Positions 1-64,000 of a DNA stretch of 64,000 nt are shown piece after piece. The stretch is from Bradyrhizobiaceae bacterium. GTDB lineage: Bacteria; Pseudomonadota; Alphaproteobacteria; Rhizobiales; Xanthobacteraceae. The notes under the pieces were generated by a model. It worked only from the letters and a program-made list of their open reading frames with translations. It made no database searches and was not told the DNA's origin. The translations under genes were made by a program, and so were the position numbers. Where the stretch lies: assembly GCA_003963435.1 (NCBI GenBank), contig RXJC01000004.1:62001-126000 (forward strand), read 5' to 3'. Within the stretch, counting starts at the first letter, position 1, and every line of letters starts with the position of its first letter.

Positions 1-3000
1 CGCCAGCTTGGCGATCAGGCTAACGCCGTCATTAGGGGCGAAGCCGGCATGAAGGAGCCGCATCAACTGATCGAGCAACCAATCCGGATCGATGCCCCAG
101 GAAAACCAGATGCCGATGAGGCCGAGCTCTTTCTTGAACGGCGCCTTGTCTGCAGCGCGCGCGGCCAGCACGAGGCGCCGGGCCCAATAGTGTTTTGCCC
201 GTTTGCGAAGAGAATTATCATCGCCGAGATGACGGCCGACATACCACATGGCCTCACGCATTAGCGCGGGCGGCACGCGTTGCCAGAACTCCTGCAGCAG
301 GCTTTCCGGCAAACGGTCCCAAAGATAAAGGGCGATGAGATAATCAACCAGCCGCTTTCGGCTGCCTTCGCCTCCGAAGGCCTCGTCATCGCGTCCCGCC
401 ACGGCGATATGCTCGGAGTAGAGATCATAAAGGGCATCGGTCAGATCGCCGATTGGTCGCTGGTCATCTTCCAGATGGGCTATCCAGGCCGCCCGGCGGG
501 CGGCCTGATCCTCTGGCGGAAACAGCAGCGAAATCCGCTCGCGTAACCAGGCTTCCCCGAAGTAATGCAGCGAGTTGAGGTGACGGCCAAAAATCGCGCG
601 GGCGGCGCGCCCAGCCTGTCCGCCGCGAGCAAGGGCCGCTTCGAGCACGGCGCGCAGCTCGGCATCATGTGCGAGCGCCTCGCGCGGCGCCTTGCCGATG
701 GGGCTTTCTTCGTGCTTGCTGCTCCAGAAGAGAAAGCAAAGCGCGAGTTCGAGATACGCGCCAATCTGGGTTCGCCGAGCTGCAAAGTAGGGACGTTCGC
801 TGCTAAGTGGAAACTCTTCTTCGCTGGGGTCCGGTGCGGTCGGCACGACACTGGTCAACGCGAGAACAAGGGCCCGGACGCGCTCATAATACCCAAATGC
901 GAAACCTTTCGCGCCTTGCGCGAGAGAAGCCGCGAGCCACTCGACCATGGCTTTTCGGGCCCATGACCAATCTGGGTCATCGCCGGCGATCGCCGTCGCT
1001 TGGGACGTGCCCTTCGCCGACTGCTCCAATACCGTCTCGGCCAGGGCAAGGGATGGACCCCAGGCAAGGGAGGCGCCCTGCCCGGTCGCCCGGATCAAGC
1101 CATCGAAGAAATGCCGGATGAACAAGGGCCGCAACGTCGCGAAGGCTTCGGCTGCGCCCGAGAACAGGTCTGGCTTGACGACGACGGTCTCGCGAAGTTC
1201 ACCAGCCAGGGCGCTCGCCGTGCTGCCTCGCTCGGTCCCACCGGGCTGCCAGGATTGGAGAAACGATGCGGTTGCCGCGGGGGTCTGCTCGAGCATCGCC
1301 TTTTGGGCGAGCGGGCTCTCGGGCAACTTTAAGTACCGCTGCCGCCAACCGTCTGGATCACCAAATTCAGCGGCCGTTTTCTCGACCGCCGCGAGCCTGT
1401 CGGAAGGGAGGGCCTCGCGCCACTGCCAGACGGCATCGCGCACCGTCTCTTCTCGATAGCGTCGCTCGTCCTCCACACCGGCTTTGCGGCCTTCCTGCCG
1501 CTCGAACCAGTTGTGAAACGAACCGATATAGGTCTCCGCGACGGAATCGATATGCGCGAGAATCCCTTTCTGTTCGAGTTTGGAGAGACGGGGAAACCAG
1601 GCGCGCGCCAAGGCCGCATATTCCTCGCGACACCATTCTTGATCGACCAGCGAAAGATCTGTGAGTTCTGCCGCGGCGAGATCGGGCGCCGAAGATGGCG
1701 CTATGGCCAGTAAATGAAGCCGCATCCGCCTGAAGATGCGGGCCTGATAAGGCGCCAAGTGACCGAGGACGGCCTTCATATCCTCTGGATGAGCGCGGAT
1801 TGCGGCGGCGGCGACCCGCAAGACGGCCATGACCTGGGTGCCGAGGAAATCATGGCCATGAGCCTCATCGCCTTCGAACGAGCCTGCCACGTAATAGCTG
1901 TAGTCGGCTTCATCGAGCCGGCTCAGCCGCTTGTCGGCGCGAGAGGACTCCATCAGCAGTTCACAGAGGCCGGGAAGCGCCTCGAGCGGCTTAACTTCCG
2001 ACAAGGCTTTGACGGCCTCGTTGAGGTAATGCTCATACATGGTCGCATCGAAGTGCCCGCCGAGCCGCCCGTTGCGATCGAACAGTTGAAAGATGATGCG
2101 GGTCACGCGGACCGCGGGAGCGACGAGGCCGGCGGCGGCCCATTTGGCGATGATGCTATGTGGGGCGGCCGTGAAGAGGTCCGTTGCGGATGTGACCCAG
2201 CCTTCGAGGACATCCGCCAAAGAGGCGCCCTCGGCCGCAGGCAACGCTTCGATCACCTCCATGCCGAGGCGTTGCACATCAGCGTTTTGGGATGAAGCAA
2301 GTCCCCGGATGGCCTGCGCGATCTGCATGCGGGTCGCGTCGTCCTCCGAGCTGGCCATTCGCTTTAGATACCGGCCGACTGGCCAGCTCCAGAGCCGCAG
2401 TGTGCTGCCGTCCTTGAGATTGGGGAGGGGCTCGGCAACGAGGCCTTCGGAGGCGAGGTGCGGAAGCCAGGCTGGCGAAGGTAAATTATCGTAAAAATAC
2501 ATTTGAAGCGGCAGCGCGCCCGGGATCTCGTTGACGAACAGACGAACGCCCTGCGACGGCGGCTCGGCAGCGATCTCTTTCACGCGGTGCATCAGCGCGG
2601 CGTAGCGCCCCTGCAGTTGAACCATGAGCGCGCGGATCACCGTCTCGAAAGGCCGGACGAACTCCGCCTTGAAGGTTTCATCGACTGGCAAGTTGGCGTG
2701 AAAGGACCGTTCGTGCACGCGCCCGTAGGTTTGATTGAGCTTGATCCAGAGCCTTGCGACATCGCCGTCAGGCGCAAGGCCGAGCCGCGTGACGATATGC
2801 CGGATTTGCTTTGCGTGACTGAAGCGCGGCTTCAGCGCTTTTTCGGCACGTTGCAGGGCCGATTCATCAAAACCCAATTCCTTTAGCTTTTTTCTCGCCT
2901 CACCGCGCCGCTCCACTTCATCAGCATTGTCGGACGCCCGTGCTTCCATGGGTGTCACGAGGACCGAGCGAACCAGGGAGTCGAGTTCGCGTAAGGCATG

Positions 3001-3168
3001 CCCTGCCAGAGGGCGCAAGACGATCAGCGGCAGCGAGCCGCTGGCGAGGCGACAAAAATCGACATACCGGTAAGCGACCGCCGTCCCGAGCAATTGGTCT
3101 ACGAGGCGGTTAGTGTCCGCCTGTTCGGAGGACAAGAACGATGTATCGGGAGGAGTATCGGCGGTCAT
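1..3168 (-). CDS. Very large predominantly helical protein of unknown function, C-terminus beyond the left edge (partial, >=1056 aa)
   Basis: Reverse-strand frame from ATG at 3168 (MTADTPPDTSFLSSEQADTNRLVDQLLGTAVAYRYVDFCRL...) read in sections down to ...RLLHAGFAPNDGVSLIAKLA at position 1 with no stop seen. Not in the ORF track because it has no stop in the window. No listed minus ORF occupies this frame. Confidence 0.85.
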   Translation of the reverse strand, partial: MTADTPPDTSFLSSEQADTNRLVDQLLGTAVAYRYVDFCRLASGSLPLIVLRPLAGHALRELDSLVRSVLVTPMEARASDNADEVERRGEARKKLKELGFDESALQRAEKALKPRFSHAKQIRHIVTRLGLAPDGDVARLWIKLNQTYGRVHERSFHANLPVDETFKAEFVRPFETVIRALMVQLQGRYAALMHRVKEIAAEPPSQGVRLFVNEIPGALPLQMYFYDNLPSPAWLPHLASEGLVAEPLPNLKDGSTLRLWSWPVGRYLKRMASSEDDATRMQIAQAIRGLASSQNADVQRLGMEVIEALPAAEGASLADVLEGWVTSATDLFTAAPHSIIAKWAAAGLVAPAVRVTRIIFQLFDRNGRLGGHFDATMYEHYLNEAVKALSEVKPLEALPGLCELLMESSRADKRLSRLDEADYSYYVAGSFEGDEAHGHDFLGTQVMAVLRVAAAAIRAHPEDMKAVLGHLAPYQARIFRRMRLHLLAIAPSSAPDLAAAELTDLSLVDQEWCREEYAALARAWFPRLSKLEQKGILAHIDSVAETYIGSFHNWFERQEGRKAGVEDERRYREETVRDAVWQWREALPSDRLAAVEKTAAEFGDPDGWRQRYLKLPESPLAQKAMLEQTPAATASFLQSWQPGGTERGSTASALAGELRETVVVKPDLFSGAAEAFATLRPLFIRHFFDGLIRATGQGASLAWGPSLALAETVLEQSAKGTSQATAIAGDDPDWSWARKAMVEWLAASLAQGAKGFAFGYYERVRALVLALTSVVPTAPDPSEEEFPLSSERPYFAARRTQIGAYLELALCFLFWSSKHEESPIGKAPREALAHDAELRAVLEAALARGGQAGRAARAIFGRHLNSLHYFGEAWLRERISLLFPPEDQAARRAAWIAHLEDDQRPIGDLTDALYDLYSEHIAVAGRDDEAFGGEGSRKRLVDYLIALYLWDRLPESLLQEFWQRVPPALMREAMWYVGRHLGDDNSLRKRAKHYWARRLVLAARAADKAPFKKELGLIGIWFSWGIDPDWLLDQLMRLLHAGFAPNDGVSLIAKLA

Positions 3169-3334
3169 TGCGGTTCGGTTTCACGTTCAAGGGTATTACG
3201 CACTGAGACACGACGCCGAACCGAATTTAAGAGCCATCCCCGCCAGCCTCGAAGGCGAGAATGGCCATTCGACGACCTGTTTGCGGCCTTATATGTGTCT
3301 ATCTGCGCGCTTAGGCAATGCAAGGAGTTTGGGC

Positions 3335-3487
3335 ATGGCAAGGGTCTTTATTTACGGGAGCAGTGACAGGCTCGGCCTGGCCGCGGCACGGTCACTTCTA
3401 GGCGTGGGCCACGACGTTGTTCTGCATGCGCGATCGAAAGTGCGAGCGGCCACGATGGTGTTCGCGCAGATGCAGCGTGCCAATTAG
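3335..3487 (+). pseudogene. N-terminal fragment of an SDR/NAD(P)-binding oxidoreductase
   Basis: MARVFIYGSSDRLGLAAARSLLGVGHDVVLHARSKVRAA matches the Rossmann start of SDRs (GSSDGLGxxAAxxL), then stops after about 50 aa. Confidence 0.65.
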
Positions 3488-3650
3488 AAAATCAACGCAT
3501 GATCCGCTTTCCCAAATGGGAGCCGCTCATCCCGTCGAACGAATCAAAGCCTCTTCAGGAATCTCGTTCCCCCATTAGAGCACATCGACCAGGGTCAGCC
3601 GCATTTCTTTTCTGTCTCGTTCTGTATCGCGCAGGAAAGAGGTTTCGCAT

Positions 3651-4159
3651 TCATGATGACGTCCTTGAAAAATAATCTGCATCGATTGGCAATTCATCGT
3701 GGAGCGCGCCGCGTGCTTTGCGACCGCCATTGTCAAGGTAGAGTTGGTTGATCAGCCCGCGATAATGAATAACGAGATCGCGCGAGGCTTTCATCTCGAC
3801 ATAGTTGGCAATGAGGTCGGGATTGATCTTAATTGATCGAACCTCGGCGGCCTTGGCAAGACAACCGGATGGCTTTCCGAACATCAGGTCCTGGCATCGC
3901 AATGCGATAAACACCTCCAGGAGATCGTCGCGGTCGTCATGCTTGAGATAAAGATCCAGGTAAATCCGGATTTGCCGGCGATGAGGGACAGTTTTTCCGG
4001 ATGGGCCTTGATCGCCGCGAACATGCAGTCCTGAATGAAGGCTTCGACGCACGAAACGACACTAATGATGTTCGTCTCGAAAACACCGCGGGCCCGTTCG
4101 AAAGCCAACATCCCTGATTTCTGAGTACGCACGCTAGCCACGCAAGTGCCAGCGGCCAT
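3651..4159 (-). pseudogene. HEPN-superfamily protein (RiboL-PSP-HEPN-like), split by a frameshift
   Basis: Upstream frame: FERARGVFETNIISVVSCVEAFIQDCMFAAIKAHPEKLS. Downstream frame: IYLDLYLKHDDRDDLLEVFIALRCQDLMFGKPSG...EMKASRDLVIHYRGLINQLYL, with an R-x4-H motif (RDLVIH). The two overlap at about 3960. Confidence 0.6.
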
Positions 4160-4616
4160 CCTTCTGGGTTAGCGTCTGCGCCTGTTTAAGACGCGTCTTG
4201 GCTTTGTCAGCCGCCGCTCCAGAAAGTCCAGCGTCCATGACCTTCTTGTTCAACTCGGCTCCAGAGAGGCCCATCGCCCCCGCGGCACGCAAGGCATCAA
4301 CGATGACAGCAGCAGCCTTACCCGGAACTGCCACGGCTTTGCTCGAACGACTCACGGTCGAAATCTGGCAGCCCGCCCTGGACGGAGGTTCGACGCCGTC
4401 CATCGATTCAGCGAGCTCTTTGAGGGTCCCAACGATGCGCTCCCGACGCATCTTGAGCTGGACGATCTCGTCCAGCTCGTTGTCCAGAGCCGCTTGCTTC
4501 TCGGCAATCTGGGACTCCAGTTCAGCTACGATCTTGTCCAGGCTCGGGGTATTGGTCAGCATTTTCGTGGGTCCTTGTCTACTGGACGAGAAAGCATCCA
4601 CCATTGGACATCGCAA
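4134..4616 (-). CDS. Hypothetical coiled-coil protein with C-terminal winged-helix-like segment
   Basis: LDKIVAELESQIAEKQAALDNELDEIVQLKMRRERIVGTLKELAE coiled coil; C-terminal VIVDALRAAGAMGLSGAELNKKVMDAGLSGAAADKAKTRLKQAQTLTQKDGRWHLRG. Overlaps the HEPN gene start. Confidence 0.6.
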   Translation of the reverse strand: MRCPMVDAFSSSRQGPTKMLTNTPSLDKIVAELESQIAEKQAALDNELDEIVQLKMRRERIVGTLKELAESMDGVEPPSRAGCQISTVSRSSKAVAVPGKAAAVIVDALRAAGAMGLSGAELNKKVMDAGLSGAAADKAKTRLKQAQTLTQKDGRWHLRG

Positions 4617-5532
4617 GGAAGAACGTGGGCCAAAGTAAATGGAGCACGACGGCTATCCTTCCATTTGGAAAGATTCCAGCTGTCCGGCTTAAACGGTCTA
4701 GCCCCACAATGGGGGCGCGTTCTCCAGCCAGACATGATCTGGTCGTTACGGCGGCCACGTCCGAAGTCGGACAGGCCGGACCGAGGGCCGCCGAAAGAGC
4801 AAAGGACAAGTGGGTTGAGCTCTCAAATTTAGCTTTCGCTAGGGAGCAAAATGCGGGTAGGTTCGATCCAAGATGACTGAAGCAACCGGGCGGACTGAAT
4901 TTTTCTCCCCATCTCTGACTAAGCCAGCTTTTCAGCGCGACGCGGACTATAACGTTCGGATAGATGATGGTCAGAGCGACTCCTACTTCCGGGACAAGGG
5001 TCCCTTCAGACCTACTAGCATTCGAACATTTTGGACCGAAGAACTCATGGACGTTCAACAACGTCTCGGAATTTCACGTGCGCTTACCAGCAGATCCTTG
5101 ATGGCAGTTTTCATCTAATCAAGGGTGTCTCGACCCGTTTTCGGACGCGGATAAAAAAAGGCGGCGCAAAAACAGATCCAATCGACCTAAGGTTGCTGCC
5201 CTCGTTTGCGCTTGTAAGCATTGCTGCCGAATGGGTCACGGAGCCGGGCGAACTGGCGATCAAGCATAGGAAGCCATCGCATCCCCAGATGGCCAAGCAC
5301 ATCTCCTCGGACGCCTTGCTCACTTATTCCTGAAGCCCGGCCGTGGGCGATTGCGAACAATTTGTGCGGTACATGTAACATGCGTGTCCAATTCGGTGAT
5401 CCTGTCCAGCTCTCTCCTCGTCTTCCAGTTGCTCGGACGACCAGGCTCCTGCGGCGTGGACATCGCTGGGCATCCGATAGGCCATAACCGCTTTCGCTCT
5501 CGAGACCGACCTGTGAGCGACCTTATCCGAGA

Positions 5533-5851
5533 CTAGCGGGCGAACGGACATGTTCGTCCAGTGAAGACCGCCTTGCCGAATAAAGCTTGTTTATGAGATC
5601 TGTCCTTATGGACGGTACACATCCGGCCAGCATCTCTGAAGGCGCGCCGGTGTGCCCTGGCGCTCAGGCGGTAGCCGCTTAGGACTGTCGGGTCGCCCAG
5701 GCGAGATACAACGCGAACGCCTTTGCTGTTCCACCGGCCGCCGACCTGGCCTGCGCCTTCGCCTCTATCCCCAGGTCGACGCAAAGCGCGCCTGATCGAA
5801 GTGCCAAGCGATGAGCTTGTCGCCTCCCAATGGCCCTACAGAAGGCGTCAT
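5533..5851 (-). pseudogene. Degraded RES-domain toxin
   Basis: ATGA overlap with the antitoxin; frame 1 MTPSVGPLGGDKLIAWHFDQARFASTWG*, then a shifted frame DRGEGAGQVGGRWNSKGVRVV (RES hallmark GGRWNs.G.rVV), then decay. Confidence 0.65.
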
Positions 5852-6330
5852 GCATAGACGCCGTATGCGAGGCGTGTGAGGTGCTGTTCAACGAGCTCGA
5901 TGCCGGCCGGAGTGGCAAGCAGGTCGATCGGACGACGCTGGTCAAGACCAATGGCCGGACGCTCGAGCCACTGCTCGGCTTCTTCCTGCGAACCGAACAC
6001 GTCCGTGGCCTTGGCCAGGATTTCGGCAAACTTCCAAGCCCGCCCGCTTTGCTCCTGGCTGAGCGGTTTGTCCGGAGCGACCTTGCGTCGCTGAAAGGTG
6101 CGAAGGCTCATTCCGAAGGCTTTTTCGAACGAGACCGCTTGAATGATACGGAGGTGACCGACGAAGTGGGTCAACGCAGAGCCTGGCAGGCCGTCCAGCA
6201 GCAGTTCGTGGGCGTCAAGGGCGCTTGTGATCCGGCGCGACAGGATGCGTGGCCCGCCGAGCAAATCGGCCACCTTCTGCAGATCATTGCCCGCCCCCAT
6301 TGGAGTCGGCTTCTCGGCTGTGGCAGTCAT
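5848..6330 (-). CDS. Type II TA antitoxin, Xre/MbcA/ParS (DUF2384) family
   Basis: 160 aa; MSLRTFQRRK..., AWKFAEILAKATDVFGSQEEAEQWLERPAIGLDQRRPIDLLATPAGIELVEQHLTRLAYGVYA is the typical MbcA/ParS C-terminal domain. Confidence 0.88.
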   Translation of the reverse strand: MTATAEKPTPMGAGNDLQKVADLLGGPRILSRRITSALDAHELLLDGLPGSALTHFVGHLRIIQAVSFEKAFGMSLRTFQRRKVAPDKPLSQEQSGRAWKFAEILAKATDVFGSQEEAEQWLERPAIGLDQRRPIDLLATPAGIELVEQHLTRLAYGVYA

Positions 6331-6426
6331 CGTAGCCTCGTGTCACGTGTCGCTAAATATACGTCACATCATGTCGCAACCAATCAAGCCTGGCAGACTC
6401 CGATTGAAGCCGAGAGACCTCAGATC

Positions 6427-6460
6427 GAACCCGAAACGACACCCCTGTCGTTTCTGGTTC
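6427..6460. repeat. Hairpin-forming inverted repeat within a small diverged repeat family
   Basis: GAACCcGAAACGACA-CCCC-TGTCGTTTCtGGTTC; related sequence at about 6896-6945. Confidence 0.55.
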
Positions 6461-7443
6461 AATTGGAGTCTCGGAGCGAGAAAGCCCAGTAGTCCCAGCT
6501 CACGGATTATGGCCCTTCAGAGTCCATTCTGGCTCCACCCGAGTCGGTTGGCCAGAACTTGCTTCCATCCGAGTCTGCTCCTTGCCGGCAAATTCAACTA
6601 TGACCGTCACGGTCCCGATCGACCTAAGCAGCAACACTTCCACTCGCTGAAATCAGCAAATCCGCCGGAATATTCAAGAGGACAATTCCATTTTTGGGAA
6701 TTCTTGTCGCCCGGCCGAAGGCGGGCTACGGGCCGTCCCTGTAGGAAGAAGAAATTGGACCTTCGGGCGCCACCGCGGGCCCGCGCTAGCAGCCAGCCCG
6801 CCGTCGCAGGACGAGGTTAGCTGGCGGCGGGCCTGAAAACCGAAAAATGCGACAGCTTAGCCGCCCAAACTTCATCCAACGGATCGGCAGGTCCAGACTC
6901 CGATCGAATCTAAACGACTCGAATTGAACCGAAAACGACACCTTCGCCCTCCTGAGGCGGACGCTTCTTCGGAGATGCCTCCTTATGCGAACGGTTTTCC
7001 AAGATGCGCCGCCGGTCGAAGTGCTAAAAACGTCAGCGCCCCTAAAGCCCCATCGTGCGGCCGACCCGGCCGCAAGCGTCGTTGTGCTAACCGATCGCGC
7101 TGATCGTTTCGCCTAGCGAACCGCTGCTCGCGAAAACGGCCAACGCCTGCCAGTACCAATCTTTGGCTTCGCGATAAGCAGGCGCCCGCTGCCCCCTCGG
7201 CAGACAATGAGCTCCCGACAACCGGCGCCGAAGCTCGTTTTCGAGCTCGATAAGCGCGCTGGCATCCTCCTCCTCGGGCTGCTCGCCTAGCACTTCCCAA
7301 AACGACTGGCTGCGATTGGTTGCCGAGGCGCAACCCATCGACGAAACAGAAGCGACCGCAGGTTGCCCTCAAGGACGGCATTGCGCTCATCTCCGCTAAA
7401 TGGCTTGCTTCTGATCGCAGTAGACGATGTCGCCGTCTTGCGC

Positions 7444-8586
7444 TCATGCCGGTAAGCGGAAAGACGTTAAAGCCGTTCCCTTGGCAAAGCCGGCAGCAAA
7501 GCAATGCCTGCAATGAGGGCGCCCAACCATACCAACCCCAAGTAACTGCCGGTTTGTGAAAGGAGCTGACCTCCCATGAAGGCGCCGGCGGCGTCGCCGA
7601 GATTGAATGCCGACTGGTTGAGCGTCGAAGCAAGATGTGGAGCGTCTCGGGGCTTGCTGAACAACTCTAGTTTGCAGCGGAGGGACCAGCGCGAACGCAA
7701 TGGCTCCCCAGACAAACACGGTGAGCATCGCCAACCAAACATCTTGACTAGTCTTCACAAAAATAAGCAGCGCTCCAACGTCTGCGATTAGAAGTAAACG
7801 AATGGCGATCAAGCTTCTCCAGTCCGCCAGCCGGCCGCCCGCTAGACCTCCGATCGTAAGCCCGGCCCCGAACAGAAAAAGCGCAAACGCTGCTCCAGAT
7901 GGGGCCATGCCTGATACATGCTCCAGCAGTGGAGTGAGATAGGTCAGCACCGAGAACAGGGCCGCGGAAGAAATGGTACTCATCAGCATCGCCAGCCAGA
8001 CTTGCTTGGTCCGGAGGGCCGCCAGTTCGTGTCGCAGTCCCTTTGCATCGGTCGAGCCGACACGGGGCAGGTAGACGAAAATTGTGATGATCGAGAGTAA
8101 GCCGATCCCCGCGACTACGAGGAAGGTCGACCTCCATCCCGAGATTTGGCCCAGCCAAGTTCCCAAAGGAACTCCGATGACGTTTGCGAGCGTCAGGCCG
8201 GTAAAAAGCGTTGCTACGGCACGAGTGGATTCACCAACGGGAGCCATCTGCGCCACGACGACCGCACCTATGCCGAAAAATGCGCCATGAGCTAAGGCTG
8301 TCCCGACTCGTGCAGAGAGAACCAAGCCGTAAGTTGGCGCAAATGCGCAAGCAACGCTACCGAGAACGAAGAGGCCCATCAACACGATCAGCGCCAAGCG
8401 CCGTTCCAAACCAAGCAGGCAAGCGGCGACGAGAGGCGACCCAAACGCTACGCTTAGCGCATATGCCGACACCAGCATGCCAGCTCCAGGGACGCTGACA
8501 TTCAGATCCGACGAGAGATCGGGCACGAGCGCGACGATTACGAATTCACCTGAGCCGATAGCGAAACTAGCAAGCGTGAGCGCCAA
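7444..8586 (-). pseudogene. MFS transporter (AraJ/NepI-like) with frameshifted C-terminus
   Basis: N-terminal 300 aa typical of MFS (GTALAHGAFFGIGAVVVAQMAP...). C-terminal TM sequence DAPHLASTLNQSAFNLGDAAGAFMGGQLLSQTGSYLGLVWLGALIAGIALLPALP continues only in the 7467..7742 frame. Confidence 0.8.
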
Positions 8587-9232
8587 CGGCAGCGCGAACG
8601 GGATTCAGGTACATCGCTTACTTCCATGCGGATCGCCCTCGGCGGTGCCGCCATCTAGATTCATCTTCGCGAAATTTTTCGATTGTGTTGAGAACGACGA
8701 TGGTCTCAGCTGTCGATCCAAAGATATCTTCGATAGCGTTTGTAAGCAGCATAGAGGCAAGAAGTTCCGCCTACTCGGACCTTCCGAACATGACAGTGCG
8801 CCCCAGTCCACTGACGGACTTCCTTGACTTCGGAAACTCGACTGTAGGCTGGCCGTTGATAGGATCACGTGGTGTTCCAAACGAAGTGACGGCTCCTGTG
8901 TAACAACACCGCTGTTCTCTCGTACACCTTATCCTCCATCGTCTTATTAAGGCCGGAACGCCGAGTCGTCGTATTGGCCACAAAACCGAGTTGGCGTAGT
9001 GGCTTGCCGACCACAAACGTCTCACCACTCGCCGTTCTGCAAAGCCTTTCCACGAGCAACATTCCTCGCAAAGCTGCATTCAATCTTCCAAGAAGGTCAT
9101 CGCCCACAGATCGTTTTCGCGACCAACATTACTGCCTAGACGCATAGTGGCCGATGATCGGAGTCATATTGAGGGTCACGATGACGTTGCGTCACGAATA
9201 TCAGGGTGAAGAGCTCAACTGTTCTGCCCAAT

Positions 9233-10000
9233 TCAATAAATCTGACGCGCGACCACTCTCCAAGCTGTGGATGCGATTGAGATCGCGACGACAAGCCCCA
9301 GTACGGTGAGAGATATCGCTCGATAGTACCGACGGGGCATCAATGAATATGCAGCAAGTCCGCTGGCGCAACCAAGTACAACGGCTGGTATCATTTGAGC
9401 ACTTATCAAGAGCGCTCTTCCTTCGTAGCCACCCGATAGGGTTGAAGCGACAACGCCAAAAGCGGCACTTATCGCGATGAACCCGATTAACGTTGCCCTA
9501 GCGACCGCTGCGGAGAGGTGGCCATCCAATAACGTGACAATGACAGGAGGCCCGCTCATAGCCGTACCACCATTCAAGCATCCGGAAGCCGTTCCGATTA
9601 CGATGAGATGGAGTGCGGACTTTGGATGGACTTCTATGCTCTTCTTCAATGCCCTCACGATGGCTACCACCACCACGATCCCCACGATGACCCTCATCAA
9701 ATCGCTGGGCAGGACGCGCAATATAGTCACGCCGAGAGGCGTGCCGATCGCTGCACCTAAGATTAAGCGGCCAAGCACTCTGAGATCTATTTGTTTCCAT
9801 TCGAATGGGAGTGTCAAAAGACCGATCGTTAGCTCCAGTGGAAACACGGCGGGGACTGCCAATCCCGGCGGAAACCCGATCGAAAGAATGGGAACGGCTG
9901 CCAGAGCGAAGCCGAAACCCGAATAGCCTCGCACGACGCCGCCCAGAAATCCGGAAAGGGCGATTATTAGAATTGATGAGTTAGATAGCGCGTTAAACAT
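9233..10000 (-). CDS. TauE/SafE family sulfite exporter-like permease
   Basis: 255 aa with repeated TM halves; GGVVRGYSGFGFALAAVPIL and GCLNGGTAMSGPPVI motifs. Confidence 0.85.
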   Translation of the reverse strand: MFNALSNSSILIIALSGFLGGVVRGYSGFGFALAAVPILSIGFPPGLAVPAVFPLELTIGLLTLPFEWKQIDLRVLGRLILGAAIGTPLGVTILRVLPSDLMRVIVGIVVVVAIVRALKKSIEVHPKSALHLIVIGTASGCLNGGTAMSGPPVIVTLLDGHLSAAVARATLIGFIAISAAFGVVASTLSGGYEGRALLISAQMIPAVVLGCASGLAAYSLMPRRYYRAISLTVLGLVVAISIASTAWRVVARQIY

Positions 10001-10378
10001 ATATAGTATTTTGAGAAGTTAGCGTCCTGCGCCGATGACTCCGAGCTGCGTTGATCACTTCTCAGGTCGCATCGGTTTTCCTGGCGTTTGGAATCCAGAG
10101 TTGGGCCAAAGACAGCGATACAAAGCGACCGCCAGCGCAGACGAGCGTTGTCCACGAACTGCCCGGGTCGGCAGGCCGCCAACCTGACCAGCGTCACGCT
10201 CCTCTTGAAATGTGCCGTCGAAAGTTTAGTACGAAAAGCAATTCGTGACGTTGATGCTGGAGATCTGTCGCGGACGTCAGAGACCTGGAATTCCCCAACG
10301 GCGGCGACATGTCGGTAGCAATTAGTTGCTTTCATCGAGCTACCGGCTGACTGATTCTGGCGTCCCTTGTGAATAGGC

Positions 10379-11575
10379 TTGGCAACGATCTTGATGTCCG
10401 CGGACTTGATGAAGGAGATTGAACGCAGTCGCGGAGACGCGGTCGCGCTCCTTCAAGCTTTGGTCCGATTTCCAAGCGTCACCGGTAGCGAAGCCGCGAT
10501 CGGCGGATTCGTCGCCGAATACTGTCGGAGGTTGGGCCTTTCGGTCGAGATCGTCGAAGCCGAACCGGGGCGTCCGAACGTAATTGCTACGTGGGATTCC
10601 GGGCTGGACGGGCCGACCCTCCTGCTCAACGACCATCTGGATATCATTCCCCCCGGACCGTTGGCAGCATGGACATATCCACCTTTCGATGCAGTGGTCG
10701 TTGACGATCTTGTGTATGGTCGTGGAACGATCGACACCAAATCCGGGATGACTACGCTACTCGTCGCGCTTAGCGCCGCGGTGAAGTCCCGACTGGCGAT
10801 TGTCGGAAAGCTCGTCTTGATCTTCACTTGCGATGAAGAGACGGGAGGACGCCTTGGCATGCAGCATCTCGGGCGCAATGGCTACCTGAAGGCCGATATG
10901 GCTGTCGTTGCGGAACCAACCAGCATGCGTGTCGAGATCGCCACCAAGGGCCGCCTTGGCTTCGACATAGAAACGACAGGCACAGCTACCCATGGCGCGC
11001 GTCCATGGCTGGGGCACAGCGCGATCAGCGATATGTCACGCATCGTTCTCTCGCTAGAGAGGCTGGGAAGCGAGCTCGCAGCACGGCCCCATGCTCGGAT
11101 GGGAAGACCGTCGTTGAATGTCGGCACCATACAGGGCGGTACTGTGCCCAACATGGTCCCGAATTGGAGCCGCATCGAAGTCGATCGCAGGCTTGTTCCG
11201 GGTGAAACGCGAGAACAGGCGCTACAGCAGATCCAGGTGGAGATCGATGCGCTGTGCGAGAAACATCCTGACCTTCAGGCCACGATCACCGAGAAGATCT
11301 GGTGGCCCGGCTATGAAATCGACGAGAGCGAACCGATTGTCGCCGTTGCTTCCGGCGCGTTCGCCAAAGTAGTCGGCCGGCGACCAAAGATAGGCGTGAA
11401 GGATGCGGGCACAGACGCGTCGTGGATTCATAGCCTAGCCGGCATTCCGGTGATCATGTTCAGCCCTGGCGATGGCCTACGTGCCATGAACGCCGACGAG
11501 AACGTGTCCATCACCGACATGATGATTGCGACCAAGGTCATTGCCCAGATCATTGCCGACGTCCTCGGTCGATAG
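10379..11575 (+). CDS. M20 family metallopeptidase (ArgE/DapE/acetylornithine deacetylase-like)
   Basis: NDHLDIIPPG, YGRGTIDTKSGM, CDEETGG, AEPTSMRVEIATKGRLGFDIETTGTATHGARP. Confidence 0.9.
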   Translation: MATILMSADLMKEIERSRGDAVALLQALVRFPSVTGSEAAIGGFVAEYCRRLGLSVEIVEAEPGRPNVIATWDSGLDGPTLLLNDHLDIIPPGPLAAWTYPPFDAVVVDDLVYGRGTIDTKSGMTTLLVALSAAVKSRLAIVGKLVLIFTCDEETGGRLGMQHLGRNGYLKADMAVVAEPTSMRVEIATKGRLGFDIETTGTATHGARPWLGHSAISDMSRIVLSLERLGSELAARPHARMGRPSLNVGTIQGGTVPNMVPNWSRIEVDRRLVPGETREQALQQIQVEIDALCEKHPDLQATITEKIWWPGYEIDESEPIVAVASGAFAKVVGRRPKIGVKDAGTDASWIHSLAGIPVIMFSPGDGLRAMNADENVSITDMMIATKVIAQIIADVLGR

Positions 11576-11603
11576 CGGCACGGAAGTCAAAGCGGGGGGC
11601 GAC

Positions 11604-12395
11604 CTACCGGCTGCCCTGCCAGTGCACGACCCGACGGGATATCCACGCCAAGCCACGTTCGCTGACCAGTCCGATGAAGCCGATAATGATGATGCCGCTG
11701 AAGACATATGACGTTCTGAAAAAATTGCTGGCGTCGAGAACGAGGAAACCCAGTCCTCTGTCGCCGCCGAGCAGTTCCGATGCAACGAGAACTGATAACG
11801 CGCTGCCCATGGCGATGCGCAAGCCGGTCATGATCTGCGGAAGCGCCGACGGGAAGATGACATAAAGAAAAATCTGCCTGCGGTTTGCACCAAGCGTCTG
11901 TGCGGCCCTGATTGAGTCAGGAGGACATGCCAGTGCTCCGGCGTGAGCGTTAACCATCATGATCAGAAAGACACAGACAAATATCAGGATGATCTTCGAG
12001 AGCTCGCCGACTCCGAACCACAGAATGAATAGCGGAATCATACCCAACGGCGGGATCGGACGGAGTATCTCCCCGGGGACTAGGAATATGGCGTCAATCC
12101 AGGCGATCCGGCCGCGCAACATGCCGACGATAATGCCCAAAGCGCTTCCGATGACGTAAGCCGTAAGCACGCGCATCATGCTGTAACCGATGTGCGTGAA
12201 GATGCTCACTCCCGCATATCCGTTTTCGAACATGTCGACGAGACTGTTCACCACGACCGCGGGAGAAGGGAGTATCGTGCCCTTTACCCAGCCTTGACCA
12301 ACTGCCAGGATCCAGACACCGAGGATGGCCAGCGGAGAGACCGCGGCCAGGAAGACGTAGCGCTGGTGCTCCATAGCCCGCTTCGACTTGGTCAT
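11604..12395 (-). CDS. ABC transporter permease, SsuC/TauC type
   Basis: LRPIPPLGMIPLFILWFGVGELSKIILI; ALSVLVASELLGGDRGLGFLVL. Confidence 0.9.
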   Translation of the reverse strand: MTKSKRAMEHQRYVFLAAVSPLAILGVWILAVGQGWVKGTILPSPAVVVNSLVDMFENGYAGVSIFTHIGYSMMRVLTAYVIGSALGIIVGMLRGRIAWIDAIFLVPGEILRPIPPLGMIPLFILWFGVGELSKIILIFVCVFLIMMVNAHAGALACPPDSIRAAQTLGANRRQIFLYVIFPSALPQIMTGLRIAMGSALSVLVASELLGGDRGLGFLVLDASNFFRTSYVFSGIIIIGFIGLVSERGLAWISRRVVHWQGSR

Positions 12396-13234
12396 TTCGC
12401 CGCCCCTTCATTGGAAACTGCCGTAACAGCGGGCTTGTCGGTTCGCATGCGCAGATAGATATCTTCGCGTAGCGCAAGAAAATCCGGATGCAGACGGTTC
12501 GATGGGGATGATCTTGGCGAGGGAAGATTCACTGGAATATCAAGATACTGGCCTTGGGCAAGATTGGTGATCACGAATATTCGGTCTGCAAGGAAGACGG
12601 CCTCATCGATGCTGTGCGTAACGAACAGGATCGTGCTCCCCATCTTTTCTTTGACGTTCAGAATCTCTTCCTGAAGTGTTTCCCGCGTTTGTACGTCGAC
12701 GGCCGCAAACGGTTCGTCCATGAGCATGACCTTGGGATTGGCCGCGAGAACGCGTGCCAGCCCGCAGCGTTGCCGCATGCCTCCCGATAGCTGATAGGGG
12801 TACCGGTCCTCGAAGCCGCCAAGGCCTACGAGATTTGTCATCCGCTCCGCCACTTCGCGTCGCTCCTTCCGACTTTTGCCTGCGCATCGCAGGCTGAAAG
12901 TGATGTTGTCTCGGACTGTCATCCAGTCGAACAAGGCGTAGGACTGGAACACAACCCCCCGGTCCGGGCCTGGGCGATCGATGAGCTTACCGTCAATGAA
13001 AGCGCAGCCGTGGGACGCATTGATAAATCCGGCGACGACGTTGAGAATCGTCGTTTTGCCGCAGCCGGATGGCCCTAGCAGCGCGATCAATTCGCCGCGA
13101 CGGACCGAGAAAGAGACATCTTTAAGTATGTCTCGTCCGTCATATGCGAAGCCGACGTCCTCGAACTTCAGAATCGGCGTCTGGCTTTTGGGCCGTTCGG
13201 TCTGTAGGATTGGATTGAGAAGGTCACGCGCCAT
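12392..13234 (-). CDS. ABC transporter ATP-binding protein, SsuB/TauB type
   Basis: Walker A GPSGCGKTT, signature LSGGMRQRCGLARVLAANPKVMLMDEPFAAVD. Confidence 0.93.
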   Translation of the reverse strand: MARDLLNPILQTERPKSQTPILKFEDVGFAYDGRDILKDVSFSVRRGELIALLGPSGCGKTTILNVVAGFINASHGCAFIDGKLIDRPGPDRGVVFQSYALFDWMTVRDNITFSLRCAGKSRKERREVAERMTNLVGLGGFEDRYPYQLSGGMRQRCGLARVLAANPKVMLMDEPFAAVDVQTRETLQEEILNVKEKMGSTILFVTHSIDEAVFLADRIFVITNLAQGQYLDIPVNLPSPRSSPSNRLHPDFLALREDIYLRMRTDKPAVTAVSNEGAAK

Positions 13235-13282
13235 ATCAGGTTGCCATTCTACAACAAAACACAGTCATGACGCGCTGCTCCT

Positions 13283-14299
13283 TCAATCCGCTTTCTTTGA
13301 TGCGAGATAGGTTTGCAGTGGCTTTGTATTGATGATCTTCGACCAGTCCGACGGCAGAGCACTGATACGCTTCTCCGAGATCAGAAAGTCTCCAATATCC
13401 TTGAGATGGTTGAGAACTAGCGACGTCGACACCTGACCGGGCTCGCCGAAATAGCCCTTGGTCAGCTGTTCTTTGTACGTGGGATAGACGGCGCCCATCC
13501 GGGTCAGCATGTCGCTAAACTCCGGGACAGAGAGATTAAGGCGTTTGGCCTCATACTGGCGGACATCGTCAGGCTTCTCCGTCGCGTCCTTGAGGGTCTG
13601 CTCCCAGACGGCGAGTACCTCCTGGACTTCCGCCGGATGTTGCTGTGTGAACTCGGACCGCGCACCGAGGAAGATACCGGTGATATCTCCCAAAGACTTT
13701 GTCGTTGCGATGGCGACGCCACCTGCGCGCTCGACAGCGCTGATATTGGGTTCCCATGTGACGACTGCGTCGACCTGTCCTGCCTCATAGGCAGCGGGCA
13801 TGTTGCCGGGTGCAAGGTTGACGAAGGTGACATCCTGCTGCGTTAGGCCTCCCTTCTTGAGCGCGAGATTTGCTTGCTGATGGCTGGTGGAGCCGATGGA
13901 TACCCCTATGCGTTTGCCTTTCAACTCGCTCAGAGTCTTGATGCCTGATTTCGGATTGACCACGACCCTGACATTGGTGAGGTTGATCCGGTCAATCAGG
14001 ATCATTTCGATAGACATGCCGTTCGCATAACCGGTGACGATCGGGAATTCACCCATCCATCCAAGATCGAGCTCTCCAGCGGCGAAGGCGGGTAACATCG
14101 CCGGCCCGGCAGGGAATGCGATGAACTCAACCTGCAGGCCAGCTTTATCGAAGAGTTTTTGCGCTTGAGCGTAGATTGTCTGCGTATTGATGTCTCCCGG
14201 CTGGTATCCGAAACGTATCTTGATCGGCGCAGCCGACGCACTTGCTGCGAACAGCATCGTGAGCAAACACGCAGTCATCAGCCTGAACAGGATTCTCAT
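13283..14299 (-). CDS. ABC transporter substrate-binding protein, SsuA/TauA (NMT1-like) type
   Basis: Signal peptide MRILFRLMTACLLTMLFAASASA; IRFGYQPGDINTQTIYAQAQ...GELDLGWMGEFPIV. ATG at 14299 preferred over the track start. Confidence 0.9.
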   Translation of the reverse strand: MRILFRLMTACLLTMLFAASASAAPIKIRFGYQPGDINTQTIYAQAQKLFDKAGLQVEFIAFPAGPAMLPAFAAGELDLGWMGEFPIVTGYANGMSIEMILIDRINLTNVRVVVNPKSGIKTLSELKGKRIGVSIGSTSHQQANLALKKGGLTQQDVTFVNLAPGNMPAAYEAGQVDAVVTWEPNISAVERAGGVAIATTKSLGDITGIFLGARSEFTQQHPAEVQEVLAVWEQTLKDATEKPDDVRQYEAKRLNLSVPEFSDMLTRMGAVYPTYKEQLTKGYFGEPGQVSTSLVLNHLKDIGDFLISEKRISALPSDWSKIINTKPLQTYLASKKAD

Positions 14300-14348
14300 A
14301 TGCCTCTCCTTTTGTTTGACGATCGCTTCGCCGGCAATCGGACCGGAG

Positions 14349-15668
14349 TCATCGCCCGACAACTCCGAGGAGATCCATAATCGTCACGGCAAGAATCTCC
14401 GTTGCTGCGATAGATTTTTTTATGCGGATATATTCATTCACGGGTGGCCACCCGTCTTCTCCAGGCCCAAAAGTAATCGCTGGAAAGCCGCGCTCCGAAA
14501 ATCGGATCGTGTCGTTGAAGGCGTTCTTGCGGTAGAACCGCGGCGGGACGTTGAGCACTTCGCTATAGACTCGAGCAAGCGTCGCTGCCGGTTCGACCTC
14601 TTCTGGAAGTTCGCTGGTCCCCGCGACGAAGAGAGCATTGGGGAAACGCGATACAGTAGCCGAAAGACCCGGTCGCTGACCGACAAATGAATCGACGACG
14701 GCGGTGACGTCGCGCAAAACGCTCTCTTCCGTCATGCCTGGAAGCAGACCGACGGCCGCAAACACCGCCTTGCAACGATCCGGCGTGAACTGCATCTCCC
14801 CCGGCAGACCCCCACCGATTCGCACGGGCGTCAGCAGCGGCGGCGTACCACCGGGAAGCTTCGCCGGCTTGTAAGTGAAGGTCGTCGTCTCAAGCACGCC
14901 GACCAGCGCCGCCATCTCCGCGACGGCATTTACGCCGGTATCCGGTCGCCAGATATGGGTTTTACTTCCCTGAGTTTCGATCTGTATGAGGAAATGGCCG
15001 GAATTCGCGACCGCGATGTCCATCCCCCAGGAGCCATCTGGCCGGGTCCAGCCGGTGGGCTCACACGTAATTTCGTAATCGCCGCGCAACCCGTACTCAT
15101 CAAGTAGAAAGATCGAGCCGTCGGGGCCATCCTTCTCTTCGTCGACCGTGTAGACGCACTTGAGCGTTCCGGCGAGGCGTATCCCGGTGCGCTGCAAAGC
15201 TTCGACCGCCAACAATGTGCATGCGAGATTGCCTCGCGTGTCCGATGTACCCCGCGCATAGACGAAATCTCCGTCGCGCGTTGGATGGTAAGGGTTTCCG
15301 CCGGTTTTTGTCCATTGCACTGGATCACCAGCAGGGTAAGTGTCGAGGTGATCATTGAGGATGAGAACGCGCGAGTCTCGGCCATGGCCGGGAAGCGTTC
15401 CGATGACGTTCGGTCGGCCCTCCCGCTTTGTCGGCATCTCGACTGCAAGTCCGTATTCCTTCAATCGCGCGGCGACCACGAGCGCTATTCCCTCTTCGCG
15501 TCCCGGCGGCATATCGGGATCGAGCGGGTTTTCTGCGGCGGGCTGCCCGGCAGGCACGAGTTCACGCAGGATCGATATCCAACGCTGCTCCGTCACGAAG
15601 CTTCTTATGGCTTCACGAAGCTCGGTACGGGCGGCCGGGGGCCTGGGCTTACTTTTCTGCACGATCAT
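14349..15668 (-). CDS. M20 family peptidase/deacylase
   Basis: NDHLDTYPAGDP, YARGTSDTRGNLA, DEEKDGPDG, TCEPTGWTRPDGSWGMDIAVANSGHFLIQIETQGSKTH. Confidence 0.88.
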   Translation of the reverse strand: MIVQKSKPRPPAARTELREAIRSFVTEQRWISILRELVPAGQPAAENPLDPDMPPGREEGIALVVAARLKEYGLAVEMPTKREGRPNVIGTLPGHGRDSRVLILNDHLDTYPAGDPVQWTKTGGNPYHPTRDGDFVYARGTSDTRGNLACTLLAVEALQRTGIRLAGTLKCVYTVDEEKDGPDGSIFLLDEYGLRGDYEITCEPTGWTRPDGSWGMDIAVANSGHFLIQIETQGSKTHIWRPDTGVNAVAEMAALVGVLETTTFTYKPAKLPGGTPPLLTPVRIGGGLPGEMQFTPDRCKAVFAAVGLLPGMTEESVLRDVTAVVDSFVGQRPGLSATVSRFPNALFVAGTSELPEEVEPAATLARVYSEVLNVPPRFYRKNAFNDTIRFSERGFPAITFGPGEDGWPPVNEYIRIKKSIAATEILAVTIMDLLGVVGR

Positions 15669-16009
15669 TCTCTCGAAGGCGATGCGATCGAGATCGTCTC
15701 AGCAAGCGACATGCCAACAGGCGTGATCGGTCCGTGATGACCGGCGAAGCAGTCTGATTTCTCGCGGAAGCGCCGTTGCAGGCGCGTCCATGGCGCGCCT
15801 ACCGAAATGCAATAAATGGCACGGCGATCCAAGGCTGCTTTCAAATACCGCAGGCAGTCGAATCTTTCAGCGGATACGCCGGGGGCAAGTTAGCGCCGGG
15901 CAATTGATGACCGGAACTACTATCGAAACAAGGAGATTTCGAGAGGCAATGCAATTGATTGCTTGCCGGCGTTGGCGTGCGTCAACCATCGTTGGCCAAT
16001 CGGATTGAT

Positions 16010-17377
16010 ATGGAGGCTTCGTTGTCCGAACAGTTTGATATGTCGCTCGGTTCGCTGCGGCAATTTTACAAGAACGGCGCGACCGCACATGACGTAATCG
16101 ATCGCGTCAAGCAAGCCGTTGCATCTCGCCCGGCCGACAATGCATGGATCCATGTGGCCGAGGATCAGCGGCTACGCGAGACGGCTGAACGGCTGGAGCA
16201 GCGAAAAAACGCCGGCGAGGAGCTTCCGCTCTACGGTATCCCATTCGGTGTGAAGGACAACATCGACGTCGCGGGGATGCCGACCACCGCTGCTTGTCCT
16301 GAATACAGCTACGTCGCAAAGACATCGGCTGAGAGTGTCGAGCGCCTCCAGCAAGCCGGCGCGATCTGCGTCGGCAAGACCAACCTCGATCAATTCGCTA
16401 CGGGCCTGAACGGCACCCGTTCCCCGTATGGCCCGTGCTCATCCGTTGCAAATCCCCTCTTTATTTCTGGTGGATCGAGTTCCGGGTCTGGTGTCGCAGT
16501 TGCTGCCGGGCATGTAACGTTTGCGCTCGGAACCGATACCGGCGGCTCCGGGCGAATTCCCGCTGGGTTCAATGGCATTGTCGGCATCAAGCCTACTGTC
16601 GGCAGGGTTTCCGTCCGCGGATTAGTCCCGAACTGCCCATCGATCGATTGCGTTTCGATCTTCTGCACGACGGTTCCCGAAGGCGCCGAACTGCTTTGCG
16701 CCATCGACGGCTTCGACGCGGCCGACCCCTACTCCCGGCACGCAGCTCCAATGCCGGCATTGGCTGCCGTTTCCTCAGCTCCATTTCGCTTTGGACGTCT
16801 CCGGCCGGAGCATGTCGAAACCTTCGGCATGAACGAATGTGCGTCGCTCTACGAAGCCGCCTGCGAGCGATTGGTCGCGATCGGCGGCCAACCCGTGGAG
16901 ATCGATTTTGCGCCCTTCGCGGAAGCCGGCCATATGCTCTTCAATGGGCCTTGGATCGCGGAACGAAGGGCCTCGCTCGAACCATTCGCGACCGACCATC
17001 CGAACGCCTTTCTCGACGTGATCTCGCAAGTGATAAATGCCGCGGAACGCTATAAAGGGATCGACGTGTTTCGCGGCTTCCGCCGGCTGCAACAGCTCCG
17101 TCGTCAGGTAGAGATGACGTTCGCCGAAATCGACGCCTTAGTCGTGCCGACAGCACCGCGTCCCTTCACGATCGAGGCGATGATGGAGAACGCCGTCGAG
17201 CTCAATAATCAGGTCGGATATTATTCTTACGGCGCGAACCTGCTGGATCTCTGTGGTGTTGCGGTTCCGAACGCAATTTTGTCGTGCGGCGTTCCTATGG
17301 GAGTTACTTTCCTCGGCCCCGCCTGGCACGACTTGAAACTATGCCAGTTGGCGGAGCGCTTCGAAGGCGCTGCATAA
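16010..17377 (+). CDS. Amidase, allophanate hydrolase (AtzF)-like, amidase domain only
   Basis: LYGIPFGVKDNIDVAGMPTTAACPEY...GKTNLDQFATGLNGTRSPYG...ISGGSSSGSGVAVAAGHVTFALGTDTGGSGRIPAGFNGIVGIKPTVG. Confidence 0.85.
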   Translation: MEASLSEQFDMSLGSLRQFYKNGATAHDVIDRVKQAVASRPADNAWIHVAEDQRLRETAERLEQRKNAGEELPLYGIPFGVKDNIDVAGMPTTAACPEYSYVAKTSAESVERLQQAGAICVGKTNLDQFATGLNGTRSPYGPCSSVANPLFISGGSSSGSGVAVAAGHVTFALGTDTGGSGRIPAGFNGIVGIKPTVGRVSVRGLVPNCPSIDCVSIFCTTVPEGAELLCAIDGFDAADPYSRHAAPMPALAAVSSAPFRFGRLRPEHVETFGMNECASLYEAACERLVAIGGQPVEIDFAPFAEAGHMLFNGPWIAERRASLEPFATDHPNAFLDVISQVINAAERYKGIDVFRGFRRLQQLRRQVEMTFAEIDALVVPTAPRPFTIEAMMENAVELNNQVGYYSYGANLLDLCGVAVPNAILSCGVPMGVTFLGPAWHDLKLCQLAERFEGAA

Positions 17378-17419
17378 CCAGTGACAACACGGCGCACACA
17401 GGAGCCGATTTCACGGCAC

Positions 17420-18160
17420 CTATGTTGATGAGCCGAGAGCGGCGACGTTCCGGATGAGGATCATTCCGCGATTGTAACGCAATATTCCGCGTCCCTGCAG
17501 GCGGGTCAGTTGAGTAGTTACCCACTGCCGAGTCGAGCCGATGAGCGCGGCAAGATCGGCATGATTGAACGACGCCGCAATCATGATCCCATCATCACCC
17601 TTCAAGCCGTAGGCAGTCGCCAGGAAGATCAAGAGGCGTTCGAGACGCTCCGTGGCAGAGCGAGTCCCTAGCATCTGGGCCATCGCGGAATAGCAACGGG
17701 ATTTGAAACCCACCGCATCGAGCAGGGCTACCGCGATCGGTGCCGACTCGAGCGCCAGCTTACGAAGCGCCGGCCCTGGCAGGAATATCGTTTCGCAGCG
17801 CTGTGTCGCCGAGGAACACCAGACGTGGGGGCTGCCGCCGAAGATGTCGGGCCCACCAACAAAATTTCCCGGCAACCAATATGCGAGTGTCACCTCGCGG
17901 CCGGTTGGCGCGATGTAGAACGACCGTACCCGGCCCTTGAGGATTAAATAGATTCCCTCATGGGGATCTCCTTGCTGCCAAAAAAGATCGTTCTCCTTGA
18001 ATACACGGGGTTGGCCGATCGCCAACAGCTTCTTTCGATGAGGCTGCTCGAGGCTGTCGAGAAGTCCCGGCACGGTACGCGCAAGCTCGTCACTTTCAAC
18101 CAGCATGATGCTGGCCGTCTCTTCATGATCAGTTCGAAGGCCGGACTTCTTATACGACAT
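17420..18160 (-). CDS. Crp/Fnr family transcriptional regulator
   Basis: Cyclic-nucleotide-binding fold plus HTH FNHADLAALIGSTRQWVTTQLTRLQGRGILRYNRGMILI. Confidence 0.9.
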   Translation of the reverse strand: MSYKKSGLRTDHEETASIMLVESDELARTVPGLLDSLEQPHRKKLLAIGQPRVFKENDLFWQQGDPHEGIYLILKGRVRSFYIAPTGREVTLAYWLPGNFVGGPDIFGGSPHVWCSSATQRCETIFLPGPALRKLALESAPIAVALLDAVGFKSRCYSAMAQMLGTRSATERLERLLIFLATAYGLKGDDGIMIAASFNHADLAALIGSTRQWVTTQLTRLQGRGILRYNRGMILIRNVAALGSST

Positions 18161-18327
18161 CCCGACACACCCATTTTACCCATCGGGGGCAGCTTTCCGG
18201 ACGGGCCGCTTGGAAGCGTATCAGCTTTGACCGGTGTTCGGGAAAGCATTATGTTAGTGCCGATCGCGACCGAGCTGGCCCTGATCGCCCATTGCGTTGC
18301 CCAAGGGAGTTTCGTCTGCCCGACGAC

Positions 18328-19170
18328 TCAACCTTCGCGATAGGGCTCGCGGGCATCAAATTCCTTGGCGGCCTCGCACATCGTCATGAAGACGGCCCCC
18401 CGCTCACGCAGATGAACAATGAGCCTTTCAAGGGCCATCATGCGATGCCCGCGTCCTATGCAATAGGGGTGGAACGTATAAGTGAGCACGCCCCAGTCTT
18501 GTTCGCGCTGCATGTAGTCGAAATCGAGGATCCAATTCTCCACAACCGAATTTGCGTTGGATAGCCCCGGTTGAATCCAGTTTGGAGTTCGAACTACCTC
18601 GAAATGCGGAGCGTCATCGAGCGACCAACTGACCGGTAACTCGATCAGGCGGGTCTGCCGCCCGAGTACCGCAGGCTCGAACATCGTGACAACGTCGCCA
18701 ACGCGTGCGCGGTAGGGAGTGTAGTCATTCGCCATTCCGTTGCTCGCATAAAGAAAATCGGCGGAAAGCAGCAAATCGGTCGTATGCGGGGTGGAATCCC
18801 AGATAGGCGACCGGTAGCCGACAGGATAATCGCCCGTCAGCTTCTTCAATGATTCGCTGCCACGAAGCAGCTCGCTCCGCTCTTCGTCGCGCGACATATC
18901 CAGCGGGGAACGATGTGTCCAGCCGTGATTTCCGATTTCGTGGCCAGCGTCGTGCACCGCCCGACAGGCCTCTGGGAACGACTCTGCCGTATGGCCCGGG
19001 ATGAACCATGTCGCTTTTATACCGAGCGATTGCAGCAAAGCCAGGATGCGCTTCGATCCGACCAGGCCGAATTCACCGCGCGATAGAGGCAGTGGCGTCG
19101 TCATGCCGCGAGAAATCCAGATCGAGAGCACGTCGAAGTCGAACGACAGACAGACTATGTGTTTTCCCAT
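18328..19170 (-). CDS. Polysaccharide deacetylase (NodB-domain) family protein
   Basis: CLSFDFD, HEIGNHGWTHRSP, GYRSPIWD motifs. Confidence 0.88.
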   Translation of the reverse strand: MGKHIVCLSFDFDVLSIWISRGMTTPLPLSRGEFGLVGSKRILALLQSLGIKATWFIPGHTAESFPEACRAVHDAGHEIGNHGWTHRSPLDMSRDEERSELLRGSESLKKLTGDYPVGYRSPIWDSTPHTTDLLLSADFLYASNGMANDYTPYRARVGDVVTMFEPAVLGRQTRLIELPVSWSLDDAPHFEVVRTPNWIQPGLSNANSVVENWILDFDYMQREQDWGVLTYTFHPYCIGRGHRMMALERLIVHLRERGAVFMTMCEAAKEFDAREPYREG

Positions 19171-19218
19171 TCTGCACCTGCATCGTCAGTCAACGAGCGC
19201 AGGATGCGGGCTGCCGAT

Positions 19219-19252
19219 AGCGATAAGAAGCAATTCATTGCTTCTTATCGCA
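19219..19252. promoter_or_regulatory. Perfect 15-bp-arm palindrome between divergent genes
   Basis: GCGATAAGAAGCAAT-TC-ATTGCTTCTTATCGC at 19220-19251. Confidence 0.75.
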
Positions 19253-19427
19253 GGATTGAGAACATGGCGAGTGATCGGGTAGATTTTCCAGATCGACACC
19301 ATTTCTGATTGCGGCTCCTGGTCGGTGACCAACACGCAAGATGTCTTTCAGGCTGGCCACTAATTGCTTCTGCGATGCAAGATGTTCTCGTATTTTTTGC
19401 GATGGCCTTTTGCAACAGGGACACCTC

Positions 19428-20846
19428 ATGACGACGCTGATCCGCAACGCTACCGTAATCGCTTGGCAAGACGGCCAACATGTCGCGATTGAGAATGGAG
19501 TCGTCGCCTTCGATAAAGACAGGATCATTCATGTTGGCGAGAGCTATGACGGACCAGTCACGGACATTATCGACGGGACCGGCCGGATCGCTGCGCCCGG
19601 CTTCGTAAACGCTCATCTCCACCTGACGGATACACCCTTCACCAAAGGTTATCTCGAGGACAATGTCGGCGTGATCGATCGGCCCAACCAGGAATATTCT
19701 GCTAACCTCTATAGAGCCCTGCCGGCTATCCGAAACGCCACTGATCCGGACGCACAGGTGGCCGCCGCAGTTTGTGCCATCGCGGAGTGCTTGCGCACGG
19801 GCAGCACGACGATCATGGAAATGGCTTATGACGAAGAAATCATGGGCGGAGGAGACATCGAGCCAGTCGAACGCGTCGCGCTGGCAGCCGGCGAAGCGGG
19901 AATTCGCTGCTATACCGGCCCCCGATACCGGAAATACTTTTACCACGAACAACCCAACGGCCAGATCCGCTACGACCACAATCCGTCGGATGGTCGTGAT
20001 CGCTTCGAGTTGTGTAAGAAATTCGTTCGGACATGGGACGGACGTTTCGAGGGGCGACTCAAAACTTTCCTCGCGCCGGGCCAGATCGACACCTGCGATC
20101 CCGACTTACTACGCGAGACGCGAAAAGCCGCCGACGAGATCGGCTGCCTGATCCACCTACACGCTGGTCAATCAATCCAAGAATACCGGCTGATCAAACA
20201 ATCCCACCGCCTCACAACAATCGAGTACTTGGCTGATACGGGCCTACTCGGGCCGGATTTCTTGATCGGCCACGGCCAGTGGTTAACTGAAACGGGAAGT
20301 GCGAACGATCTGAAGTCGAACGAGATCGAGCTGTTGCGATCTTCGGAAAGCAGCATAGCACACCTTCCTTGGTGCAAAGTTCGTCGCGGAGGTGCGATCG
20401 ACTCGATTGAAAAATATCGTAAGCTTCAGTTCAGACAATGTATGGGAACCGATACCTTCCCTTACGACATGTTCAACGAGATGCGGATTGCTGCGGTAAG
20501 CTGCAAACTGGTTGAGAAATCCGCAAATGTCGCTTTCGCACCCTTCGTCTATTCGATGGCAACAGTCGGCGGAGCCGACGCACTTGGACGACAGGATTTG
20601 GGCCGTCTTTCGGCTGGCGCCAAAGCCGATATCATCCTGATCCGAACCGATACGCCGAAGGCAACACCAGTCTATGACCCCTTCTTGTTCATGGTCTATA
20701 CTGCGACCGGAGACGACGTCGATACGGTTTTGGTCGATGGACGGACCGTGGTCAAGGGAGGAGAGGTCTTAACGATCAATGTGCCCTCGGCAGTCAGCAA
20801 GTTGAACGAAGTCGCTAAGCGGGTCCGGCCTCGGATTGTACTATAG
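19428..20846 (+). CDS. Amidohydrolase/cytosine-deaminase-like (TrzN/AtzA/ATZ superfamily) hydrolase
   Basis: GRIAAPGFVNAHLHLTDTP, LIHLHAGQ, IGHGQWL, MGTDTFPYD metal-ligand motifs. ATG at 19428 preferred. Confidence 0.87.
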   Translation: MTTLIRNATVIAWQDGQHVAIENGVVAFDKDRIIHVGESYDGPVTDIIDGTGRIAAPGFVNAHLHLTDTPFTKGYLEDNVGVIDRPNQEYSANLYRALPAIRNATDPDAQVAAAVCAIAECLRTGSTTIMEMAYDEEIMGGGDIEPVERVALAAGEAGIRCYTGPRYRKYFYHEQPNGQIRYDHNPSDGRDRFELCKKFVRTWDGRFEGRLKTFLAPGQIDTCDPDLLRETRKAADEIGCLIHLHAGQSIQEYRLIKQSHRLTTIEYLADTGLLGPDFLIGHGQWLTETGSANDLKSNEIELLRSSESSIAHLPWCKVRRGGAIDSIEKYRKLQFRQCMGTDTFPYDMFNEMRIAAVSCKLVEKSANVAFAPFVYSMATVGGADALGRQDLGRLSAGAKADIILIRTDTPKATPVYDPFLFMVYTATGDDVDTVLVDGRTVVKGGEVLTINVPSAVSKLNEVAKRVRPRIVL

Positions 20847-20959
20847 GTGCCGATCAGCGCCCTGCGATCGTTCCATCGGCGGTTCATTGTGCTTGGAGGG
20901 GAGCGATGTTCAACGGTCGGCGTGTTCAAACTCGCTGATCGGTCGTTCAATAAGGGATC

Positions 20960-21239
20960 GTCGTCAGCCCTATTATAACCCGTAGGGCTCAAGGCGAATT
21001 GGGCAAGATGCCGTCGTACTAATCTAACGTCCCGGAGGCGTCGAGACGCTGCATCACCGTCGCTATGAGCCCTGCCGCAGACCGGCGTGGACTTTCGATC
21101 GCAGGCTGAGAGTTCGCCGGCACGATAGAACAGATCCTTGTGCGAGAGCGGCACACCATACAACGGCGGCAGCGCCGCGCCGGACGCGTGCAACTTATCG
21201 GCAGCTTCTGCCGCTTCTAGCGGTCCTCGTCATGGACCT
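20960..21239 (-). pseudogene. Amidase (amidase signature family) remnant
   Basis: RGPLEAAEAADKLHASGAALPPLYGVPLSHKDLFYRAGELSACDRKS, then LDASGTLD and LAQFALSPTGYN in shifted frames. Confidence 0.65.
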
Positions 21240-21944
21240 TCACCGAACGCCAAGGTGCTGGAACAGAACATCGGTTTGCCGGCTCAGTTCGTCCGCAGTG
21301 CCATGATGCACGATCCGGCCGGTCTCCAGGACGTGAAGCCGATCCGCTACCGCCAAGGCGCTGTAAAGGTTCTGTTCGACCAACAAAATCGATACCCCCT
21401 CACGCTTGAGTTCACGAATAATGCCTTCGAGGTGCTGCACCATCACGGGAGCCAGCCCTTCGGAAGGCTCATCCATCAGAATCAGCTTCGGATCGATCAT
21501 CAGCGCGCGACCGACCGCAAGCATACCGCGTTCCCCGCCAGACAATTGTCCGCCCCGATGATGGCGCCGTTCGGCAAGACGCGGGAAGATGCCGAAAACG
21601 CGGTCTATGGTCCAGCCGCCCTTCGCGCGTGCGCTTTTCAACATCGTGAGATGTTCGGTGACGGTCAGAGATGGAAACAGTCGACGACCCTGCGGTACGA
21701 TACCAATCTTGCGATCGGCAATATTATGTGGCCGCAGACCAGTGAGGTTTTCCCCATCCCATATGACCGTGCCCGAACCCACTTGCGGGGGCGTCAACCC
21801 CATAATTGAGCGGATGAACGTAGTCTTGCCCATGCCATTTCGGCCGAGCAACGCGACGATCTCGCCGGAACCGACTTGAAGGGAAACGCCGCGCAACACA
21901 ATGGCATTGCCGTAGCCGCAGTGCAGATCCCTAACTTCAAGCAT
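21240..21944 (-). CDS. livF: Branched-chain amino acid/urea-type ABC transporter ATP-binding protein (LivF)
   Basis: LLGRNGMGKTT, LSGGERGMLAVGRALMIDPKLILMDEPSEGLAPVMV. Confidence 0.93.
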   Translation of the reverse strand: MLEVRDLHCGYGNAIVLRGVSLQVGSGEIVALLGRNGMGKTTFIRSIMGLTPPQVGSGTVIWDGENLTGLRPHNIADRKIGIVPQGRRLFPSLTVTEHLTMLKSARAKGGWTIDRVFGIFPRLAERRHHRGGQLSGGERGMLAVGRALMIDPKLILMDEPSEGLAPVMVQHLEGIIRELKREGVSILLVEQNLYSALAVADRLHVLETGRIVHHGTADELSRQTDVLFQHLGVR

Positions 21945-22695
21945 GACGGGGCATTCCGAGATAGACTTCCTGGACCTTAGCGTTGCGGCGGATGCCTTCC
22001 GGCGGCTCTTCCACTAGCACGCGCCCTTCAAACAGGCAGGTGACGTGATCGACCAGCCCGAGCGTGAGATCCATGTCGTGCTCAATAATTATAACAGTAA
22101 TGTCGCGGTCGAGGCTCCGAATGACGTCGGCGATCATCGAACGCTCGGACGGAGACAGGCCGGCGGCGGGCTCATCCAGCAACAGCAGGTGGGGTGTCGT
22201 TACCAACGCAATAGCTATTTCGAGCTGGCGTTGCTCGCCATAGGACATTTCTTTTACGATCACATCGGCGCGATCCGCGATACGAGTTGCCCTCAGCGCC
22301 GTCGCGATCCGCCGAGCTTCATTGGCCTCCATATCGGGGGAGCCGAATAACGAAAACAAACGCGAAGAAGACGATCCACGCAGCGCGAGGATCATGTTGT
22401 CCTGAACGCTCAATGTCGGAAAGAGATTTGTGATCTGAAACGTTCGTGAGATCCCGAGCCTCGAACGCCGGTGCGGCGGCAGCCCGGTCACGACATGACC
22501 GTTGAATACGATCCTTCCTGACGTTGGTGGAACTGCTCCCGCGATCGCGTTGAACAACGTAGTCTTGCCGGCCCCATTGGGGCCGATAATGGCGCGGCGT
22601 TGGCCACGCGGCACGGACAGGCTGACACCGTCGACTGCCCGTAAGGCTGCGAAAGAAACGACCACATCAGTCAGCGTCAGAATCGGGTCTAGCAC
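21937..22695 (-). CDS. livG: ABC transporter ATP-binding protein (LivG)
   Basis: IGPNGAGKTTLFNAIAG, SYGEQRQLEIAIALVTTPHLLLLDEPAAGLSPSE. Confidence 0.93.
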   Translation of the reverse strand: MLDPILTLTDVVVSFAALRAVDGVSLSVPRGQRRAIIGPNGAGKTTLFNAIAGAVPPTSGRIVFNGHVVTGLPPHRRSRLGISRTFQITNLFPTLSVQDNMILALRGSSSSRLFSLFGSPDMEANEARRIATALRATRIADRADVIVKEMSYGEQRQLEIAIALVTTPHLLLLDEPAAGLSPSERSMIADVIRSLDRDITVIIIEHDMDLTLGLVDHVTCLFEGRVLVEEPPEGIRRNAKVQEVYLGMPRHA

Positions 22696-22756
22696 TCGTT
22701 TTTTCCTGGCAAGTGGGGACGCAGCCGGGTTACCGCGTCCCTCCTCTGGTGAAAGA

Positions 22757-24007
22757 TCAGACTTTCTTGATTCCCTGGAAACTGCGCGAATAAGGCGGTT
22801 GCTTCATGTAGGTTTCGGGATCGTACTTCCAGAACTGTGAGACATTTGGATAACTCTCGATCGGCGCGTTCCAATATTTTCCATCCGGGCGCTTAACGAC
22901 CTTGCGAATGTAGACGTCGTAAATCGGGTTGCCGTAACTATCAAATTTCACGACCTTACCGAGCGGAGAGCCGTCGAGTTCGGTCTGCAGCACGGTATCG
23001 ATGAACGGCTCACGATCCTCGACCTTGCCACCCACCGTCTTCAACGCAGCATCGATCCACATCATGCCGGAATACATGGAAAAACCGTAGAGCGAAGGAA
23101 TTTTGCTGTATTTGGCCTCGTACTCCGCGACGAATTTCATCGTAATCGGATTGTCGGAGCCTTCGACTAAATGCGCGGATGCAATAATTCCTTCGCACTC
23201 GTCGCCCATAGTGCGGATCACCGACTGATCGGTGGCGTTCATTGCCATCAAGAGCGGCGTCGTCGCCTTGAGACCGAAGGACGCATATTGTTGGATTAGG
23301 CGAGTAGCGTCGGCACCGGTCTCCATTGCAAAGATGGCATCGACCTTGAGATCGGCGAGCTGGCCGAGATAGGGGCTGAAGTCTGCGGTGTTGAGTGGGT
23401 GCCAGAACTGCTGGACGATCTCCCCGTGACCTTCAGTGAAGACTTGAGCTAGTCCGCCGCATTGTTCGTGACCGAAAGTGTAATCCTGACTAATGGTCGC
23501 GATGCGCTTATAGCCCTGTTTCAAGGCCCAGTCGCCGAGCGGGTGAGTGAATTCAGAGGCCGAATAGCCCGCGACCCGTATGACGTTCTTGATGCGCGCA
23601 CGCTGAGTGAGATCGTCAGCCGCGATGATGGGAATGAAGTATGGCGTGCCGGTTGCCTTAACGTAATTGGCGACTGCGAGGCCGGTGTTGGCCAGTAGGT
23701 TGCCTATAAGCATGTGGCAGTTCGCCTGCTCGACCAAACGCCGGGCCTTCTGCAGCGCCACATCGGGATTAGAGCCATCGTCTTCGACGACGAGCTCAAC
23801 CTTGCGACCACCTATCTCGTTCCTGACCTGATCGAGATATAACCGCACGCCCTCAATCATTTCTTTGCCGCCGGAGGCAACTACGCCGGTAAGCGGAGCC
23901 ATGACGCCGATCTTGATCGTGGCGGTCTGCGCCGGAGCCGAGCGCCACGTTGCGGAGCCCGCGGCGGCGGCAGCCGCCGTTGTCTTCAGAAATCTCCTGC
24001 GATCCAT
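22757..24007 (-). CDS. ABC transporter substrate-binding protein (LivK-like, TAT-type leader)
   Basis: MDRRRFLKTTAAAAAAGSATWRSAPAQTATIKIGVMAPLTGVVASGGKEMIEG. Confidence 0.92.
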   Translation of the reverse strand: MDRRRFLKTTAAAAAAGSATWRSAPAQTATIKIGVMAPLTGVVASGGKEMIEGVRLYLDQVRNEIGGRKVELVVEDDGSNPDVALQKARRLVEQANCHMLIGNLLANTGLAVANYVKATGTPYFIPIIAADDLTQRARIKNVIRVAGYSASEFTHPLGDWALKQGYKRIATISQDYTFGHEQCGGLAQVFTEGHGEIVQQFWHPLNTADFSPYLGQLADLKVDAIFAMETGADATRLIQQYASFGLKATTPLLMAMNATDQSVIRTMGDECEGIIASAHLVEGSDNPITMKFVAEYEAKYSKIPSLYGFSMYSGMMWIDAALKTVGGKVEDREPFIDTVLQTELDGSPLGKVVKFDSYGNPIYDVYIRKVVKRPDGKYWNAPIESYPNVSQFWKYDPETYMKQPPYSRSFQGIKKV

Positions 24008-24045
24008 CTCTGTTGTCCTTTGGGCGACTGGTCTGAGTATTAAAC

Positions 24046-25023
24046 TTACCGTGTCTTACGCGGCACCATGGCACGGAGCTTTCCGATGATGCCTTCGGGA
24101 GCGAAGATCATGACTACAACAAAGGCCAGCCCAAGTATCATCTGCCAGCGCTCGGTATAGCCACTGACGACGTTTTGCAGCGTGACAATCGCCGCAGCGC
24201 CTATGAAGGAACCGAATAGTGTGCCGACGCCGCCGACAATGGCCATCAGAACGCCTTCCACTGAATTCGCGAGAGCGACCGTCGATGGACTGACAAAATT
24301 GTTGAACATCGCATAAAACGCGCCAGCCACACCGGCGAAGAAGCCGGATACCGTGAAGCCGATAAAGAGATGCAGCGGCACGTTATAGCCGAGGCTGCGC
24401 ATGCGGCTTTCGCTATCGCGAATGCCGCGCAGCGTTAATCCGAATGGTGAGCGCACCAAACGCCACATTGCAAACGACACGATGACGGTACCGATCAGTA
24501 CCGACCAATAGAATGTATTCTGGTTCGCCAGTATCGCAGGCCGCGCTTCGGCCCGCATGCCGTTTTCACCTCCGGTGACCTGGCTCCACCGCAGGCAGAC
24601 ACCCCAGACGATCATGCCAAGCGCCAACGTCAATAAAAGGAAATACACGCCCGACGCTCGTACCGCGAGCAGCCCGAATATTGCTGCCGCAAGCGTTGCG
24701 GCGACCACGCCAAGCGCGAACGCCACCGCAGGGTGCAGTCCGAGTTGCGTGGAGCAATAGACGACTACGTAGGTCGAAATGCCAAAGATGGCACCATGGC
24801 CGAGGGAGGTGCGCCCGGCGAATCCGGCCAGGATATCGATAGACATCGCTAGAACGCCGAAGATCAATACTTCGGTCGCCAGACCGACCTGATAGCTCGA
24901 CAGCACCAGCGGCAGCGCAGCAGCAGCCGCGACAATCAGAGCGGCAATGACTAGCGTTCTTCCTGAGAGCCCGCCGGTTCCCGCTGGCGGCAGCGGCTCG
25001 CTCGTTAAGACATTGATGGTCAT
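24046..25023 (-). CDS. livM: Branched-chain amino acid ABC transporter permease (LivM)
   Basis: AGRTSLGHGAIFGISTYV; VRSPFGLTLRGIRDSESRMRSLGYN; FAPEGIIG. Confidence 0.92.
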   Translation of the reverse strand: MTINVLTSEPLPPAGTGGLSGRTLVIAALIVAAAAALPLVLSSYQVGLATEVLIFGVLAMSIDILAGFAGRTSLGHGAIFGISTYVVVYCSTQLGLHPAVAFALGVVAATLAAAIFGLLAVRASGVYFLLLTLALGMIVWGVCLRWSQVTGGENGMRAEARPAILANQNTFYWSVLIGTVIVSFAMWRLVRSPFGLTLRGIRDSESRMRSLGYNVPLHLFIGFTVSGFFAGVAGAFYAMFNNFVSPSTVALANSVEGVLMAIVGGVGTLFGSFIGAAAIVTLQNVVSGYTERWQMILGLAFVVVMIFAPEGIIGKLRAMVPRKTR

Positions 25024-25871
25024 GCGACACGCCCAAAGAGACCGAGGGGACGGAAGGCGAGCAGCGCCACCATCGGACCAAAGATCACGAAATAGGCCAA
25101 CTCTGGAAACATGACTTGGCCAACCGTGTTGAGCACTCCGACTAGAAGGCTCCCGACGGCGACGCCAACGAGACTACCACGACCGCCGATGATTACGACG
25201 GCGAGACTGAAGGTGAGAATTTCCGCATCCGCCGACGGGTACAGCGACAGAAATGCGCCACCGATCATGCCGCCAAGACCAGCAAGCGCGGAACCGAATA
25301 GGAAGGTGAATAGAAAAACGCGCCGGATATTGACGCCAGAAGCCTCAACAATCTCGGCATCATCCACTCCGGCGCGGATCAGCGCGCCCAAGCGGGTACG
25401 ATTGAGCAACAGCCAGAGACCGACGAATACGATGACGCCAGCCAGCAGTACAAACAGGCGATACCTCGGATAATATGTGCCTAATACATGCACGCTACCG
25501 TGCAGTACGGCGGGGATCGGCACCGTGAAGCTGTCGCCACCCCAGATCACAAGGGCGAGATCGTCGAGGAAGAGCGCGACGCCGAGCGTCAGCAGCACTT
25601 GCCGCAGATCATTGCCCCTGACAAAGCGAAGCAAGCCCTGATCGAGCACCATGCCGATCGCAGCAATGGCCAGCATGGCGCCGAGGCCGCCGATCACGAA
25701 GCTGCCGGTCTTACTGACGACGGTAAAGCCAACGTACCCGCCGAATAGATACAGCGCGCCGTGCGAAAGATTGACAATTCGCAGCAGGCCGAAGATCAAC
25801 GTAAAACCGCTTGCCACCACGAAAAGCAGTGCGGCGAAGGTCAGTCCATTCAAAAGCTGAAAGAAGCTCAT
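25020..25871 (-). CDS. livH: Branched-chain amino acid ABC transporter permease (LivH)
   Basis: MSFFQLLNGLTFAALLFVVASGFTLIFGLLRIVNLSHGALYLFGGYVGF; start at 25871 fits the family, the track start at 26120 is too long. Confidence 0.92.
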   Translation of the reverse strand: MSFFQLLNGLTFAALLFVVASGFTLIFGLLRIVNLSHGALYLFGGYVGFTVVSKTGSFVIGGLGAMLAIAAIGMVLDQGLLRFVRGNDLRQVLLTLGVALFLDDLALVIWGGDSFTVPIPAVLHGSVHVLGTYYPRYRLFVLLAGVIVFVGLWLLLNRTRLGALIRAGVDDAEIVEASGVNIRRVFLFTFLFGSALAGLGGMIGGAFLSLYPSADAEILTFSLAVVIIGGRGSLVGVAVGSLLVGVLNTVGQVMFPELAYFVIFGPMVALLAFRPLGLFGRVA

Positions 25872-26205
25872 ACTTTGAGGCTTTTTGGACCTTGGGAGGG
25901 CATGTTGCCTAGCGTCACTGGATAGCTTTGGAGCCCACCTAAGGGCGCCACACCGCAAATCTAGCAGCAGGTCAAATTTCACATCGGACTTCTCCCGCAA
26001 GGTCTCGAAAATACGGCGACATTCCTTTTTTATGCAACGCGCCCTCCATAGGAGTGCTCGCATATAACAGTGCTCGACGAACGCCATAACCGCGCGAAAC
26101 AATCGAGGGCACCGTCGCAATATTCCGTCGCCTGGCGATCACCACCCTCGATTGGCACAAGCGGCCGATCGGACAGGCCGAGGTGATCGCCGATACCAGT
26201 GTTCA

Positions 26206-28047
26206 TCATCCCGGCAGAAATCCCGTTGAAAACCAAGGTACGGCTGCGACTATCAGGAGCCCAATCAACAATGCCCCGAGATAAGGCCAGATATCCCGCA
26301 TCACTGCAGTCGGATCGGCCCGGCCGATCACGCAGGCAGCATAGTATCCAACCCCCACAGGCGGAGCGAATAGGCCAATCCCCATCGCCAGAATGACCAC
26401 CATCGCGTAGTGAACCTCGTTGATCCCGGCAAGCCTGGCGCTCGGAAACATGAGCGGACCGAACACCACAATGGCTGGAATGCCCTCAAGTACGCTTCCT
26501 AACACCACGAAGGCTGCAATCGAACCAACCATGAATGTGGCGGCCCCTCCGGGCAACGTAGTGATGGCCTCCGCCAGGTGGCGAGAGAATCCAGATTGGG
26601 TGAGCACCCATCCCATGCCCGTTGCGGTGCCGATGATGAGTAGTATCGCGCCGGACAGAGACGCTGTCTCTATCAGCATCGGATAGAGGCGGCGCCACTC
26701 AAACTGGCGATAGACCAGTATCCCTACAATGACACAGTAAGCTATGCCGATGGTCGATACTTCCGTTGCGGTCGCGACGCCTTCGACCACGGCCGTGCGT
26801 ATCAGAAACGGCAGCGCCAGGGCCGGTGCGGCGAGCATGAACAGGCGCACGACCTCCAGCACAGGCACCCGAACGACGCTGCTCATATCCTCGTTTCGCG
26901 CACGCCAGCGGGCCAGAATCGCTAAGGCTATCGCAAGCACGAGCGCCGGCATTAGTCCCCCGGTGAAGAGAGCGGCGATTGAGATGCCCGTCACCGAACC
27001 AATGGTTATGAGCACGAGTGATGGTGGAATCGTTTCGCTCATGGCGCTGGAGGCGGCAAGCAGCGAAACCAATTCCCCTTCCCTGATTCCACGACGTTTC
27101 ATCTCGGGCAGAAGCGCGGGCGCGACCGCGGCCATATCGGCGGCCTTGGCTCCCGAAATGCCCGACACGAGATACATTGCCCCCAGCAACACGTAGCAGA
27201 GGCCGCCTCGCACATGGCCGACGAGCGACGCGAGGCAGCGGATCATTGCGCCCGCCATGCCAGTCATCTCGATAAGTAGACCAAGAAAGACGAAGAGAGG
27301 TACCGACAACAAAATGAGCGTACTCATGCCTTCGTCCATCCGTGACACGACGAGGCTGAGCGGAGTGGCAGTCATTGTCTGCAGATATGCGGTCGTCGCG
27401 AGACCGAAGGCGAAAGCGATCGGTACCGACAATGCGACGCCTGTCCCCATCAGCAAAATGAAGAATACGACGAGGTTCCAAGACCCCATTGCTCGAAGCA
27501 TCGGCGCTCCCGCATGAAGGAGCAACGTAGCTGTTACGAGGCCTGCTAGGGCGGGAAGCCAGCGCCGCCATCCAAGTTCAAGCAAACGAACAGCGACGAT
27601 CAAGAGCATCAGCCCTATGCCGACGGGCATTGCCGCCGCACGAATCGTATTGTGCAAGCCGAGAGCGGGTGTCTCGATCGCCCATTCGTCGAGCGCGTAT
27701 TCGCAGGCCCAGGGTAGCAAGAGACAAAGGATCAGCGCGATCACCGTCTGCACCCACGCCTGAATCGCCAGTTGCTTTGTCGGACTGAAGCGAAGGACGA
27801 GCGCCGTCAATCCCATATGCTCGCGCCGTAGCAACGCGACGGTTGCCCCCATCATGGCCAGCCAGAGAAAGAAGATCGAGGCAAGCTCATCCACCCAGAC
27901 GAGCGGGTGATGAAATCCGAACCGGGCAATGACCCCTACGAGAAGCACGAGGATCTCGACCAGCACCAGCGTGCTTGCGACGCTCTCGGCGCAGCTGCGG
28001 ATGATCCGTCCGAGTTTGGTATCGCGGCTCGCAGTCATTCGGCTCAT
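26206..28047 (-). CDS. TRAP transporter, fused small and large permease subunits (DctQM)
   Basis: N-terminal DctQ (VWVDELASIFFLWLAMMGATVALLRREHMG) followed by DctM (GISGAKAADMAAVAPALLPEMKRRG...AASSAMSETIPPSLVLITIGSVTG) in one ORF. Confidence 0.9.
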   Translation of the reverse strand: MSRMTASRDTKLGRIIRSCAESVASTLVLVEILVLLVGVIARFGFHHPLVWVDELASIFFLWLAMMGATVALLRREHMGLTALVLRFSPTKQLAIQAWVQTVIALILCLLLPWACEYALDEWAIETPALGLHNTIRAAAMPVGIGLMLLIVAVRLLELGWRRWLPALAGLVTATLLLHAGAPMLRAMGSWNLVVFFILLMGTGVALSVPIAFAFGLATTAYLQTMTATPLSLVVSRMDEGMSTLILLSVPLFVFLGLLIEMTGMAGAMIRCLASLVGHVRGGLCYVLLGAMYLVSGISGAKAADMAAVAPALLPEMKRRGIREGELVSLLAASSAMSETIPPSLVLITIGSVTGISIAALFTGGLMPALVLAIALAILARWRARNEDMSSVVRVPVLEVVRLFMLAAPALALPFLIRTAVVEGVATATEVSTIGIAYCVIVGILVYRQFEWRRLYPMLIETASLSGAILLIIGTATGMGWVLTQSGFSRHLAEAITTLPGGAATFMVGSIAAFVVLGSVLEGIPAIVVFGPLMFPSARLAGINEVHYAMVVILAMGIGLFAPPVGVGYYAACVIGRADPTAVMRDIWPYLGALLIGLLIVAAVPWFSTGFLPG

Positions 28048-28156
28048 CGGCGATTTTCCCGGAAGACGAAGAGATTTGAACGGCAGGATCGCCCCAGCCG
28101 CTGACCGGCGACACTTAGGTGACGAATCTTCGGTACCTGAACCAAATGGACCATCG

Positions 28157-29053
28157 CTACCGCGACGGATTTTCCGCGACATACCAGTCGTGAAGCTGGA
28201 CTCCATTCCAAAATACGACGCCTTCGAAGCGCGAGAAATAGTCGAACGCCTTTTTTAGGTAAGCGATTCGATGTGGCTGCCCGCTGATGTAGGGGTGAAT
28301 CGCGACCGCCATCACCTTCACTCGGTCGAGACTTTCCTCGTAGAGTTGATCGAAGGATTCGGTCAGTCTCGTGAGCCAATAGTCGCTCTGATGCTGATGG
28401 ATCATCATGACCGGGATGTCGTTGTGCTCAACCGTATAAGGTAGCGTGATTAGCGGCCCGTGCGTGGTCGCGATGCGCGTCGGTTCGTCGTCGTAGACCC
28501 AGTCTCCGATATAACGGAGACCTGCAGCAGCCAAATAGTCCGGCGTTTCGAGCGTCTGGGTCAGGCCGGGCCCCAACCAGCCGATGGGACGCTTTCCGGT
28601 GAAGGTCTCGATAACATCCAGCGAGCGGCGGATCATCGCTGGCTGGTCGTCCAGCTTGTGCATCGGTATCTGATCGTAGGCGTGAGCCATGAATTCCCAT
28701 CCTGCGTCACGCGCTTGCTCTGCAACTCGAGGATAATCTTCACAGACCCGGGCATTGATGGAGAGCGTCGGCCGAATGCCGAACTGGTCGAACAGCTTGA
28801 AAAAACGCCACACGCCGACGCGCATGCCGTATTCGTGCCAACTCCAGTTTGGAACATCGGGCATGAGAGGAAGGCCAGTGGGAGGCGAAAGGAAGGCCCG
28901 TGGCATGGGACGGGAAATGTCCCAAACTTCCAGATTGACGATCGGCCAGATCACCATTCGCGCTCCGCCAGGCAGAGCAAGTTTGGGACGGTCGACAATG
29001 GCGGAGTAAGGCGCTCTTTCGCGTGGTTGCATGATCAGCTCTTTAGACTTCAT
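28157..29053 (-). CDS. Polysaccharide deacetylase family protein, PuuE/allantoinase-like
   Basis: MVIWPIVNLEVWDISRPMPR...WEFMAHAYDQIPM...GKRPIGWLGPGLTQT; metal-binding motif degenerate. Confidence 0.8.
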   Translation of the reverse strand: MKSKELIMQPRERAPYSAIVDRPKLALPGGARMVIWPIVNLEVWDISRPMPRAFLSPPTGLPLMPDVPNWSWHEYGMRVGVWRFFKLFDQFGIRPTLSINARVCEDYPRVAEQARDAGWEFMAHAYDQIPMHKLDDQPAMIRRSLDVIETFTGKRPIGWLGPGLTQTLETPDYLAAAGLRYIGDWVYDDEPTRIATTHGPLITLPYTVEHNDIPVMMIHQHQSDYWLTRLTESFDQLYEESLDRVKVMAVAIHPYISGQPHRIAYLKKAFDYFSRFEGVVFWNGVQLHDWYVAENPSR

Positions 29054-29066
29054 TTCGGGAAATTGG

Positions 29067-30107
29067 TTAGCTTAGTTTACCGGTGTGACGCTCCAGCAGA
29101 CTCCAGGTTTGCTCGCCGAACTTGCCGCGCCACTGCTCGTAAAATCCGGCCGACGTGAGCTTGTCGCGGAATGGCTTCGAGGGTGGAGTATTGAACACGA
29201 GGCCCTTGGCGATCAGATCATCTTTTACGCTGTCGTTCAGACCCCGGATCGCGACGCGCTCTTCCATCGTTGCTTGCTTGATATTCCTGGCGATGATGTC
29301 CTTGAGGCCGTCCGGAACGCGGCTCCAGAGCCGGCCGTTCGCAACAAGCCAATACCCGTCCCACATGTGATTGGTGATCGAGACGTATTTTTGCACTTCG
29401 TACATGCGCAGAATGAGGATCAGGGCGATCGGATTTTCGTGGCCCTCGACAATCTTGGTCTGTAGAGCGGAATAGGTCTCCGCGAGATTGATGCTGGTCG
29501 GAGAGGCGCCGAAAGCGGTAAACATTGATACCCATAAGGGACTTGGCGGAACGCGTATTTTGAAGCCCGAGAGATCCTCGACTTTTTCTATCGGATGCGA
29601 ACTTGACGTGATTTGGCGGAAGCCGTTGTCCCACATATTCTCGAAGGCGAAGAGATTGAGCTTGGAAATTCCTTCGCGGACATGCGAGCCAAGATCGCCG
29701 TCCATGGCATCCCATATCTGCTCGTAGTTTTGCCAAGCGAAGCCGATCCCGTGGATGGCCGCGACCGGGGCCAAGGTCGAAAGGACCAGACCGGAGAGCG
29801 CGAACAGCTCAAGAGCGCCACTCCGCACCTGCGAGAGCATGTCCGTGTCGGTGCCGAGCGAACTGTTGGGGAAAAGTTGAAGCTCAACCCGACCGCCGCT
29901 TTCCTGCTTGATACGTTCAGCCGCCTTCACCATCGCAACGATCATGGGATGGCTTTCCGGGTTATTGTTTCCGAATTTCAACACGAATTCGGCGCTTTGG
30001 GCGCGCGCCAGATGTAGAGAGGGGACAGCGAGAGCGGATGCGCCGACCGCTGCTTCCAAGAAATGTCGACGATGGAGCTTGACCACGAACTTCCCTCCGA
30101 ACTCCAA
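29067..30107 (-). CDS. TRAP transporter substrate-binding protein (DctP)
   Basis: RRHFLEAAVGASALAVPSLHLARAQSAEFVLKFGNNNPESHPMI...GGRVELQLFPNSSLGTDTDMLSQVRSGALEL. Confidence 0.92.
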   Translation of the reverse strand: MEFGGKFVVKLHRRHFLEAAVGASALAVPSLHLARAQSAEFVLKFGNNNPESHPMIVAMVKAAERIKQESGGRVELQLFPNSSLGTDTDMLSQVRSGALELFALSGLVLSTLAPVAAIHGIGFAWQNYEQIWDAMDGDLGSHVREGISKLNLFAFENMWDNGFRQITSSSHPIEKVEDLSGFKIRVPPSPLWVSMFTAFGASPTSINLAETYSALQTKIVEGHENPIALILILRMYEVQKYVSITNHMWDGYWLVANGRLWSRVPDGLKDIIARNIKQATMEERVAIRGLNDSVKDDLIAKGLVFNTPPSKPFRDKLTSAGFYEQWRGKFGEQTWSLLERHTGKLS

Positions 30108-30301
30108 TTATGGAGCAATTATTCTAGCAATCATCGTGCCACTTCGGATCATTTTCATCGGTCCGCTTGACGGAAATCCCATTTTTCGCGTCCGCTATTG
30201 GAAAACAACGAATATTTGAAAGATCGGCCGGCTGGTGTTATGGAGTAATCATTCTTATATGAAACTACCTGTTTCTGGGTGGAGGTAAAGAGGTTTCTGA
30301 A

Positions 30302-30922
30302 ATGATCACGGTTTGGGGACGCGCAAATTCCACGAATGTCATCAAGGTCCTGTGGCTGTGCGAAGAACTGGAGTTGGAATTTGCTCGCAGAGATGTCGGT
30401 GGGCCGTTCGGCGGTCTTCAGACGCCGGAGTTTCTTGCCCTGAATCCGAACGGCAGCATCCCGGTTCTAGAAGACGACGGCGCGGTGGTATGGGAAAGCC
30501 ATTCAGTGCTGCGCTTTCTTGCGCAGAAATACGGTGCGGACTCTCTTTATCCAACCGAACCAGGGGCCAGATCCCACGTCGAGCGCTGGCTCGACTGGCA
30601 TATCAGCACGCTGGCGCCCGTGCTCAATCCTGTCTTCGTTGCTTTATATCGTACGGCACCCGAAGCAAGAGACCATGCCGCGCTCAAGACTCTGATTGAG
30701 CGGTTGATCGCTGTCATGATAAGGCTCGATACTCATTTGAGTGCACAACCTTTCATCGCCGGCGCTCAATTCTCGATCGCCGATGTAGCGTTCGGAAATT
30801 CTGTTTGGCGATGGTTCGCATTTCCCTTCGAGAAGCCGCAGTTACCACACTTGGAGAAATGGCAGGCCCAGGTCGCTGAGAGGCCCGGCCACCGGAAGTA
30901 CGTCACTCAGCCGTTAACCTGA
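30302..30922 (+). CDS. Glutathione S-transferase family protein
   Basis: MITVWGRANSTNVIKVLWLCEELELEF...LNPNGSIPVLEDDGAVVWESHSVLRFLAQKYG. Confidence 0.92.
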   Translation: MITVWGRANSTNVIKVLWLCEELELEFARRDVGGPFGGLQTPEFLALNPNGSIPVLEDDGAVVWESHSVLRFLAQKYGADSLYPTEPGARSHVERWLDWHISTLAPVLNPVFVALYRTAPEARDHAALKTLIERLIAVMIRLDTHLSAQPFIAGAQFSIADVAFGNSVWRWFAFPFEKPQLPHLEKWQAQVAERPGHRKYVTQPLT

Positions 30923-30969
30923 AGCAAGGTTGGGATGTCGGCGATTAAGCACCTAAGGGGGCCCGGGGC

Positions 30970-31902
30970 GTGAGCGAAATCATTATCCACCATTACCCGC
31001 AATCGCCGGTATCCGAGAAAATCCGCAAGGCCATGGGCCTTAAGAATCTTAGGTGGCGTTCAGCTGAGCAAAGTCGATTTCCCGACCGGCCAGAGCTCTT
31101 CGCGATGACGGGTGGATACCGCCGCTTGCCGGTGTTGCAGATCGGTGCCGATCTGTATTGCGACACTCAATGCATTTTTCGTGAGCTCGAGCAGCGCTTT
31201 CCGTCCCCAAGCCTTTTTCCCAATGGCGAAAGAGGGCTGCCTTTTGCGCTATCTCGTTGGACGGACGACGCATTGTTCGGCCTAGCAATGCGTGCGTCGT
31301 TCGCGCCGATCATCGCAACGCTGCCGCCCGCGTTGGTGGAAGACAGAACCCGACTTTATCTCGGTCCGAATGGGGACTTCCAGCGTGAGATCGCCGACAT
31401 GCCGCACACGCTGACGCAGCTTCGTGCTCAGCTTGGCTGGTTGGAAGAGGCGTTGTCCGGCAATCAACTATTTCTGTTCGGCGGGCGTCCGGGCATGGGG
31501 GATCTGTTGGCGTGGTTCATCGTCTGGTTTATCAGGGGAAAGAACGAATGGACGGACCGATTGTTGCGGGAATGCCCGGCCGTTCAGGCGTGGGCAGCGC
31601 GCATGGACGGGTATGGCTATGGGCAAAACGAGCCGATTTCGCCCGAGGACGCGCTTGCCCAAGCATATTCCGCGCAGCCCGGTTCTGCCCAGGGCGAAGA
31701 CGGCGGCGATCCACTGGGCTTGCAGATCGGCTCCGTCATCGCGATTTTGCCTATCTCCGACACGGGCGAAAAGCCCATTAAAGGTGTACTTCTCGCATCG
31801 TCGCGCGACACGGTTACGATTCGGCATAGCTCACCGGAATGCGGTACGGTTTCGGTGCATTTTCCACGGGTCGGCTACCGCATGGCTTCTGTGAGGACCT
31901 AA
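30970..31902 (+). CDS. Glutathione S-transferase family protein with C-terminal extension
   Basis: IIIHHYPQSPVSEKIRKAMGLKNLRWRSAEQSRFPDRPELFAMTGGYRRLPVLQIGADLYCDT. Confidence 0.85.
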   Translation: MSEIIIHHYPQSPVSEKIRKAMGLKNLRWRSAEQSRFPDRPELFAMTGGYRRLPVLQIGADLYCDTQCIFRELEQRFPSPSLFPNGERGLPFALSRWTDDALFGLAMRASFAPIIATLPPALVEDRTRLYLGPNGDFQREIADMPHTLTQLRAQLGWLEEALSGNQLFLFGGRPGMGDLLAWFIVWFIRGKNEWTDRLLRECPAVQAWAARMDGYGYGQNEPISPEDALAQAYSAQPGSAQGEDGGDPLGLQIGSVIAILPISDTGEKPIKGVLLASSRDTVTIRHSSPECGTVSVHFPRVGYRMASVRT

Positions 31903-31999
31903 GGCGGCGGGGCGACGTGTTCCAAGAGCCGAGCCAATGGGCTAAGCTTGTACTGCTTGCGCGAACGATATCGCGAGAATCTGATCGAAAAGGAGAGTC

Positions 32000-32581
32000 T
32001 TGCCAGTGGCGCGGCCGCGGAATTTCGATTCGAACACGGTAGTTGACGGCGCTATGCACGAATTTTGGCGTAATGGCTTCAACGCCACGGCGGTCGAGCG
32101 TCTTTGTGCCGTGATGGAGCTCAGTCCGGGGAGTCTCTACGGCGCCTTTGGCGGTAAGCGCGAATTGTTCATCGCAGCGCTCGACCGCTACATGGATCAA
32201 ATATCCAGTGACGCGATACGGCGAATCTCGGCGCCTGCCTCTGGCATGGAAGGCATTCGCGCCTATTTTTCAAATTTGATCGACGCCATTGCCGAAGGCC
32301 GACGAGCCCGGGGTTGTTTTCTGACCAACTCACTCATTGAGCTAGGACAAAGCGACCCTGAAGTTTCCAGCAAAATCATCGCCAACCTCGCCAGATTGGA
32401 TGCCGCTTTCGCATCGGCTCTCACGAGAGCCAGCGCCGCCGGCGAAATCGGCGACGAACCGGGGGTCAAAGCGGCTGGTTTGCTTGTTTGCCTGGTGCAG
32501 GGACTGAACGTACTGGCGAACACGAAGCCTAACCGCGCTTTGCTCGAAAGTATCGTCTCTTCCGCGCTGCGAGCGCTTTGA
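32000..32581 (+). CDS. TetR/AcrR family transcriptional regulator
   Basis: ARPRNFDSNTVVDGAMHEFWRNGFNATAVERLCAVMELSPGSLYGAFGGKRELFIAALDRYMD. Confidence 0.92.
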   Translation: MPVARPRNFDSNTVVDGAMHEFWRNGFNATAVERLCAVMELSPGSLYGAFGGKRELFIAALDRYMDQISSDAIRRISAPASGMEGIRAYFSNLIDAIAEGRRARGCFLTNSLIELGQSDPEVSSKIIANLARLDAAFASALTRASAAGEIGDEPGVKAAGLLVCLVQGLNVLANTKPNRALLESIVSSALRAL

Positions 32582-32738
32582 GGCAAGTCCACATCACACA
32601 CTTGGGGCGTGATGGCACGGCTCTCGGCGAATCAATTCGTCGAATCACTGAAGCCGGCGCGTGCATTGCGATAAGGAAGGAAGTGAACTCACGGTTCAAA
32701 GATTAAGTTTACGGCCCAATCAACGAGCAGCGTATCTC

Positions 32739-33368
32739 TCAAACGCTCGCACTTGGTCGTGCGCCGACTGCGTCGCGCCATCTCTTTAGATGCGCGGCAT
32801 CGTCAGGTACTTTTTCCTTGATAGCGCGACTGAATTCCACGGCGACGAACGCGGTGATGTCGACAATCGTAAAGCGATCACCCGTCACATATTCGGACCG
32901 AGAGAGACGAAAGTTCAGCTCGGCAAAGAAGTGGCGTACCCTTTGGCGGCCCCTTTCGGCCAATGCTGGAATCTGCTCGTAGTCGATTGGGCCGGTCAAA
33001 GCGCGATTGCGGAACCCTTTTGAGCTATTGCGAAAGCATTCCATGATCGCCATTGTACCGTTTGTTTCAATATCGCGTTGCCACATTGCAATGACCGCAC
33101 GCTCTTTCGGATCCCGCCCCATGAGGTTTGGATCCGGAAAGGCATCCTCGAGATACATGCAAATCGCAGTGGAATCGAGAAGCTTGGTCCCATCGTCCAA
33201 TTCAAGTACCGGCACAGTACGACGTGGATTGACCTCACCGAACGTATCGGTGAGTTGCTCGCCGTTCGCAAGATCGACCATCTTGGTTTCAAGTGTAACC
33301 CCTTTTTCTGCGAGGAACATGCGCACGCGTCGCGGGCTGGGAGCAGTGAGACAATCGTAAAATTTCAT
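32739..33368 (-). CDS. Glutathione S-transferase family protein
   Basis: MKFYDCLTAPSPRRVRMFLAEKGVTLETKMVDLANGEQLTDTFGEVNPRRTVPVLELDDGTKLLDSTAICMYLE. Confidence 0.92.
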   Translation of the reverse strand: MKFYDCLTAPSPRRVRMFLAEKGVTLETKMVDLANGEQLTDTFGEVNPRRTVPVLELDDGTKLLDSTAICMYLEDAFPDPNLMGRDPKERAVIAMWQRDIETNGTMAIMECFRNSSKGFRNRALTGPIDYEQIPALAERGRQRVRHFFAELNFRLSRSEYVTGDRFTIVDITAFVAVEFSRAIKEKVPDDAAHLKRWRDAVGARPSASV

Positions 33369-33870
33369 CGCTTCGCCACCTAGTAATGCCGGGCTCTTCA
33401 GACCCTAGCGAGGGCTACGGATTCATTCTAAGTCGGTCGCCCTAAAATGCCTAAATGAAAAATTGCACTCGGACGGCGATGTTCCGATCCAGGTATGCCG
33501 ACTTGCCGATCCCCAGACAAAGACACCTCGTCGGAGCTCGGACATCAGAATCCCCAAGCTCACTCCTTTATCTCGTCCTTACGCATGGGCGATCGCGTCG
33601 TGCCGGTCCTCTCGAGGTATCTCGATGTCGCTTCAACGAGTCGGGAAGGGTGACTGCGAACCGGTTCGTCGACTCGCGAGGACCGCCCCGCATTCCAGTT
33701 CAGTCTCAACATCTCCTACGATGAGTCTCCCTTAGTCAACGCAATCGACAGGCGCCTGACCGGCGCGGCAAATAGTACGGCTGGCAACATCAGGAACCAC
33801 GTGACCTTGCCCCTGGACTTAATCCAGATTGAAGTTCGCTCTGGCCAAGACGAGGACTAGAGCGTGAAGC

Positions 33871-33945
33871 GCCAACTTTGGAGGGATGGAGGTCTCGGAG
33901 GCCAAGCGGCTGAGGACGCTGGAGGACGAGAAAACGCGGCCGCGT
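33871..33945 (+). mobile_element. IS3-family OrfA remnant
   Basis: ANFGGMEVSEAKRLRTLEDEKTRP resembles the conserved (Y/F)GGMxVSxAxRLKxLExENxRLK of IS3 OrfA; no flanking transposase. Confidence 0.6.
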
Positions 33946-34134
33946 CCGGCTCTGCGGCCTGCGCTCACTTCCACCTAATCGCTCGGCCCCCCGGGTCTAT
34001 CCGACCGGAATTCGGCGTTCTATGCTTATCCGAATGCATTCATGCCCGGTTTCGGGCCGGCGGCGAGAGCTACATGATCCCACGGGATGCGGCAATCGAC
34101 TTAAGCTGGCGTGCAAATAGAAAGAAGAAATGGG

Positions 34135-34980
34135 ATGATGAATCTACCTCAAAGCGACCCGGTCCCGGCCATTTCTGAACAAGCCGCCACGGGAACTACG
34201 GCAGAGATCTTCGCCGATATCCGCAACACGCTGAATGTGGAGATCGTCAACCTCATCTGGCGCCATCTCGCGACAATGCCCGGGGCGCTCGAATGGGTGT
34301 GGGATTCATTGAAGCCGCTGTATCGAGGTCCGGCAATGGCGCCTGCAGAATACATTCGCGCGCACCTGACATTGCCTTACGTTCCGCCGATTTCCCAAGA
34401 CACGCTATTTGCAGCGGGCATTGACATGACAGAGCGCTCTTCCATCGTGGCAGTTCTCGATAGCTACCAGCATACGAACGCGCTGGCTCTAGTCTGCTTT
34501 TCCGCCTTTCTCGCGCGATTTGATGGATCTGGCGCTCTGCAGCGCGCGGCGCCGCCACTCATTGATGAAGATAGGCAATACCTCCCCCCGATCCGGGCGG
34601 CGCTGCCGCGACTCGTTCCCATCACAGAAATGCCGCGCTCGCTCGCGAACCTCGTTCACGAACTAAATGGATTTGGTGAAGATTCCGATCCCGCTCTTGT
34701 CGCCAGCATGTATCGGCACCTTGCTAATTGGCCAATCTATCTGGCGCTGGTAAGGACGTTTCTTGTACCGCTTCATGAATCGGGTGAATTGAGGACATTG
34801 GTCAGCGTAACTCGCCGCCTCGGAGAAGAACTTGGCGGCGCCGCGGCCGAGAGCATCTCCACGAGCGCACCTCAGTCTGGCGTAGAGGCTGTTCTCAGCG
34901 CCGTTCGTCGTTTTGTGCGTCATCCGATCGCGCGGATGACGGGCATCTGCTCTCTCATTCGTTACACGACGGTTGATTAG
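34135..34980 (+). CDS. DehI-family (halocarboxylic acid dehalogenase type I-like) protein
   Basis: TTAEIFADIRNTLNVEIVNLIWRHLATMPGALEWVWDSLKPLY and second repeat MYRHLANWPIYLALVRTFL. Confidence 0.7.
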   Translation: MMNLPQSDPVPAISEQAATGTTAEIFADIRNTLNVEIVNLIWRHLATMPGALEWVWDSLKPLYRGPAMAPAEYIRAHLTLPYVPPISQDTLFAAGIDMTERSSIVAVLDSYQHTNALALVCFSAFLARFDGSGALQRAAPPLIDEDRQYLPPIRAALPRLVPITEMPRSLANLVHELNGFGEDSDPALVASMYRHLANWPIYLALVRTFLVPLHESGELRTLVSVTRRLGEELGGAAAESISTSAPQSGVEAVLSAVRRFVRHPIARMTGICSLIRYTTVD

Positions 34981-35049
34981 TCCGTACCAGCGTTGGTTGG
35001 ACGGGGAACGAGAAACTGTGAGGGGCTACCTTGGCGGGATGTCGCCACC

Positions 35050-35291
35050 GCTAAACCATCGCTGCGGATCAACTCGCTTTCGGTTCTTGAATGCAGGAGC
35101 GCTACATGAGGGCACATGCTCCGAAAGATGTGACAGGATCGGGTTGGTCGAGATCGGCGCGATAAGGCGTCGATCATGAGATCGAGCAGATCCTTTTTAG
35201 TGGAGGAGTGACCGTAAAGACGCGTTGGCGCTGCGTCGCGAATAGCAGCGACCTTCCGTAGAGACGGAAGCCCGGCAGCCCTCTCAACCAA
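35050..35291 (-). pseudogene. TetR-family regulator remnant
   Basis: VERAAGLPSLRKVAAIRDAAPTRLYGHSSTKKDLLDLMIDAL resembles a TetR HTH; reading frame then breaks. Confidence 0.45.
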
Positions 35292-35479
35292 ACGCTATCG
35301 CAAGAGCGTCGAGATAAGGCGAGGCCACGCTACGAATTAGGTCGAAACAAACGTACCTCCCGTGCCGCTCAGTACCGGTGTTGGAGGATGCTGTTTTTGC
35401 TAAGCGACAAACGGAACAGGTTGTCACGCGGCCTTACCACAAGGGGAGCAGGCACGGCTAGGCAGGCTGCTGGAAGAAC

Positions 35480-35883
35480 AAGGGTCAAACACACCGAAGA
35501 CCGCCTTCTACGTCGACAGTGTCCTACCGGTGATAGAATCCGGTCAGGCGTCCTACGTCGCTCTGGACGGGGGCGCGCCGGTCGAGGGTTTCGTTTTCCA
35601 CCCGACACCGGGCCATAGCAGTGGCCACATGTCGATCGGCTTACGCTCCGGCGAAGGGTATGGCTTCTTCGCCGGCGACGTGATGCACCACCCCGTCCAA
35701 GTGTACCAGCCCGACTGGAGTTTGGTGTTTAGCGATTCTCCAGTTGATGGGTGCAAGTCCCGGAAATGGGCACTAAGTCACATGTCGGACACTGGAGCGC
35801 TGGTTTTCAGTTCGCACTTCCCCAGGTCTTCGGCAGGACGGGTGACGCGTAGGGCGGACGGCTTCGAATGGGCATTCGCGTGA
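35480..35883 (+). pseudogene. MBL-fold metallo-hydrolase, C-terminal remnant
   Basis: VEGFVFHPTPGHSSGHMSIGLRSGEGYGFFAGDVMHHPVQVYQPDW...GALVFSSHFPRSSAGRV; the N-terminal HxHxDH region is missing. Confidence 0.7.
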
Positions 35884-35886
35884 TAT

Positions 35887-36216
35887 TTGGCCGCCATCTA
35901 CGGGGTATCGTCGCAACGGCGACCCCACAGCCGGCCGTCGCGCAACCGGCCGAATCCGTCAGGATCCGTCCTTCCCGCGGCGGCTGAACGCTATGAATGC
36001 GGACATCGGCTCGCTTTGATGTGTGAGGAGAAGAATTGGCGCGATTGCCACAGGCAGATCATCGCCGATCATCTGCTAATTGCCGGCCACCAGGTGATCC
36101 ACCTCGTGGATGCAAAGTTGCAAGAAGAAGCTACGCTGACGTCATTCGGCCTTCGTTCGACCGGCGGCACGATCCGGTACCCCGCGTCTCTCAAGCAACT
36201 CCGACTGGATTTTTAG
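35887..36216 (+). pseudogene. DUF488-family C-terminal fragment
   Basis: GHRLALMCEEKNWRDCHRQIIADHLLIAGHQVIHL matches the ALMCaEkdp.dCHR motif of DUF488. Confidence 0.6.
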
Positions 36217-36490
36217 GCCATGAAAGGCCTGTTAGCACGCGCTCGAATTGGCGCTGCCATCGATGCTGTCGGCGGGTGGACGAAGCATCCCGTCTCCGCC
36301 TTGAAGCCACCCGTTCGGTCAGACTTGCTGATGTTGCAGCACGGTCGGAGCATGGCATCGCCAGCCTGGAATCGGCCAAGAACTGCTTGCCCGCCCTAAG
36401 ACACCGTTCTGAGCGTGGCGAACGCTGAACAAGGCGTTCCTCGAGTTATAAGCGATTTCCCGAACTCGAGGACCATGGACCAATCCGCCG

Positions 36491-36745
36491 CTACCGCTTA
36501 TCTTCGCGCGTCAGCGCATGCGTTAGGCCGCGAATGAGGGGGGCTGCCAAAATGACAATCGGCAACATCATCAGCCAAGCCAGAGCCCATGATTGCAGCC
36601 AATGCCTAACGAACGCTCCAGCTGCCCAAAATGGGTAACTTGCAATTCCCGCCGCAATCAAGGTGGTCAGGCCTGACTGAATGGCTCCAAAGACATAGTG
36701 ACTAAAGCGGCGAGGAATTCTTAACATGTTAAAGCAAGAGCCCAT
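36491..36745 (-). CDS. DUF2798-like small membrane protein
   Basis: 84 aa, two TM segments: RIPRRFSHYVFGAIQSGLTTLIAAGIASYPF...WLQSWALAWLMMLPIVILAAPLIRGL. Confidence 0.6.
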   Translation of the reverse strand: MGSCFNMLRIPRRFSHYVFGAIQSGLTTLIAAGIASYPFWAAGAFVRHWLQSWALAWLMMLPIVILAAPLIRGLTHALTREDKR

Positions 36746-37078
36746 TTCTACGATCGACGTGGCCGAGTTCGACCCACCCCGCAGGCGGTCGCATGCGGCA
36801 CCTCAAGATACCGACCATATTGATCAACCATCCGAACATAACCCGCGAAATGCTCCCTTAGCGCAACGGCTAGGATAAAGTCGAGGTACGCGGTCCGGCG
36901 AACTTCTTCGGAAGGTCCACCGATGTGCGACGCGCCGAAACGTTGCGGCGTCGTCAATCACTTCGGTTCATTAAGTAGTCTACGCTTTCGAAAGGGCATT
37001 AGCGATAAATGCGCGAACTGAAAGCAACCGACCTTGTGGCGCATGGGCTCGATAAGGCGTGGAGAACTCGGTCTATCC

Positions 37079-38152
37079 TCACGCTAGGGCTCTCTTCCGG
37101 TTTGTATCAAGCCTCGCATCGACGAGAGCTACTATGGCGTCGAGCATGGGGTTGTTCATGCCTTTCTGCCGTGCGGTAAGTTGCACAAGTCTGTCGGCGC
37201 GCTCGATGTTCGGCGCGCCATTGTTAAGCGCGCGCGCGGCAGAGGCCGGACGCGACAGGCTTTCGGCTGCAACAGCATATTTCTCGAATGGCACAAGTTC
37301 GTCGCGTGCGGCCCCGAGTCTCACGCAGACATCGATCACGAAATCATAGATCCTGCGCGACTCCGTTATGTCTGTATGCACGGCCTCCTTTGCTGTTCGC
37401 ATGCCGTCCTTCGTGATGCAACGGTAGTTCCCCGCCATCAACATCGGCCATTTCGCGAGTGGCACGAACAGCGAATTGTGGAAGCGCAGCTTAACCGGCA
37501 GCTCGATCTTGCCCTCGGGGGTCTCGAACCTAACCGCATCAATGTCTGACGCGATATTGCGCAGGATATGGTTGCTGGCTTCGCTGTCGAAACGGGCGAC
37601 CTTGAAATTAGTCGGCAGCGTCACTTCCAGCACATTCACCTTTTCATTAGGCGGACGAACGGCCTGCGGATCAGGGCTGCACAGGGTAAGCGTGCTCGGA
37701 TCGAAATTATCCCACACCGCGGGATTAGTATAGGCAGATTTCAGCGCCTCACCGTCCAGAGCGGGTATACGCTTCATATAAGGCAGCGGCGGCATGTTCA
37801 TGATCGACATACATGGCACGCGCGACTTCGCCACCGCATCGAGAAGTTCACGGACCCCAGCCGATCCATACTGAGGCTCCTGCATTGCCAGTCCGATCAG
37901 ATCGAAGTCCTTCGGACTGACGTCACGAGGTCCAACTGCCGTCACCTTGCCCGGCAGCTTGCGGGAATCGATTTCGATCGGCTCCCTGCCGCGGATCGGC
38001 ATTCGCACCCTAAAGCCCTCGGCATTGATCAACTCAGCTTCGGCTGGCAAGCAAACCAGCGTGATATTGTGCCCGCCAAACATCACCTTCGATGCCAGTA
38101 ACGATCCATACGAGGCCCCAAGAATGAGGATGTTATATTTGTGCACGGCCAT
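37079..38152 (-). CDS. Ketopantoate reductase (ApbA/PanE)-like protein
   Basis: MAVHKYNILILGASYGSLLASKVMFGGHNITLVCLPAEAELINAEGFRV. Confidence 0.7.
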   Translation of the reverse strand: MAVHKYNILILGASYGSLLASKVMFGGHNITLVCLPAEAELINAEGFRVRMPIRGREPIEIDSRKLPGKVTAVGPRDVSPKDFDLIGLAMQEPQYGSAGVRELLDAVAKSRVPCMSIMNMPPLPYMKRIPALDGEALKSAYTNPAVWDNFDPSTLTLCSPDPQAVRPPNEKVNVLEVTLPTNFKVARFDSEASNHILRNIASDIDAVRFETPEGKIELPVKLRFHNSLFVPLAKWPMLMAGNYRCITKDGMRTAKEAVHTDITESRRIYDFVIDVCVRLGAARDELVPFEKYAVAAESLSRPASAARALNNGAPNIERADRLVQLTARQKGMNNPMLDAIVALVDARLDTNRKRALA

Positions 38153-38239
38153 TTCACCTTCTCGGTTGATTGCAGCTACGCGCGCGTCCACGCGGCTCGG
38201 CGCGGACACGAAGGGTCTGTCAGCGGCATCGGATTTAGC

Positions 38240-38980
38240 TCACCTCGCCGCGAGCACCGCCGGCAACCCGCTCAGGCCTTTCACCCGGTAATCTGGATCG
38301 AGCCCGAACTGATCCATCTGCATACGCATGGCGCGAAACATGGTCAGCGGACGCACCATGTCAGCTTTCTTGCATTCCAATGCCATCGCGTCTGCAGTCA
38401 CACGTTCGATCCAGGCGACGTTAAGCCCGAACGCCTTCGCGCCGCAGGCATCGAACGGATTGGACGACACGAACAGAACCTCGTTCGATTTCACGCCGAG
38501 TTTTTCCTCGATCAGCGTGTATGTTTCCGGACTCGGCTTGAAGACCTTCTTCGAGTCGATGCTGATGGTGGCGTCGAGAATTTTGTCGAGGCCGGTGTTG
38601 TGCACAAGCGCGTTGAGCATGCCGCTCGACCCGTTCGATAGGATCGCCAACTTGTAGCCTTTCAGGGCCGCAAGCGCGTCCTTTGCATCCGGGTAAAGAT
38701 CGAGGTGGACATATTTGTCCATGATGCGGTCGAATATGCTGGTGCTGTGCTTCAATCCGAGGACTGCCAGTGTATAGACGAGCGATTCGCGCGTGATGAC
38801 TTCGAAGTCCTCGTAACGTCCCATCAACGAACGAAGCCAGGTATATTCGAGCTGCTTCATCCGCCAGATCTGGCTGATGATTTCCCCGTAGCCGGGAAAC
38901 GCCTCGTCGGTCACGGTCGCTACCGATTGCACGTCGTAAAGCGTGCCGTAAGCATCGAATACCAGAGCCTTGATTGTCAT
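38240..38980 (-). CDS. Haloacid dehalogenase type II (L-2-haloacid dehalogenase-like, HAD superfamily)
   Basis: ALVFDAYGTLYD, LAILSNGSSGML, KVFKPSPETY, VLFVSSNPFDACGAKAFG signature. ATG at 38980. Confidence 0.9.
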   Translation of the reverse strand: MTIKALVFDAYGTLYDVQSVATVTDEAFPGYGEIISQIWRMKQLEYTWLRSLMGRYEDFEVITRESLVYTLAVLGLKHSTSIFDRIMDKYVHLDLYPDAKDALAALKGYKLAILSNGSSGMLNALVHNTGLDKILDATISIDSKKVFKPSPETYTLIEEKLGVKSNEVLFVSSNPFDACGAKAFGLNVAWIERVTADAMALECKKADMVRPLTMFRAMRMQMDQFGLDPDYRVKGLSGLPAVLAAR

Positions 38981-39023
38981 GGATTCAGTCCACTGTCTCA
39001 AAAAACGTGTGCGGAATTTGGGA

Positions 39024-39059
39024 ACGATGCTTCGGCTGTTTCGACAGCCGAAGCATCGT
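39024..39059. terminator. Strong stem-loop between symporter and dehalogenase genes
   Basis: ACGATGCTTCGGCTGT-TTCG-ACAGCCGAAGCATCGT, 16-bp perfect stem with 4-nt loop, just past the symporter stop; no clear poly-U. Confidence 0.75.
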
Positions 39060-39065
39060 GGGTTT

Positions 39066-40589
39066 CTATTTCGAGGTAACGCCGGTATGGACCTGCAGTG
39101 AGAAGTCGTCGAAGCGCGCTTCGTTCTCCGCATCGCGCCCGTACAGCGTCGTCCCGAGATAGCAGCCGAGGAAGCCGAGCGGCAACGAGACGATCGTGGG
39201 GTTCACCAGCGGCCACAAGGCATCCGCGCCGCGCATCGCAGGCCCGATCATCGCCAGCGCTACCGAGGAGATCAGGCCGAAGGACATTCCGCCGACAACG
39301 CCGCCAGTGTTGAAGCGCCGCCAGAACAGCGACAGAACCAGCACCGGGAAGTTGGCGCTCGCCGCAACGCAGATTGCGAGGATCACCAATACCGCGACGT
39401 TGATACCCTGCGCAAGAATCCCAAGCACCATCGCCAGCACGCCGATCGCAATTGCTGCGACACGGGCGATCACGACCTCCTTCTTCGGATCGGCTTTTCC
39501 CTGCTTCATCCAGTTTGCGTAAAAGTCGTGCGCGATTGCGCCCGAAGTCGACAATGTAAGTGCCGAGACCACTGCCAGGATGGTGGCAACCGCAACCGCC
39601 GCGACGAAGCCGAGCATCAGATCGCCGCCGAACGTGCCTTTGCCGCCGCCGAGAAATTGCGCGAGCAGCGGCAGCGCCAGATTGCCGCCGCCGCCAGCCG
39701 CCTTGATCGCGTCCTGCCCGACGAAAGTAGCTGCGGCTATGCCGAACAACGTTGTTCCCGCAAAGAACGCCCCTGCCAGAAACATCACCCACACAACCGA
39801 GCGGCGCGCCGTCTTGGCATCTGGCACGGTGTAGAACCGCGTCATGACATGCGGCAGCCCCGCAAGACCGAGCACATATCCCAGTCCGAGGGAAATCTGG
39901 TCGAATGGGTCCTTCAGGTAATTGCCCGGCAACATATAGTTGGCGCCAATTTTTGCTTCCGCATTGTCGAACAAAGTCAGCGGATTGAACTTCACCAACA
40001 TCAAGATCATCACCAGAATGATGGCGCCTGCCGCGAGCATCAGACCCGCCTTCACGATCTGAACCCAGGTCGTCGCGATCATGCCGCCGAAGCCGACGTA
40101 AACGATCATCGAAATGCCAACCAAAATGATGGACCAGTCGTAGGAAATTCCGGTCAGCAGCTTCACCAAAACGCCGGCGCCCGCCATCTGCGGCATGAGG
40201 TAGGCGAAGTTGACCACGATGGTCCCTACAATGGTCGCGAGCAACGAGGTGCTCGTTTTCATCCGGCTCTGGATCACGTCGCCGAGCGTGTATTTTCCCG
40301 TATTGCGTAGTGGTTCAGCGATCAAAAACAAGACCGTACAGAATGCGACCAGCGGCCCGATTGCGTAAAACGCGCCATCCATACCGAACAGCGCGGTCAG
40401 CCCCGTAAAGCCGAGAAAAGCCGCGGCGCTGCACCAATCACCCGCCAGCGCGAAGCCGTTTTCGGCCGCGGTCAACTTACTGTCTGCGGCGTAGAACTCG
40501 CTCGTGGTGTGCGTGCGCTTGGCGGCCCAATATGTGATGCTGAGCGTGATCAAGAGAATGACGATGAAAATCGAGAGTGTCGTGCTCAT
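39066..40589 (-). CDS. Sodium:solute symporter (SSS), ActP/acetate-permease-like
   Basis: AKRTHTTSEFYAADSKLTAAENGFALAGDWCSAAAFLGFTGL...GLAGLPHVMTRFYTVPDAKTARRSVVW. Confidence 0.92.
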   Translation of the reverse strand: MSTTLSIFIVILLITLSITYWAAKRTHTTSEFYAADSKLTAAENGFALAGDWCSAAAFLGFTGLTALFGMDGAFYAIGPLVAFCTVLFLIAEPLRNTGKYTLGDVIQSRMKTSTSLLATIVGTIVVNFAYLMPQMAGAGVLVKLLTGISYDWSIILVGISMIVYVGFGGMIATTWVQIVKAGLMLAAGAIILVMILMLVKFNPLTLFDNAEAKIGANYMLPGNYLKDPFDQISLGLGYVLGLAGLPHVMTRFYTVPDAKTARRSVVWVMFLAGAFFAGTTLFGIAAATFVGQDAIKAAGGGGNLALPLLAQFLGGGKGTFGGDLMLGFVAAVAVATILAVVSALTLSTSGAIAHDFYANWMKQGKADPKKEVVIARVAAIAIGVLAMVLGILAQGINVAVLVILAICVAASANFPVLVLSLFWRRFNTGGVVGGMSFGLISSVALAMIGPAMRGADALWPLVNPTIVSLPLGFLGCYLGTTLYGRDAENEARFDDFSLQVHTGVTSK

Positions 40590-40906
40590 CGCGACGCTCC
40601 CGCGCCGGTGATGTCAAAGGCAGCTTTGGCCGCCAGCGGATCAAAGACGTTGTTGGCGATGCGGACATAGACGATGGCAAGTATCCAAGAGAGCAGATAG
40701 TTGATTGCGATCAGCAGGTATCCGACATTGAATGCGCCGGTGACCTTGATAGCCATGATGCTTTTGCCGAATGCGGCCAGCACGGTAAGGCCGATGTAAC
40801 CGACCATGAAGATGATCGTCATTGGGACAAGGTATTTCAGTTTTTCCCCGACGAGCGCCCTGATTGACGCGTGCGCCGCCTCGATCGATTTCGAGTTAGC
40901 TGCCAT
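40586..40906 (-). CDS. DUF485 (YjcH-like) membrane protein
   Basis: KLKYLVPMTIIFMVGYIGLTVLAAFG...; 4-bp ATGA overlap with the ActP-like gene, as in yjcH-actP. Confidence 0.85.
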   Translation of the reverse strand: MAANSKSIEAAHASIRALVGEKLKYLVPMTIIFMVGYIGLTVLAAFGKSIMAIKVTGAFNVGYLLIAINYLLSWILAIVYVRIANNVFDPLAAKAAFDITGAGASR

Positions 40907-41250
40907 GAGAATTTCCCCCGTTGTTTTGGTCTGGCGTTTCTGGCGTTCGGCATGTGCATCGTTGGCGAAACCACGAGAGACAGACGCGCACCCGCCTAAG
41001 GGGGCTAGGCGCAATGTCGGGCTCTGTTAGGCGCGCGCCAAAGTTCGATCGCGGCAATACAACCGGCGTCGATATGGACAGGCGGGAATGCTCGCTCCCT
41101 GTGAGATTTTCTCCCGCATTGCAGCAGGTTGATCCGGCCCTCGCGACGATTGCAAAGAGCGGCTGCGTCCTCTTTACGGGGGTGCCGTAAAGTGACAAAA
41201 TTAATTAAAGCGATGGTCACAATCGTATTTTGTAATAACGGAGAACGGCG

Positions 41251-42132
41251 ATGAATTTCGACATCGACTGCCTGCGCACGTTCGTGCTTGTCGCCGACAG
41301 CATGAGTTTCTCGCGCGCAGCAGAGACGGTCGGTCGATCTCAATCCACCGTCAGCCAGCAGATCGGCAAGCTCGAAGTCCAGATCGGCAAGAGCCTGCTC
41401 GACCGGCGAAAGGGCCGCGTATTCGAATTGACATCCGAAGGCACCAAGCTGCTTCAGTACGCGCGCCGCATGTTGCAGCTAAACGACGAAGCCTATGCCT
41501 CGATGTCCGACGACGTGCTGACCGGCTTCGTGAGGCTTGGCGTCCCACTAGATTTTTTTGGACGAGATTTCACGACTTGGCTCGCTGGCTTCAAGGCGAT
41601 GCATCCGATGGTCGGTCTCGAAATCGAAGCCAACCAATCCGAGAATCTGATGAAGCGCAGCGCTCGGGGCGAATTCGATCTAGCTTTTTTCAAGCAGGAT
41701 ACCGGAGCTAAACACGGTACGGTGACGCTGCGCGAGCAACTCGTCTGGGTAGCCGGCGCAAATTATCTGCCGGACGCGCTCCAATCGATACCGCTAATCT
41801 TGTTTCCCGAAGGCTGCGCTTATCGCCGCTGCGCGATCGCTGCACTTGGAGAAGAACAACGAAACTGGCATCTCAGCTTTGTCAGCCCGAGTTTCGAGTT
41901 GCTGCGAGCCGCCGCGAGCGAAGGAATGGGCGTTACGGTTCTTGCTCGTTCGCTGGTGACGGCGCCGCTGCGGATTATCAACCATAATGTCAGGTTGCCG
42001 GAATTGCCGACGGTTGAACTGGTGTATTCGCAGGGACGACACACGAATTCCCGCGTCGTTGGAGAACTCGCAACCTACCTCGCCGACAATTTGGCGAACT
42101 GCATTTCAATCCCCGCCAGCGGCGCGGCTTGA
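41251..42132 (+). CDS. LysR family transcriptional regulator
   Basis: FDIDCLRTFVLVADSMSFSRAAETVGRSQSTVSQQIGKLEVQIGKSLLDRRKGRVFELTSEG. Confidence 0.93.
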   Translation: MNFDIDCLRTFVLVADSMSFSRAAETVGRSQSTVSQQIGKLEVQIGKSLLDRRKGRVFELTSEGTKLLQYARRMLQLNDEAYASMSDDVLTGFVRLGVPLDFFGRDFTTWLAGFKAMHPMVGLEIEANQSENLMKRSARGEFDLAFFKQDTGAKHGTVTLREQLVWVAGANYLPDALQSIPLILFPEGCAYRRCAIAALGEEQRNWHLSFVSPSFELLRAAASEGMGVTVLARSLVTAPLRIINHNVRLPELPTVELVYSQGRHTNSRVVGELATYLADNLANCISIPASGAA

Positions 42133-42511
42133 AGCAGCGCTGCAACTCAGCCGCGCAGACGATCGCTGACCTTAAGGCGCCAGGGTACAACCGGAAGGCG
42201 CACGAGCGGTCAACGTCAGGCGCTGGAAACGGCAAGCGTGACGATCGACGATCTCATCGCCGGAATGGGCGTCGGACGGTCGAGCCGCATGCCGTTGTCG
42301 GGGAAAAAGTCGACGCTTGGACTGACACAGCTGAGGTGCCAGCAACGCTGATGAGTCCGGTATTGAGGGACTAGTCATCAACGATATTTCGACCTCTACG
42401 GCGTTGACCTACGGATCGTCAAGCTGCATTCTGGATCATATGATCAATAATTACTTCCGCGGCCAAGCACCAAGCGGGGGTTGCCGATGCCGTATCCCGA
42501 GGGAGGCGATA

Positions 42512-43606
42512 ATGCACACCAACGGGCCCGTGCTCCGTTCGATGACGGCAACAGCCGTGAAGTTACCGATGAAGAGGCCGCTCGGCACCAGTGCCAGAAG
42601 CATCAACGAAGCTTGCCTGTTGCTGGTCGACGTTTTGACGCAAGACGGGATCCAAGGGCACGCCTACGCATTTTGTTACCAAGCAGCGATCGCACGATCG
42701 TTGGTGCCAATCGTGGCCGAACTGAGCGAGCAGTTAGCCGGCAGCCCTCTTCTCCCTGTCGACCTCGCATATGCGGTTGCGAGGCACTTCAGGCTTCCAG
42801 GTCTGACCGGCCCGCTGGCAATGGTCGCCTCATCGGTCGATACTGCGGTTTGGGATGCACTGGCCAAATCAGCCGGCAAGCCACTTGCGGTCTATCTTGG
42901 GGCCAGCCCTCAGCCGATCCCGGCCTATAACAGCAATGGACTCGGATTGATGCCGGCGGAAGCCGCTGCCGACGAAGCCGAGGCTCTATTGGCGGACGGG
43001 TTTGCGGCGGTCAAGCTCAGGCTTGGGCGGACCAATTTCGAGCTCGATCTGGCTGCTGTCAGGGCGGTGCGTCGTCGGCTACCGGATTCAATACGGCTGA
43101 TGGTCGATTTCAACCAGGCACTGACGTTTTCGGACGCGATGCTATACGCGCTCGCGCTCGACGACGAGGGCATTTACTGGATCGAAGAGCCGATCCGGCA
43201 TGACGACTACGCGCATATGGCGCAGATCGCTCAAGCCGCGCGTACGCCGATTCAGATCGGGGAAAACTTTACCGGATTGGCTCCGATGGCGGCAGCGTTG
43301 GAAGCACGCTCCTCCGACTACGTGATGCTCGATCTCGACCGGATTGGCGGTGTGACCGGCTGGCAGCGCGCCTCCGGGCTCGCCTCCGCTTATAACCGCG
43401 AAGTATCGTCGCATCTTTTTCCCGAGGTGAGCGTGCATTTGCTGGCGGCAACGCCAGGGCGCCATTGGCTTGAATACGTCGACTGGGCCGATCCGATCCT
43501 ACAACAACCGCTGCGTATCAAGGACGGCCTGGCAATACCTTCCAGCGTTCCAGGCAACGGCCTTGCCTGGAACGACGATGTCGTCGCGAAATACCGGCTA
43601 ACCTGA
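42512..43606 (+). CDS. Mandelate racemase/muconate lactonizing enzyme family protein
   Basis: FAAVKLRLGRTNFELDLAAVRAVRRRLPDSIRLMVDFNQALTF...YWIEEPIRHDDYAHMAQIAQAARTPIQIGENFTG. Confidence 0.9.
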   Translation: MHTNGPVLRSMTATAVKLPMKRPLGTSARSINEACLLLVDVLTQDGIQGHAYAFCYQAAIARSLVPIVAELSEQLAGSPLLPVDLAYAVARHFRLPGLTGPLAMVASSVDTAVWDALAKSAGKPLAVYLGASPQPIPAYNSNGLGLMPAEAAADEAEALLADGFAAVKLRLGRTNFELDLAAVRAVRRRLPDSIRLMVDFNQALTFSDAMLYALALDDEGIYWIEEPIRHDDYAHMAQIAQAARTPIQIGENFTGLAPMAAALEARSSDYVMLDLDRIGGVTGWQRASGLASAYNREVSSHLFPEVSVHLLAATPGRHWLEYVDWADPILQQPLRIKDGLAIPSSVPGNGLAWNDDVVAKYRLT

Positions 43607-43625
43607 TCGGTAAGGAAGGCGGTGC

Positions 43626-44378
43626 ATGATGGATCCTGCCTCCTTGAGAAAATTGGCTGCCCGCCAATGGCGCGATTATCAGTGCGGCATGCCAGGGACT
43701 ATATTTGCCGATCCGGACGTAGCATTGACCCTGGATGACGCGTACAAAATCCAGATGGAGTTCGCGGGCCTGCGCCGCGCCGCTGGTGACGCTGTGGCCG
43801 GCTACAAGGTCGGTTGCATCGGCTCCGGCGTCGTCGAACAGTTCGGCATGAGCGGGCCGATCCATGCCCGGCTGTTTCGTAGTGAGATCCACACGTCCGG
43901 CTTAGCTCTTCGCCACCGGACTTACGCCAACCCAGCGATCGAAGGCGAGATGGCGCTGCGGATTGGGCTCGACGGTGGAATAGCGGCGGCTTTTCCGGTC
44001 ATCGAGTTGCACCAGTTCGTGTTCAGGGCTACGCAGAAGACGCTTTCCGAACTCGTCGCCAATAACGGCATCAACGCTGGCGCGGTCATCCCGGAGCATC
44101 TCAAGGCGGCCCCGCTCGAAGCCTGGGCAAACGCCCGCACGTTATCCATTTCGATCAACGGCGCGAACGTTGAGACTGGTGCTTTGTGGGCCATGGCCGG
44201 CGGCGCCCCCGAAGCTCTCGAGTGGCTTCGCGGTGACCTCCTTCGTTTCGGCGAAGTTCTGATGCCCGGAGATCTCGTGCTAGCAGGGACTCCCCTTGGC
44301 CTTCACCCTGTTCAAGTGGGCGACTGTGTTGTCGTGTCGATCGATGGAAGGGAATGCGTCGATTGCCGATTTGAGTAA
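43626..44378 (+). CDS. 2-keto-4-pentenoate hydratase/fumarylacetoacetate hydrolase-like (MhpD family)
   Basis: AGYKVGCIGSGVVEQFGMSGPIHARLF...EGEMALRIG...WLRGDLLRFGEVLMPGDLVLAGTPLGLHPVQVGD. Confidence 0.85.
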   Translation: MMDPASLRKLAARQWRDYQCGMPGTIFADPDVALTLDDAYKIQMEFAGLRRAAGDAVAGYKVGCIGSGVVEQFGMSGPIHARLFRSEIHTSGLALRHRTYANPAIEGEMALRIGLDGGIAAAFPVIELHQFVFRATQKTLSELVANNGINAGAVIPEHLKAAPLEAWANARTLSISINGANVETGALWAMAGGAPEALEWLRGDLLRFGEVLMPGDLVLAGTPLGLHPVQVGDCVVVSIDGRECVDCRFE

Positions 44379-44390
44379 CGATCAAAAGGC

Positions 44391-45011
44391 TTAACTCAAG
44401 GGCGTCATGACGACGGCCCGAAAGGACTGACGGTCGGTCATGTGTCGATACCACCGGTAGAGATTGGGCAATTCTGGACGATGAATGTCCAGCGCGTACC
44501 ACCTATGAACGGTGATCGCGGCTGGAATGTCCGCCATGGAAAAAGAATCGCCGACCAGAAAGCCGCGATCGGACAGACGGGAGTCCAGTATCTGCGCGGC
44601 AGCGAGCGAGAGGCTTTCGGCCCTCGCGATGACTGTCGCGTCGCGCTTTACGGCCGGCGTCCTGACGAGTTCGATGAACAATGGGCGCAGGGCAGGCCAA
44701 AAGACGGTGGCCTGCCAATCCATCCAACGTTCCGCGTCGAACCTGGTTCTGACGTCCGCTGGATAGAGGTCGCCGCGTCCGCTCTGTTGCGCGAGATAAC
44801 GCACTATGACATTCGATTCCCAAAGCTGAAAATCGCCATCCTCGATGGTGGGAACGAGACCGTTCGGGTTGAGAGCACGATATGTGGGCGTGTTGGTAAG
44901 CCCGAACTCGTGACCCGCATCGATCCGATCGTAGGGCAAGCCGAGTTCTCCGCAACACCAGAGTACTTTCTGGACGTTGATGGAATTCGCTCGCCCCCAA
45001 ATCTTGAGCAT
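44391..45011 (-). CDS. Glutathione S-transferase family protein
   Basis: MLKIWGRANSINVQKVLWCCGELGLPYDRIDAGHEFGLTNTPTYRALNPNGLVPTIEDGDFQLWESNVIVRYLAQ. Confidence 0.92.
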   Translation of the reverse strand: MLKIWGRANSINVQKVLWCCGELGLPYDRIDAGHEFGLTNTPTYRALNPNGLVPTIEDGDFQLWESNVIVRYLAQQSGRGDLYPADVRTRFDAERWMDWQATVFWPALRPLFIELVRTPAVKRDATVIARAESLSLAAAQILDSRLSDRGFLVGDSFSMADIPAAITVHRWYALDIHRPELPNLYRWYRHMTDRQSFRAVVMTPLS

Positions 45012-45029
45012 CTCGGTTGATCCTTATCG

Positions 45030-45061
45030 GTCCACTTGTGGTACAATGACCACAAGTGGAC
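45030..45061. promoter_or_regulatory. Perfect 13-bp inverted repeat upstream of a GST gene
   Basis: GTCCACTTGTGGT-ACAATG-ACCACAAGTGGAC. Confidence 0.7.
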
Positions 45062-45081
45062 TACTGCTGTTGATGTCGGAG

Positions 45082-45384
45082 CTAGGCGGGAAGTTTGTCC
45101 GCCAGCACGAGCGGTTGGCGAATCTCTGGAGCCGCGGCGAGCAGCTCAGAGGCGTTCGCCATGAGTGCGGCGGCGACGGCGCCGTTCAGGTGGGCGGTCC
45201 GTCCGGCTTCATCGTTGAATGTATCAAAGATCGCGAACGTCGCCTTGTCGAAACGCACGGCGAACCACGCGACGGTGCCGCTCTCGGCCAGGACGAGGCT
45301 GCGTGCATTCGCAAGAAACGTCGCGACCTCTTCTTCCTTGCCTGGCTTTGCTTTCAGCTCAACATAGATTGCGAAATGCGTCAT
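45082..45384 (-). CDS. Antibiotic biosynthesis monooxygenase (ABM)/quinol monooxygenase-like protein
   Basis: MTHFAIYVELKAKPGKEEEVATFLANARSLVLAESGTVAWFAVRFDKATFAIFDTFNDEAGRTAHLNG. Confidence 0.88.
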   Translation of the reverse strand: MTHFAIYVELKAKPGKEEEVATFLANARSLVLAESGTVAWFAVRFDKATFAIFDTFNDEAGRTAHLNGAVAAALMANASELLAAAPEIRQPLVLADKLPA

Positions 45385-45451
45385 GAATGGTCTCCTTTTA
45401 TGCGGCCTAGCGCCGAACCTCTACACCGAGCTGAGGGCGATCATTCCGTGG

Positions 45452-46258
45452 CTAGAGTGCCGAATGGTCGCGAACCGCTTCCACCAATGCAGCCTTGAGA
45501 TCGACAAAGCGCTTGTCGAGGGCTTCGGGGTCGTCGCGGTTCAAGGCGATCATTTTGGCGCGCGCCTCGCCTCCGCGGATGACTTCGAAGGCGTCCTTCT
45601 CCATCCCCTCGATAACAGCCGCAGCTACCGCGCTTGCCGGCTCACGGGTGAAGCCCAGCTCCGGCCCCGCACGTGAAGAGCGCATCATCGGCGTGTCAGT
45701 CGCGCCGGGATACACCGTCATGACATGTACACCCTCGCCTTTCAGTTCTCGGCGAAGCGACTCGCCGAACTTCGCCAGACCGCCCTTCACGCCGGCGTAG
45801 GTCGCATAGAACGGTGCCGCAACAAGCGCGATGCCCGACGTGACATTGACGACCAAGCCGTCCCTGGTCGCCCGCAGCGTCGGCAGGGCAGCGCGGGTCA
45901 GGAGAATGGGCGCGACGAGGTCGACCTCAATCATCGCCCTGATTTCGGACTCCGTCGTGTCTTCGAGCCTACCGGCCCTGACCCCGCCGGCATTGTTGAT
46001 GAGGATGTCGAGACCGCCAAGCTTCTCCAGCGCGAGTTTGAGCGACGTCTCCCGTCCTCGATCGGTGCTGACGTCCGCCGCGATGGCGTGGACCCTTCGT
46101 CCTGCATGGCTAAGCCGCTTGGCGGCTTCTTCAACGACATCTGCCCGGCGGCCAGTTATCGCGACTGTTGCGCCTTTTGCCAGCATCGCCTCGGCGATCG
46201 CCAGCCCGATGCCGCTGGAGCCGCCGGTGATGAGCGCTCGTTTTCCCTGAAGTTTCAT
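45452..46258 (-). CDS. SDR family oxidoreductase
   Basis: RALITGGSSGIGLAIAEAMLAKGATVAITGRR, LINNAGG, YATYAGVKGGLAKF. Confidence 0.93.
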   Translation of the reverse strand: MKLQGKRALITGGSSGIGLAIAEAMLAKGATVAITGRRADVVEEAAKRLSHAGRRVHAIAADVSTDRGRETSLKLALEKLGGLDILINNAGGVRAGRLEDTTESEIRAMIEVDLVAPILLTRAALPTLRATRDGLVVNVTSGIALVAAPFYATYAGVKGGLAKFGESLRRELKGEGVHVMTVYPGATDTPMMRSSRAGPELGFTREPASAVAAAVIEGMEKDAFEVIRGGEARAKMIALNRDDPEALDKRFVDLKAALVEAVRDHSAL

Positions 46259-46302
46259 CTGACCTCACTGGTTCGATTACTTGAAGATGTTGGGTGCCGG
46301 CT

Positions 46303-47013
46303 TTATCGGGTAGCTACCTTCGGGTAGTTGGACGGGAAGAGCGAGCGGCGCGTCTCGTCATCGACCTCCTTTTTGAAGGTATGATCCTTTCCTACCGCAC
46401 GAGCTTTTGCCACGGCTGGCCGCACGTCGATCGCACGGTACCAACGATCGATATTGGGAAACGCCGCGAGAGGTCCACCCTCGCTCGGCAGCACGCGCGG
46501 GGCCCGCTCCAACCATCCCCAGGCGGAAATATCAGCGATCGTGAAGTCAGTGCCGACGATAAACTCACGATCTTTCAAATGGGCATCGAGCACCTCGTAG
46601 TGCCGCTCGACTTCCCGACGGTAGCGATTAATCGCGTAGGTCAGCTTTTCGGGGGCTGCGTGCTGAAAGTGCACAGCTTGCCCGGAGAACGGTCCGATAC
46701 CCGTTGCGATAAAAAGCAGCCAAGAAAGCAATTCCGGCTTGTCGGCCGGCGAACCCATCAGACGTCCGGTCTTCTCGCCGAGGTAAAGCAAGATCGCGGT
46801 GGAATCGAAGACCCTGGCTTCCTTCCCGCCCGGCCCCTCCGTGTCGACGATGGCAGGCACCTTGCCATTCGGATTGATAGCCCGAAACTCCGGGGTATGT
46901 TGCTCTCCCTTGCTCGTATCCACCGGAACCACTTGATAGGCCAAGCCGGTCTCTTCGAGCATCAACGCTACTTTCGCAGGATTGGGCGTGGGGTGGAAAT
47001 AGAATCGAATCAT
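46303..47013 (-). CDS. Glutathione S-transferase family protein
   Basis: MIRFYFHPTPNPAKVALMLEETGLAYQVVPVDTSKGEQHTPEFRAINPNGKVPAIVD. Confidence 0.92.
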   Translation of the reverse strand: MIRFYFHPTPNPAKVALMLEETGLAYQVVPVDTSKGEQHTPEFRAINPNGKVPAIVDTEGPGGKEARVFDSTAILLYLGEKTGRLMGSPADKPELLSWLLFIATGIGPFSGQAVHFQHAAPEKLTYAINRYRREVERHYEVLDAHLKDREFIVGTDFTIADISAWGWLERAPRVLPSEGGPLAAFPNIDRWYRAIDVRPAVAKARAVGKDHTFKKEVDDETRRSLFPSNYPKVATR

Positions 47014-47966
47014 TGACTTTCTCCCTTTTTGTTGCCCTCATTGGACGAGGTGGCAGCGAGACCAACGCCCATCGCGATGACGAAAATGGCGGCTGCCGAT
47101 GGCCATGATGGCCATTCGCCGAGAACTGGTATTGCCAAGAGGGTCGTCGTGACAGGCACAAGTGCAATGATCACGGCAGCCGCGCGAGGTCCAAGCAGCA
47201 CGACGGCGCGGTTGAACGCAAAGAGCGCAACCACGCTCATCATGATGCCTTGGTATATCGACTGAAACACGAGTTCGCCTTCGGACGCGGATGTCAGGTT
47301 CGAAAGGCTCAGTCCGATATAAAGCGGCAGGTAGACGATGGCCGACCAGAAGCAGATGAGTGCCGCCGCCTGAAGGGATGTAACGCCGGCTCGCGGCAGC
47401 CGTAGTGTGTAAACCGCCCATAGGACAGCGGCAGCCACAAGAGCCCCGGCACCGCCGATATCCAAGCGGCCTTCTGCCTGGACATAGACGCAAACCAAGG
47501 CGAATAGCCCGGCGGCGATCAAGCCGTAGCCGCTCAGCTGGCGCCGGCTCGGCCTTTCGCCAAGAAATGCCCAGGCAACGAGCCCGGCAAATACCGGCAT
47601 AAGGGCCGGCGTCACAGTAGAAGTCATGGTGGCCGATGTGGCCTGCAAGCCAAGGGCAACCATCAGAATGAAGGGAGCGCCCCAAAGCAGAGCCAGGATG
47701 ATGCCGCCCGGCCAGGCCCGGACACGCAGACGCAGTGGTCCAACAAACAGCACCGGTGTTAGAAAAAGTGCCCCTTCGCCTAAACGAAGTGCCATAACGT
47801 CCCAGACGCGAAGATCCTGACGAAGGCCCACACGGGTGACGACGAACCACCCGGAGAGAACGACGACCGCCACAATTCCCCACATGACACCCTGAGTCAT
47901 CTGCCAGGGATTGGACACGGCCATAGTGGTCCGGGCCGGAAGGTTGTCGACTGTCGCCATGTTCAT
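47010..47966 (-). CDS. EamA/DMT family transporter
   Basis: About 10 TM segments; WGIVAVVVLSGWFVVTRVGLRQDLRVWDVMALRLGEGALFL; ALMPVFAGLVAWAFLGERPS. Confidence 0.9.
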   Translation of the reverse strand: MNMATVDNLPARTTMAVSNPWQMTQGVMWGIVAVVVLSGWFVVTRVGLRQDLRVWDVMALRLGEGALFLTPVLFVGPLRLRVRAWPGGIILALLWGAPFILMVALGLQATSATMTSTVTPALMPVFAGLVAWAFLGERPSRRQLSGYGLIAAGLFALVCVYVQAEGRLDIGGAGALVAAAVLWAVYTLRLPRAGVTSLQAAALICFWSAIVYLPLYIGLSLSNLTSASEGELVFQSIYQGIMMSVVALFAFNRAVVLLGPRAAAVIIALVPVTTTLLAIPVLGEWPSWPSAAAIFVIAMGVGLAATSSNEGNKKGESQ

Positions 47967-48009
47967 TCAATTAGCTATCGTTGCAGCCGACATCGAAAAA
48001 CCAGTTCAT

Positions 48010-48031
48010 TTTTAGATCATACGATCTAAAA
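48010..48031. promoter_or_regulatory. TetR/NemR-like operator candidate upstream of EamA-GST genes
   Basis: TTTTAGATC-ATAC-GATCTAAAA; fits TAGAYCRNNYGRTCTA. Confidence 0.55.
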
Positions 48032-48078
48032 CGAATCAAGCCGGTTCGGCGACGGAAGGGTGACGGGCGACGATCACA

Positions 48079-48480
48079 TCAGGGCGACGAAGTCGCCGGA
48101 ACGCGATACAGGCGTCCGGTCCGGTCCAAATCCTCAACTGTCCAAGGAGCGCCGATGCCGCCGATCATCCAACGAAGAATCGACCAGAGATCACGATCCA
48201 GTAGATCCCCATCGATCGGCTCCAGGGCATCCACAACGGCATAAATTTCAAGACCCGTTGGAAAGGGGGCACCGCTTCTGCCGATAAAAATGAACGCGTA
48301 GACGCCTCCTGATGGAGTATGGACGAATCCGGGCTCGCTGAGTCCCTTTCGGTCCAGATCAAACGTCCGGACGAAAAAGTCGCGGAACTCCGGGTAGTGC
48401 GCGACGCGGTCCTCCGCCAACGCAAAGGAAAGCCGTTTTCCTTCAAGGTTCGGCATCTTGATGGGAGTAACTTCAGTCAT
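48079..48480 (-). CDS. Hypothetical protein, translationally coupled to the haloalkane dehalogenase-like gene
   Basis: 133 aa; ATGA overlap at 48477-48480; no family recognised. Confidence 0.7.
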   Translation of the reverse strand: MTEVTPIKMPNLEGKRLSFALAEDRVAHYPEFRDFFVRTFDLDRKGLSEPGFVHTPSGGVYAFIFIGRSGAPFPTGLEIYAVVDALEPIDGDLLDRDLWSILRWMIGGIGAPWTVEDLDRTGRLYRVPATSSP

Positions 48481-49562
48481 TGCTTGCCCCCGTTCGCGTC
48501 AAGCCGATCCAAAAAGGAGCCGATCAGCCGGGCGATCTCGGGAGCCGAATCTTCCTGTAGGAAATGTCTGCCCGTGACGAGATGGGGTCCCTCGGCGTGG
48601 GGCAGCAGCCGCTTGAAGCGGCTGGCGAACGTCGCCGCGTCGAAAACCTCATCCTCGCGTCCCCAGATGATAAGAGCAGGCAGCTTGGAGGAAGATAGTT
48701 CCTGCTCCAGCCATTTGAAACGCTCAAAGGCCCGCGCGTTCTCGTCAAGTGGAATCCAGCGTGGCCAAACCCAGGTCAGAAGTCGCGTAGCCGGATCCGG
48801 GAGAACGGTTTCATAGGCGGCCTGTGCTGTGTCAGCAAACCGCTCCCGATCGACCACAGAGAGATAGACGCCGCGGCCGGCGAGCGCACGATGATTTCCC
48901 AGGAGATAAGGGCCGATCAGCGGGGCATGCATCATCCTCCATGGAAAAATGCGGGTGTGAAACTCCGCCGGCGGCATGGGCCATGCCCAGGTGCTCATGA
49001 TCGTGAGCGCACGAACCCTAGCGGGATTGCTCATGGCGAATGATAGCCCCGTCGGTCCGCCCCAATCGTGGCAGACAAGGGTGATCCGCGTAAGGTCGAG
49101 CTGGCGCATGAGCGCCGTCAAATTGGCTGTGTGTCCATCGAGACAATGGGCTTGTTCACGAGTCGGCTTTTCTGACAGGCCAAATCCGATCATATCGGGC
49201 ACGATCACGCGTCGCCCCGCGCTGACAAGGGGCGCGATCATGTCGCGATAGAGGAACCCCCAGGTCGGATTGCCGTGGAGGAGGACCACGGGTTCCCCTT
49301 CCCCTTCATCTACGTAATGCATGCGCCAGCCATTGACGTTCGCGTAGCGCGGCGCATAGGGCCATCGATCACGCAAGGTCGCGGGGAGCACGCTGTCCGA
49401 TTGGATGGTCACTGTTCCCTCCACTGGCCCGACTGCTTGTTCTCTCATCGGCGCCGATGCCGCCACGAATATAGATCGAACGCTCCATAACGAAAGCGAC
49501 GAATCGCCGTATTTGAGCATACCTGCTCCAGCGGTATGAGGGCTTTGGGGGCGCCCGTGCAA
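48477..49562 (-). CDS. Haloalkane dehalogenase-like alpha/beta hydrolase
   Basis: LLHGNPTWGFLYRDMI, LVCHDWGGPTGLSFA (Asp nucleophile followed by Trp), LIIWGREDEVFD, GRHFLQEDSAPEIARLI. Real start is probably internal to the track ORF. Confidence 0.85.
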   Translation of the reverse strand: MHGRPQSPHTAGAGMLKYGDSSLSLWSVRSIFVAASAPMREQAVGPVEGTVTIQSDSVLPATLRDRWPYAPRYANVNGWRMHYVDEGEGEPVVLLHGNPTWGFLYRDMIAPLVSAGRRVIVPDMIGFGLSEKPTREQAHCLDGHTANLTALMRQLDLTRITLVCHDWGGPTGLSFAMSNPARVRALTIMSTWAWPMPPAEFHTRIFPWRMMHAPLIGPYLLGNHRALAGRGVYLSVVDRERFADTAQAAYETVLPDPATRLLTWVWPRWIPLDENARAFERFKWLEQELSSSKLPALIIWGREDEVFDAATFASRFKRLLPHAEGPHLVTGRHFLQEDSAPEIARLIGSFLDRLDANGGKQ

Positions 49563-49635
49563 TTGTCAGGCGACCAGTTTGAATGCTATGCAGCCATGTT
49601 GCGGCCGCTCAGGGTCGTAAGGGAGAGCTGCGATA

Positions 49636-50250
49636 ATGGCGAGGCCGCGCGAGTTCGACGAGGCTGCGGTGCTAGATGCTGCCATCGAGAGGTTTTGGCA
49701 CCGCGGTTATGAGGCGACGTCCGTGCGCGATCTGGCCGACGAAATGAATATCGCCGGCGCAAGCCTCTACAACGCTTTCGGCGATAAGCGATCATTATAT
49801 GTTCGGGCGTTGAATCGGTATCTAGACCAAAGCTTCCGCGAGCGAATACGTCGAATTGAGCCCAGCCTGCCGCCTCGCGAGGCTATCGTCGCGTTTCTGC
49901 AGGAAATCGTCAAAAGGTCTCTTGCCGACAAGAAGCGTCGCGGCTGCATGCTTGTGAACTCGGCCATCGAGAGCGCCCCGCACGATGCCGAGTTCTTCGA
50001 AGTCGTCGCCGTTTTCCTTGATGAGGTCGAGAGATTCTTCTTTCGATGCGTCAGTAATGGTCAGAAAGACGGGACCATCACGAAGGCGCTTTCGGCCGAA
50101 GACCTCTCCAAGTCACTGCTCGGCATTTTGCTTGGTATTCGTGTGTTGGCGCGCGTACGGCCAGAGCGAAAGCTGCTCGAGGGACTTTTACGGCCAGCAT
50201 TTTCTTTGTTGGACAACACACCATCCGCGAAACGTCGCAAGACGGCGTAG
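49636..50250 (+). CDS. TetR/AcrR family transcriptional regulator
   Basis: MARPREFDEAAVLDAAIERFWHRGYEATSVRDLADEMNIAGASLYNAFGDKRSLYVRALNRYLD. Confidence 0.93.
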   Translation: MARPREFDEAAVLDAAIERFWHRGYEATSVRDLADEMNIAGASLYNAFGDKRSLYVRALNRYLDQSFRERIRRIEPSLPPREAIVAFLQEIVKRSLADKKRRGCMLVNSAIESAPHDAEFFEVVAVFLDEVERFFFRCVSNGQKDGTITKALSAEDLSKSLLGILLGIRVLARVRPERKLLEGLLRPAFSLLDNTPSAKRRKTA

Positions 50251-50278
50251 TCGATCCCTGCAGGTTAGTACCGATCTG

Positions 50279-51058
50279 CTAAGCGAGCAGGAACGTACGG
50301 AGGTTCGCTACGCCCATGCGGGAGTAAGCGCTGCTGCGGTGGGTGATGACGGTTGTCTCGGCAATGCCCAATTCCGCGGCGATTTGACGAGCAGACATTC
50401 CGGCCTTGACCCTTGCCGCGACTTGCAGCTCGCGGATGGTCATGCGTGGATACCGCACCCTCAGGTTCATTTGAATCTCGTCGATCGTAGCAATCCTAGG
50501 GCCGCAAACTGTCTCCTCAACACCACCCCGGAGGTCGAGGCTTGCCATCAATATCGGTAAAATGGCGCGAGTTCGATCGAGTTCGCGATCGGAAAAGCGG
50601 CCGTTGCGGCGGCTGCGATAGACACTGACGGAGATCGATCGCGTCGATCCGACGCACACGAGCGAAAGCCGATCGGCAATCCCGGTTCGACTATAACAGG
50701 CGCGTCGGTACTGGGACGAAGAGATCTCGCCCGCCGTTTGATAGGTGACGTAAGTGCCGGCGCGGCGACGCGTCGCCAAGTCGAAGTTAACGTCGTTGGC
50801 GAAATGCTCCATGTAGCCAATAGCAGCCTTGCGGGCGTTCTCCGCCGCTGTCGTGGTCGCCGTTCCGACAAGAGTCGGGTCACCGGCGCCTGAGTAAGTG
50901 AAGATCGATACGAAGTCCGCGCCGACGCATCTCCGGCAGAACTCCAGCATGGCTTCGACGAAACGGCCCGTGCTCGCCGCGCGGATCAACGTGACCATTC
51001 CTTCGACGTCCACGTCCACCGTCACCGCGCAATCCGTAACCATCCGAACCGTCGGCAT
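50279..51058 (-). CDS. LuxR family transcriptional regulator
   Basis: C-terminal HTH LQVAARVKAGMSARQIAAELGIAETTVITHRSSAYSRMGVANLRTFL. Confidence 0.85.
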   Translation of the reverse strand: MPTVRMVTDCAVTVDVDVEGMVTLIRAASTGRFVEAMLEFCRRCVGADFVSIFTYSGAGDPTLVGTATTTAAENARKAAIGYMEHFANDVNFDLATRRRAGTYVTYQTAGEISSSQYRRACYSRTGIADRLSLVCVGSTRSISVSVYRSRRNGRFSDRELDRTRAILPILMASLDLRGGVEETVCGPRIATIDEIQMNLRVRYPRMTIRELQVAARVKAGMSARQIAAELGIAETTVITHRSSAYSRMGVANLRTFLLA

Positions 51059-51168
51059 CGATACCCTCCCCTACTGACCACGTCTCTCCTCAGGGCTGAG
51101 GAGTGCCCTTCGCGGATTTGAGCGCTATATTGAAGCAATCGCGAGCAATAGTCGATACGGAGGCAGTG

Positions 51169-52032
51169 ATGTCGAAAGATGCACTTTTTCAAGATGTCAT
51201 CCGAAAGCGCCGCAGCGTGCGGAAGTTCGAACCCGGCCGCAGCGTCGATCGTGACGTACTGCAACGCATCGTCGATTGCGGCCGCTGGGCTCCATCTGGC
51301 GCTAACGTACAGTGTTGGGATTTCGTTGTTGTGGATGATCCTGCTGTGCGCGACAGAGTCATGGCCGTATTCTTGCGGCAGGCGCAGCGTCTGGTCGACC
51401 ACGCCAAAGGCTTCCCGGCCGTCAAGAAGACCTATTTGGCCAATACCATCGCAATCATCTTCGTCTTGGGCGATCCGCGCTGGAAGGCTTGCTTTCCCCA
51501 GGCTACCAGCGAGGAATGGGATGCCGAATATCGCGCGAACAATGAGGCGATCTTCCTTTGCTCGCTTGGAGCCGCCGTACAGAACATCCAACTCGGGGTG
51601 GCGGCAGAGGGCCTGACATCAGCCTGGCTGTCCGGCGGCGGCGAGGACGAGACCAACCGTGAACTCGCGGAGGTGTTGGGCTATCCGGTTTGGATGAAGG
51701 CCTACGGCACGATCCCCATTGGTTATCCCGCGGCCGATCAGAACCGGCGTTACCGGCGGCCTCTTGGTCAATTGCTGCATTGGAACGGCTATCAGCCGCA
51801 CCAATACCGCTTGCACGCGCAAGTCGACTTCTACGAGAGCACGCTTCGTCCCTTCGCCATGTATCGCGACGAAGAGACCATGACCAACTGGCCTGACCGC
51901 GACGAGATGCTTGGAGACTGGAAAGAGGCATTCACAGGTGACATCACCAACCCTGATCACATGTTGGAAGCAGAAGCCGACTTCTCAAAACCAAGGATCA
52001 TCGGCCAAGCAACAAAGCGCCGCAAGACCTGA
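51169..52032 (+). CDS. Nitroreductase family protein
   Basis: DVIRKRRSVRKFEPGRSVDRDVLQRIVDCGRWAPSGANVQCWDFVVVDDP; start at 51169 preferred. Confidence 0.9.
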   Translation: MSKDALFQDVIRKRRSVRKFEPGRSVDRDVLQRIVDCGRWAPSGANVQCWDFVVVDDPAVRDRVMAVFLRQAQRLVDHAKGFPAVKKTYLANTIAIIFVLGDPRWKACFPQATSEEWDAEYRANNEAIFLCSLGAAVQNIQLGVAAEGLTSAWLSGGGEDETNRELAEVLGYPVWMKAYGTIPIGYPAADQNRRYRRPLGQLLHWNGYQPHQYRLHAQVDFYESTLRPFAMYRDEETMTNWPDRDEMLGDWKEAFTGDITNPDHMLEAEADFSKPRIIGQATKRRKT

Positions 52033-52047
52033 AGCCTGGGGATCGAA

Positions 52048-53748
52048 CTAAGCGGCCCGCACGGTGGTGAGGAACGTTCCGACCTCACTTTTCAGGCGCT
52101 GACTTTGTGCCGAGAGCGACCGAGCCGCGGAGAACACCTCGGCCGAAGCTGACCCGGTCTCGGCCGCCCCCTTCTCGACGTCACTTATGTTGGAGGCAAC
52201 CGTGCTTGTCCCGTCGGATGCCTGTTGAACATTTACGGCAATTTGCCGTGTAGCGGCTCCTTGTTCCTCTACTGCGATCGCGACCGTCGACGAAATCTCC
52301 GAGACGCGATTGATTGTTTCCGTGATTTCCCTGATCGCCGAGACCGACTCTTCGGTAGCCTGCTGAATGGACGATATTTGTTGAGAGACCTCACCTGTCG
52401 ATTTTGTCGTCTGCTCTGCCAGCGACTTCACTTCGGCCGCAACGACCGCAAACCCTCGACCAGCCTCGCCTGCCCTTGCGGCTTCAATCGCGGCGTTCAG
52501 CGCTAGAAGATTGGTTTGCGCCGCGATCGTGCTGATGACATCTATGACATCTCCGATACGTTTTGCGGCCTCCGACAGCTTGGTCACGCCGCCGTTCATC
52601 TGCTCGGCTTGCGTCGCGGCTTGGACGGCTATCTCCGCGGATTCCCTGACCCGCGAGCTTATCTCTTGAACTGTCGATGCCATCTCCTCGGCGGAAACAG
52701 CGACAGACTTGACGTTGGAGGACGCGGCATCGGCGGCCGAAGCCACCACGGAGGAAAGCTCCGCCGTTTTCTCCGCGGTCACAGTTAGCGAATTTGCTGA
52801 CGATTCCATTCCAGTCGCTGCGGACGAGACATTGTGAATAATCTCGCCAATTGAGTTCTCGAACGCTGTCGCGAGGCGCTCCATATCCTGCTTTCTCTGG
52901 TTCGCGGCGCGCCCCTCCGTCTCGGCCTGCCGGGCTTTGAGTCTTTCTACTTCCAGGCCGTTGGTTTTGAAGATCTCGACTGCCCTCGCCATTTGCCCGA
53001 TTTCGTCGCGACGGCCTACTTCTGGCACGTCGACCTGAAGATCGGCGGCGGCCAACCGCTCCATGGCGGCCTTCAGGTTGGCGATCGGACGCGACAGGCC
53101 TTTGATGCACACCCGCATGGCCCCAGCCAGGGACAGGGCCAAACCCAACGTCACCAGAACGACTGCCAAGCGGATTCCGGATCTGGCCTCGGCCGAAACG
53201 CTTCTCGCAGTTGCTCTTGCGTAAGCAACGAGATCATCTACGACCCTAGTCTGCTCGTTGAGGACCTCCACGGCCAACGGCGCACATTGCGACTTCAGGA
53301 GTTCGACCGATTTCGCGGTGTCGTCCGGGGTATCCGCACTCGCCACCGCCTGCACAACTTGCGCGCATCCGCCAAACATCGCCAGGGCCTTGAGATGCAA
53401 ACCGGCAAGCTCTTCGGCCTTCTCCGGTATCAATCGGAGCGCCTCTGCATAACGCTCTTCGTACATCTTCTGTTCTTCGGCATTTCTGGACAGCAAGTGT
53501 GAGCTGCCTTCGGCCGACGTCTCCGTCACGAGCTGATAGACCAAAGATACGAAGCTCTCGATGTCGCGGCTTCCTCTCGCGACCGCAACTGTGGCTGCGT
53601 CGACACGATTGACAAGGTTGGAATACCCCTCATCGACTTGGTTCATCCTGACGGCTGCGAAACCGATGGAAAGGACGCTCGCCATGCCTAGAATGGCCAC
53701 GATGATGGCAACCTTCCAAACAATTCTGAAATCATTCAACCAAGCCAT
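52048..53748 (-). CDS. Methyl-accepting chemotaxis protein
   Basis: HAMP plus signalling hairpin VISTIAAQTNLLALNAAIEAARAGEAGRGFAVVAAEVKSLAEQT. Confidence 0.95.
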   Translation of the reverse strand: MAWLNDFRIVWKVAIIVAILGMASVLSIGFAAVRMNQVDEGYSNLVNRVDAATVAVARGSRDIESFVSLVYQLVTETSAEGSSHLLSRNAEEQKMYEERYAEALRLIPEKAEELAGLHLKALAMFGGCAQVVQAVASADTPDDTAKSVELLKSQCAPLAVEVLNEQTRVVDDLVAYARATARSVSAEARSGIRLAVVLVTLGLALSLAGAMRVCIKGLSRPIANLKAAMERLAAADLQVDVPEVGRRDEIGQMARAVEIFKTNGLEVERLKARQAETEGRAANQRKQDMERLATAFENSIGEIIHNVSSAATGMESSANSLTVTAEKTAELSSVVASAADAASSNVKSVAVSAEEMASTVQEISSRVRESAEIAVQAATQAEQMNGGVTKLSEAAKRIGDVIDVISTIAAQTNLLALNAAIEAARAGEAGRGFAVVAAEVKSLAEQTTKSTGEVSQQISSIQQATEESVSAIREITETINRVSEISSTVAIAVEEQGAATRQIAVNVQQASDGTSTVASNISDVEKGAAETGSASAEVFSAARSLSAQSQRLKSEVGTFLTTVRAA

Positions 53749-54049
53749 CTAACACTCCCGCCCGATTCGCGGTTGAATCGTTGCGGTAAAGAATGTCCGC
53801 GGCGCTGATTAAGGATTTCTATATTATTTAACGACCGATCCAAAATGTTTTAGACTAGACGGTCCCACTTATCCTTTGGAGGGACGTTTCGAACGAGCCG
53901 AGTTTGGCCCTCGCCTTGAAGGCCCCAGCCGCGTCGTACCCTAAACACGGCCGCCTGATCGTGGCATCGTGATCCGGTTGGTAATCATGTTGTTTTATAT
54001 CGATTGTCCTATAATCAGGCACGTCAACGCATTACAGTTAGTAGCGGGG

Positions 54050-54084
54050 ACGGCATGTAACATGTGCCGTCACCGCGGCGTATG
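54050..54084 (+). promoter_or_regulatory. Candidate ECF-type promoter with overlapping dyad upstream of bufA
   Basis: ACGGCATGTAACATGTGCCGT dyad (54050-54070); GTAACA-N16-CGTATG spacing, about 55 bp before the ATG at 54137. Confidence 0.35.
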
Positions 54085-54136
54085 ACCATACGTGCCCAGT
54101 CAGGGCACACCTAGCAAACCTTTTTGGAGAGACTGC

Positions 54137-54448
54137 ATGTCCGCCAAGTCCGTCGTAAGTTCCGCCCTTCTCGCCACCGCGATCGCGACCGCCATGGCGT
54201 CGGTGGCATACGCCGCCCCGCTGACCAAAGAAGAAGGCGCAGCCGCCACGGCGGCCCACAAGGAGAAGGGCTACGGCGTCTCCCTCAAGGGCCAGAATGA
54301 CTGCGCGGCCGGTCCTGGCACGACCTGCCAAGGCACATCGACCGTCGACTTCCAGGGCGACTCCTGGAAATTCGTCCGTGGCGGCACTTGCACGAGCATT
54401 GAAGTGCCGGGCGGCAAGCACGGTTCGCTGAGCCCGATCAAGTCTTAA
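54137..54448 (+). CDS. bufA2: Bufferin precursor, BufA2-like periplasmic metallophore peptide (three core Cys)
   Basis: Signal peptide [80 protein letters not shown]; followed by the MNIO gene. Confidence 0.85.
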
Positions 54449-54475
54449 CGAACACCGTTGCGAGCGGAGACGACA

Positions 54476-55396
54476 ATGGATGCCGTCATGCAGAAACAGG
54501 ACGCACGCCCGGATGGTCGTCTCCGCTTTCCAACCCTGCCGCTGGGTGGATTAGCCGGGACGAGTTTCAAGCCTGAGCATTTCAAGGCAATCTTGAGGGA
54601 TGGACCTCAACGAGGATTCTTCGAGGTTCACGCCGAAAACTACATGGGCGCCGGCGGCCCACCTCATCGGTCGCTGCAGCGCATCCGAAGCGAGCATCCT
54701 CTATCGCTGCACGGCGTGTGCATGTCCATCGGCGGACCTCAGCCGCTGGACGGAGAACATCTTGGGCGCTTTTGCGCGCTGGTTGCGCGTTACGAGCCGG
54801 CGTTGATTTCGGAACATCTCGCTTGGTCAACGCATCAATCGACGTTTTTCAACGATCTCCTGCCTCTGCCCTACACGGAGGCCACGCTTGACTACGTGTG
54901 CTCGCACATTGATCAGGTCCAGGACGCTCTCCGTCAGCAGATATTGCTGGAGAATCCTTCGACTTACGTTGCCTTCGAGAATTCGACCATGAGCGAGACG
55001 GATTTTATCCGTACCATCGTGCGTCGTACTGGTTGCGCTCTATTGCTCGATATCAACAACGTTTTCGTTTCTGCCGGCAATCACGGATACCCGGCACTGG
55101 ATTATCTCGCAAATTTCCCCCTCGACGAGGTACGGGAAATTCATCTTGCGGGCCATGCCGAGCAAAGCGACGACGAGGGCGAACGCCTCTTGATTGATAG
55201 TCACGACGGCCCCGTCGCCGATGCCGTATGGAAACTTTACGAGATTGTTGTGGCACGCTGCGGTGCGATCCCCACACTCGTTGAATGGGACAGCAATATT
55301 CCAGAATGGCGTGTTTTGAAAGCGGAGGCTGAGGCCGCGCAGCTCATTCTTGATCGGTCTTCGGCTCGAACCGTGACTATTGAACATGTCGCTTGA
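54476..55396 (+). CDS. bufB: MNIO (DUF692) multinuclear non-heme iron oxidase
   Basis: [13 protein letters not shown]...[12 protein letters not shown]...[12 protein letters not shown]...ISEHLAWS...[21 protein letters not shown]...[16 protein letters not shown]...EIHLAGHAE...[11 protein letters not shown]. Confidence 0.93.
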
Positions 55397-56177
55397 GCAC
55401 GTCGAAGACTGGCGCCGATCGAGTTTCGCGGAACGTTTTGCAACGGGGTTGACAGACCCGACTTGTCCGACTCCAAGCGGGGTAATGGGGCCCCGTGGCA
55501 AGGGTGCCGTTAAGCGATACAACGTCTATCGCAATAACGTGACTGTTAGCTTGATCGACGCGCTGGTCGCAATCTACCCGGCTGTTCAGCGGATTACCGG
55601 GACGGACTTCTTTCGCGCGATGGCCCGCTTTCACGTTCGAGCAACTCCGCCGACGTCTCCATTGCTGTTCGAGTATGGGCGAGATTTTCCTGCCTTCATC
55701 GAGGGTTATAAATACGCGCAAGATATGCCGTGGTTAGGCGATGTCGCGCGTATCGAGCGCGCATGGCTCGATGCCTACCACGCTCCTGATGGGCCCGCGT
55801 TGCCAGCCGCCACCTTGGCGCAGGTGCCCGATGATCGTCTCGGCGACATCATCTTCCGAGCTCATCCGGCAACGAGAATCGTGCGGTCCGCCTATCCGGC
55901 TGTCGCAATCTTCGCGATGAACCGCGGCGATGGTCCGGCGACATCATTGAAGTCGAGCGCCGCGGAAGATGCTCTTATCACTCGGCCTGATATGGAGGTC
56001 GACGTACGGCTCTTGCCGCCGGGAAACGCAACATTTCTCGCAAGTCTCATTAACGGCGCAACGCTCGCTGAAGCGGCCTCGATAGCACTTGACGAGACGT
56101 CAATGTTCGACCTTACGGCCAGCATCGCTGGCATGATTGAAGCCGGCATCTTCACCACACTTTACCTTGGAGATTGA
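55386..56177 (+). CDS. bufC: DUF2063 (BufC/HvfC-type) putative DNA-binding-annotated partner protein
   Basis: [62 protein letters not shown]; overlaps bufB. Confidence 0.9.
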
Positions 56178-56179
56178 GA

Positions 56180-56713
56180 ATGGAGGCCGGCAGCCAGAAA
56201 GGCTACGATTGGATCATTTTGCGCCTTACTATAGCAATCGAACGGGTTATCGGAATTATACAATCTATTGCGTTTCCTTCGCTCACCCAACTGGTGTTGC
56301 GGTTGGCATTGGCGGTCCCATTCTGGAAGTCAGGCATTCTCAAATGGGACGGCTTCCTACACCTGAATGACATCGCTATCACGTTGTTTACGGACGAGTT
56401 CAAGCTTCATCTGCCGGGAGGGCCTTACGATTTTCCTGCGCCCACGGTGATGGCCTTCCTTTCCGGGTGCGGCGAGATCGGATTTCCGGTCTTGCTTGTG
56501 CTAGGGCTCGGAACACGGTTTGCTGCAACAGGCTTGCTTTTCATGACACTCGTCGTCGAGCTCACCGTGCCCGACGGTTGGCCTGTTCATATAACGTGGG
56601 CAGCGATGGCGCTTGCCGTCATGGCTTGGGGACCGGGAGGGCTCTCCCTGGACCAATTTATCGCGTCGCTGAAATCCACGCGAATAGCAGGCGTACGCCT
56701 GCCGCGGCCTTGA
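56180..56713 (+). CDS. DoxX family membrane protein
   Basis: LVLRLALAVPFWKSGILKWDGFL...FLSGCGEIGFPVLLVLGLGTRFAATGLLFMTLVVEL; overlaps bufC. Confidence 0.9.
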   Translation: MEAGSQKGYDWIILRLTIAIERVIGIIQSIAFPSLTQLVLRLALAVPFWKSGILKWDGFLHLNDIAITLFTDEFKLHLPGGPYDFPAPTVMAFLSGCGEIGFPVLLVLGLGTRFAATGLLFMTLVVELTVPDGWPVHITWAAMALAVMAWGPGGLSLDQFIASLKSTRIAGVRLPRP

Positions 56714-57217
56714 TTATCGGTAGCGAGCGGGCACTTTTTGTTTTGATCGACAATCTACTCCGGCGCCGACGGCCGTCGGGGCCAGAGTGAGTGAACTCCG
56801 CGCAGGGTCTACAACGTTCAGCGCTCGATCCGGTACGCCCGACGCGATCAGTTCGTCGACGGAGCGATGCGGAGGCTCGACTGCGGCCGGCGGTGCCGGG
56901 CGGGTATCCAATTCCAATTTCTCCCTTACAGCGGCAGGCAGGGCTCTGCGACTTTGGCGGTCGGTGCCGACGGTGCGTCAAATCTGACGCACAGGACAAT
57001 TCACCCCCGGAAAAGTCGGCCCAAGGGAGATCACATACCCCAGCTCGACGTCGGTTTGTCGTCCGCAATGGTTACGAGAGGCCACGCGGTAACGCGTCGC
57101 CTCGACTCCATCGCACCACAAGTCGACCTTCGGTGAGCTGCCACAACCCCGTGGCGCGGGAAGGCATAGACGCGACGACTGTCAACCTTGAGCGCCGGCA
57201 CTCGTTGACGGCTGAAT

Positions 57218-58600
57218 TCAAGATGGTCCATCGGCTATCCCGAGATGATCTCGTAAGGTGACGCCACCATAATCGCGGCGGAACAGGCCTTTTTCCTGGA
57301 GGATAGGCACCACACCCTCGACGAAATCCTCAAAAGTGTCAGGAAGAAATGCTGGGGAGACAACAAAACCGTCTGCAGCACCTGACGCGACGATCTCCGC
57401 CATCTCGTCGGCGACGTCTTTGGCTGTACCGACCAAGCGCGGACACATCACGCCGCGGCCGTAGATTCGGCCGGCGTCGGCGATGCTCATCGGCTTGCCT
57501 GCTGCGATGCTTTTCAAGGCATTGATGTTGCCTTGGCTGCCCGACGAGGAGACCGATTCCACAGGCTCATCGAGCGGCAGCGCAGAGAAATCGGCATTGG
57601 CGTGCGCGCCGAGAGTGGACAGTCCAACGAGGGGGTCAACCAGGGAATCATGCAGGTCGCGCTTTTCCTGTGCCTCGGCACGGCTCTTGCCGATGAAAGG
57701 CATGATCGCCATGAGAATCCGGCTGGCGTCTGCTGGCCGTCCCTGCTGCGCGAGCGCGGCATGGACCTCGGTCGTGAACTGATGCATTCGTTTCATGTTC
57801 GGCTGCAGAGCGAAGATCACTTCCGACCAGCGCGCAGCGAAGGCCTTGCCGCGGCCGGACGAGCCGGCCTGGATCACCACTGGCCGCCCCTGCGGGCCAC
57901 GCGGGATGTTCAGCGGGCCGCGCGATTGGAACCACTTTCCGGAATGGTTGAGATAATGCACCTTGTCGGGATCGGCGTAGATGCCGCGGGCGCGGTCGAG
58001 AACCAGCGCATCCGGCTCCCAACTGTCCCACAGCTTGAAGGCCACCTCCATGAACTCATCAGCGCGGTCGTAGCGCTCGTCATGGCCGAGATGCGGCACG
58101 TCGCCGTAATTGAGGGCCTCGCCGTCGTTCATCGATGTCACGACGTTCCAGGCAGCGCGTCCGGCGGAAATGTGGTCGAGTGTGGCAAACTCCCGTGCGA
58201 TGTTGTAGGGCGCGTCGTAGGTAGTGGACCTCGTGGCGCCGAGGCCGATGCGGTTGGTCACCGCCGCCAGCGCGCCCAAGATCGGCATCGGGTCCATCCG
58301 CGTGGCGTCTTGGTCGCCGTGGCGAATTCCAGTCACGTGACTGGCGCCGTAACGGTCGGCAATGGCGAGCCGGTCGGCGAAAAACATGAAGTCGAAGTAG
58401 CCGCGCTCGAGCACCTTGGCTATGTGGGTGTAGTGCTCGAGGCGGAGAAACTCGGTGATGTGCTTCGGATTGCGCCAGATCGCGTGGCTGTGGACCACTG
58501 GGCCAGCGATCAGGAAGCCACAGAGGTGCATCATTTTCGACTTTGCCATGTATTTTCCCGCGTGGTTCATGTCTAACGGCCCACAGTCGCCAGCGCTCAT
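57218..58600 (-). CDS. FMN-dependent (NtaA/SnaA/DszA/SoxA family) monooxygenase
   Basis: HSHAIWRNPKHITEFLRLEHYTHIAKVLERGYFDFMFFADRLAI...FATLDHISAGRAAWNVVTS...QGRPVVIQAGSSGRGKAFAARWSEVIF. Confidence 0.92.
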   Translation of the reverse strand: MSAGDCGPLDMNHAGKYMAKSKMMHLCGFLIAGPVVHSHAIWRNPKHITEFLRLEHYTHIAKVLERGYFDFMFFADRLAIADRYGASHVTGIRHGDQDATRMDPMPILGALAAVTNRIGLGATRSTTYDAPYNIAREFATLDHISAGRAAWNVVTSMNDGEALNYGDVPHLGHDERYDRADEFMEVAFKLWDSWEPDALVLDRARGIYADPDKVHYLNHSGKWFQSRGPLNIPRGPQGRPVVIQAGSSGRGKAFAARWSEVIFALQPNMKRMHQFTTEVHAALAQQGRPADASRILMAIMPFIGKSRAEAQEKRDLHDSLVDPLVGLSTLGAHANADFSALPLDEPVESVSSSGSQGNINALKSIAAGKPMSIADAGRIYGRGVMCPRLVGTAKDVADEMAEIVASGAADGFVVSPAFLPDTFEDFVEGVVPILQEKGLFRRDYGGVTLRDHLGIADGPS

Positions 58601-58634
58601 CCCCCTGCTGTATCCGGGCTCTCCAAGCGCTGCC

Positions 58635-59858
58635 TCAGGTCAGAACTTCGACGATCTTGTTCTTACCGTTCTCGATCACTTGATGCAGGAACGAGCGGTT
58701 GAGCTGGTCGCCGCGCTCGTCGAAATCGACGGTCGCGCCGGCGCCCACAAAGTTTATCTTCTTGCCTGCCCGCACCATCTCCAGCGCCTTCAGGATGTCA
58801 TCGACTTCCTCCCCCGGCGGATTGCAGACCTCGCGGATCGATTTCACCCATACCGCAGCTTCTTGGGTCTTGGCGTGCTCCATCGCGAGGGCGGTGACAC
58901 AAACCTGGTCGTGGGTGTTACCGGCGAACAGGAAGGCAGTGCCTTCGGGGGCGCCCATCAGCTTGACGAATTTCTTGTAGGCGGCCGAATCCATCGGCGG
59001 CGCAGGTTGCAGGTGATGGATGCCTTCGGCCACCTCAGGCGTAACGCTCTTCAGATACGCGCCGTCGGCGTCGGCACCGGTGCCGAGCCCGAGAACCTTC
59101 GACTTGAAGCCGCCGCGATAGACTTCCTTGCTGATGGCGACGAAGTCGGTGAGCAGCGAGAGGCAGAACACGCCGTCAGGCTCCGGGCCGAATGCCTTCT
59201 CGACCTCGGCACGATAGGACGCCTGGTCCGGATTGTATTGGATCACATCCATGACCTGGCCGCCCAGTCTGGCCATCTCGGCCTTGAAAGGCTCGATCAT
59301 CGAGATCACGAATGGGTTCTGCTGCGCAAGGACCGTAACCTTCTTCAGCTTGAGGCTGGTCATGACCTTGGCGCCGACGGGACCCCACTGGCTGCTCTTG
59401 GCTTGGAACCGGTAGATCAGACCCTTCGTATCGCCGTCGGTGATGCCGTTGGCCGAGGCCGAGACCATCTCCACCTTGTTGGCGGCCAGGATCAGCGGCT
59501 TGGCTGCGAGTGCGATCGGGCTGCCCCAGAAACCGCCGACCAGTTCGACCTTGTTGACGTCGAGCAGCTTTCGAGTCGCGGTGACGCCGACCGTCGGGTT
59601 GGTCTCGGAATCCTCGATGTAGAGATGCAGCTTGCGACCGCCCAGGATGCCGCCGCCGTCGTTGATGATCTTGACGACGAGATCGGCAGCCTTCTTCATG
59701 TCGGGTCCGTAGGGGCCGGTCGCGCCGGAGAACGGCAGCACCATCCCGATCGGGATCTCCGCGGCCTGTGCCAGCGCCGGCTTGCCGGCGAGCCCAGCCA
59801 GCGATGCGGCACCCAGTCCGGCGAGCAGATGCCGTCGATTGATCGTCGAATCCATCAT
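58635..59858 (-). CDS. ABC transporter substrate-binding protein (branched-chain amino acid type)
   Basis: MDSTINRRHLLAGLGAASLAGLAGKPALAQAAEIPIGMVLPFSGATGPYGPDMKKAADLVVKIINDGGGILGGRKL. Confidence 0.92.
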   Translation of the reverse strand: MMDSTINRRHLLAGLGAASLAGLAGKPALAQAAEIPIGMVLPFSGATGPYGPDMKKAADLVVKIINDGGGILGGRKLHLYIEDSETNPTVGVTATRKLLDVNKVELVGGFWGSPIALAAKPLILAANKVEMVSASANGITDGDTKGLIYRFQAKSSQWGPVGAKVMTSLKLKKVTVLAQQNPFVISMIEPFKAEMARLGGQVMDVIQYNPDQASYRAEVEKAFGPEPDGVFCLSLLTDFVAISKEVYRGGFKSKVLGLGTGADADGAYLKSVTPEVAEGIHHLQPAPPMDSAAYKKFVKLMGAPEGTAFLFAGNTHDQVCVTALAMEHAKTQEAAVWVKSIREVCNPPGEEVDDILKALEMVRAGKKINFVGAGATVDFDERGDQLNRSFLHQVIENGKNKIVEVLT

Positions 59859-60481
59859 CGCAAGTCTCCGTTGTCGTCTGTTGGGGAATTCCTGGGGGGA
59901 AGAGGCGGGGGCGAATCCTCGGGTGGAAGCGGGGACAGGAAGGCGGCCAGCCTGGCCTCGGCGCTGCCGTCGTCGATCTGCAGCGCGTCGTTAAAGCGGT
60001 TGTAGAAGCCGGCGAGCGCTGTGCGCAGCGTCAGCTCGACGATTTCGGCCTCGGAGAAATGCCGGCGCAGCCGCTCGAAAACGTTGTTCCGGATTCGCCC
60101 GGAGTTCTGCGTCACCAGCGTTGCGTATTCGACCACCAAGCGATCGACCTCGTCGAAGGCGGGATGGTCCGTGTTCGGAAGCCGTGCGATCGCGTCCGGC
60201 GGCAACCCCTCGACCGCAAGCACCGGCGAGTGGCTGGCGACGCAATATGTGCAGGCATTGAGCTGCGACACCACCACGATGGCGAGCTCGATGTAGCGCC
60301 AGTTCACCCCGCGCCGCGCCTTCAACTCCATCAGCATGCGGCAAAGATGGTCGAGGGCCGGCGGCACATGGGCGAGCACCGCTGCCTGGTCCTGGAACGG
60401 TCCATAGGACACGAATTGATCGTAGACTTCGGCGATCGCAGGCGGCAGCGCCGATGACGGCAATGCGGTGACACGGGGCAT
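59855..60481 (-). CDS. Carboxymuconolactone decarboxylase/AhpD-like peroxidase-related protein
   Basis: RYIELAIVVVSQLNACTYCVASHSPVLAVEGLPPDAIARL (CxxC...H). Confidence 0.88.
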   Translation of the reverse strand: MPRVTALPSSALPPAIAEVYDQFVSYGPFQDQAAVLAHVPPALDHLCRMLMELKARRGVNWRYIELAIVVVSQLNACTYCVASHSPVLAVEGLPPDAIARLPNTDHPAFDEVDRLVVEYATLVTQNSGRIRNNVFERLRRHFSEAEIVELTLRTALAGFYNRFNDALQIDDGSAEARLAAFLSPLPPEDSPPPLPPRNSPTDDNGDLR

Positions 60482-61401
60482 TAGGAGCTTCCTTCGTGAT
60501 CGGGGAAGAAGTCGCGAACTTTCCGCTGCGGCTCCGGCAGCAGGCCTTGCGGGCGCAGAATCAGCAGCAGCACGATGCCGAGGCCGATCAGGCCGAGCCG
60601 CAGCGCCGCCAATTGCGTGCCGTCGATCACGGCGAACGCGTCCTTGAGAAAGCGCGTGGCTTCCAACAGTGCCATGATGGTGCCGGCCCCGAACAGCAGG
60701 CCGAAATTGGAGCCGCGGCCGCCTGCGATCACGGCCATGAAGGCGTAGGCGGTGATGATCGAGGTGAACTGGCTGGGGTCGATATAGGTCAGGTAGAAGG
60801 CATGCAGTGCGCCGGCCAGGCCCATCACCGCGCCGCCGGTCGCGAATGCCTTTACGCGCAACAGCAGGACGGGCTTGCCCAGCGCGGCCGCCACGGTGGA
60901 ATCGTCACGGACGGCGCGCAGCGCGCGGCCGAACGGTGAGCGCACCAGCGTTTCCAGCAGCGTGAACACGCCCGCCACCAGTGCCAGCGCAAAGGCTGCC
61001 AGCACGAGGTCGTTGTGTTGCTGCGACACCAGGTTCACGAAGGGGCGAGGAATATCGGCGATACCGACGGCGCCCCCGGTGAGCCAGCTTTCATTCAGCA
61101 GCAGGATGCGGACGACCTCGCCGAATCCGATGGTCACGATCGCGAGGTAGTTTTCCTCGAGCCGGATCGACAGGAAGGCAAGCACCGTGCTGATCAGCGC
61201 ACACAGGGCTGCGGCGGCGATCATCGCGGGGAACCATCCCAGCGGCGGTGCCAGCAGCGCGGTGGTGTAGGCGCCGAGCGCGACGAATCCGACGACGCCG
61301 AAATTGACCAGCCCGGCGGCGCCCCATTGCACGTTCAGCGCCAGGCCCACCAGGGCGGAGATCGCGACCAGGACGATCAGGGTGGTGAGATAGGCAATCA
61401 T
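60481..61401 (-). CDS. Branched-chain amino acid ABC transporter permease (LivM-type)
   Basis: GLALNVQWGAAGLVNFGVVGFVALGAYTTALL; VRSPFGRALRAVRDDSTVAAALGKPVLLLRVKAF. Confidence 0.93.
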   Translation of the reverse strand: MIAYLTTLIVLVAISALVGLALNVQWGAAGLVNFGVVGFVALGAYTTALLAPPLGWFPAMIAAAALCALISTVLAFLSIRLEENYLAIVTIGFGEVVRILLLNESWLTGGAVGIADIPRPFVNLVSQQHNDLVLAAFALALVAGVFTLLETLVRSPFGRALRAVRDDSTVAAALGKPVLLLRVKAFATGGAVMGLAGALHAFYLTYIDPSQFTSIITAYAFMAVIAGGRGSNFGLLFGAGTIMALLEATRFLKDAFAVIDGTQLAALRLGLIGLGIVLLLILRPQGLLPEPQRKVRDFFPDHEGSS

Positions 61402-62156
61402 TTACGCACCGCCTTCCCGCCGAACAGGCCGCGGTTGCGCACCAACAGCAGTGCTAGGATCACCGTGAAGCTGACGATCTGCCGATAGTTGGTCGGCAGC
61501 ACCAGCGAGGACAATTCTTCAGCCAGTCCGATCACGATGGCGCCGACGATGGCGCCGGTCGGACTGCCCAGTCCGCCGAGGATGGCCGCGGCAAAGATCG
61601 GAATCTGGTAGTTCCAGCCGAGCAGCGGATCGATGGCGCGGTCGAGTCCAGCGAGGACACCCGACAAGGCGGTAAGGCATCCCGCGATACACCAGGTGAT
61701 ACGCGCGATGGTCTGGCGCTCGACGCCGCGCACCGCGGCCAGTGCCGGATTGTCTGCAACGGCGCGCATCGCGCGCCCGAGTGGCGAGGTATGGAGCAGC
61801 AACTGGATCAGGATCACGCAGGCGATCACGACGATGGCCGTGATCAACTGTTCCTGATTGATGCGCAGACCATGCCATCGGGTCGGCCGAGCTACCTCGA
61901 AAGCGAAATTTTGGGTCGCATTGCCGAACGCGAAGCGGCAGATGTTTTCCAGGACCAGCGATAGTCCGAGTGACGACACCAGCAGGGTGATCGATCCGCG
62001 GTCGCGTAGCCGGGAATAGACCAGCACGTCACAGAGCATCGCGACCAGCGCGCATTGCCACGCCGCATGAGAGCGGCCCATTCCTCTTCGTGTTCGCGCA
62101 AAATTGCTCTCGGTAAGCAGCTCGCTCATCTGAGATTGTCGCGACTTAACAATCAC
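61398..62156 (-). pseudogene. LivH-type ABC permease lacking its N-terminal part
   Basis: Homology-like sequence starts only at ALVAMLCDVLVYSRLRDRGSITLLVSSLGLSLVLE; the usual N-terminal TM region (GLxYALxALGLTLIFGVLRIVNFAHG) is absent. Confidence 0.7.
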
Positions 62157-62388
62157 GAAACCTCTCCACTAAGCAACAGCCGATTGTGGATAAAGGATCA
62201 CATAGCGAAGAGCTTCTGGCGCTCGTCCACGACGTCGCTTCGCTAACACGCCAGTTCCCGGTTCACAACGATTCCACGTCAGTCTCCGGGTGTGGCGTTT
62301 CAAAATTATTTCTTTGGACCCGTAACGTCCCGCGCTCCAAATCGAATGGTGGGTGTAGGGATGTCCCTTCGTACCGGAGGCTTTAATA

Positions 62389-62781
62389 ATGTTGAAGAAA
62401 CTGATTTCGGTTCTGTTTGCAGCCGTTGTTGCGTCCGCAGTCGCGTTTGAAGCACACGCGGCGGAGAAGGTGAACTACGATGCCAAGTCCTTTGCAGCGG
62501 CTCAAGCTGCCGGAAAACCCATCTTGGTCGAGATTCACGCGACATGGTGCCCGACATGCAAGGCACAGGCGCCGATTCTGAGCGATCTCGAAAAGCAGAA
62601 TAAATTCAAAAACTTGATGGTTTTCCGCATAGACTTCGATTCCCAGAAAGATGCGGTCAAGGCGTTCGGAGCCCGAATGCAGAGTACGCTGATTACGTTC
62701 AAGGGATCCCTGGAGACAGGCCGATCTGTTGGCGATACGAACCCGACTTCAATTGCGGCGTTGCTCGACAAAGCGACCTGA
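62389..62781 (+). CDS. Thioredoxin-like secreted protein (DsbD-gamma/TlpA-like)
   Basis: Signal peptide; PILVEIHATWCPTCKAQAPILSDLEKQNKFKNLMVFRIDFDSQKDAVKAFGARMQSTLITFKG. Confidence 0.9.
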   Translation: MLKKLISVLFAAVVASAVAFEAHAAEKVNYDAKSFAAAQAAGKPILVEIHATWCPTCKAQAPILSDLEKQNKFKNLMVFRIDFDSQKDAVKAFGARMQSTLITFKGSLETGRSVGDTNPTSIAALLDKAT

Positions 62782-62788
62782 TGCGCTG

Positions 62789-63511
62789 ATGTCGGTTGGT
62801 AGCCTAGGATTGGCATTTCTGGCGGGCATATTGTCGATCCTGTCGCCGTGCGTGCTTCCGTTGTTGCCGATCGTTCTGGGCACCGCGGCGTCGGAAAGCA
62901 GACTGGGCCCCATAGCCCTTGCGGGCGGGGTGTCCTTGTCTTTTATCGCAGTCGGATTGTTCGTTGCTACGATCGGCTTCGGGCTCGGTGTAGATGCCGC
63001 TTGGTTTCGAGTTATTGCGGCTTTGGTAATGATCTTGGTTGGCGTACTTCTGCTAGTGCCTGCGCTTCAAATCAGCGTCGCGGTTGCTGGTGGACCGGTG
63101 AGCGCCTGGGTGGACCAGAGTTTCGGCGGCTTTTCGAAGTCCGGACTGGGCGGCCAGTTCGGCGTGGGACTTCTTCTTGGCGCGGTATGGAGTCCCTGTG
63201 TAGGCCCCACCCTCGGTGCGGCTTCTCTTCTTGCGGCTCAAGGAACGGATCTTGGTGCCGTGGCTTTGACGATGCTCATTTTCGGGGTTGGCGCGGGTCT
63301 ACCGTTGATGCTCCTTGGGTCGATGTCCCGTCAGTTCTTGCTGCGCTGGCGTGGCGGAATGTCGGCGGCCAGCAAGACGATGAAACAGATCCTCGGTCTG
63401 TTCTTGGTAGCAATAGGGCTGCTGGCGGTGACCGGACTCGACAGATCGTTCGAGGCCGAACTCGTTGAAATTTCTCCGCAATGGTTGACGGACATCACGA
63501 CCCGCTTTTGA
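62789..63511 (+). CDS. CcdA/DsbD-like cytochrome c biogenesis transmembrane protein
   Basis: LAFLAGILSILSPCVLPLLPIVLGTA...GVGLLLGAVWSPCVGPTLGAA: two Cys-Pro-type motifs. Confidence 0.92.
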   Translation: MSVGSLGLAFLAGILSILSPCVLPLLPIVLGTAASESRLGPIALAGGVSLSFIAVGLFVATIGFGLGVDAAWFRVIAALVMILVGVLLLVPALQISVAVAGGPVSAWVDQSFGGFSKSGLGGQFGVGLLLGAVWSPCVGPTLGAASLLAAQGTDLGAVALTMLIFGVGAGLPLMLLGSMSRQFLLRWRGGMSAASKTMKQILGLFLVAIGLLAVTGLDRSFEAELVEISPQWLTDITTRF

Positions 63512-63577
63512 GGGTGCAGGAGGTAGTCCTCCGTTGACCTGATCTCACTTCCAGCGGCACAGGAGTATATTTGCAAG

Positions 63578-64000
63578 ATGGCAATAGCAAAGGTTGCGAT
63601 CGTGGCGGCACTGGCGATGCATTGCGTTACCGCGTTTGCGGACGAAGGACTTATCACCAAGCCGAGCAAGTACTCAGTCAGGGAGACGATTGACAATTTT
63701 GAGGCCGCTATCAATGCACAAGCTGCCCAGGGCTGGGTCGTTTTTGACCGGATTGATCACGCCGCCGCCGCCAAAAACGCCGGACTCGAGATGCGGCCGC
63801 GGACAGTCATCATATTCGGCAACCCAAAAGCGGGCACACTCGCAATGACCAAGAGCTCAACCCTGGCAATCGATCTGCCGATGAAGGCGCTGGTCTGGCA
63901 GGACGATCTGGACAGAGTCTGGCTTACATACAATACGAGCGAATACAACGCGAAGTATGTGTTGCCACGCCACGGGCTTGCCGCCTCCGACAACGCGTCC
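63578..64000 (+). CDS. DUF302 domain secreted protein (partial, runs off right edge)
   Basis: MAIAKVAIVAALAMHCVTAFADEGLITKPSKYSVRETIDNFEAAINAQAAQGWVVFDRIDHAAAAKNAGLEMRPRTVIIFGNPKAGTLAMTKSSTLAIDLPMKALVWQDDLDRVWLTYNTSEY; open to position 64000, not in the track. Confidence 0.88.
   Translation, partial: MAIAKVAIVAALAMHCVTAFADEGLITKPSKYSVRETIDNFEAAINAQAAQGWVVFDRIDHAAAAKNAGLEMRPRTVIIFGNPKAGTLAMTKSSTLAIDLPMKALVWQDDLDRVWLTYNTSEYNAKYVLPRHGLAASDNAS

Follow-up and report, generated by a model that had tools for sequence, protein, structure and literature searches.

In the defence protein DSR2, an N-terminal NADase is activated when the C-terminal domain binds the tail-tube protein of a phage (PMC10981675). 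Other defence systems, such as Tai, bind phage tail proteins and thereby block assembly (PMC11364771). Here we describe a large gene at the left edge of a 64,000-nucleotide stretch of Bradyrhizobiaceae DNA (contig RXJC01000004.1, positions 62001-126000, hereafter the window), whose product, P0001, probably acts as a single-gene sensor-effector against phages or other mobile elements. This function is proposed from sequence comparison: a long helical tail related to those of known immune proteins is joined in P0001 to an N-terminal domain of another kind.

The first-pass annotation had noticed a minus-strand frame starting at the ATG at 3168 that ran off the edge of the window. The frame indeed has no stop down to base 1, a run of 1056 codons, and extending the contig leftward completed it: the stop lies 252 bases beyond the left edge, and the final 83 codons with the stop codon occupy positions 61749-62000 of the contig in forward coordinates. 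On the contig extended leftward the full gene (L004:1749-5168, minus strand) encodes an intact protein of 1139 amino acids. This is a real, intact gene under selection and not a chance frame, because the longest open frame seen when the stretch was base-shuffled 500 times spans 422 codons, P0001 aligns end to end with full-length homologues at 36-65% identity, and comparison with the closest homologue (65%) gives a dN/dS of about 0.11 (dN 0.26, dS 2.4). In that same comparison 57% of third codon positions have changed, against 18% of second positions. Searched alone, P0001 has zero matches in Pfam (E<=1), NCBIfam or the PDB sequences and nothing of note in PHROGs, and the family profile has no match in the PDB. 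The earlier remark that Walker A, TIR and nuclease motifs were absent from the visible part extends to the full protein. A P-loop STAND NTPase with Walker A and B motifs is likewise missing, Pfam and NCBIfam showing no NTPase family, and the one Walker-A-like string (residues 1056-1063) is not conserved in the homologue alignment. The coordinates of the main features are collected in Table 1.

Table 1. Features of the P0001 gene in window coordinates.
Feature	Position	Strand	Remarks
Giant gene, part lying in the window	1..3168	-	Residues 1-1056 of the 1139-aa P0001
N-terminal domain, all-helical	2548..3168	-	Residues 1-207; occupies the position of SIR2 in Dsr1 and of the STAND NTPase in the haloarchaeal relatives
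Invariant H57-x2-R60-E61 ... R67	2968..3000	-	On one predicted helix (54-70); 13/13 sequences
Invariant H152-x-R154, then invariant D163	2707..2715 (H152-x-R154)	-	13/13 sequences
C-terminal helical-repeat region, proposed sensor	1..2547	-	Residues 208-1139, of which 208-1056 lie in the window; hhalign and AF2
Most SIR2-Dsr1-like stretch	1531..1962	-	Residues 403-546; A2 vs A4, hhalign P 82.6, E 9.6e-6
PADLOC Dsr1 (PDLC04166) match	1021..1323	-	Residues 616-716; E 7.3e-7

The relationships of the tail are clearest when profiles are compared. A tblastn search of plasmids recovered a Streptomyces homologue, annotated as hypothetical, with 24% identity over 60% of the query, together with a weak match to a Halocatena 'ATP-binding protein' of 1493 amino acids that carries an AAA/STAND NTPase near residues 180-340. 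At least nine proteins related to the latter are encoded on plasmids of haloarchaea. We compared an alignment of seven haloarchaeal STAND-NTPase proteins (A6) with the alignment of the bacterial family (A2) by hhalign. The two are colinear over 877 columns (P 100, E 5.6e-49), with residues 208-1139 of P0001 facing positions 538-1461 of the A6 profile. Reversed-sequence controls gave E values of only 0.2-0.6. The C-terminal helical-repeat region of P0001 is thus homologous to the tails of these STAND proteins, beyond the generic likeness of one solenoid to another. The haloarchaeal NTPase itself matches nSTAND1 in Pfam (7e-6, sub-threshold) and Avs4 in the PDB (9.7e-6).

The tail also resembles the tails of Dsr1 proteins, more weakly than those of the STAND-NTPase proteins, and its match to genuine Dsr1 is modest. 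Dsr1 is the sole PADLOC match for P0001, and the same model recognises relatives of P0001 at 4e-19 (L027), 2.6e-16 (L033), 2.8e-10 (L032) and, in one further case, 2e-6. In members of A6 the PADLOC Dsr1 model covers almost the entire tail (E about 1e-28 to 2e-31), and the A6 profile matches SIR2-bearing Dsr1 proteins at E 1.9e-9. The bacterial family aligns at E 9.6e-6 with a set of Dsr1 proteins (A4) that includes a genuine full-length Dsr1 (L069, PDLC02183 E=0); against genuine Dsr1 alone the values are P 72 and E 3.4e-5, with partial coverage. A Dsr1-type helical region is thus recognisable in the C-terminal part of P0001, within the limits of that coverage. Its most Dsr1-like stretch follows the pattern IF-R-hLHLLA ... 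D-L ... EY-LAR-WFP-L ... IL-HID and contains the very peptide that had reminded the first-pass annotation of the helical-repeat C-terminal regions of STAND/NACHT-type defence proteins. That likeness reflects true homology, as judged from the 877 aligned columns and the similarity to Dsr1 tails.

An AF2 model of the tail is all-alpha, and the best Foldseek matches of the full-length protein are HEAT/karyopherin solenoids, namely karyopherins and CAND1. Taken at face value, these matches would make P0001 a housekeeping cellular scaffold or a transport-like HEAT protein, but their TM-scores of 0.14-0.22 lie at the level of any long solenoid (about 0.2), and we gave the HEAT/karyopherin identity no weight. 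Because the scores are generic, the family is very patchily distributed and remnants of the gene occur in relatives, as described below, we regard a housekeeping role as highly improbable.

The N-terminal domain is unrelated to the corresponding parts of the tail-sharing proteins: residues 1-207 have no counterpart in the A6 and Dsr1 profiles. The SIR2 NADase domain is absent from P0001 by both Pfam and PADLOC, and the first 207 residues are dissimilar to the Dsr1 profile. Pfam assigns these residues to no family in P0001 and gives no match common to all 13 members, only scattered sub-threshold ones; PADLOC returns chance-level matches only, a PDB profile search yields nothing below E 0.47, and the domain shows no recognisable motif of a Walker A, SIR2, TIR or nuclease type. 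An AF2 model of the domain is all-helical with moderate confidence (pLDDT 74.5, pTM 0.67). A Foldseek search with this model gave nothing below E 3.6, which is weak evidence, since the model was built from a shallow alignment of 12 rows. A stand-alone form of the domain was not found in 299 genomes of the phylum, where the search recovered the window's own gene and one chance-level match (E 0.006). The domain is better conserved than the protein as a whole, with 46-77% identity to relatives against 36-65%. The sequences sharing the invariant clusters of Table 1 include the Streptomyces member, at 26% identity, and the residues invariant even there are Q16, Y35, D37, C39, H57, R60, E61, R67, H118, W141, H152, R154, D163, Y189 and R195.

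What such a domain might do can be read in several ways. Being all-helical and holding invariant histidines and arginines, it could be a degenerate or divergent HEPN RNase, which would make P0001 an RNA-cleaving abortive-infection protein with a HEPN head on a solenoid, in a layout like that of tail-activated HEPN systems; such systems commonly use HEPN effectors (PMC3710099; PMC11087260). We nevertheless consider this unlikely and reject HEPN membership, because an RX4-6H motif is not conserved: the arginines of R52...H57 and of R150...H157 vary among the members. Pfam detects no HEPN domain at E<=1 in any of the 13 members, and no HEPN structure appears among the Foldseek matches, at the modest confidence of the model. 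Alternatively, the domain may serve oligomerisation or docking only, the effect being due to a partner whose gene lies elsewhere or to the solenoid, which might for example trap a structural protein of the phage. The lack of a catalytic motif would fit this, and precedent exists in other defence systems such as Tai (PMC11364771). However, the higher conservation of the domain and its many invariant charged residues are what would be expected of an active site, and no partner gene is conserved, so we hold a docking role to be rather doubtful. Tentatively, and as one possibility, the domain of about 207 residues may represent a class of immune effector enzyme not described before, carried on a sensor tail that bacteria and archaea have in common and on which SIR2, STAND-NTPase and this new head replace one another.

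Two other resemblances in this region deserve mention. Weak Pfam matches to RuvA_C (2e-4, 2 of the 13 members) and MutL_C (8e-4, 3 of 13) were not accepted as identifying the domain; what they pick up may be a UBA-like helical hairpin. The region matching RuvA_C was placed by eye at residues 84-112 of P0001, a possible small UBA-like hairpin insert that is missing in the Streptomyces member. Elsewhere, an in-frame fusion links the first 55 or so codons of a family member to a serine recombinase (L038:1501-2964, also L074:8616-10079); the junction apparently falls in a short segment of similarity near the catalytic serine of the recombinase. As this is one gene fusion in one genome (G645), a serine-recombinase-like nature of the first 55 residues was rejected.

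In a sample of 300 genomes from the same taxonomic family, 8 carry a full-length member of the protein family, the window's own genome counted, and three more have remnants. The wider samples gave 2 positives among 399 genomes of the phylum and 3 among 385 of the class, each again including the source genome. A scan of 84,980 species genomes returned 11 loci, from Bradyrhizobium, Tardiphaga, Afipia, Pseudolabrys, Pseudorhodoplanes, Mesorhizobium, an Acetobacteraceae MAG and a Hyphomicrobiales MAG. The nearest relative of P0001 is in a Pseudolabrys MAG, and the gene is absent from the listed genomes of the window's own genus. With positives so few and scattered, the family is rare, patchy and horizontally spread.

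The surroundings of its members are those of defence islands and mobile elements, although the neighbours were counted by eye from search matches, with no measured control for enrichment. One member lies beside a complete Gabija system (GajA E 3e-227, GajB 2e-186) and a TIR-APAZ protein (L031). Near others are found SIR2 and an Mrr-nSTAND3 protein (L030), a DUF262-type NsnA-like protein with an Eco57I-type methylase and GmrSD (L035), or PIN-TPR-GreABC and PDDEXK_4 proteins (L028). Carriers can be named in several cases: the member at L036, on one contig with L007 and L017, adjoins a phage capsid gene and is borne by a prophage, and the Streptomyces member (L039) adjoins TnsA, TniB and a Mu-type transposase in a Tn7-like element. 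A serine recombinase next to a tRNA-Arg accompanies the member at L027, conjugation genes, identified by eye only like some other neighbours, that at L032, and the window gene itself faces a serine recombinase. Around three loci (L026, L029 and L033) neither defence nor mobile genes are recognisable within about 8 kb.

Being so often linked to genes of recombinases, prophages and Tn7-like elements, the family could also belong to the islands, prophages and transposons that carry it, with an anti-defence, maintenance or regulatory role instead of a defensive one. We judge this improbable, since the tail is common to Dsr1 and STAND proteins, neighbours from several unrelated defence systems recur, and no relative was found in the phage records and viral contigs searched. 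Moreover, at one chromosomal site the gene has been exchanged for another: where L020:8855-12277 holds a full family gene, the same gap at L023:9025-12272, between flanks 93% identical, holds a remnant of about 390 bp and a SIR2-nSTAND_NTPase5 gene. This swap gives the picture of a defence hotspot, in which the gene was replaced by another of immune type. Remnants of the family gene are also present in L024 and L025.

A defence-type neighbourhood, as first suggested from the window, is therefore borne out by the defence and mobile-element surroundings of the relatives, subject to the by-eye count. The proposal of a multi-gene locus with a HEPN partner fared less well. No neighbour is conserved across the whole family, common genes being few and limited to single pairs of loci, and the adjacent HEPN gene could not be established, the frames at 3651-4159 being split over two reading frames, neither with a Pfam HEPN match at E<=1. 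Because of that split, the possible HEPN-like gene is possibly a broken gene or a sequencing error. The toxin-antitoxin neighbour was correctly called as far as the Xre/ParS antitoxin at 5848-6330 is concerned; across 5533-6330, this intact Xre/MbcA/ParS antitoxin (TIGR02293, E 1.8e-41) lies beside a seemingly frame-broken RES-type toxin. The window gene itself, to judge from these comparisons, is best regarded as a stand-alone system.

Several further genes on the same island and around relatives of the tail are recorded here in their own right. The gene facing P0001 (L003:15139-18549) is a frame of 1136 amino acids encoding a serine recombinase (resolvase, recombinase and zinc ribbon) with four C-terminal DUF4096 transposase-type repeats. 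About 16-18 kb left of the window, a response-regulator receiver is fused to a CAP12/Pycsar-type TIR (L003:2360-3235, Pfam 2.4e-33), overlapped by a downstream frame (L003:3213-4061) that by eye resembles a histidine kinase. The pair is apparently a TIR effector under two-component control, reminiscent of Detocs-like logic. The island left of the window also holds a protein with a Lon-like AAA ATPase domain (L003:9891-11444) and a DUF433 protein (L003:12049-12711). On a Halocatena plasmid, a tail-sharing STAND protein adjoins an ApeA HEPN gene (L041:1210-2523 and 3520-8001). A DUF4238-kind gene adjoins both a family member (L031:11319-12329, by eye) and a haloarchaeal tail-sharing STAND protein (L079:7056-7964, annotated), a co-occurrence that may reflect chance or a loose association.

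We propose that P0001 follows the logic of DSR2 with a different effector, because its N-terminal domain sits where the SIR2 or effector-NTPase part does and its solenoid where the sensor does; the proposal is an analogy by position. The C-terminal solenoid of about 930 residues would bind a component of the invader, and this binding would release or rearrange the N-terminal helical domain, which would then act as the candidate effector, harming the infected cell or blocking the phage. The active residues are perhaps H57/R60/E61/R67 and H118/H152/R154/D163. We infer phage sensing, activation and effector chemistry for P0001, and its position and conserved polar residues are what suggest an effector role for the N-terminal domain. 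Should the domain prove to be an effector, it would be a new one, for which these residues offer a candidate active site. One large sensor tail has been joined to at least three heads, SIR2, STAND NTPase and the helical domain described here, in a range that spans Alphaproteobacteria, a streptomycete plasmid and haloarchaeal plasmids. The tail comparison also defines a module with which additional headless or re-headed defence proteins can be sought.

Set beside the known systems, P0001 is likened to DSR2, a solved, tail-tube-activated SIR2 NADase, by analogy of sensor-to-effector logic only (PMC10981675): it has no SIR2, and the DSR2 chains in the PDB have no sequence match to it. Avs4 and the other AVAST STAND proteins are related at one remove, through the tail-sharing haloarchaeal NTPase that matches Avs4, whereas the AVAST STAND NTPase is missing altogether from P0001. 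With Dsr1, defence-associated sirtuin 1 (PADLOC PDLC04166, PDLC02183 and PDLC04167), P0001 shares the build of a single large protein with a long helical C-terminal region, and profile similarity; Dsr1, however, has SIR2 and P0001 does not, and the match to genuine Dsr1 sequences is confined to a part of the tail, at lower significance. The STAND-NTPase proteins of haloarchaeal plasmids (e.g. WP_247996002.1 of Halocatena salina) carry an N-terminal domain and STAND NTPase of about 540 residues where P0001 has an unrelated 207-residue domain without an NTPase, yet they share with it, in colinear order, the whole of the C-terminal 900 or so residues.
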